Positions 1-32,259 of a stretch of DNA of 32,259 bases are shown here, in pieces; position 1 is the stretch's first letter; every line of letters begins with the position of its first letter. Below the pieces are notes generated by a model, which saw only the letters and a program-made list of their open reading frames with translations, searched no databases and was not told the DNA's origin. A program made the position numbers and the translations under genes. The stretch covers positions 1 through 32,259 of the forward strand of contig SIRX01000061.1 in assembly GCA_004563715.1 (NCBI GenBank), read 5' to 3'. This DNA is from Actinomycetota bacterium (lineage in GTDB: Bacteria > Actinomycetota > Rubrobacteria > Rubrobacterales > Rubrobacteraceae).

Positions 1-39
1 CAGGGCATCGGCGGCGAGGTCCTCTGCTTTGTGTACTAG
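1..39 (+). CDS. rpsH: 30S ribosomal protein S8, C-terminal end (partial)
   Basis: Only the last 12 codons and the stop are inside the window; the gene begins upstream. The tail reads QGIGGEVLCFVY, matching the conserved end of S8 (GGEVL followed by Cys and an aromatic residue). S8 binds the central domain of 16S rRNA, and it lies directly before rplF in the bacterial spc operon, as here. The stop codon TAG overlaps the Shine-Dalgarno sequence of rplF. Confidence 0.85.
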   Translation, partial: QGIGGEVLCFVY

Positions 40-53
40 GAGGGTTGGAGAGC

Positions 54-587
54 ATGTCGAGGATAGGTAAGGCGCCAGTCGAGGTTCCGGGCGGCGTGCA
101 GGTAGAGATATCGGGCCGCGCCGTGAAAGTGAGCGGGCCGAAGGGAGAACTGACGGTCCCCATCGGCAAGGGCGTGGAGATCCAGAAGGAGGACGGGAGC
201 CTCGTCCTCACGCGGGCCTCGGAGTCGCCGGAGCACAAGGCGATGCACGGGTTAACCCGGTCGCTGCTCCAGAACGCCGTCACCGGCGTCACGGACGGCT
301 TCACGAAGACGCTCCAGATCGCGGGCGTCGGCTACCGGGCGGCGCTGCAGGGACAGGACATCAACCTGCAGGTCGGCTACTCGCACCCGGTCTCGGTCTC
401 GCCCCGGGAGGGCATAGAGTTCGAGATTCCCAACGCGACGACCATCGTGGTGCGCGGCATAGACAAGCAGCGCGTCGGCCAGATGGCGGCGGAGATCCGG
501 AAGATCCGGCCCCCCGAGCCGTACAAGGGCAAGGGCATCCGCTACCAGGACGAGCAGATCCGGCGCAAGGTCGGCAAGGCCGGCTAG
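54..587 (+). CDS. rplF: 50S ribosomal protein L6
   Basis: 177-residue L6, a 23S rRNA-binding protein near the sarcin-ricin loop and factor-binding site. It begins MSRIGKAPVEVPGGV and contains the two repeated L6 folds; the second carries the conserved run near the C-terminus with RKIRPPEPYKGKGIRY. ATG at 54 is preferred over the in-frame TTG at 45, because AGGAGGG at 38-44 sits 9 nt before ATG and would abut TTG. It lies between rpsH and rplR in the usual spc order. The product is certain from its motifs and length. Confidence 0.97.
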   Translation: MSRIGKAPVEVPGGVQVEISGRAVKVSGPKGELTVPIGKGVEIQKEDGSLVLTRASESPEHKAMHGLTRSLLQNAVTGVTDGFTKTLQIAGVGYRAALQGQDINLQVGYSHPVSVSPREGIEFEIPNATTIVVRGIDKQRVGQMAAEIRKIRPPEPYKGKGIRYQDEQIRRKVGKAG

Positions 588-605
588 GGCCGAGGGAGGT
601 TGTAA

Positions 606-956
606 ATGGCACTGCTGAAAAAGAGAGCGCACCGGGAGAAGCGGCGCAAGCGGGTCCGGCGCCGGATCTACGGCACGGCGGAGCGTCCCCGGCTCTCGGT
701 CTACCGCTCTAACGTACACATCTACGCCCAGCTCATCGACGACGACGCGGGCCACACGCTGGTGGCCGCCGACTCGCGGGAGGCGGGCGACGCGGAAAAC
801 CGCACGGAGGCCGCCCGCCGCGTGGGCGAGCTGGTCGCCGAGCGGGCCCGGGAGCTAGACGTCGAGAAGGTCGTCTTCGACCGGGGCGGTAACAGATACC
901 ACGGCCGGGTCGCGGCGCTCGCTGAGGGCGCCCGCTCTGGCGGACTAGAGCTTTAA
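606..956 (+). CDS. rplR: 50S ribosomal protein L18
   Basis: 116-residue L18, which binds 5S rRNA and helps attach it to the large subunit. The N-terminus is a very basic tail ([17 protein letters not shown]), followed by the typical [20 protein letters not shown] segment and the conserved end region [20 protein letters not shown]. The length is normal for the family. A GAGGGAGG ribosome-binding site precedes ATG 606. It is followed 20 nt later by rpsE. Confidence 0.97.
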
Positions 957-976
957 GCGATTAGGAGGTTGTGATC

Positions 977-1516
977 TTGGGTCGTTCACGTAGCGACGGT
1001 AGAGGAGGCCGCGACGGGCAGCGTCGGGGCCGGCAGCGCGAGCGGGACTCGGAGTTCCAGGACCGGGTCGTGGAGATCCGGCGCGTCGCCAAGGTCGTCA
1101 AGGGCGGCCGGCGCTTTAACTTTTCCGCCCTGGTGGTCGTCGGCGACGGCAAGGGCCGTGTCGGCGTGGGCCTGGGCAAGGCCAACGGCGTGCCCGCCGC
1201 GATAGCCAAGGGCCAGGAGAAGGCCCGGCGCGCGATGTTCGACGTGCCGATGCGCAACACCACCATACCGCACGCGGTCGTGGGCAAGTACGAGAGCTCC
1301 GACGTGCTGCTCAAGCCCGCCTCCGAGGGTACGGGGGTTATCGCGGGCGGCGGCGTGCGGGCGGTGCTGGAGCTCGCCGGTATCAAGGACGTGCTGACCA
1401 AGGCGCTCGGCTCCACCACCTCGGTGAACCTGGTTCGGGCCACCGAGCAGGGGCTCAAGCAGCTCAGGAGTAAGGCCGACATCGAGCAGCAGCGGGGGGT
1501 GAAGATCACCTCATGA
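977..1516 (+). CDS. rpsE: 30S ribosomal protein S5
   Basis: 179-residue S5, involved in decoding accuracy at the small-subunit body and mRNA entry channel. The S5 N-terminal dsRBD-like domain ([21 protein letters not shown], about residues 33-95) and the C-terminal domain ([19 protein letters not shown]) are present. Start choice: AGGAGG at 963-968 ends 2 nt before GTG 971 but 8 nt before TTG 977, so TTG 977 is the likelier start; the longer form adds only two residues. The stop overlaps the rpmD start (ATGA), which suggests coupled translation. Confidence 0.95.
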
Positions 1517-1707
1517 GCTCCGTCAAGCTGAAGGTCACGCAAGTCAGGAGCGTTATCGGCTCCATCGAAAACCACAAGCGGACGGTGCGGGCCCTGGGCC
1601 TGAAGCGCATCCGGGACTCGCGGGTTCACGAGGACACGCCCCAGGTACGGGGCATGCTCCACAACGTGCGCCACCTCGTCCGCGTCGAGGAGGTCGAAGG
1701 ACAGTGA
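1513..1707 (+). CDS. rpmD: 50S ribosomal protein L30
   Basis: 64-residue L30, a small globular large-subunit protein that some bacteria lack. The family pattern is clear: [29 protein letters not shown], then the conserved [16 protein letters not shown]. It overlaps rpsE by 4 nt at its start and rplO by 4 nt at its end, so the three genes are probably translated as a coupled block. Confidence 0.96.
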
Positions 1708-2165
1708 GGTTGAACGAGCTATCTCCGGCTCCGGGCTCGAAGAAGGCGCGCAAGCGCGTCGGGCGCGGGACGGGCTCGGGACACGGTAAGACCAGCGGGA
1801 AGGGCCACAAGGGGGCCAAGTCCCGCTCCGGGAACGGTACCCGCATGGGCTACGAGGGTGGCCAGATGCCGCTGCAGCGCAGGTTGCCGCGCCTCAAGGG
1901 CGAGGCGCGCGGGCGGCACACCCCGGCGCGTCCGACCGTGTACTCTCCCATAAACCTGGGCCAACTCGACGGCATATCGGGTGATACGATAGGGCCGGAA
2001 GAGTTGCGGGGCGCCGGGCTGATGAGGAAAAAGGGAGGGTTGCTCAAGATCCTTGGCGACGGGGAGATCGGACGCTCCGTAACCGTGAGAGCCCACGCCT
2101 TCAGCCGGACGGCTAAAGAGAAGATAGAGGCCGCCGGCGGGAGCACCGAGATACTGGAGCGATAA
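1704..2165 (+). CDS. rplO: 50S ribosomal protein L15
   Basis: 153-residue L15, an early-assembling 23S rRNA-binding protein. The N-terminus [20 protein letters not shown] and the Gly-rich, basic segment GSGHGKTSGKGHKGAKSR are diagnostic, as is the central EGGQMPLQRRLPRL. GTG at 1704 overlaps the rpmD stop and gives the expected MxLNEL start; TTG at 1710 is an in-frame alternative. secY follows after 4 nt, as in the standard spc operon. Confidence 0.96.
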   Translation: MRLNELSPAPGSKKARKRVGRGTGSGHGKTSGKGHKGAKSRSGNGTRMGYEGGQMPLQRRLPRLKGEARGRHTPARPTVYSPINLGQLDGISGDTIGPEELRGAGLMRKKGGLLKILGDGEIGRSVTVRAHAFSRTAKEKIEAAGGSTEILER

Positions 2166-2169
2166 CCGG

Positions 2170-3456
2170 ATGCTAGAAGCCCTCGCAAACGCCTGGCGCG
2201 TACCGGACCTGCGCCAGAAGCTGCTGTTCACGGCGGCCATCATCGCCCTCTACCGGCTGGGGTCTTACGTGCCCCTGCCGGGCGTCAACCGGGAGGTTCT
2301 CGCGGGGGGCGCGCTGGACACCCAGAACGCCATAACGGGTCTGTTCGGGATCTTTACCGGCGGGGCCTTTACGCGCCTCTCGGTGTTCGCCCTCGGGATC
2401 ATGCCGTACATTACGGCGGCCATCGTGATGCAGCTCATGACGGTCGCCATACCGCGGCTCCAGCAGCTCGCGCGGGAGGGCGATACCGGGCAGCAGAAGA
2501 TCACGCAGTACACCCGGTACTTCACGCTGGCCCTGGCGTTCATCCAGTCCATAGCGATGGCGTTGTTCTTCCGGTCGGGACAGTTCGGCGGGGTCCTCGC
2601 GGGGGCCACCGCGGTGGACATCTTCCTGATCATCGTCACCCTGACCACGGGCGTCATGCTCATAATGTGGATGGGGGAGCAGATCTCCCAGCGGGGGTTG
2701 GGCAACGGTATCTCGCTCATAATCACGGCCTCGATCATCTCGCAGGCCCCGAGCGCCATACAGCTCCTGCTCCAGGACGGCAACGCGCTGACCATCGTGA
2801 TCCTGACGATACTCGCCGTTATCATCGTGGCGGCCATCGTGTTCGTGAACGAGGGCCAGCGGCGTATCCCGATCACCTACGCCCGGCGTCAGGTCGGCCG
2901 GCGCATGAGCCAGGGCGGCTCGACCTACCTGCCGCTCAAGGTCAACATGGCGGGGGTCATCCCGATCATCTTCGCGTCCTCGCTCCTGATCTTCCCGGTG
3001 GTGCTCGGGCAGTTTGCGGGCGGCGGGGCCCAGGAATCGCTCGTCTCGCAGGTCGCACAGTTCTTCGCGCCACCGAGCTTCCCGTGGCTGGTCATGTACG
3101 CGTTCCTGATCATCATGTTCACGTACTTCTACACGGCGGTGCAGTTCAACCCGGTGGAGCACGCAGAGAACTTAAAGAAGAGCGGCGGGTACGTGCCGGG
3201 TTACCGTCCGGGAAGACCTACGGCCGAGTACCTGAACCTGGTGCTCACGCGGATAACGCTCTTCGGCGCGATCTTCCTGGCGTCGGTGGCGGTGCTGCCG
3301 TACCTGATCACGCCGCTGATGAACCTGCCCTCTTCGATCTACCTGGGCGGTACTTCGATGCTGATCGTGGTGGGCGTTTCGCTGGACTTCGTGCGCCAGC
3401 TGGAAAGCCAGTTGATGATGCGTAACTACGAGGGCTTTTTGAGGAAGGGGAAATAG
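2170..3456 (+). CDS. secY: Protein translocase subunit SecY
   Basis: 428-residue channel subunit of the SecYEG translocon, an integral membrane protein with about ten hydrophobic segments. Visible SecY signatures are RLGSYVPLPGVN near the N-terminus, the plug and TM2 region GGAFTRLSVFALGIMPYITA, the GNGISLII loop and the C-terminal cytoplasmic segment with KKSGGYVPGYRPGRPTAEYL. Length is typical. It is co-transcribed with ribosomal genes and followed 7 nt later by adk, the usual order. Confidence 0.97.
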   Translation: MLEALANAWRVPDLRQKLLFTAAIIALYRLGSYVPLPGVNREVLAGGALDTQNAITGLFGIFTGGAFTRLSVFALGIMPYITAAIVMQLMTVAIPRLQQLAREGDTGQQKITQYTRYFTLALAFIQSIAMALFFRSGQFGGVLAGATAVDIFLIIVTLTTGVMLIMWMGEQISQRGLGNGISLIITASIISQAPSAIQLLLQDGNALTIVILTILAVIIVAAIVFVNEGQRRIPITYARRQVGRRMSQGGSTYLPLKVNMAGVIPIIFASSLLIFPVVLGQFAGGGAQESLVSQVAQFFAPPSFPWLVMYAFLIIMFTYFYTAVQFNPVEHAENLKKSGGYVPGYRPGRPTAEYLNLVLTRITLFGAIFLASVAVLPYLITPLMNLPSSIYLGGTSMLIVVGVSLDFVRQLESQLMMRNYEGFLRKGK

Positions 3457-3463
3457 AGGGGAA

Positions 3464-4102
3464 ATGAGGGTAGTTTTGCTTGGCCCCCAGGGGGCGGGAA
3501 AGGGAACGCAGGCCCAGCGTATATCCCGGGAGACGGGGGCGAAGCACATCGCCACCGGCGACCTGGTGCGGGCCGAGATTAAATCCGGCTCCGAGCTGGG
3601 AGAGGCGGTCAAGGACTACAACAATCGGGGCGAGCTGGTGCCCGACGAGATCATTATCGAGATGACGAAGCCGCACCTGGAGAAGCACGACGCCTGGCTC
3701 CTGGATGGCTTCCCGCGCAACGAGGCCCAGGCCCGGGCGCTGGACGAAGCGCTGGAAGAGCTGGGCCTGGAACTGGACGCCGCCGTGGTGCTCGAAGCGC
3801 CGGACAAAGAGCTGGTAGAGCGTCTCTCGGGCCGCCGGACCAGCGAGGCGACGGGCAAGATCTACCACGTCGAGCACGACCCGCCGCCCGAGGGCGACGG
3901 GGAAGACCCCGGCCCGTTTATCCAGCGCGAGGACGACCGCGAGGAGTCTATCCGGCGGCGCCTGGAGATCTACCACGAGCACACCAAGCCCTTGAAAGAC
4001 TACTACGTGGAGAAAGACATCCTGGTAACGGTGGACGCCACCCAGGCCATACCGGAGGTCACGAAGGACGTCATGGCGGCCCTGGAAAGGAAGGACGCTT
4101 GA
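3464..4102 (+). CDS. adk: Adenylate kinase
   Basis: 212-residue adenylate kinase (ATP + AMP = 2 ADP), cytoplasmic. The P-loop GPQGAGKGTQAQ lies at residues 7-18, the AMP-binding segment at TGDLVRAEI, and DGFPRNEAQA in the core. The long LID is present (about 122-160), but the four Cys that bind zinc in many Gram-positive enzymes are absent: the first pair is replaced by TSEAT and the second region is acidic and Cys-free. This is therefore a long-LID, non-zinc form. Its stop overlaps the TTG start of map. Confidence 0.96.
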   Translation: MRVVLLGPQGAGKGTQAQRISRETGAKHIATGDLVRAEIKSGSELGEAVKDYNNRGELVPDEIIIEMTKPHLEKHDAWLLDGFPRNEAQARALDEALEELGLELDAAVVLEAPDKELVERLSGRRTSEATGKIYHVEHDPPPEGDGEDPGPFIQREDDREESIRRRLEIYHEHTKPLKDYYVEKDILVTVDATQAIPEVTKDVMAALERKDA

Positions 4103-4878
4103 TCGTCCGTAAGAGCCGCGGCGAGCTGGAGGCGATGCGTGAGGGTGGTACTATCACCGCCGCTTGCCTACGGATGCTCTCGGAGAACGTCCGGGCCGGC
4201 GTCACCACCCGCGAGCTGGACCGGATGGCCGACGAGTTTATCCGCGAGCGCGGCGGCGTGCCGGAGTTCAAAGGCTACCAGGGCTTTCCGGCCTCTATCT
4301 GCGCCTCCCCGAACTCCATGATCGTCCACGGCATCCCCGGCTCCTACCGGCTGAAGGAGGGAGACATCATCTCCCTGGACGTGGGCGTGCGATACGAGGG
4401 CTTCGTCACCGACAGCGCCATCACGGTGCCCGTGGGGGAGATAGCGCCGGACACCGAGGCGCTGCTTCGCGTTACGCAGCAGTGCCTGGCAGCCGCCACG
4501 GATCAGATGCGCCCCGGCCGCCGGCTGGGGGACGTGGGCCACGCCATACAATCCGTAGCCGAACCGCGAGGTTACGGGGTGGTGCGTGACCTGGTCTCCC
4601 ACGGCGTCGGCCGCCAGATGCACGAGGACCCCCAAATCCCCAACTACGGAGACCCCGGCACCGGAGCGCGTTTGCAGCCCGGCATGGTCTTCGCCATAGA
4701 GCCCATGATCACGCTCGGCGGCCACGATATCCGCGTTAGCGAGTGGGACGGCTGGTCCATCTACACCGCTGACGGGTCACAGGCGGCCCACTTCGAGCAC
4801 ACCATAGCCGTTACCGAGAGTGGCCCCTGGGTTCTCACCGAACGCGAGGACCGGGTGGGAGAAACGGGCGTTGCGTGA
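4099..4878 (+). CDS. map: Methionine aminopeptidase, type I
   Basis: 259-residue type I MetAP, which removes the initiator Met from nascent proteins using a dinuclear metal site. Ligands are seen in order: Asp in SLDVGVRYEGF, Asp in VTDSAI, His in SHGVGRQMHEDPQIPNY, Glu in FAIEPMI and Glu near the end in HFEHTIAV. There is no N-terminal zinc-finger extension. The start is TTG 4099, overlapping the adk stop by 4 nt. The adk-map-infA order is standard. A 64-nt gap separates it from infA and could hold a weak internal promoter, but none is convincing. Confidence 0.96.
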   Translation: MIVRKSRGELEAMREGGTITAACLRMLSENVRAGVTTRELDRMADEFIRERGGVPEFKGYQGFPASICASPNSMIVHGIPGSYRLKEGDIISLDVGVRYEGFVTDSAITVPVGEIAPDTEALLRVTQQCLAAATDQMRPGRRLGDVGHAIQSVAEPRGYGVVRDLVSHGVGRQMHEDPQIPNYGDPGTGARLQPGMVFAIEPMITLGGHDIRVSEWDGWSIYTADGSQAAHFEHTIAVTESGPWVLTEREDRVGETGVA

Positions 4879-4942
4879 TAACATACTTGTTTGGCTCCAG
4901 CCACTTTGTAACGCATTCGAGAGTAGAGACTGAGGGAGGCCC

Positions 4943-5164
4943 TTGGCTAAAGAAGACGTCATAGAGGTAGAGGGTACGGTGACCGAGGCGCTGCCGAACA
5001 CGCAGTTCCGGGTAGACCTCGAGAACGGGCACGAGGTTCTGGCGCACATCTCGGGCAAGATGCGGATGAACTACATCAGGATCCTGCCGGGAGACCGCGT
5101 CAAGGTGGAGCTCAGCCCCTATGACCTGAGCCGGGGCCGGATCACTTACAGGTTCCGTAACTAG
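4943..5164 (+). CDS. infA: Translation initiation factor IF-1
   Basis: 73-residue IF-1, a single OB-fold protein that binds the ribosomal A site during initiation. The sequence is nearly canonical: [19 protein letters not shown], then [20 protein letters not shown] and [14 protein letters not shown], ending [10 protein letters not shown]. The start is TTG 4943, with GAGGGAGG a few nt upstream. rpmJ follows after 12 nt. Confidence 0.97.
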
Positions 5165-5176
5165 AAGGAGAAGGTT

Positions 5177-5290
5177 GTGAAGGTGCGAGCGAGCGTGAAG
5201 CCGATATGCGAGCGGTGCAAGGTAATAAGACGGGGCGGGGTGGTCCGCGTGATCTGCTCCAACCCGCGTCACAAGCAGAGGCAGGGTTAG
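5177..5290 (+). CDS. rpmJ: 50S ribosomal protein L36
   Basis: 37-residue L36, easily missed because of its size. Translation from GTG 5177 gives [20 protein letters not shown], continuing to a zinc ribbon with Cys11, Cys14, Cys27 and His32, and a basic C-terminus. This is the zinc-binding (C+) form. GAAGGAGAAGG provides the ribosome-binding site. It sits between infA and rpsM, with rpsM starting 1 nt after its stop, exactly the usual alpha-operon arrangement. Confidence 0.96.
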
Positions 5291-5291
5291 T

Positions 5292-5663
5292 ATGGCGCGG
5301 ATAGCCGGGGTAGACCTCCCGAGGGAGAAGCGGGTCGAGGTCGGGCTGACCTACATCTACGGCGTCGGGCGTTCGCGGGCGCGCAGAATCTGCGATGCCG
5401 CCGGGGTGGACCGGAACACGAAGGTCCGCGACCTGGCCGAAGGCGAGGTCAGCCAGATCCGGAGCTACATAGACCAGAACATGGAGGTCGAGGGAGACCT
5501 CCGGCGCGAGACGAACCAGAACATTCGGCGGCTTATAGAGATCGGTTCTTACCGGGGCATCCGGCACCGCCGGGGCCTGCCCGTGCGGGGTCAGCGGACC
5601 AAGACCAACGCCCGCCAGCGCAAGGGGCCGAAGCCGTCCATAGGCGGGAGGAAGAAGAAGTAG
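5292..5663 (+). CDS. rpsM: 30S ribosomal protein S13
   Basis: 123-residue S13 of the small-subunit head, contacting the P-site tRNA and the B1 intersubunit bridges. [21 protein letters not shown], the helix-two-turn-helix region and the basic tail with [18 protein letters not shown] are canonical. The C-terminus ends in GGRKKK. It starts 1 nt after rpmJ and abuts rpsK without a gap. Confidence 0.97.
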
Positions 5664-6086
5664 ATGGGTAGACAGAGACAGCAGCGAGGCGCCCAGCGCG
5701 GGCGCGGGGCGAGCCGCTCCCGGCGCCGGGTCCGCCGGAACATCTCGACCGGCGTGGTCCACATAAAGAGCTCGTTCAACAACACCATCGTCAGCGTCTC
5801 CGACCAGGAGGGCAACGTCATAGCCTGGGAATCGGCCGGCGCGATGGGCTTCAAGGGCAGCCGCAAGAGCACGCCCTACGCCGCCCAGATGACCGCCGAG
5901 AGCGTGGCGAACAAGGCGATGGAGCAGGGCGTCCGGCGCGTGGACATCCAGGTCAAGGGCCACGGTTCGGGCCGGGATATGGCCGCCCGGACCTTCCAGG
6001 CGATGGGCATCGAGGTCCTCTCCATAAAAGACGTCACGGGCCAGCCGCACAACGGCTGCCGGCCGCCGAAGAGAAGGAGGGGTTAG
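5664..6086 (+). CDS. rpsK: 30S ribosomal protein S11
   Basis: 140-residue S11 of the small-subunit platform. A long Arg/Gln-rich N-terminal tail (about 25 residues) precedes the core, which begins at [19 protein letters not shown]. The conserved [16 protein letters not shown] and the C-terminal [17 protein letters not shown] are present. ATG directly follows the rpsM stop. rpsD begins 3 nt after its stop. Confidence 0.97.
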
Positions 6087-6089
6087 AGG

Positions 6090-6692
6090 ATGGCGCGTTA
6101 CACGGGACCCAGGGGCCGGCGCGACCGGCGAGCAGGGGTGATGCTCTCCTCAATGCGGAAGAACCCGCTGGAGAAGAAGCCCTACCCGCCCGGCGAGCAC
6201 GGCCGGGGGCGGCAGAAGCAGACGGAGTTCGGCATCCGGCTCCTGGAAAAGCAGAAGGCTCGCTGGTACTACGGCGTCTCCGAGAAGCAGTTCCGCCGGG
6301 CTTACGACAGGGCCACCCGGATGCAGGGCGTTACCGGCGAGAACCTGCTCCGGCTCATGGAGCTGAGGGTGGACAACGTGGTGTTCCGCATGGGGTTCGC
6401 CACCAGTCGGCCGCAGGCCCGGCAGCTCGTGGTCCACGGCCACTTCCTGCTCAACGGCCGCAAGCACAACGTCCCCTCGGCCATCATGCGCCCCGGAGAT
6501 GTGCTGATGGTGCGGGAGAAGAGCCGCAAGCTGGAGCCCATAGAGAACGCCGTCGAGAACGTAGTCGCCGTTCCGCCGTGGCTCGAGGCCGACCACGAAA
6601 ACTTCACCGGGCGTATTCTGCACGCGCCGACGCGCGACGAGATAGACACCCCCGTCGAAGAGCAACTCATAATCGAGTTCTACAGCCGGTAG
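6090..6692 (+). CDS. rpsD: 30S ribosomal protein S4 (cysteine-free form)
   Basis: 200-residue S4, a primary 16S rRNA-binding assembly protein and, in many bacteria, a translational repressor of this operon. MARYTGPRGRRDRRAG is followed by KKPYPPGEHGRGRQKQTEFG, then the S4 RNA-binding domain (about residues 90-150: LRLMELRVDNVVFRMGFATS). The four zinc-binding Cys found near the N-terminus of many S4 proteins are absent, so this is the C-minus paralogue type. Length is normal. Confidence 0.97.
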   Translation: MARYTGPRGRRDRRAGVMLSSMRKNPLEKKPYPPGEHGRGRQKQTEFGIRLLEKQKARWYYGVSEKQFRRAYDRATRMQGVTGENLLRLMELRVDNVVFRMGFATSRPQARQLVVHGHFLLNGRKHNVPSAIMRPGDVLMVREKSRKLEPIENAVENVVAVPPWLEADHENFTGRILHAPTRDEIDTPVEEQLIIEFYSR

Positions 6693-6726
6693 AAAAACCA
6701 ATTACTTAGCAGGTGGTAGTTTGACG

Positions 6727-7671
6727 ATGTTGGACATAGCGCCACCCCGTTTCAGGGTGGAAGAAGAAGACGAGCGGCGGGCGATCTTTGTCGCCGAGCC
6801 GCTCCCCCGCGGGCTCGGGCATACCCTGGGCAACTCGCTGCGGCGGGTCATGCTCTCTGGGCTCTCCGGTGCCGCGGTAACCAAGCTCCGCATTGAGGGC
6901 GTCTCACACGAGTTCTCCACGATACCGGGCGTCCGGGAGGACGTGGTGGACATCATCCTCAACGTCAAGGAGCTCAAGTTCAAGCTGGAGCGGGACGAGC
7001 CGATAGAGCTGGAGATCACCAGGGACGGCCCCGGCGAGGTCACGGCGGCCGATATCGAGCTCAAGGCCGACGTGGAGGTCGTCTCCCCGGAGGCGTACAT
7101 AGCCAGCGTCTCCGAGGAAGGGCACCTGGACATGCGCCTGACGGTCGAGCGGGGCCAGGGCTACGTGCGGGCCGAGCAGAACAAGAGCGACGCCGACCCG
7201 ATAGGCGTTATCGCGGTGGACTCCCTGTTCTCGCCGGTGCAACGGGTGAACTACTCGGTCTCCGAGGCCCGGGCCGGGGCGAGGACCGACCTGGACTCGC
7301 TCACGATCGAGGTGTTCACGGACGGCAGGATCGAGCCCCGCGACGCCGTTCAGGAGGCCTCGCGGCAGCTCATCGACATCCTCGGGCTGTTTACCGACGG
7401 CTACGAGGGCTCCCGGAGCGCGGAGAGCCGCCGGGGCGCCGGCCGGCCCGTCATCACCGATGAGCGTCCAGTCGAGGAGCTGGAGCTCACGGTCCGGTCC
7501 TACAACTGCCTCAAGCGCGAGGGGGTGGACACCATCGGCCAGCTCGCCACGATGACCGAGGAAGAGCTGATGAACATCCGCAATCTCGGCATGAAGAGCG
7601 TGGACGAGATCCGCTCCAAGCTCACGGAGTACGGGTACGAGCTGGAGAGTGAGGGCTATGAGGCACGCTAA
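6727..7671 (+). CDS. rpoA: DNA-directed RNA polymerase subunit alpha
   Basis: About 314-residue alpha subunit, which dimerises to scaffold beta and beta-prime. The N-terminal domain carries GLGHTLGNSLRRVMLSGL; the C-terminal domain (about 240-300), which contacts UP elements and activators, has RSYNCLKREGVDTIGQLA and NIRNLGMKSVDEI. An Arg/Gly-rich linker joins them. The start is ATG 6727, or TTG 6721 two codons earlier; AGGTGG at 6711-6716 is 10 nt and 4 nt away respectively, so the choice is uncertain. The end overlaps rplQ by 14 nt. Confidence 0.96.
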   Translation: MLDIAPPRFRVEEEDERRAIFVAEPLPRGLGHTLGNSLRRVMLSGLSGAAVTKLRIEGVSHEFSTIPGVREDVVDIILNVKELKFKLERDEPIELEITRDGPGEVTAADIELKADVEVVSPEAYIASVSEEGHLDMRLTVERGQGYVRAEQNKSDADPIGVIAVDSLFSPVQRVNYSVSEARAGARTDLDSLTIEVFTDGRIEPRDAVQEASRQLIDILGLFTDGYEGSRSAESRRGAGRPVITDERPVEELELTVRSYNCLKREGVDTIGQLATMTEEELMNIRNLGMKSVDEIRSKLTEYGYELESEGYEAR

Positions 7672-8023
7672 GAGGGGCCGCAAGCTCGGTCGCGACGCCC
7701 AGCACCGCAACCTGATGCTGGGTACCATGGCCGGACAGGTGATTCAGCACGGTCGCATAAAGACCACCGGACCAAAGGCCAAAGAGGTCCGCGGCGTGGT
7801 GGACAAGCTGATCAACACCGCCAAAAAAGACGACCTCCACTCCCGGCGTCAGGCGGTCAAGGTCTTGAAGGACAAGACCATCGTCCGCAAGCTGTTCGAG
7901 GACGTGGCCCCGGACCTGGACGACCGCAATTCGGGTTACACCCGCATCCTCAAGCTGGGTCCCCGCCTTGGCGACGGGGCAGAGCAGGTCTACCTGGAGC
8001 TGGTCAACTACGAGGTGGAGTAA
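7658..8023 (+). CDS. rplQ: 50S ribosomal protein L17
   Basis: 121-residue L17 near the polypeptide exit tunnel. From ATG 7658 it reads MRHAKRGRKLGRDAQHRNLM, the canonical L17 start; a GTG at 7649 is in frame but adds three unconserved residues. KTTGPKAKEVRGVVDKLI and the C-terminal GYTRILKLGPRLGDGAEQVYLELV are typical. It is the last gene of the ribosomal block and overlaps rpoA by 14 nt. Confidence 0.96.
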   Translation: MRHAKRGRKLGRDAQHRNLMLGTMAGQVIQHGRIKTTGPKAKEVRGVVDKLINTAKKDDLHSRRQAVKVLKDKTIVRKLFEDVAPDLDDRNSGYTRILKLGPRLGDGAEQVYLELVNYEVE

Positions 8024-8900
8024 CACGGGACACACCCGAGACTCCCACGAAGGTTTCGACGGGGGGACCCGCCTGGGCGGGTCCCCCGTTGTCTTTTGCA
8101 CGGACCTTTCCTACTCTTACCCCGGCTCGGAGGTCCCGGCGCTTTCGGGGGTGAGCTTCGAGGTTCGCGGAGGAGAGTACGTGGGCGTCGTCGGGCCCAA
8201 CGGCGGTGGCAAGTCCACCCTGGTCCGCCTCCTGAACGGCCTTCTCAAACCGGACGCGGGCGCCGCGCGGGTGTACGGCCGGAATCCGGCCACAGAACCC
8301 TTTGAAGTGCGCAGGAAAGTCGGGATGCTCTTCCAGAACCCGGACAACGGCCTCGTGGCGCCTTTTGTCGAGGACGACGTGGCGTTCGGGCTCGAGAACC
8401 TGGGGGTCCCGCGGGAGGAGATGCGCGTTCGGGTTGCGCAGGCGATGCGGGCCGTTGGTCTCTCCGGGTACGAGCGGCGGGAGCCGCATACGCTCTCTGG
8501 CGGTGAGAAGCAGCGGGTCGCGCTGGCGGGCATCCTGGTCTTGGAGCCGGAGGTCCTGATCCTCGACGAGCCGACCTCGATGCTCGACGCCGCCGGGCGG
8601 CGGGAGGTGTTGGAGAAGGTCCGGTACCTGCGCGGCGAAAAGACGATCTTGCACGCCACCCACCACCTCGAAGAGCTCGCCGATGCTGACCGGGTCCTGG
8701 TCCTGAACGACGGAGAGGTCACCGCAGACGTTACCCCCGACAGGCTCTTCGCGAACGCCGGGCTTCTGCGAGAGAACCGGCTCTCGCTGCCGCCGGTGCT
8801 GCGGCTCGCGGCGGACCTCGGGCTACCGCTGCACCGTACCCCGGAAGACCTTGCGACGGAGATCCTGGCTGAGATCGGCGACGGGGCGGGCGTTCCTTGA
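7968..8900 (+). CDS. ecfA1: ECF transporter ATPase A1 (start uncertain)
   Basis: ABC ATPase of an energy-coupling-factor vitamin/metal importer. ABC-like sequence starts near 8088 (VVFCTDLSYSYPG). Walker A GPNGGGKST is at 8193-8219, the Q-loop at LFQNPDN, the signature at LSGGEKQRVALAG, Walker B at VLILDEP and the switch His in ATHH. No ATG, GTG or TTG occurs in frame between the rplQ stop and the GTG inside GVSFEV (near 8151), which would cut off the first strand. The open frame runs back to TTG 7968 inside rplQ, but that extra part looks like noise. The stop overlaps ecfA2 (TTGA). Product is confident; the start is not. Confidence 0.85.
   Translation: MATGQSRSTWSWSTTRWSNTGHTRDSHEGFDGGTRLGGSPVVFCTDLSYSYPGSEVPALSGVSFEVRGGEYVGVVGPNGGGKSTLVRLLNGLLKPDAGAARVYGRNPATEPFEVRRKVGMLFQNPDNGLVAPFVEDDVAFGLENLGVPREEMRVRVAQAMRAVGLSGYERREPHTLSGGEKQRVALAGILVLEPEVLILDEPTSMLDAAGRREVLEKVRYLRGEKTILHATHHLEELADADRVLVLNDGEVTADVTPDRLFANAGLLRENRLSLPPVLRLAADLGLPLHRTPEDLATEILAEIGDGAGVP
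8061..8097 (+). terminator. Rho-independent terminator-like hairpin after rplQ
   Basis: An 11-12 bp perfect GC stem (GGGGGACCCGC pairing with GCGGGTCCCCC, arms within 8062-8087, loop about 4 nt) is followed by GTTGTCTTTT. The U-tract is interrupted but the stem is very strong. It probably ends or attenuates the ribosomal operon. It lies inside the frame that leads into ecfA1, immediately before the first residues that look like an ABC ATPase. Confidence 0.7.
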
Positions 8901-9718
8901 GGCTGGAGCTGCGGGACGTCTGGCACGTATACGCGCCGGGCAACGGCTTCGAGCTACCGGCGCTGCGCGGCGTCTCGCTTACCGTGGAGGACGGTGAGGT
9001 GCTGGGCGTCGTGGGCGGCACGGGGTCCGGCAAGAGCACGCTGGTCCAGCACATGAACCTCCTGCTCGCGCCGACGAGCGGCGCGGTGTTCGTAGACGGC
9101 GTAGACGCCGGGACCCTGAGGAAGAGCGAGCTGCGCCGCCGGGTCGGCCTGGTCTTCCAGTTCCCGGAGCAGGGCCTCTTCGCCCCGACGGTGGAGGAGG
9201 ACGTGTCCTACGCGCCCCGGCAGCTCGGCCTCGCCGGGGACGAAGTGCGGGGGCGCGTCCGGGGGGCTCTGGAAAGCCTCGACGCGGCGCACCTGGCCCG
9301 CCGGGCGCCGTACACGCTCTCCGGGGGCGAGAAGCGGCGGGTGGCTATCGCGGGGGTGCTGGCGATGTCCCCGGAGGTACTCGTGCTGGACGAGCCCACG
9401 GCCGGGCTCGACCCGGTGTCCCGGGAGCGGCTTCTGGAACTGGTGACCGGGCTGCGGTCCGCGGGGACCTCGGTCGTCCTCGTCTCCCACGACCTGGACG
9501 AAGTCGCCGAAGTCGCCGACCGGGTCTGCGTGCTGGAAGAAGGCAGGGTGCGGAGCATCGGGGACCCGGCAGAGGTGTTCTACGCGGACCCGGAGGTGGC
9601 CCCGGCTACCGTGCGGGTTGTGGCCGCGCTCGGGAACATCTGTCCCGGCCTCGGTAGGCCTGTAAGGTTCGGAACGACGTTGCAAGCCCTACGAGGCCTG
9701 CTGGAGGCCCGGGGATGA
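8897..9718 (+). CDS. ecfA2: ECF transporter ATPase A2
   Basis: 273-residue second ATPase of the ECF module, expected to pair with EcfA1 at the cytoplasmic face of EcfT. It starts RLELRDVWHVYAPG. Walker A is GGTGSGKST, the Q-loop VFQFPEQ (typical of the A2 type), the signature LSGGEKRRVAIAG, Walker B VLVLDEP and the switch VSHD. The start is TTG 8897 overlapping the ecfA1 stop by 4 nt; the stop overlaps the ecfT ATG by 4 nt. The gene is intact. Confidence 0.93.
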   Translation: MRLELRDVWHVYAPGNGFELPALRGVSLTVEDGEVLGVVGGTGSGKSTLVQHMNLLLAPTSGAVFVDGVDAGTLRKSELRRRVGLVFQFPEQGLFAPTVEEDVSYAPRQLGLAGDEVRGRVRGALESLDAAHLARRAPYTLSGGEKRRVAIAGVLAMSPEVLVLDEPTAGLDPVSRERLLELVTGLRSAGTSVVLVSHDLDEVAEVADRVCVLEEGRVRSIGDPAEVFYADPEVAPATVRVVAALGNICPGLGRPVRFGTTLQALRGLLEARG

Positions 9719-10500
9719 GCCACAGCCTCGGGCAGTTCTACCCGGTCGAGTCCCCGCTGCACGCGCTGGACCCGCGGGCCAAGATCCTGGCTACCGCCCT
9801 GCTCGTTCTGGGCCTGTTCCTGGTGGACTCCGTGCCGGGGCTGGTGGTGGTGGCGGCCGCGCTGGCGACGCTCGTGGCGGTAGGACGCGTCCCGCTCCGC
9901 ACCTTTTTGCGTCTCTTGCGGCCCGTGGCGTTCCTGGCCGCCCTCACCGCCCTGTTCCAGGTGCTTTTTTCCCGGGAAGGCGCTGTGCTCGTCGAGTGGG
10001 GGGTGTTGCAGGTGCACGAAGGCGGGTTGTGGCTGGGTTTCTTGCTCGCCGTGAGAATACTCTTGCTCGTTTCGGCGGCGGGCTTGCTTACGGCGACTAC
10101 CGCCCCGGTTGCCCTGGCCGACGGCATCGAGGACCTGCTCTCGCCGCTCAAGAAGGTCCAGTTCCCGGCGCACGAGGTGGCCATGATGATGACCATAGCA
10201 TTACGGTTCATACCGACCCTCCAGGAAGAGGGGCGCAAGATCATGCGGGCCCAGACCGCCCGCGGCGCGGACTTCGACGATGGCGGCCTTCTGCGGCGCG
10301 GGCGGGCCATGATCCCGGTGCTGGTGCCGCTGACCGTTGGGGCGTTCCGGCGGGCCGACGAGCTGGCCGAGGCGATGGAGAGCCGGGGCTACCGGGGTGG
10401 CGAGGGCCGCACCCGCTACCGGGAGCTGCGCTTCGGCTTCCGGGACGCCCTGGCGCTCGTGCTGGTGGCTCTGGTCCTCGTGGCGGGGGTACTGGTGTGA
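9715..10500 (+). CDS. ecfT: ECF transporter transmembrane subunit T
   Basis: 261-residue integral membrane coupling protein. An N-terminal FYPVESPLHALDPRAKIL leads into several hydrophobic helices. The cytoplasmic coupling region carries the two Ala/Ser-Arg-Gly motifs expected of EcfT: ARG in QTARGADFDD and SRG in MESRGYRGG. A final hydrophobic helix is at about 243-261. No substrate-binding S component is seen nearby, so this is probably the shared group II module serving S proteins encoded elsewhere. It overlaps ecfA2 and truA by 4 nt each. Confidence 0.93.
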   Translation: MSHSLGQFYPVESPLHALDPRAKILATALLVLGLFLVDSVPGLVVVAAALATLVAVGRVPLRTFLRLLRPVAFLAALTALFQVLFSREGAVLVEWGVLQVHEGGLWLGFLLAVRILLLVSAAGLLTATTAPVALADGIEDLLSPLKKVQFPAHEVAMMMTIALRFIPTLQEEGRKIMRAQTARGADFDDGGLLRRGRAMIPVLVPLTVGAFRRADELAEAMESRGYRGGEGRTRYRELRFGFRDALALVLVALVLVAGVLV

Positions 10501-11243
10501 AGCTGGCCGGGCTCGTCGAGTACGACGGCTCGGGCTTTGCCGGTTGGGCCGCCCAGCCGGGCCAGCGGACCGTCGAGGGAGTCCTGGCGGACGCCCTGCG
10601 GACTATACTGCGCCGGCCCGTCAAGCTCAGCGTCGCCGGGCGCACGGACGCCGGGGTCCACGCCAGCGGCCAGGTCGTCTCCTTCAATGCGGAGACGGAC
10701 CTCACGCCGGACCTCATCGCCTACAAGACGACCGCCGTGCTCCCCAGGGACTTGGCCCTCCGGCGGTGCGTGGCGGTGCCCGGGGGCTTCGACGCCCGGC
10801 GCGACGCCCGCAGCCGCAGCTACGAGTACCGGGTGGTCAACGCGCCGGTGCGCTCCCCGCTGCGCTGGTCGCGGTCGCTATACGTCGCGAAGCACCTGGA
10901 CCTCGGGCTCCTCCGGGAAGCGGCGGGCCTCTTGCGCGGGACCTGCGACTTCCGGGCCTTCACGCCCGCGCGCACCTACCACGTCCGGTTCGAGCGAGTC
11001 GTTATGGAATCGGCGTGGGAGAGAGATGGGGATTTACTTACCTACCGCGTAACCGCCGATTCTTTTCTGTACGGGATGGTGCGCTCGCTGGTCGGCACGA
11101 TGCTAGAGGTCGCCGGGGGCAGGAGAGACCTTGCATCCTTCGGGCGGCTGCTCTCCGGCGAGCAGCGCAGCGCCGCCGGCCCCGCGGTCTCCGCCCGGGG
11201 GCTCACGCTGGTCGCCGTCGGCTACGATAACCTGGACCTGTAG
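10497..11243 (+). CDS. truA: tRNA pseudouridine(38-40) synthase
   Basis: 248-residue TruA, which converts U38-U40 of the tRNA anticodon arm to pseudouridine. It starts MKLAGLVEYDGSGFAGWAAQ; the catalytic Asp is residue 51 in AGRTDAGVHASGQVV. The second half carries FRAFTPARTYHVRF and FLYGMVRSLVGTMLEVAGG. GTG 10497 overlaps the ecfT stop. The ecfA1-ecfA2-ecfT-truA order is well known at the end of Gram-positive ribosomal clusters; the rplM-rpsI pair that often follows is absent here. Confidence 0.95.
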   Translation: MKLAGLVEYDGSGFAGWAAQPGQRTVEGVLADALRTILRRPVKLSVAGRTDAGVHASGQVVSFNAETDLTPDLIAYKTTAVLPRDLALRRCVAVPGGFDARRDARSRSYEYRVVNAPVRSPLRWSRSLYVAKHLDLGLLREAAGLLRGTCDFRAFTPARTYHVRFERVVMESAWERDGDLLTYRVTADSFLYGMVRSLVGTMLEVAGGRRDLASFGRLLSGEQRSAAGPAVSARGLTLVAVGYDNLDL

Positions 11244-11264
11244 GGAGCTTGCAAAGGAGGCCCC

Positions 11265-11939
11265 GTGGGCGAGCACGACTTTAGAGAACTTATCCGGGAG
11301 GTCGACCGCTACGTGGAGGATCTGTACGCGCCACCGGACCCGGCGCTGGAGAGCGCCCTGCGCGAGTCGCGGCGCGCCGGACTGCCCAGGATCCAGATCT
11401 CCCCAGTCGAGGGAAAGCTCTTGCAACTCCTCGCCGCGACGGCCGCCGCCCGCCGCATCCTGGAGATAGGGACCCTCGGCGGCTACAGCGCCATACACCT
11501 CGCCCGCGCCCTGCCGGAGAACGGGACCCTGCTCTCCCTGGAGATAGACGAGCGGCACGCGGAGGTGGCCCGCGAGAACGTCGCGCGGGCCGGGCTGGCC
11601 GGCAGGGTCGAGGTGCGCGTCGGGGACGCCCGGGAGCTGCTCGCCGGCCTCGTCGAGAGCGGCGCCGGCCCGTTCGACCTCGTCTTTATAGACGCGGACA
11701 AAGAAGGGTATCCCGAGTACCTGGAGTGGTCCCTGAAGCTCTCCCGGCCCGGCTCCCTGATCCTGGCCGACAACGCCATCCGGGGCGGGAGCGTCCTGGA
11801 CCCGCAGGACGAATCTGCCCGCGCCACCCGCGAGTTCAACGAGGCCCTCGCCCGGCATCCGCGCCTCTCGGCCCTCGTTCTGCCCCTGCTCCGGGAGCGG
11901 GTGGACGGGCTCGCCATAGCCCGGGTTCTGGAACCCTGA
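11265..11939 (+). CDS. SAM-dependent O-methyltransferase, caffeoyl-CoA OMT-like family
   Basis: 224-residue class I methyltransferase resembling the caffeoyl-CoA/catechol O-methyltransferase family. SAM motif I is RILEIGTLGGYSAIHLARAL (about 65-85), the acidic ribose ligand lies in LSLEIDERHAEVA, and FDLVFIDADKEGYPEYL holds the metal-binding Asp that in this family supports catechol-type substrates, followed by LILADNAIRGG. AAAGGAGG precedes GTG 11265. It lies 21 nt downstream of truA and may be read with it. The physiological substrate cannot be told from sequence. Confidence 0.85.
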   Translation: MGEHDFRELIREVDRYVEDLYAPPDPALESALRESRRAGLPRIQISPVEGKLLQLLAATAAARRILEIGTLGGYSAIHLARALPENGTLLSLEIDERHAEVARENVARAGLAGRVEVRVGDARELLAGLVESGAGPFDLVFIDADKEGYPEYLEWSLKLSRPGSLILADNAIRGGSVLDPQDESARATREFNEALARHPRLSALVLPLLRERVDGLAIARVLEP

Positions 11940-11973
11940 TCGGCGTTTAGCAGGAATTTTCTTCGTATCGCCG

Positions 11974-12002
11974 TTGACAGCCGGTAGGACCGGGCGCATA
12001 AT
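11974..12002 (+). promoter_or_regulatory. Sigma-70-type promoter of the riboswitch operon
   Basis: TTGACA at 11974-11979 and CATAAT at 11997-12002 are separated by exactly 17 nt. The -35 is a perfect consensus and the -10 matches at five of six positions. The predicted transcription start is near 12009, directly before the first helix of the cobalamin riboswitch, so position supports the call. Confidence 0.8.
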
Positions 12003-12009
12003 GCGGGGG

Positions 12010-12207
12010 CTGTCGGTTCGCCGGAGCCGCAAGGTTCCGGCGTCGCAAGAGGGAATCCGGCGAGAATCCGGAGCTGCCCCGCAGCGGTAAGCGGAAACGA
12101 AAGCCGTCACAGAGCACTGGCCCTCCGGGAGGGCTGGGAAGCGGCGGCGAGTAGGACGCGGTGATCTGCAGGATCCCACCGTCCGCGAGCCCGAAGACCT
12201 GCCGGCG
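12010..12207 (+). ncRNA. Cobalamin (B12) riboswitch
   Basis: The leader shows the conserved blocks of the cobalamin aptamer in order: GGTTCGCCGG near the 5' end, AGAGGGAATCCGGCGAGAATCC, then GAGCTGCCCCGCAGCGGTAA (helix P3-P4 core), an AGCACTGG/GGGAAG pair framing a hairpin CCCTCCGGGAGGG (P5 region), and the 3' B12 box AGCCCGAAGACCTGCCGGC ending near 12207. It is in the sense orientation for nrdA, 197 nt upstream of its ATG. Cobalamin riboswitches normally lower expression when adenosylcobalamin is plentiful. The boundaries are estimated to within about 10 nt. Confidence 0.93.
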
Positions 12208-12209
12208 GC

Positions 12210-12231
12210 GCCCGCGGTGGTACGCGCGGGC
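12210..12231 (+). promoter_or_regulatory. Hairpin 3' of the B12 box, candidate expression platform
   Basis: GCCCGCG at 12210-12216 pairs with CGCGGGC at 12225-12231 across an 8-nt loop, and outer bases (GCCGGCGGC on the left, TGGCGGC on the right) extend it imperfectly. CTCTTT follows. It could be the regulatory helix that follows the aptamer, acting as a weak terminator or through a loop-loop contact. The remaining leader (12232-12403) shows no gene; AAAGGGG near 12390 is the nrdA ribosome-binding site. Confidence 0.45.
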
Positions 12232-12403
12232 TGGCGGCTCTTTGGCCTTCGAGGGAGAGGCTGGTCGTGGCAGGCCCATAGTTGCCCGGTTGCGGCGCCC
12301 ACGCGGCGTTTGCGATGGGACTTTTCTCTATCCTGCCGGCCTACCTTCCTTCGCTGCTCCGGGACCGCCCGTTGGCAAATAGCGGTTTGAAAGGGGTGCG
12401 GCG

Positions 12404-15211
12404 ATGATCACGCAGGAGACGCTGGTGAGGAAGCGGGACGGGCGGGTCGTCGCCTTTGAAGCGGGCAGGATCTCCCGGGCGGTGGCCAACGCTTTCCGGG
12501 CGGAGCAGGGTTTGTCGCGGCGGGTGCAGCTCGGTCCGGAGCTAGTCGAGGAAGTGGAGCGGATCACGCACGCCGTCCTCACCCGGTTGCCGGAGGCCGA
12601 GGGCGGCATCGAGGTCGAAACCATCCAGGACCTCGTTGAGGAGCAGCTCATGCGCGACGGCAACTACCGCGTTGCCCGCCGCTACATCGTCTACCGCGAG
12701 GAGCACAAAAAGGCCCGGATGCTGCGCGGTGAGGCTGGAGACGAGCGGCCGGCCATAAAGGTCCGCTACCCCGATGGTGAGGAGGGCGTCTTCGAGGCGT
12801 GGCGGGTGCGGCGCAGGATCGAGGCGGCGTGCCGCGGCCTGGAGGAGTGCGACCCGCGCCGCATCCTGGACGACACTCTGGGCTCGCTCTACGACGGCAT
12901 CACGCCGCAGCAGATAGAGCGGGCGATGGTTCTGGCCGCCCGCTCGCACATAGAGAGCGATCCGGTGTACGGCACCGCCGCCGCCCGGCTCCTGCTCGGC
13001 AGCATCTACCGCGAGGTCTGGGACGGTGCGCCCGCCGAGGAGGAACTGGAGGACGTCTACCGCGACCGCTTTGCCGGATATCTGCGGAGCGGGGTCGAGG
13101 CCGAACGCCTCGCGCCGGAACTATTGGACTTCGACCTCGACCGGATCTCCACCGCGATAAAGCCTCGCAGGGACGAAGGCTTCACCTACCTCGGCCTCCA
13201 GACAGTCTACGATCGGTACCTCGTCGAGGCCGAAGGCCAGAGGATAGAGGCCCCCCAGTACTTCTGGATGCGGGTCGCCATGGGGCTTGCTCTGGGAGAG
13301 GAAAACAAAGAGGAGCGGACCGTACAGTTTTACGAGATGCTCTCGACCTTCCGGGTCGTCTCCGCTACGCCGACGCTCTTCAACAGCGGCACCCGTCACC
13401 CACAGCTCTCGTCCTGCTACCTGACGACCGTCAGCGACGACCTCGAAGGCATCTTCAAGGCCATCTCGGACAACGCCAAACTCAGCAAGTGGGCCGGGGG
13501 CCTGGGGAACGACTGGACCAACATCCGGGCCACGGGATCGGTCATCAAGGGCACCGGCGGCGAGAGCCAGGGCGTCATACCGTTTCTTAAAATTGTCAAT
13601 GACACTGCCGTAGCAGTAAACCAGGGGGGGAAGCGCAAGGGCGCGGCCTGCTCGTACCTGGAGACCTGGCACCTGGACATCGAGGACTTCCTGGAGCTCA
13701 GGAAGAACACCGGCGACGAGCGGCGCCGGACGCACGACATGAACACGGCGAACTGGATCCCGGACCTCTTCATTAAGCGTGTCTTGGCGAACGAGGAGTG
13801 GACCCTCTTTTCCCCCAACGAGGCCCCCGACCTTCACGACCTCTACGGGGCCGCCTTCGAGGAGCGCTACGTAGAGTACGAGCGTATGGCCGAGGAGGGT
13901 GGGCTGCGGCAGCACAGAAAGGTCGAGGCGACCGTGCTGTGGCGCAAGATGCTCTCGATGCTCTTCGAGACTGGTCACCCCTGGATCACCTTCAAGGACC
14001 CCTCCAACGTCCGCGCCCCCCAGGACCACGCCGGCGTCGTCCACAGCTCTAACTTGTGTACTGAAATTTTGCTCAACACTAGCGCCGAGGAGACCGCCGT
14101 CTGCAACCTCGCGAGCCTGAACCTCGGCGCCCACACCGACGCCTACGGCCTGAACGAAGAAATGCTGGCCGACACCATAAAGACTGCCGTCCGGATGCTG
14201 GACAACGTCATAGACATCAACTTCTACCCGACCCCCGAGGCGCGGACCGCGAACCTCCGCCACCGACCCGTGGGCCTCGGCATCATGGGCTTCCAGGACG
14301 CCCTTTTCGAGCAGCGCATCAGCTACGCCAGCGAGGACGCGGTCCGCTTCGCCGACTATTCCATGGAGCTCGTCTCCTACCACGCCGTCCTCGCCAGCGC
14401 GGGCCTCGCCGCCGAACGCGGCGCCTACCCGAGCTACGAGGGCTCCAGGTGGAGCCGGGGCCTCCTCCCGATAGACACCATAGACCTTCTCGAAGAGGAG
14501 CGCGGTGTAGCAGTGGAGATGGATCGCTCTACGACGCTTGACTGGGAGCCGGTGCGGGCGGCGGTCGCCCGGAGTGGCATGCGCAACTCCAACGTCATGG
14601 CGATAGCCCCGACGGCGACGATCTCCAACATCTCGGGCGTCTATCAATCCATCGAACCGACGTATAGCAACCTCTTCGTTAAATCCAACCTCTCGGGCGA
14701 GTTCACGGTCATAAACCCGTACCTGGTGCGAGACCTGAAAAAGCGTGGCCTCTGGGACGCGGAGATGCTGGACGACCTCAAGCACTTTGACGGCTCGGTC
14801 CAGGAGATAGATCGCGTTCCCGAAGACTTGAGAAAACTTTACCTGACGGCATTCGAGATAGACTCCGGCTGGCTCATAGACTGCGCGAGCCGCCGCCAGA
14901 AGTGGCTGGACATGGGCCAGTCCCTGAACCTCTACCTGGCCCAACCGAGCGGCAAGCTGCTCTCCGAGATGTACCTGAACGCTTGGCGCAAGGGCCTCAA
15001 GACGACCTACTACCTCCGCTCCCGCGGCGCCACGAACGTCGAGAAGTCGAGCGTGGACGTGAACAAGCGGGGTATTCAGCCGCGCTGGATGAAGAGCCGC
15101 TCCGCCTCCAGCCGCGTGGGGGCGGAGCCGACGATGCCCGTGGTGGTCCAGGAAACCGTCCGGGGCGATACCTGCTCCCCTGACGACCCTGAGTGTGAAG
15201 CCTGCCAGTAG
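12404..15211 (+). CDS. nrdA: Class I ribonucleotide reductase, large (catalytic) subunit
   Basis: 935-residue R1, which reduces ribonucleotides to deoxyribonucleotides with a radical delivered from NrdB. Two tandem ATP-cone-like regulatory domains lie at about 4-105 ([19 protein letters not shown]) and 117-205 ([18 protein letters not shown]). Catalytic residues are Cys338 (SSCYLT), Asn550, Cys552 and Glu554 (NLCTEI), and Cys567 ([10 protein letters not shown]). The tyrosine pair of the radical path is Tyr869-Tyr870 ([10 protein letters not shown]). The C-terminal redox tail has Cys924, Cys931 and Cys934 (ECEACQ). It is the first gene after the cobalamin riboswitch; nrdB follows after 12 nt. 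Confidence 0.95.
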
Positions 15212-15223
15212 AAAGGAACCTCT

Positions 15224-16285
15224 ATGTCCCAATGCTGCACCAATGGTAGCGAGCAACCCTACGACCTCAGCCAGCGCGTAAACGTCGAGGACAAGCGGCT
15301 CCTGAACTGCCGGGCCGTCGACGTCAACCAGCTCTGGCCCCTCAAGTACGAGTGGGCCTGGGAGCACTACCTCAACGGCTGCGCCAACAACTGGATGCCC
15401 TCCGAGGTCCCGATGCAGAAGGATGTCGCCCTCTGGCACTCCGACCGGTTCACCGAGGGGGAGCGGCTGGTGATCATGCGCAACCTCGGCTTTTTCTCCA
15501 CGGGGGAGAGTCTGGTCGGCAACAACATCGTGCTCGCCATCTTCGAGCACGTCACCAACCCCGAGGCACGGCAGTACCTGCTCCGGCAGGCGTTCGAGGA
15601 GGCGATCCACACCCACACCTTCCACTACATCGTCGAGTCGCTCGGCCTCGACGGGCGCGAGGTCTTCAACATGTACAACGAGGTCGACTCGATCAAGGGC
15701 AAGGACGAGTTCGTCATGTCCCTTACCGAGGCTGTCATGCGCCCCGGCTTCTCCACCGCATCCGTCGAGGGCGTTCAGGACTTCATCAAAAACCTGGTCG
15801 GCTTCTACGTGATCATGGAGGGTGTCTTCTTCTACTCGGGCTTTGTCATGATCCTCTCCTTCCACCGCCAGAACCGCATGACGGGCATCGGGGAGCAGTT
15901 CCAGTACATCCTGCGCGACGAGACGGTTCACCTGAACTTCGGGATAGACCTGATCAACACCATCAAGGAGGAGAACCCCGAAGCCTGGACGCCGGAGTTG
16001 AAGGACGAGCTTACGAGGATGGTCCGCCAGGCCGTCGAGTACGAGGTCGCCTACGCCCGCGACTGCCTGCCCGAGGGCGTGCTCGGCCTGAACGAGCGTC
16101 TGTTCCGGGAGTACGTCCAGTTCATCGCCGACCGCCGACTGCGGCGCATCGGGATCCCGCAGCAGTATGGCTCGCGCAGCCCGTTCCCCTGGATGAGCGA
16201 GACGATGGACCTCGCGAAGGAGAAGAACTTCTTCGAGACCCGCGTCACCGAGTACCAGAGCGCCGGCTCGCTGGTGTGGGATTGA
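15224..16285 (+). CDS. nrdB: Class I ribonucleotide reductase, small subunit, class Ic-like
   Basis: 353-residue ferritin-like R2, which generates the oxidant that starts catalysis in NrdA. Metal ligands are Glu95 (STGES), Glu126 and His129 ([10 protein letters not shown]), Glu199 (IMEG), Glu233 and His236 (RDETVH). The position of the radical Tyr (E. coli Tyr122, four residues after the first ligand His) is Phe133, and the first ligand is Glu instead of Asp. Both changes are hallmarks of the class Ic enzymes typified by Chlamydia trachomatis, which use a Mn/Fe cofactor. The tail [12 protein letters not shown] fits the R1-binding peptide with its conserved Tyr. AGAAAGGA precedes ATG 15224. 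Confidence 0.95.
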
Positions 16286-16295
16286 GGGGGAGAAC

Positions 16296-17225
16296 ATGCC
16301 TGAGATAAAAGCCTCTGCGCCCGGCATCTACGCCCGCTCCGAGGCGCTGGTGCAGGCCACCCGCGACTTCGACCGGGGCCGTATCACCGGAGAGGCGATG
16401 GAGCGGCGGCGGGACAGAGACGTAGAGGACTTCCTCGAAACCCAGCGAACGGCGGGTCTCGACTACCTTTCGGACGGCCTCCTCTGCTGGCAGGACATCT
16501 TCCGGCCGTTCGCGGAGCGTGCCGAGGGGCTCGCGCCCGGTCCGCTCACCCGCTTTCTGAACACGAATACTTTCTACCGGGCGCCGGTGGCCGAGACAGA
16601 GAAGCCGCTGCTCGCCGAGCCCCTGGGGGAACCGTACTTCCGCGTCGGGGAGCTGCCGCGCGGCCGGTGGGTAGCCACGCTGCCCTCGCCGTACCGCGTG
16701 GCGCGTTCCGCCGCGGGGAACCTGGAGACCCGCGCCGTAGCCGAGGGGGTGCTGGGGCCGCAGGTCCGGTGGCTCGCGGACAACGGCTGTGCGATGGTGG
16801 TGCTACAGGAGACAGCCCTGTTCGGTAGGGAGGGGGATGTCTTCGCTCTGGGCGCGGCGCTGGACGCCCTGGAGAGCCCGGTGCCCCTCGCTCTCCAGTT
16901 ACCCTTCGGCGACGCTGGCCTGGCGCTCGGCGAGCTGGTGGGGCTGAACGTGGACGCTGTGGGGGTGGACTTCTACGCCACGGACGCGGACGCCCTGCCG
17001 CGCCCGTTCCCCAAGACGTTGCTCGCGGGCGTCGTGGACGCGCGCAACTCGCTGCTGGAGGAACCGGGAGAGATCGCGAGGTTCGGGCGGCGGCTCCTGG
17101 AGGAGCTGGAGGGGGACCTGCACCTCGTCCCGAACGGGGACCTGCAGTTCGTGCCCCGGAAGATAGCCCGCGAAAAGGTGCTGCGTCTCGGAGAGGCGGC
17201 CCGCATCCTGAAAGAGGAGCTTTAG
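16296..17225 (+). CDS. metE: MetE-like protein, N-terminal half (split B12-independent methionine synthase)
   Basis: 309-residue protein resembling the N-terminal barrel of MetE: SDGLLCWQDIFRPF near the start of the barrel, FLNTNTFYRAPV matching the FNTNYHY-type motif, and LLAGVVDARNSLLEEP matching the AGLxxGRN motif. It lacks the zinc ligands, which is normal for the N half because it arose by duplication of the catalytic half. It starts 10 nt after nrdB, with GAGGGGGA upstream, and the catalytic-half gene begins 1 nt after its stop. I infer that the two polypeptides act as one B12-independent methionine synthase. A standalone role for this protein is possible. Confidence 0.75.
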   Translation: MPEIKASAPGIYARSEALVQATRDFDRGRITGEAMERRRDRDVEDFLETQRTAGLDYLSDGLLCWQDIFRPFAERAEGLAPGPLTRFLNTNTFYRAPVAETEKPLLAEPLGEPYFRVGELPRGRWVATLPSPYRVARSAAGNLETRAVAEGVLGPQVRWLADNGCAMVVLQETALFGREGDVFALGAALDALESPVPLALQLPFGDAGLALGELVGLNVDAVGVDFYATDADALPRPFPKTLLAGVVDARNSLLEEPGEIARFGRRLLEELEGDLHLVPNGDLQFVPRKIAREKVLRLGEAARILKEEL

Positions 17226-17226
17226 C

Positions 17227-18381
17227 ATGAGCGAGATCCGCTTTACCACCCGTGAGATCGGGAGCCTGGCCAAGCCCGGCTGGCGGGTGAAGTCCATCGC
17301 CGGACGGCCCGTGGAAGAGAGCGACGTCGAGGACGCCCGCCGCTGGGACGAACGCCTGGATATCGATGGCGTGGAAGAGTTGGTGGAGGTCCTGCGCAAA
17401 GGCGAGGGCTTTACCGACGAGGAGCGGGCGAGGATCCAGGACGCGGCGGCCCTCTACGCCATCCGGCTCTTGGAGAAGGCCGGCCTCGACGTGGTCTACG
17501 ACGGCGAGCAGCGCCGGAGCGAGATGTACGACCACGCCGTAAAGCATGCGAGAGGGTTCGAGGGCCGCGGCACGGTCCGCTCCTGGGACAACAAGTACTA
17601 CACCAAGGCCGCCGTGGTCGAGAGACCGAAGGTCGAGGGGACCTACGACCTCGCCGAGTACGAGTTCGTCCGGGGGCACACCGACCGGGTGGTGAAGGTC
17701 CCCTTTACCGGCGCCTACACCATCATGGACTGGTCGTACGACGAGCACTACGCGGGCGGCGGGCTCCTGGGGGCCTCGGCCGGACGGCGGGGCAAAGCCC
17801 GGCGGCGGTTCGGGGTGGACGCCGCGCGGGACGTGGTGCGGCCGAACGTGGCGGGCCTCGTCCGGGCCGGGGCTGATTGGGTCCAGATAGACGAGCCCGC
17901 CGCCACCACCCGCCCGGAGGAGGTGCCGCTGGTGGTGGAGACCTTCAACGCGACGCGCGAGGGCCTGGACGCCCGCTGCTCCATGCACATCTGCTTCTCG
18001 GACTACAACTGTCTCTTTCCCCACATCGAGGAGCTGGACGGCTGTTACGAGTTACAGCTGGAGTTCGCGAACCGCGACGCACGGGAGCCCGGCACGGCGG
18101 CCGCCGACCGGCCCGGCTACGCGGTGCTCGGCCGGTTCCGCGAGAGCGCGTGGGACGGCAAGGTCGGTCTCGGCGTCCTGGACATCCACACGGACTTTAT
18201 CGAGCCGCCGGAGCTGGTGCGCGACCGCATCCTACACGCTGCGGGTGTGCTGGGGCCGGAGCGCATCGAGGTAAACCCCGACTGCGGCCTGCGCACCCGC
18301 ACCTGGGAAGTTTCCTACGAGAAGCTGCGGAACATGGTCGAGGGCGCCCGGCTGGCGGAAGCGGAGATCAACGGCTCCTGA
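17227..18381 (+). CDS. metE: MetE-like protein, C-terminal catalytic half (cobalamin-independent methionine synthase)
   Basis: 384-residue barrel matching the catalytic half of MetE, which methylates homocysteine. Zinc ligands are in place: His254 and Cys256 (MHICFSDYN), Glu279 (LQLEFANRD) and Cys353 (VNPDCGLRTR). Other matches are LEKAGLDVVYDGEQRRSEM, FTGAYTIMDWSYDEHY and ADWVQIDEPA. Some prokaryotes use this half alone with other methyl donors; the adjacent N half here favours a split MetE. It is the last gene of the riboswitch operon and ends in a hairpin shared with the converging Uma2-type gene. Confidence 0.85.
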   Translation: MSEIRFTTREIGSLAKPGWRVKSIAGRPVEESDVEDARRWDERLDIDGVEELVEVLRKGEGFTDEERARIQDAAALYAIRLLEKAGLDVVYDGEQRRSEMYDHAVKHARGFEGRGTVRSWDNKYYTKAAVVERPKVEGTYDLAEYEFVRGHTDRVVKVPFTGAYTIMDWSYDEHYAGGGLLGASAGRRGKARRRFGVDAARDVVRPNVAGLVRAGADWVQIDEPAATTRPEEVPLVVETFNATREGLDARCSMHICFSDYNCLFPHIEELDGCYELQLEFANRDAREPGTAAADRPGYAVLGRFRESAWDGKVGLGVLDIHTDFIEPPELVRDRILHAAGVLGPERIEVNPDCGLRTRTWEVSYEKLRNMVEGARLAEAEINGS

Positions 18382-18407
18382 TCCAGGCTCCGGCGGAGCC
18401 TGGGTCA
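18379..18407. terminator. Hairpin between convergent genes, overlapping both stop codons
   Basis: CCAGGCTCC (18383-18391) pairs with GGAGCCTGG (18395-18403) over a 3-nt loop, and outer TGA/TCA can extend it. The plus-strand gene's TGA (18379-18381) and the minus-strand gene's stop (18405-18407) form the outer ends. There is no U-tract, so it would be an atypical bidirectional terminator. Confidence 0.5.
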
Positions 18408-18990
18408 GCCGAGCACGTCGCCGGCGGCGATCTCCAGGCCGGCTACGGTCTCCGCCCGCAAGGTTTCGCCGCGCCGGGCGCGCAGGGTCTTGCGGTATCC
18501 GTCCGATGCCGGAAGCGAGTGGACCTCGACCGTACCGGCCGACAGGTCCACGAGCCAGGTCTCGGGGATGCCGGCGCGGGCGTACAGGGGCAGCTTGACC
18601 CCGGCGTCGTACTCCGCCGAGGTGTCCGAGACCTCGACCACGAGCAGCACGTCTGCGGGACCGGGGTGCTCCCGGGAGTAGAAGTCTGCGCGGGGTTTCA
18701 GCAGCGCCACGTCCGGTTCGGGCTCCGAGTTCTCGTCGAGTCGGATGGGGGCTCTGTACGCGCACCAGCGTGTGATCTCCTGCCAGCCTGTTCAGGTGAC
18801 GATTGAGCCGGTCTACACACGCCGCGTAACGGCTGCCCATCGGTGCCATCTCTATGATCTCCCCTTCGATGAGCTCGACGCGGTCGTCTTCCCCCAGGAT
18901 GCCGGCCTCGGCCATCCGGTGGTACTCGGCGACGCCGAAGCGTCTCCTCTGGGTCTGTACCGGTGGGTGTCCCTGTTTGACGGCCTGCAT
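18405..18990 (-). pseudogene. Uma2-family (DUF820) endonuclease-like gene with a frameshift
   Basis: Reading the minus strand from ATG 18990, the N-terminal half (RRFGVAEYHRMAEAGILGED, VELIEGEIIEMAPMG) matches the Uma2 family of PD-(D/E)XK-fold proteins. Near 18747-18751, a run of five G on the plus strand shifts the frame; with one base fewer the reading becomes RVQSPIRLDENSEPEPDVAL and runs on into the C half (LVVEVSDTS, LPLYARAGIPETWLVDL). The putative nuclease Asp, Glu and Lys are all present once the frame is repaired. Full length would be about 194 residues. It is either a recent pseudogene or a homopolymer sequencing error. Confidence 0.8.
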
Positions 18991-19047
18991 AAGCTCTCTG
19001 CGGAGATGTTAGCATACCCCCAGAAGTCTAAATCCGGAGGCGAAAAC

Positions 19048-19329
19048 TTGATATCCGAAGAGCAGGTGCGACACGTGGCGAACCTGGCCCGGCTGGGGCT
19101 GACGGACGAGGAGATCGGGCGTATCGGCGGCCAGCTAGGGGCCATCCTGGAGAGCATAGACAAGATCGGGGAGCTGGACCTCGCGGACGTGCCCCCGACG
19201 GCCAACCCCTTGCACCTGACGAACGTGCTGCGCCCCGATGAGCCGCGCGGAGAGCTGCCGCGCGAGGAAGCGCTCTCGGTCGCCCCGGACCCGGTAGACG
19301 CCCTCTTCGCCGTGCCCCGGATAGACTGA
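19048..19329 (+). CDS. gatC: Aspartyl/glutamyl-tRNA amidotransferase subunit C
   Basis: 93-residue GatC, the small chaperone-like subunit that wraps GatA and GatB in the amidotransferase converting Glu-tRNA(Gln) (and Asp-tRNA(Asn)) to the amide form. ISEEQVRHVANLARLGLTDEE, LDLADVPPTANP and LRPDEPR are typical. The start is TTG 19048, with GGAGG at 19036-19040 (7-nt spacing). The open frame continues upstream but that part is antisense to the Uma2-type gene. TGATG overlaps the gatA start. Confidence 0.94.
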   Translation: MISEEQVRHVANLARLGLTDEEIGRIGGQLGAILESIDKIGELDLADVPPTANPLHLTNVLRPDEPRGELPREEALSVAPDPVDALFAVPRID

Positions 19330-20777
19330 TGCAGAACCTCACCGCGTACGAGCTGGCGCAGAGGATAGCCGCGAGGGAGGTCTCCGCCCGCGAGGCCGCC
19401 GAGGTAGCCAACGCCCGCGTCGAGGAGGTAGAGGAGGACGTCAACGCCTTCGTAACGACCACGCCCGAGCTCGCCCTCGAACGGGCGGGACGGGTCGACG
19501 GGCGGCTGCAAGGTGGTGAGAACGGCGGGGTGAGGCTCTGGGAGACCGTGCCGACCACCGTGAAGGACGTGCTCTCCACCCGCGGCGTCCGGACCACGTG
19601 CGGCTCCAGGATCCTGGAGGACTTCACGCCCCTCTACGACGCCTCGGCGCTGCTGAACTTCGGCGAGGACCTCGTCATGGTCGGCAAGGCCAACATGGAC
19701 GAGTTTGCGATGGGCTCCTCGACGGAGAACTCGGCCTACAGGCCGACCCGGAACCCGTGGGGCCTGGGCCGGGTGCCGGGTGGCTCCTCGGGCGGGTCGG
19801 CGGCGGCGGTGGCCGCCGGGGAGGGTTGGTGGGCCCTGGGGACGGACACCGGCGGGTCGGTGCGCCAGCCGGCGGCGCTGTGCGGCATCGTGGGCTTGAA
19901 GCCCACCTACGGGCGGGTCTCGCGCCACGGGCTCATCGCCTTCGGGTCCTCGCTGGACGTGATCGGGCCGATGACCCGCGATGTGCGGGACGCGGCGCTG
20001 CTCCTGCAGGCCATCGCCGGCCACGACCCCCACGACTCCACGAGCGCCAACGTCGAGGTGCCGGACTACCTTGCGGAGCTGGAGAACGGGGTGGAGGGGT
20101 TGCGCATCGGCCTCGTGACGGAGCTGATGGACGAGCGGATAGACGCGGGGGTGCGCGAGATCGTGGCGGACGTCGCCAATAGCCTCGAAGCCGCCGGGGC
20201 CGAGGTGGGGGAGGCGAGCCTGCCACACGCCTACTACGCGCTGGAGGCGTACTACATCATCGCGCCGGCGGAGGTCTCCTCGAACCTGGCTCGCTTCGAC
20301 GGCGTGCGGTACGGGCTGCGGGTCTCGGCCGACGGGGTGCACGAGATGTACCGCAAGACCCGGGAGGAGGGCTTCGGGGACGAGGCGAAGCGCCGGATCA
20401 TGCTCGGTACCTACGCCCTCTCCGCCGGTTACTACGACGCCTACTACGCCCAGGCGCAGAAGGTGCGCACCAAGATCATCGAGGACTTCCGCGCGGCCCT
20501 GCACCGCTACGACGTGCTGCTCTCGCCGACCTCGCCCTCGGTGGCCTTCGAGCTCGGCTCAAAAACCGGGGACCCGCTCGCCATGTACCTGCAGGATATC
20601 TGCGCCGTCCCGGCCAGCCTGGCGGGGATACCGGCGATCAGCGTCCCCGGCGGCCTGTCTGACGGGCTCCCCGTGGGCGTACAGCTCATGAGCGACCACT
20701 TTACGGAGCCGCTGCTCCTGCGTGCCGCCCGCGCCGCGGAGCAGGTCGCGGACTTCGAGTTTACGCTGAAGCCCTGA
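19329..20777 (+). CDS. gatA: Aspartyl/glutamyl-tRNA amidotransferase subunit A
   Basis: 482-residue GatA of the amidase-signature family, which releases ammonia from glutamine for the GatB reaction. The Ser-cisSer-Lys triad is visible: Lys79 (TVKDVL), Ser154 in GSSGGSAAAV and Ser177 in GTDTGGSVRQPAALCG. Substrate-region motifs such as GKANMDEFAMGSSTENSAY are intact. It overlaps gatC by 1 nt. gatB is not next to it but 1.7 kb downstream, beyond two minus-strand genes. Confidence 0.96.
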   Translation: MQNLTAYELAQRIAAREVSAREAAEVANARVEEVEEDVNAFVTTTPELALERAGRVDGRLQGGENGGVRLWETVPTTVKDVLSTRGVRTTCGSRILEDFTPLYDASALLNFGEDLVMVGKANMDEFAMGSSTENSAYRPTRNPWGLGRVPGGSSGGSAAAVAAGEGWWALGTDTGGSVRQPAALCGIVGLKPTYGRVSRHGLIAFGSSLDVIGPMTRDVRDAALLLQAIAGHDPHDSTSANVEVPDYLAELENGVEGLRIGLVTELMDERIDAGVREIVADVANSLEAAGAEVGEASLPHAYYALEAYYIIAPAEVSSNLARFDGVRYGLRVSADGVHEMYRKTREEGFGDEAKRRIMLGTYALSAGYYDAYYAQAQKVRTKIIEDFRAALHRYDVLLSPTSPSVAFELGSKTGDPLAMYLQDICAVPASLAGIPAISVPGGLSDGLPVGVQLMSDHFTEPLLLRAARAAEQVADFEFTLKP

Positions 20778-20794
20778 GTCCGCCGACGGGCTCA
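20775..20794. terminator. Short hairpin between convergent gatA and HdeD-like genes
   Basis: TGAGTCCG and CGGGCTCA pair (eight pairs including one G-T) around a CCGA loop. The plus-strand stop TGA and the minus-strand stop are the two ends of the stem, as at 18379-18407. No U-tract is present, so activity as a terminator is an inference. Confidence 0.4.
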
Positions 20795-21376
20795 GGTCAC
20801 CCGGCTCGGGCGCTCGCCCGCCCCCTCGTCCCTGCCGCGCACCTGGAAGGCGGTAACCAGCAGCAGGACCCCGAACGCTATGGCGTAAACCCCGATGAGC
20901 CACACGAGGGAGAGGATGCCCACGCCCGGGAGCACCGCCAGGATCAGGCCGAAGAGCACCGAGATCGCGCCGCCGAGGATCAGGGCCCACTCGCCCCGGA
21001 TCTCCTGCCGCAGCCTTATGGCCATGGCGATCTCCGAAACCCCGGTGATGATGGCCCAGGCCGCGATCAGGTAGAGCAGGGCAAACGCGGTCAGGCCGGG
21101 CAGGATAAACGCGATGAGGCCCGCCAGGATGCCCACGATCCCCTCCAGTAACAGGGCCCAGCGCGGGGTACCACGCCTGGTGCCCTGGAACACGCCCACG
21201 ATCGAAAAAACGCCGTCCACGAGGGCGTAGGCGCCGAACAGCAGGATCAACGCCTCAAGCGCGATGCCGGGCCGCAACAGCGCGGCCAGCCCAAACAGTA
21301 TGGCGACGCCGCCCCGCAACGCCAGGGCCCACCAGTGTCCGGTCTCGGCGGGCAACATAGATCTCGACTGCGCCAT
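20792..21376 (-). CDS. HdeD-family (DUF308) membrane protein
   Basis: 194-residue protein with six hydrophobic helices in three similar hairpins (for example LRGGVAILFGLAALLRPGI, LEGIVGILAGLIAFILPGL and LGGAISVLFGLILAVLPGV), the repeat pattern of the HdeD/DUF308 family. HdeD is linked to acid resistance in E. coli, but the function of actinobacterial members is not established. The start is ATG 21376, preceded by GAGAGGAGG; the open frame continues upstream without conserved content. The C-terminal tail is charged and cytoplasmic-like. Confidence 0.85.
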   Translation of the reverse strand: MAQSRSMLPAETGHWWALALRGGVAILFGLAALLRPGIALEALILLFGAYALVDGVFSIVGVFQGTRRGTPRWALLLEGIVGILAGLIAFILPGLTAFALLYLIAAWAIITGVSEIAMAIRLRQEIRGEWALILGGAISVLFGLILAVLPGVGILSLVWLIGVYAIAFGVLLLVTAFQVRGRDEGAGERPSRVT

Positions 21377-21516
21377 GCGATCCTCCTCTCCAAAACCATT
21401 TCTCGTACCCGGCCGGAAGGACCGCGCCGGATCGGCCCGGCGACCGCACGGTATTGTCGCCGCCGGCACACGATAAATTATATGCCGTCCGCTGAGGTTT
21501 CGCCTCAACGGCGCTC

Positions 21517-22329
21517 CTACTCGCAGACGGCGTTGCCGCCGGCGCGCTTAGCCCGGTAGAGGGCTTTATCGGCGGCCCGGGTGAGGTCTTCCCGGGTCTC
21601 CCCATCCTCAGGGTAGGCGGCGACCCCGAGGGAGAGGGTGGGGTTCGCGCAGATACCGTTCTGCTCGAAGGTGTATGCCTCGATGTGGCGACGGATCTCC
21701 TCGGCGACCGTCAGGGATTCTTTCTTCGTCAGGCCGGGGAGGACCATCTGGTACTCGTCGCCCCCGAAGCGGGTGGCGTAGAGGTCTTCGGAGCCGAGGC
21801 AGTCCCGGATTATGTGTCCGATCTCTCCGACGGCGAACTCCCCGAAGAGGTGGCCGTAAGAGTCGTTTATCTTCTTCAGGTTATCTATGTCGGCCATCAG
21901 CACGCCCAGAGGTTCGCCCTGCTCCTGGCAAATTTCCAGCGACTGCCCGAAGCGCTCGTCGAGGCGGTTCTTCGCCAGCAAACCGGTCAGGTGATCGTGG
22001 TTGATCAGGCGCTGGATCTTACGGTGGAACTGCTCCTTGATGGGGTCCCGCTCGATAAACTCCAGCACGCTGTCGCCGACCGTGATCCGGTCCCCACAGC
22101 GCAGCGGGCGCGTACCCTCGACGTTCTCCTCGTTCACCACGGCCGGCGCTCCGGTGCCCAAATCTTCCAGCGTGTAGCCGTTTCTGGCGCCGCGCCGGAT
22201 CCTGGCGTGCCGCCACTCGACTTCTATGTCCCGGATGATGATGTCCGCCTCGAAGGGGTTGCTCCCCAAGACGAGGGAGTCGCCTTCTAGATAGTACACG
22301 TCACCGAAGCTCGGTCCCTGCAGGACCAC
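21517..22329 (-). CDS. FHA-GGDEF protein, putative diguanylate cyclase (start uncertain)
   Basis: An FHA domain (about 1-95: LVLGSNPFEADIIIRDIEVEWRHARI) is joined to a GGDEF domain (about 108-265) with HDHLTGLLAKNRL, DIDNLKKINDSYGH and the active-site signature RFGGDEY. GGDEY departs from GGDEF only in the last residue, so cyclic di-GMP synthesis is plausible. The inhibitory RxxD site before it is not conserved (GSED). No membrane segment is seen. GTG 22329 is the first ordinary start, but an ideal AGGAGG at 22362-22367 lies 5 nt before an in-frame ATC (22356), which would give a more complete FHA N-terminus. Confidence 0.88.
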   Translation of the reverse strand: MVLQGPSFGDVYYLEGDSLVLGSNPFEADIIIRDIEVEWRHARIRRGARNGYTLEDLGTGAPAVVNEENVEGTRPLRCGDRITVGDSVLEFIERDPIKEQFHRKIQRLINHDHLTGLLAKNRLDERFGQSLEICQEQGEPLGVLMADIDNLKKINDSYGHLFGEFAVGEIGHIIRDCLGSEDLYATRFGGDEYQMVLPGLTKKESLTVAEEIRRHIEAYTFEQNGICANPTLSLGVAAYPEDGETREDLTRAADKALYRAKRAGGNAVCE

Positions 22330-22397
22330 CAGATGGGGCTGACCACCCTCGGGGATACGGACCTCCTCTATCGCTGTTGCATGCGGGGTTCAGCGTA

Positions 22398-22427
22398 ATT
22401 CTAGCACCGGCCGGCCGGTGCTAGAAT
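22398..22427. repeat. Perfect 30-bp palindrome with symmetric extended -10 motifs
   Basis: The half-site ATTCTAGCACCGGCC (22398-22412) is followed directly by its exact reverse complement. Each arm ends in TGCTAGAAT, which reads as an extended -10 element (TGnTAGAAT) outward on each strand: towards gatB on plus (TAGAAT at 22422-22427) and towards the FHA-GGDEF gene on minus (22403 back to 22398). No good -35 hexamer is visible. It may be a symmetric divergent promoter, an operator, or both. Confidence 0.65.
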
Positions 22428-22466
22428 AAACCGGTACACAGGCGGAGAGCGCGAGGTATCGGTTTC

Positions 22467-23927
22467 TTGGAAGTCACAGAGCAGCGGACCTACACGGCGG
22501 TTATCGGGCTGGAGTTCCACGTGCACCTGGCCACCCGGACCAAGATGTTCTGCGGGTGCCGGGTAGCCTACGGAGATCCGCCCAACACCCACACCTGCCC
22601 GGTGTGCCTCGGGCATCCGGGCGCCCTGCCGGTCACCAACGAGAAGGCCATAGAGCTCGGCGTGCGGGCGGGGCTCGCCCTGAATTGCGACGTGGCCCGG
22701 CGATCCGTCTTCGCCCGCAAGAACTACTTCTACCCCGACCTGCCGAAGGGGTACCAGATCTCCCAGTACGACGCCCCGATCTGCACCGGCGGCCACCTGG
22801 ACGTGCCGGTGGGCGAGGAGACGATCCGGGTGGGCATCACGCGGCTGCACCTGGAAGAAGACGCGGCCAAGAACGTCCACGTTGGCACCTCGGGCCGGAT
22901 GCACGGCTCGGTCGGCTCGCTCGTGGACTTCAACCGCGGCGGCACGCCCCTCATGGAGATCGTCACCGAGCCCGACATCCCTTCGCCCGAGGCCGCCCGG
23001 GCCACCGCCAACCACCTCAAGGAGATCCTGCGGGCCGTCGGCGTCTCGGAAGCCGACATGGAGAAGGGCCAGCTCCGCTGCGACGCCAACGTCTCGATCC
23101 GCAACCCCGACGGCTCCTTCGGCACCAAGACCGAACTGAAGAACATGAACTCGTTCCGCTTTGTCGAGCGGGGCCTCGCCGCGGAGCTCGCGCGCCAGCG
23201 GGAGATACTGGAGGGCGGCGGACGCGTTACGCAGACCACGCTCCACTACGACCCGGAGACCGACGAGGTCCACGAGCTGCGCAGCAAGGAGTACGCCCAC
23301 GACTACCGCTACTTCCCCGAGCCGGACCTGCTTCCGCTGGAGCTGACCGACGCCTGGGTGCGCGAGGTACGGGGCAGCCTCCCCGAGCTGCCCGACCAGA
23401 TGCGCGCCCGCTTCGTCGAGCAGTACAGCCTCTCGCCCTACGACGCCGGGGTGCTGACTTCCGACCGGGACCTCGCCGCCTACTACGAGGCGGTCGCCGC
23501 CGGCCCGGTGGACCCCAAGCAGGCGGCCAACTGGATCACGGTCGAGCTCCGGGCCCGGCTGAACGAGGCGGGGATGGAGATCTCCGAGGCCCGCGTAAGC
23601 CCGGAGCGGATAATCGAGCTGATCGGGTTGGTAGACGATGGCACTATCTCCCGCGCTGCCGCCAAGGACGTGCTGGATCGCATTTTTACCAGCGGCGAGT
23701 CCCCCTCGGCCGTCGTAGAGCGGGAGGGACTGGCGGCGATGGGTGGCGACGAGCTCTCCGGCGTCGTGGACGAGGTCCTGGCCGCGAACCCCGAGGAGGC
23801 CGGCCGGGTCCGGGACGGGGACCAGAAGGTGATCGGCTTCCTCATCGGGCAGGTGATGAAGGCGACCCGTGGCGGGGCCGACGGCGGCCGGGTGCGAGGG
23901 CTTATCCTGGAGAAGCTGGGCTCCTAG
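22467..23927 (+). CDS. gatB: Aspartyl/glutamyl-tRNA amidotransferase subunit B
   Basis: 486-residue GatB, which activates the tRNA-bound Glu or Asp with ATP and transfers ammonia supplied by GatA. GLEFHVHLATRTKMFCGC, the zinc-type Cys set (CGC and CPVC in NTHTCPVCLGHPGALPV), KNYFYPDLPKGYQISQYD and LMEIVTEPD are canonical. The C-terminal helical and YqeY-like tail is complete to VRGLILEKLGS. The start is TTG 22467, with GAGG 10 nt upstream. Transcription may begin at the palindrome just before it. Confidence 0.96.
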   Translation: MEVTEQRTYTAVIGLEFHVHLATRTKMFCGCRVAYGDPPNTHTCPVCLGHPGALPVTNEKAIELGVRAGLALNCDVARRSVFARKNYFYPDLPKGYQISQYDAPICTGGHLDVPVGEETIRVGITRLHLEEDAAKNVHVGTSGRMHGSVGSLVDFNRGGTPLMEIVTEPDIPSPEAARATANHLKEILRAVGVSEADMEKGQLRCDANVSIRNPDGSFGTKTELKNMNSFRFVERGLAAELARQREILEGGGRVTQTTLHYDPETDEVHELRSKEYAHDYRYFPEPDLLPLELTDAWVREVRGSLPELPDQMRARFVEQYSLSPYDAGVLTSDRDLAAYYEAVAAGPVDPKQAANWITVELRARLNEAGMEISEARVSPERIIELIGLVDDGTISRAAAKDVLDRIFTSGESPSAVVEREGLAAMGGDELSGVVDEVLAANPEEAGRVRDGDQKVIGFLIGQVMKATRGGADGGRVRGLILEKLGS

Positions 23928-23932
23928 GGCTG

Positions 23933-25168
23933 TTGACGCCGCGCGTCGGAGTCCCGCACTTTCCCGGCACCCCATCCCGCTACCCCGACGCCGTCCGTGA
24001 GACTGGTGGCGAACCGGTGCTGCTGGACTTGCCTGCGGCGCGGCCTGCTGGTGGCGTCGCCCTTACCCGCGAGTGGGTCTCGGATGTCGCGCAGGTCCTG
24101 GGCGCCGCCAGCAACCTCGAAGCCCTGATCCTTGACGCCGGGCGTCCGGAGGAGTTGGTGGGGATTCTGGTCGCCGCGATCCGCCTCGGCCTTCCGGCGG
24201 TCGCTCCCTACCAGGAGAGGTCCACCCTCACCGTCGCGCTCTCAGCTGCCGGCTTCGTGCCGCTCCACCACGACGCGCCCGAGGTAGCCGTCGAAGTGGC
24301 CAATACCGGCGAGCCTGCCGCCCGGGCGTTGGCCACCACCTTCGGCCTCGCCAACGCCCTCCGGGCCGGGCTCGCAGCCGGAGCCGGTCCCGCCCTGGTC
24401 GTCCACCTCTTTGCCCTCGCCCGCGAGGCCGGCGTGGGTGGCTTCTCGCGCATGGTGCGGGTGCTCGTCCCCGAGAGCCCCGCAATAGCCAACCTGCGGT
24501 GGCTCCGGGAGTTGGGCGCCGCGGCCCTGCTCGCCTGCCTCGGCGACAAGCTTCACGACGTGCCGACGGTTGCGGGCGACCTGAAAAAGCAGCTCTCGAC
24601 CGCGCCTCCGGCTTCCGGCAAACCCGGCCCGCTCCTGACGTTTGTGGAAGGCCGGGCCTCGGGAACGGAGGCCCTGTGCCGGGCGCCAGCGGAAGTAGAG
24701 GAGGTGGCGGGCGTGTGTCGCGTCTTCAGCGCCGACGAGAAGGCCGCGCGGGCCGTCTCGGACGGTACGGTGGAGCCCGGCGAGATCGTTGTGGTGTGCG
24801 GTGGCGGTTCCTGGGGAGGACCGGGGCTTCTGGAGCTCACGGTGCTCAGAGAAGCCCTGAAGGGAGCCGGGCTCGAGGGACGCGTCGCGGTGTTTACCGA
24901 CGGGCTAGCGCCGGAGGAGGCCGGCGGAGCCTGGGTCTCGCTGGTAACCCCGGAGGCCGCCGCAGACGGCATTGTAGGGCGCCTGCAAGATGGAGATGCT
25001 CTGCGCGTGGACCTGCGTGAGGGCCGTATCCGGGCCGGGGTCCGGCCCGAGGAGCTGAAGAGCCGGGAGCCGCAGAAGCTGCCTGAAACGGACGCTTCGG
25101 GCTACGCCGCCCGGTACGCGCGCTCGGCGCTCCCCGGGTTGGAAGGCGGTGGTTTCCCCGAGGCCTGA
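23933..25168 (+). CDS. IlvD/Edd-family dehydratase homologue lacking catalytic motifs
   Basis: 411-residue protein that aligns by eye with dihydroxy-acid dehydratase. The C-terminal barrel pattern is clear: VFSADEKAARAVSDGTVEPG, EIVVVCGGGSWGGPGLLE, VAVFTDG, TPEAAADG, LQDGDALRVDLREGRI and GYAARYARSALPG. The expected CDK-PG iron-sulfur motif is replaced by AGRPEELVG, the GGSTN-type motif by AAGAGPA, and the catalytic GRFSG by GLAPEE. It is also shorter than the usual 550 or so residues. It is probably not a dehydratase; its function is unknown. The start is TTG 23933, 5 nt after gatB, so the two are likely co-transcribed. Confidence 0.7.
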   Translation: MTPRVGVPHFPGTPSRYPDAVRETGGEPVLLDLPAARPAGGVALTREWVSDVAQVLGAASNLEALILDAGRPEELVGILVAAIRLGLPAVAPYQERSTLTVALSAAGFVPLHHDAPEVAVEVANTGEPAARALATTFGLANALRAGLAAGAGPALVVHLFALAREAGVGGFSRMVRVLVPESPAIANLRWLRELGAAALLACLGDKLHDVPTVAGDLKKQLSTAPPASGKPGPLLTFVEGRASGTEALCRAPAEVEEVAGVCRVFSADEKAARAVSDGTVEPGEIVVVCGGGSWGGPGLLELTVLREALKGAGLEGRVAVFTDGLAPEEAGGAWVSLVTPEAAADGIVGRLQDGDALRVDLREGRIRAGVRPEELKSREPQKLPETDASGYAARYARSALPGLEGGGFPEA

Positions 25169-25172
25169 TGCT

Positions 25173-25193
25173 GGCGGCCGGCCGCCGGCCGCC
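25173..25193 (+). terminator. GC hairpin after the IlvD-like gene
   Basis: GGCGGCCGG pairs with CCGGCCGCC over a 3-nt loop, starting 4 nt after the stop codon. No U-tract follows. It is a plausible transcription end for gatB and the IlvD-like gene. From 25194 to 25438 I see no gene; the stretch is more AT-rich from about 25360 and probably carries the promoter of the next operon, although no clear -35/-10 pair stands out. Confidence 0.45.
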
Positions 25194-25438
25194 TCCACGC
25201 TCTGTCGCCTCAGGACGATGAAAACAAGGTCAAGGAAGCCTCCCCGGCGCGGTTGAAAACGCGCGCAATAGCAATAGCATAGGCGCGGGCCTCGCCGGGC
25301 GTAGCCGAACCCGAGGCGGCTAGCAACAGCTTGTTAGCCGTGAGCGCACCTATGTAGCCAACGCGAACTAATGTGGATAAACTGTAGTGTCGTTGACGAA
25401 ACAGGTATTTCCAGAGATCGAGGGAGATCACGACGCCC

Positions 25439-26596
25439 ATGATGAACAAGTACCGTCTTATGTCGCCGGGCCCGACGCCTATACCGCCGGAGGTTTCGGC
25501 GGCGGGGGCTTTGCCCATTATCCACCACCGGACTCCTGAGTTCGGCGAGGTCTTTGCCCGGGTGAACGAGAACCTCAAGCAGGTGTTCCTGACGGAGAAC
25601 GACATCTTCACCTACGCGGCGAGCGGCACGGGCGCGTTCGAGGGGGCGATCCAGAACCTCTTCACGCCCGGAGATAAAGTGCTCGTCGTCAACAGCGGCA
25701 ACTTCGGCAATCGCTGGGTCAAGATGAGCCGGGCTTTCGACCTGGAAGTCACGGAGCTCAAGTACGACTGGGACGTCAAGGCGGATAACGACGAGATCTC
25801 CGCGAAGCTCGCCGAGGACCCGGAGATAAAGGCCGCCATGTGCGTCCTCTCGGAGACCTCCACGGGCACGGTCAACGACATAAAGGGCTTCGCCAGGGCC
25901 ACCGAGAACGTCATCTCCATCGTGGACGCGGTGAGCGGGCTCGGGGCCTGCGAGCTCAGGACCGACGACTGGGGCGTGGACGTGGTCGTCGCGGGGAGCC
26001 AGAAGGCGCTCATGATCCCGCCGGGCCTCGGCTTCGTGAGCGTATCCGAGCGGGCTTGGAGTGCGCACGAGGAGTCGAAGATGCCGCGCTTCTACTTCGA
26101 CTGGACGGCGGCGAAGAAAGCCTACGAGAAGGACCCGCCGCAGACAGCCTGGACCCCGGCGGTGAGCCTCGTAATCCAGCTAGACCTGGCGCTGCGCCAG
26201 ATCCTGGACGAGGGCGTCGAGAACGTCTTCGAGCGGCACGTCCTGCTCGGGCGGGCGGCCCGGGAGGGCATCAAGGGCATGGGACTCCAGCTCTTCGGGC
26301 CGGACGAGGACATGAACGCGGCGGTCACGGCGGCGTGGGTGCCGGAGGGCGTTGACGGCAAGCAGCTCGTTCGGCTCATGTTCCGGGAGCACGGCATACA
26401 GGTCGCCGGCGGGCAGGGGGACATGGCCGGCAAGATCTGGCGCATAGGACATTGCGGGTACTTCGACTCCTACGACGTCATCGCCACCATCGCCGCCGCG
26501 GAGCTGGCGCTGGAGTCGCTGGACCATCCCGTGGAACTGGGCCGGGGCGTCGGCGCGGCCCAGCGGGTCTTTTCCAGGAGCGGGGTGGCCGTATGA
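25439..26596 (+). CDS. Class V aminotransferase (alanine-glyoxylate/serine family), possible phosphoserine aminotransferase
   Basis: 385-residue PLP enzyme, fold type I. It begins MSPGPTPIPPEV and has HHRTPEFGEVFARVNENLKQ, SGTGAFEGAIQNL and the PLP Asp in SIVDAVSGLGA; the Schiff-base Lys is residue 189 in GSQKALMIPPG. Family members act on alanine, serine or glyoxylate. Because its last codons overlap serA (ATGA), the likely role is the next step of serine synthesis, phosphohydroxypyruvate to phosphoserine; this is inferred from context. Two ATGs (25439 and 25442) are possible starts. Confidence 0.88.
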   Translation: MMNKYRLMSPGPTPIPPEVSAAGALPIIHHRTPEFGEVFARVNENLKQVFLTENDIFTYAASGTGAFEGAIQNLFTPGDKVLVVNSGNFGNRWVKMSRAFDLEVTELKYDWDVKADNDEISAKLAEDPEIKAAMCVLSETSTGTVNDIKGFARATENVISIVDAVSGLGACELRTDDWGVDVVVAGSQKALMIPPGLGFVSVSERAWSAHEESKMPRFYFDWTAAKKAYEKDPPQTAWTPAVSLVIQLDLALRQILDEGVENVFERHVLLGRAAREGIKGMGLQLFGPDEDMNAAVTAAWVPEGVDGKQLVRLMFREHGIQVAGGQGDMAGKIWRIGHCGYFDSYDVIATIAAAELALESLDHPVELGRGVGAAQRVFSRSGVAV

Positions 26597-28185
26597 AGGT
26601 CCTGATAACCGAGAAGCTGGCCGACCGCGGGGTCGAGCTGCTGCGCGAGGAGTTCGAGGTGGACGTGTTGCTCGGGCTCTCGCCGGAGGAGTTGCTGGAG
26701 AAGATCGGTGCCTACGACGGCCTCATTATCCGCAGCGCGACGCGGGTGACGGCGGAGGTCATAGAGGCGGCGCCCAACCTGAAGGCCATCGGCCGGGCCG
26801 GCATCGGGGTGGACAACATAGATCTCGAGGCGGCGACCAAGCGCGGTATCCTGGTCGCCAACGCGCCCGAGAGCAACACGGTCGCCGCGGCCGAGCACAC
26901 CTTGGGCCTCATGCTCGCGGCGGCCCGGCGCATCCCCGCCGCCGACGCCACGCTGCGGGCCGGCGAGTGGAAGCGGAGCGCCTTCAAGGGCGTCGAAGTG
27001 GCGGAGAAGACGCTCGGCCTGATCGGTCTGGGCCACGTCGGCTCCATCGTGGCCCGCGGGGCGCGGGGCATGGGCATGCGGGTGCTCGCCTATGACCCCT
27101 ACGTCTCCGAGGACCGCATCCGCTCCATGAACACCGAGAAGGCCGAGAGCGTGGACGAGGTGCTGGGTAGCGCGGACTTCGTCTCCTTGCACGTCCCGCG
27201 CACGCCGCAGACGACCGGCATGATCGACTCGGCCGCGTTGGAGAAGATGAAGCCGACGGCGTACCTCATAAACGTCGCCCGGGGCGGCATCGTGGACGAG
27301 ACCGACCTGTACAACGCGCTCAAGGAAGGCCAGATCGCCGGCGCCGCCCTCGACGTCTACGCCGAGGAGCCGACCACGGACTCCCCGCTCTTCGCCCTGC
27401 CCAACGTCGTGGTCACGCCGCACCTCGGGGCGAGCACGGCGGAGGCCCAGGACCGGGCGGGCATCACCGCCGCCGAGCAGGTGGCGACGGCGCTGCGGGG
27501 GGCCGTGCCGGTCCACGCCATAAACGCTCCGGTTCCAATGGGCGAGGGCGCCGAGTTCGTCGCCCGGTTCTCGGGGCTCTGCGAGGCGCTGGGCAGCCTG
27601 CTCTACCAGCTAACAGACCGGCCCGGGAGCCACCTGCGCATCGAGTACCACGGCGAGATCGCCGACTTCGACACCCGCCTGCTGGACGTCTCCGCCCAGA
27701 AGGGCCTGCTGGCCCCGATGGTCCACGAGCCGCTCAACTTCGTCAACACCCCGGCGCTGGCGCGTGACCGGGGCCTGCGCGTCGAGACCGCGAAGACCTC
27801 CGAGAGCCCGGACTACACGAGCCTCGTCGTCCTGAGCCTGGAGAGCGAGGAGGGCGGGAACACGGTCAGCGGCACGCTCGTCGGGCCGCGCCACCAGCCG
27901 CGCCTCATTGGGGCGCTCGGCTTCGACGTGGACGTCATGCCCGAGAGGTACATGCTCTTTATCCGCAACGAGGACGTGCCCGGTATGATCGGCAAGGTCG
28001 GGACCACCCTTGGGGAGTACGGGATAAACATTGGCAACATGGCCGTCGGCCGCGGGAAACCCGGGTCCCGGGCCGCGATGGCCGTCACCGTGGACGAGCC
28101 TGTTTCTCAGGAGGTCATCGACAGGCTGCTGGCCATCCCCGGCTTTACCGACGCCCGGGCCGTTACCCTCCAGGAGTTGCGTTGA
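26593..28185 (+). CDS. serA: D-3-phosphoglycerate dehydrogenase
   Basis: 530-residue SerA, the first enzyme of serine synthesis (3-phosphoglycerate to phosphohydroxypyruvate, NAD-linked). The substrate and nucleotide domains show GRAGIGVDNID, the dinucleotide-binding GLGHVGS, NVARGGIVDE with the substrate-binding Arg, and the catalytic His in VTPHLGAST. The C-terminal part has the intervening ASB domain (about 320-450) and an ACT domain (about 455-530: YMLFIRNEDVPGMIGKVG), the long form in which serine may act as a feedback inhibitor. It overlaps its neighbours on both sides by 4 nt. Confidence 0.95.
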   Translation: MKVLITEKLADRGVELLREEFEVDVLLGLSPEELLEKIGAYDGLIIRSATRVTAEVIEAAPNLKAIGRAGIGVDNIDLEAATKRGILVANAPESNTVAAAEHTLGLMLAAARRIPAADATLRAGEWKRSAFKGVEVAEKTLGLIGLGHVGSIVARGARGMGMRVLAYDPYVSEDRIRSMNTEKAESVDEVLGSADFVSLHVPRTPQTTGMIDSAALEKMKPTAYLINVARGGIVDETDLYNALKEGQIAGAALDVYAEEPTTDSPLFALPNVVVTPHLGASTAEAQDRAGITAAEQVATALRGAVPVHAINAPVPMGEGAEFVARFSGLCEALGSLLYQLTDRPGSHLRIEYHGEIADFDTRLLDVSAQKGLLAPMVHEPLNFVNTPALARDRGLRVETAKTSESPDYTSLVVLSLESEEGGNTVSGTLVGPRHQPRLIGALGFDVDVMPERYMLFIRNEDVPGMIGKVGTTLGEYGINIGNMAVGRGKPGSRAAMAVTVDEPVSQEVIDRLLAIPGFTDARAVTLQELR

Positions 28186-28397
28186 GCGCCAGGCTGGAAG
28201 ACATACTGGCTCGTTACAAGCCCTACGGCCCGGTCTTTATGCCGGGGGACAAGGCCCCGAACTCCGGTACCTACGTCTGCGACCGGGGAACCATGAAGCC
28301 TCCGGTCCGCGTCCAGCTGGCCAGAGGCGAGGAGTTCCCCGAAGTAGAGGACCTCGGTTCCAACACCCGCTGGCGCCAGACAAACATCCAGTCCTGA
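28182..28397 (+). CDS. Small YjzC-like protein
   Basis: 71-residue protein starting at TTG 28182, overlapping the serA stop (TTGA). The central part, FMPGDKAPNSGTYVCDRGT, then VQLARGEEFPEVE and a terminal NTRWRQT, matches the PGxKAPNxGxY ... G-FP ... W layout of the YjzC family of Bacillus. The function of that family is unknown to me. The overlap with serA suggests translational coupling. No signal peptide or membrane segment is visible. Confidence 0.7.
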   Translation: MSARLEDILARYKPYGPVFMPGDKAPNSGTYVCDRGTMKPPVRVQLARGEEFPEVEDLGSNTRWRQTNIQS

Positions 28398-28446
28398 AGC
28401 TCTCGACGGCCGGTCACCGACGCCGGGGAGTACACCGGACGACGGG

Positions 28447-29190
28447 CTAGTTTTCGAGTATGAAACGGATCGTCTGCTCGGCGATGTAGTCCGCGTCGTT
28501 GTCCAGGGTGGCGACGTGGTACGAGTTCTTCAGGGGGACGAGCTGCTTTCTGGAGCTGCCGAGGTGCTCCTGGATGTAGGGACCGTTCTCCGGCGGGACC
28601 ACATGGTCTTCCAAAGACTGGAATATCAGGGTGGGCGTCTCAACCGCCGGTAGCAGGTCCTCGGTCACGCGCATGAGCGCCATGAGCTCCCTGATCGTTG
28701 GTACGGGCACTTCAGGGTACACCAGTTCTTCCACGCCGCGGGCCTTTATATCCGATCCCACGCCGGGTACGGTCGGCGGGGCTTCCGGGTCGAAGGCCTT
28801 GCGGGCGAGATCCGGGTTTTTCAGGAAAACGCAGGCGTTTATAGGGATTATGCCGCGGAAGAGGTCCGGGTACATCGCGGCGAAGTACAGCGCAAACATG
28901 CCGCCCATCGAGAGCCCGGCGAAGTACAGGGTCGTCGTTCGCTCCCGCAGCCAGACGAGGTCTTCTTCGACAGAGGAGATCCAGTCCGAAGCGGAGCTCG
29001 CGGCCATGTCCTGCACGCTCGTGCCGTGGCCCGCGAGCCGCGGTCCGGCGACGGTGAAGTCACATCGCGCCAGCGCCTCGCCCAGCGGACGCACGCTCTG
29101 GGTCGTCCCGGTAAACCCGTGGGAGACTAGTATTCCCACCTCGTTGCCCTCCATGCGGAAAGGCTCCGCCCCTTCCATCACGCCTACCAT
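28447..29190 (-). CDS. Alpha/beta hydrolase, carboxylesterase or monoacylglycerol lipase type
   Basis: 247-residue serine hydrolase resembling the Est30/monoacylglycerol lipase group. The oxyanion motif is HGFTGTTQSV, the nucleophile Ser94 in GLSMGGMFAL, the acid in FQSLEDHVVPP and the His in NSYHVATLDND. It has a small cap between the nucleophile and the acid. ATG 29190 is chosen because GGAGGGGG lies 6-8 nt upstream; TTG 29205 is in frame but overlaps that site. It is a cytoplasmic enzyme with no signal peptide; the substrate is unknown. It lies 26 nt downstream of the dehalogenase-like gene on the same strand. Confidence 0.88.
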   Translation of the reverse strand: MVGVMEGAEPFRMEGNEVGILVSHGFTGTTQSVRPLGEALARCDFTVAGPRLAGHGTSVQDMAASSASDWISSVEEDLVWLRERTTTLYFAGLSMGGMFALYFAAMYPDLFRGIIPINACVFLKNPDLARKAFDPEAPPTVPGVGSDIKARGVEELVYPEVPVPTIRELMALMRVTEDLLPAVETPTLIFQSLEDHVVPPENGPYIQEHLGSSRKQLVPLKNSYHVATLDNDADYIAEQTIRFILEN

Positions 29191-29216
29191 GCTGACCCCC
29201 TCCAATAGTGTCTTGT

Positions 29217-29888
29217 CTACCCTTCGGCCTCGATTATGCCATCCGCCACTTCTGCCAGGTCAGCGCCCACGACGTCTGGCAGCCCTACCAGCGGGTCCGG
29301 GACCTTCCCCGGCCGCGCGACAAAGGCCGCGGCGCATCCGGCGCCCAGGGCCCCCGCTACGTCCCACGCGTGGGCGGCCACGAGGCGGATGTCGGCAACC
29401 CCGACCCCCAGCTTCTCCGCCGCCATCCGGTAGGGCTCGGGCGCGGGCTTGAGCCGCCGCACCTCGTCGGCGGAAAGTACCTGCTCGAAGAACTCGCCGA
29501 GCCCGGAACTCTCCATCTGGCTCTCGGCCACCCGCTGCGTGGAGTTGGTCAGGGTGGCGAGCCGGAAGCCGGCGTTTCTCAGACGCTCCAGCCCTTCCCG
29601 CGAATCCGGGTGGGGCGGCAGCTTCGGTACCGTGGTCAGGACGCTCTGCCGGTCCTCCTCGGAGAGCTCGACACCGTGGCGTTCGGCGGTCATCTGCAGG
29701 GCGGCCCCCCCGATGGCGCCGAAGTCCGAGTAGTTCCCCGTGACCGTCGAGACGAGGGCGGACTGTATCATCTGTCCGAACCACTCCCCCCGGACGGCAG
29801 CGTCCCCGAAAAGGCGCTTGAAGTGCGGGTCGAGCGCCGCCAGGTCCAGCAACGTTTCGTTCACGTCGAAAACACAAACCCGCGGCAT
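29217..29888 (-). CDS. HAD-superfamily hydrolase, haloacid dehalogenase type II-like
   Basis: 223-residue HAD enzyme. Motif I is VFDVNETLLD with nucleophile Asp8; motif II is LATLTNSTQ; the Lys of motif III is in RRLKPAPEPY, and the last acidic residue is in AAHAWDVAGALGAG. The layout (FDVNETL, helical cap, AAHxWD) is that of the type II L-2-haloacid dehalogenases, although many such proteins act on phosphates instead. GGGGAAGGAGAG precedes ATG 29888. It lies 65 nt downstream of the DeoR-type regulator on the same strand. Confidence 0.85.
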   Translation of the reverse strand: MPRVCVFDVNETLLDLAALDPHFKRLFGDAAVRGEWFGQMIQSALVSTVTGNYSDFGAIGGAALQMTAERHGVELSEEDRQSVLTTVPKLPPHPDSREGLERLRNAGFRLATLTNSTQRVAESQMESSGLGEFFEQVLSADEVRRLKPAPEPYRMAAEKLGVGVADIRLVAAHAWDVAGALGAGCAAAFVARPGKVPDPLVGLPDVVGADLAEVADGIIEAEG

Positions 29889-29953
29889 AAGCTCTCCTTC
29901 CCCAAAAATAGTTTGCGGTAATTATCCGCCGCGGCGAGCCTCCGCCGCAACCG

Positions 29954-30742
29954 CTAGACCCCGGCGACGATCACCCGCACCCCGGCCAACTCTATCTCCC
30001 GGAGCAGGTCTTGCGGCGCCTTCTCGTCCGTGACGAACACGTCCACCCGCGAGAGCGGGGCTATCTTCGCCAGCGCCACGATACCAACCTTCGTGTGGTC
30101 CGCGACGACCACGACCTTCTGGGCCGCTTCCACCAGGCAGCGGTCTGTCTCGGCCTCGGCGATGTTCGGCGTGGTCAGGCCGGCGTCCGGGTGTACGCCG
30201 TGGACCCCCAGAAAGAGGATGTCGGCGTTGAGCGTCTTGAGGGTGCGCTCGGCGAACGGCCCGACCAGCGCGTCGGACGGCGTGCGGAAGCTGCCGCCCG
30301 AGAGCACGATCTGCTCCCACCCGTTCTCCTGCAGCGTGAGCGCGATGTTGGTCGAGTTGGTGATAAACGTTAGCTCTTCACCCCGCGGCTGGAGGGAGGA
30401 CGCCACCTGCCAGGTCGTGGTACCCGCGCTGAACGCGATGGTGTGGCCTTCCTCCACGAAAGGCAACGCCTCCCGCGCGATGGCTTTTTTCTCGGTCCGG
30501 TTGAGGCGCTGTTTCTGCGTGAAGTGCGGTTCGGCGGCCGTTTTGGGCAGCGGCACCGCCCCGCCGTGGACCTTCTGGAGCAGCTTGCGGGCCGCCAACG
30601 TCTCCAGGTCGCGCCGGATGGTCATGTCCGAGACCCCGAGCCGCCCCACGAGGTCCGCGACCGAGACCCGGCCCCGACGGTTTACCTCGTCCAGGATAAG
30701 CCGGTGCCGCTCCTCGGCGAACATCTTCTGCTTCTCCGCCAT
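29954..30742 (-). CDS. DeoR/GlpR-family transcriptional regulator
   Basis: 262-residue repressor-type regulator. An N-terminal winged helix-turn-helix (about 8-65: RRGRVSVADLVGRLGVSDMT, IRRDLETLAARKLLQKVHGG) is followed by the DeoR C-terminal sugar-phosphate sensor domain (EGHTIAFSAGTTTWQVA, ITNSTNIALTL, LSGGSFR, DADILFLGVHGVHPDAGLTTP-like region, VVVADHTKVG). It is divergent from the symporter gene, which it may control. TAACCT lies 6 nt before the ATG with no Shine-Dalgarno sequence, so its mRNA could be leaderless. Confidence 0.93.
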   Translation of the reverse strand: MAEKQKMFAEERHRLILDEVNRRGRVSVADLVGRLGVSDMTIRRDLETLAARKLLQKVHGGAVPLPKTAAEPHFTQKQRLNRTEKKAIAREALPFVEEGHTIAFSAGTTTWQVASSLQPRGEELTFITNSTNIALTLQENGWEQIVLSGGSFRTPSDALVGPFAERTLKTLNADILFLGVHGVHPDAGLTTPNIAEAETDRCLVEAAQKVVVVADHTKVGIVALAKIAPLSRVDVFVTDEKAPQDLLREIELAGVRVIVAGV

Positions 30743-30926
30743 GCCCGTAGGTTAACACGCGGCACGAAGCTGGCGTCGCAACGAACCTCTGACAAGAACC
30801 GGAGCCAGAAGGCTCGGAAGCAACACGTCATAACACCGGTCGGGAAACGGATCGAAGCCGTGCCGGAACCGCCTCCAAATCCTGTGCGAGTTCACCAGAC
30901 ATTGACACTTACAAACAGAAAAAATG

Positions 30927-30955
30927 TTGATCGGCGTTTGAGAAGCTGCTACGCT
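30927..30955 (+). promoter_or_regulatory. Candidate promoter of the symporter gene, next to an AT-rich patch
   Basis: TTGATC (30927-30932) and TACGCT (30950-30955) are 17 nt apart. Just upstream, at 30901-30930, is a run strikingly AT-rich for this genome, containing TTGACA and an AACA-(7)-TGTT dyad, a possible binding site for the divergent DeoR-type regulator. The rest of 30743-31059 has no gene that I can support; a short hairpin (GGACCGCC with GGCGGTTC) lies in the leader near 30970-30990. Confidence 0.4.
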
Positions 30956-31059
30956 CTCGTCCGTAGGGTGGACCGCCAGGGGGCGGTTCGTAGGGGCACA
31001 GGAGCCGCGTAGATGCCGGCGTTGGGGTTTATGCGTCGGGACGAGGGAAAGGTGGGGGG

Positions 31060-32135
31060 ATGCCTGACTTACAGGTAACGACCCTGGACATAGTTATCGT
31101 GGTCGCGTACATCGTCATCACGATCGCCATCGGGGTCTGGTTCTCCAGGGGCAAAGAAGATACCGAGGGGTACTTTCTCGGGGGGCGAACTTCATCTGGC
31201 CCCTGGTGGGGCTCTCGCTGTTCGCCACCAACCAGTCCGGGACCTCGTTTATCGGGCTGTCGAGCTCGGGGTACACCGACGGCATAGCGGTCTTCAACTA
31301 CGAGTGGACCGGGGCCGTCATACTCGTTTTCTTCGTGGTTTTCCTGCTGCCCTTCTACATCCGTTCGAGGGTGTACACGATGCCGGAGTTTCTGGAGCGG
31401 AGGTTCGACCGCAGGTCGCGTTACGCCCATTCGGCTTACACGGTGGTGGCGGAGACCTTTATAGGCCTCAGCGCTTCTTTGTATGCCGGCGGTATCACGA
31501 TCAACCTGCTCTACCCGGACATCCCGTTGTGGGTGTCCATCGCGATCCTGGGCCTGATAGCCGGCGGGTACACCATCGTGGGCGGTCTCACGGCCGTGGT
31601 GATCACCGACGCCATACAGGCCGTCTTTATCATCGGCGGTTCCCTGGCTATCACGGTGCTGGCCTTCACCAGGATAGATTCGTGGAGCCAGGTCGAGGAG
31701 GCGGCCCCGGAGAACGCGTTCAACCTGATCCGGCCCGCCACCGACCCGGCGGTGCCCTGGCCGGGGTTGTTGACCGGTTTGTTCGTCATCGGCGTTTATT
31801 ACTTCTGCATGAACCAGCTACAGGTCCAGCGCGTGCTCGGCGCCCGCAGCCTGGACCACGGCCGTCTGGGCTCCCTGCTGGGTGGTGCGCTCAAGCTCAC
31901 CCTGCTGTTCATCATAATCCTGCCGGCGACCATGGCGACCGCTCTCTATCCCAACCTGGACAACCCCGACCGCATCTGGCCCGTTCTGGCCTTCGACCTC
32001 CTGCCCATAGGGCTTAGAGGATTAGTTCTCGCGGCGCTGGTGGCTGCCCTGATGTCCACCATCGACTCGGTGCTCAACGCGCTCTCGACGGTGATCACGA
32101 TGGACTTCGTCGGCACCTTGCGGCCGGACACCTGA
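31060..32135 (+). pseudogene. Sodium:solute symporter (SSS family), frameshifted and truncated
   Basis: The first part, from ATG 31060 (VTTLDIVIVVAYIVITIAIG, then EGYFLGGR), is TM1 of an SSS transporter. In the G run at 31180-31185 the frame is lost; adding one base restores a continuous NFIWPLVGLSLFATNQSGTS and the following helices (SSSGYTDGIAVFNYEWTGA, YTMPEFLERRFD, GGYTIVGGLTAVVITDAIQ, ALMSTIDSVLNALSTV). The frame then stops at 32133-32135 after TMDFVGTLRPDT, where SSS proteins normally continue for well over 100 residues. That stop codon appears to be the first three bases of an inserted element. The substrate is unknown; the divergent DeoR-type gene hints at a sugar or polyol. Confidence 0.85.
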
Positions 32136-32259
32136 CCGGATCCCATTGTCTGTACCACTCACGATGAGAGCCCTGGTACGGATTCTAGCTGCTCTGACGA
32201 ACCAGAGTCTTGGCCCGCCAGAGCTTCAATGGCCGCGAACTCCACTGGGGTCAGATATC
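32133..32259 (-). mobile_element. End of an IS3-like insertion sequence (continues beyond the window)
   Basis: The symporter reading frame breaks at TGACCGGATCCC, which starts with TG as IS3-family ends do and has the TGACC-G--CCC look of their terminal inverted repeats. A transposase C-terminus on the minus strand begins 26 nt inside. Only the right end is in the window, so the partner repeat and target duplication cannot be seen and the boundary is an estimate. Confidence 0.65.
32159..32259 (-). CDS. IS3-family transposase (OrfB/integrase core), C-terminal end, partial
   Basis: On the minus strand the last 32 codons read YLTPVEFAAIEALAGQDSGS and on to a TGA at 32161-32159. YLTPVEFAA matches the GYLTPxEFA motif at the very end of the rve integrase core in IS3-family transposases. 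The catalytic DDE residues would lie outside the window. Its closeness to the inferred element end (26 nt) fits the right end of an IS3-type element. Confidence 0.7.
   Translation of the reverse strand, partial: YLTPVEFAAIEALAGQDSGSSEQLESVPGLSS

Follow-up and report, generated by a model that had tools for sequence, protein, structure and literature searches.

Why does the spacer between two divergently oriented genes in a member of the Rubrobacteraceae contain a perfect 30-bp palindrome, and is the symmetry itself what matters? The sequence in question, ATTCTAGCACCGGCCGGCCGGTGCTAGAAT, occupies positions 22398-22427 of the window, that is, of the whole 32,259-nt stretch of DNA that was analyzed. 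The initial annotation had placed a perfect palindrome between a divergent FHA-GGDEF gene and gatB, and this description was borne out for the coordinates, the arms, and the genes. The palindrome is exact, with 15-bp arms that are 100% complementary and no loop, and the outward end of each arm is TGCTAGAAT. The runner-up among the loop-free perfect palindromes of the window has arms of 8 bp, and palindromes as long as this one are expected by chance about 0.00015 times per window, or about 0.014 times per 3 Mb. The order of the genes is gatC, gatA, DUF308 (minus strand), FHA-GGDEF (minus strand), and gatB (plus strand), with the palindrome in the divergent spacer between the last two:

18745-19329: open reading frame within which gatC lies
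19329-20777: gatA
20792-21508, minus strand: gene for a DUF308 protein
21517-22356, minus strand: FHA-GGDEF gene, encoding a predicted diguanylate cyclase (the listed open reading frame starts at GTG 22329)
22391, minus strand: predicted transcription start of the FHA-GGDEF gene, inferred from the -10 position
22398-22427: 30-bp perfect palindrome, in which a palindromic 12-bp centre is flanked by two putative extended -10 elements that point outward; unique in the genome
22398-22406, minus strand: TGCTAGAAT, predicted extended -10 element of the FHA-GGDEF promoter (TAGAAT hexamer at 22403-22398)
22407-22418: CCGGCCGGCCGG, the centre that separates the arms; it is a palindrome in this genome alone, and relatives differ in spacer length and sequence
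22419-22427, plus strand: TGCTAGAAT, predicted extended -10 element of the gatB promoter (TAGAAT hexamer at 22422-22427), conserved in relatives
22434, plus strand: predicted transcription start of gatB, inferred from the -10 position, with a leader of about 33 nt
22467-23927, plus strand: gatB, encoding subunit B of the Asp/Glu-tRNA amidotransferase, with a TTG start (Pfam GatB_N, 6.9e-112; GatB_Yqey, 3.9e-42)

The nearest named relatives of this gatB, at 79% and 76% identity, come from metagenome-assembled genomes of the Rubrobacteraceae. In the window (18745-23927), the two minus-strand genes split gatCA from gatB; several relatives have gatB immediately after gatA. The protein encoded by the FHA-GGDEF gene matches the Pfam GGDEF domain (3.4e-37) and an FHA-type domain. 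A diguanylate cyclase is unsurprising here because c-di-GMP signalling, via WhiG/RsiG, governs the type IV pili of Rubrobacter (PMC8325347). The same paper reports a genome-wide mapping of transcription starts for R. radiotolerans. The link between the diguanylate cyclase and tRNA amidation consists of adjacency alone, and about half of the genomes lack that adjacency.

Taken together, the comparisons described below suggest that the palindrome very probably consists of two divergent promoters arranged closely back to back, and that its arms would be extended -10 elements (RRTGYTARAAT) used by the housekeeping polymerase. The right arm would drive gatB, and the left arm would drive the FHA-GGDEF gene. 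The finding is thus mostly an ordinary one: a back-to-back arrangement of two promoter elements of a common kind.

The right arm was traced by comparison with 39 further genomes of the family (the genus has no other species in the collection). Upstream of gatB, the element TG[CTG]TA[AG]AAT is present in 33 of the 37 genomes in which gatB was matched (27 of 31 loci in the main reading, plus six more loci that were read separately); it is missing at four gatB loci (G001, G002, G003, and G010). In G011, gatB is preceded by an element of the TGGTAGAAT type. At the divergent loci that were measured, the distance from the end of the element to the gatB start codon is nearly constant (36-51 nt). The element is kept at loci without an adjacent FHA gene (L130, L137, L138, L143, L144, L146, L147, L155, and L156) as well as at loci with gatA directly upstream (L260, L261, L262, and L264), and therefore it belongs to gatB. 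The alignment of 27 gatB promoters on this motif yielded the consensus RRTGYTARAAT, and a sequence test of these 27 promoters detected no conserved -35 block.

The left arm behaves correspondingly with respect to its own gene. TGNTANNNT occurs on the minus strand of the divergent spacer in all 17 genomes in which the FHA-GGDEF gene adjoins gatB, in most of them in the form TGCTAGAAT, TGTTAGAAT, or of the TGCTATA type, with weaker versions in G001, G030, and G031. Two further genomes represent natural losses of a single arm. In G038, a different, co-oriented gene lies upstream of gatB, and the best match to the FHA-GGDEF protein reaches only 3.4e-19; here, decay has reduced the left arm to GTTCCAGCA, while the gatB arm remains intact. 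G037 carries its FHA gene on another contig, and its left arm, which reads ATTCTAGTA, has lost the TG; the gatB arm is again intact. Judging from these sequences, the left arm accompanies the FHA-GGDEF gene: it is kept beside gatB and decayed without that neighbour. The presence of an outward extended -10 element on each arm, as proposed in the initial annotation, is thereby supported, given that each arm is conserved with its own gene and that the same 9-mer precedes tRNA genes.

What kind of promoter element are the arms? In this genome, a pattern search found TGCTAGAAT at 13 sites, compared to 3 sites for the reversed control, and some of these sites closely precede the genes for tRNA-Lys and tRNA-Gly and a thioredoxin-like (trxA-like) gene, among others. 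TGNTANNNT was present in 22 of the 37 listed 70-nt stretches upstream of tRNA genes, some of which are repeated because tRNA clusters share loci; the positions are mostly -20 to -28, and the corresponding frequency in background windows is 2.3%. A housekeeping extended -10 element is expected to occur in this way before tRNA and thioredoxin genes, and we infer that the sigma factor involved would be the housekeeping one. In both arms, TGn immediately precedes a TAnnnT hexamer, and the 27 aligned gatB promoters point to independence from a -35 element. A scan for consensus -35/-10 promoters found none at the palindrome. Thus, the arms resemble promoters of the housekeeping-sigma extended -10 type (TGnTAnnnT) in carrying one TGCTAGAAT each, in sharing their motif with tRNA genes, and in the distance of about 33-35 nt from each predicted transcription start to the likely start of translation. 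They differ from the usual representatives in that two copies are placed back to back around a perfectly symmetric centre and in that the purines before TG are conserved as well. Some tRNA promoters lack these RRTG purines, and an additional contact with a protein is therefore conceivable. Within the Rubrobacteraceae, RRTGYTARAAT, independent of -35, can be suggested as a housekeeping promoter signature.

Across the family, such elements form divergent back-to-back pairs several times as often as the reversed control does. In three genomes of genus g9, a similar compact outward pair of TGCTAGAAT, with an 11-12 bp spacer, is present at an unrelated locus (L172, about 659-688; L173 and L174, about 1501-1529), flanked by alcohol-dehydrogenase-like and epimerase-like genes, as named from their translations. 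Several genomes of the family share another, conserved divergent pair, ATTCTACCATGATTGC...TGTGTTACATT, with a fixed spacer of 23 bp, at a single locus that seems to be orthologous among them (for example, L219, L227, L230, L231, and L232). At L160 and L166, TGCTAGAAT lies only about 6-11 nt before an ATG or GTG, so that leaderless mRNAs are likely.

The symmetry of the palindrome fared differently from its arms. The spacer between the arms amounts to 11 bp in G035, 12 bp in the window and in G036, 20 bp in G012 and G013, 21 bp in G005, G009, and G017, 33 bp in G018, G020, and G024, 43 bp in G039 and G034, and 74 or 58 bp in G033. In the gatB tree, the sister of the genome containing the window is G009 (support 98/98); its arms are the same, but they enclose an asymmetric centre of 21 bp, and none of the relatives examined has a symmetric centre. 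Because the spacing varies and the centre of the sister is asymmetric, the dyad is not a conserved unit, and because each arm is conserved in the relatives on its own, the perfect symmetry is largely incidental. Once the identical outward arms and the conserved purines before TG are taken into account, only about 4 bp of symmetry are left over (GGCCGGCC, with a count of 6). Palindromes make up about 0.35% of the 8-mers in the window and 4.4% of the all-GC 8-mers, so that the perfect centre can be considered mildly unlikely by chance. Rather than selection for the dyad, the accidental placement of two identical conserved arms 12 bp apart, around a short, GC-rich, self-complementary centre, would account for the perfect palindrome. 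Template switching that corrects imperfect palindromes is an established mutational mechanism and would be an alternative route to the perfect centre. The spacers of 11, 12, 20, 21, 33, and 43 bp at the gatB loci seemed to be phased at 10.5 bp, but helical phasing of the arms was dropped as an explanation, given that 46 other divergent pairs in the family are unphased (Rayleigh p ~0.7), that some loci contain an alternative minus-strand element, and that the gatB loci are related to each other. The locus can be regarded as a natural experiment in promoter evolution within one bacterial family, in which arms are kept or lost with their own genes and the spacing drifts.

The proximity of the two predicted promoters has consequences for how they might operate. 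With the last T of each hexamer set at -7, the starts would lie at 22434 (plus strand) and 22391 (minus strand), 43 bp apart; that these are the positions predicted in the initial annotation is an arithmetic consequence of the -10 positions. Counted from the start of the other promoter, each -10 element would then occupy -31 to -36, approximately the -35 region of that promoter, so that a polymerase bound in one direction should exclude the other. As in ordinary divergent back-to-back promoter pairs, each gene would have its own promoter, and the relatives have spacers from 11 bp to 43 bp or more; unlike in such pairs, the spacer here is palindromic and short enough that polymerase footprints are expected to overlap. 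A stronger version of this scheme holds that the two promoters, which are exactly identical over 30 bp and have their -10 elements in each other's -35 regions, form one landing place for the polymerase, with an even choice of direction that couples the diguanylate cyclase gene and gatB by mutual exclusion, and that the symmetry is under selection in this lineage. We consider this version unlikely.

The initial annotation had also considered a repressor operator that links signalling to tRNA amidation. It is very improbable that the dyad is an operator at which a repressor dimer would regulate the FHA-GGDEF gene and gatB together. The dyad is long and perfect, it overlies both predicted -10 elements, and its centre is somewhat unlikely by chance, all of which would suit such a site. 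However, the half-site with its GG extension, the 11-mer GGTGCTAGAAT, occurs in the two arms of the palindrome and nowhere else in the genome, and the palindrome has no second copy, a result that, on its own, still allows a single-site operator. An operator should keep the distance between its half-sites, whereas the arms are separated by 11 to 43 bp or more; the centre lacks symmetry in all relatives; the gatB arm is retained without its partner; and the 9-mer TGCTAGAAT also occurs at tRNA promoters. Thus, the comparison of the intergenic regions revealed conserved arms with a variable spacer and centre, and no operator-like conserved dyad. A CIRCE-like (HrcA) operator, suggested by TAGCAC...GTGCTA, seems unlikely as well, given the variable spacing here; the spacing of CIRCE also differs from that of the palindrome. 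A striking, perfect promoter dyad is not necessarily an operator.

The initial annotation had further attributed divergent transcription to the symmetry of the -10 sequence itself. In bidirectional promoters of this kind, a single -10 element is shared and read in both directions, with starts 7-25 bp apart (PMC10268837, PMC12825309). The sequence of the palindrome is symmetric and has an outward-reading element on each strand, and the palindrome resembles the symmetric -10 bidirectional promoters (Warman et al. 2021; PMC10268837; PMC12825309) in that transcription is predicted to proceed outward both ways and one orientation is expected to exclude the other. By analogy, the gatB/FHA-GGDEF site may work like this class. 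The mechanism, however, does not seem to fit: the two hexamers (22398-22403 and 22422-22427) are separate, 18 bp apart, and the predicted gap of about 43 bp between the starts, as computed from the -10 positions, would exceed the 7-25 bp that define the class (PMC10268837), which suggests a close divergent promoter pair and not one shared symmetric -10 element. A single symmetric -10 element of the Warman/Grainger type is therefore scarcely tenable as an explanation of this site. In E. coli, competition at bidirectional promoters made a difference only under strong activation of one of the two directions (PMC12825309), and a similar limit on promoter competition may hold here too.

The probability that the palindrome is a terminator hairpin, the end of a mobile element, or a dispersed repeat, a possibility raised in the initial annotation for the last of these, is negligible: folding yields a strong hairpin (z = -4.7), but the palindrome lacks a T run, a terminator scan was negative at the site, no Rfam element was found there, it lies between divergent gene starts, it is present as a single copy in the 3.47-Mb genome in a pattern search that tolerated up to 3 mismatches, and its arms are conserved at promoter distance from the genes.

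A side observation concerns the start of the FHA-GGDEF gene. In the frame of this gene, ATG, GTG, and TTG are absent from the in-frame upstream stop to GTG 22329. A perfect AGGAGG Shine-Dalgarno motif (22362-22367) is located 5 nt ahead of an in-frame ATC (22356-22354, minus strand), and translation probably begins at this non-canonical AUC codon. The layout of AGGAGG and ATC is repeated in the relatives L131, L105, and L148 (with a frame disruption nearby in L148), and in L105 none of the codons ATG, GTG, and TTG occurs from the upstream stop up to the conserved domain. In other relatives, the FHA-GGDEF gene starts with ATG or TTG. L128 and L141 probably also have such a non-canonical start behind an AGGAGG motif, the codon in L141 being AUU or AUC. 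The AUU start codon of infC resembles the AUC start proposed here.

Two other elements of the window were recorded. Soon after a likely gene end, a 12-bp inverted repeat, GGGGGACCCGCC/GGCGGGTCCCCC, with a 2-nt loop (8062-8087) is followed by GTTGTCTTTT and is probably a transcription terminator. A cobalamin riboswitch is present at 11997-12220 on the plus strand (Rfam RF00174, 93 bits).
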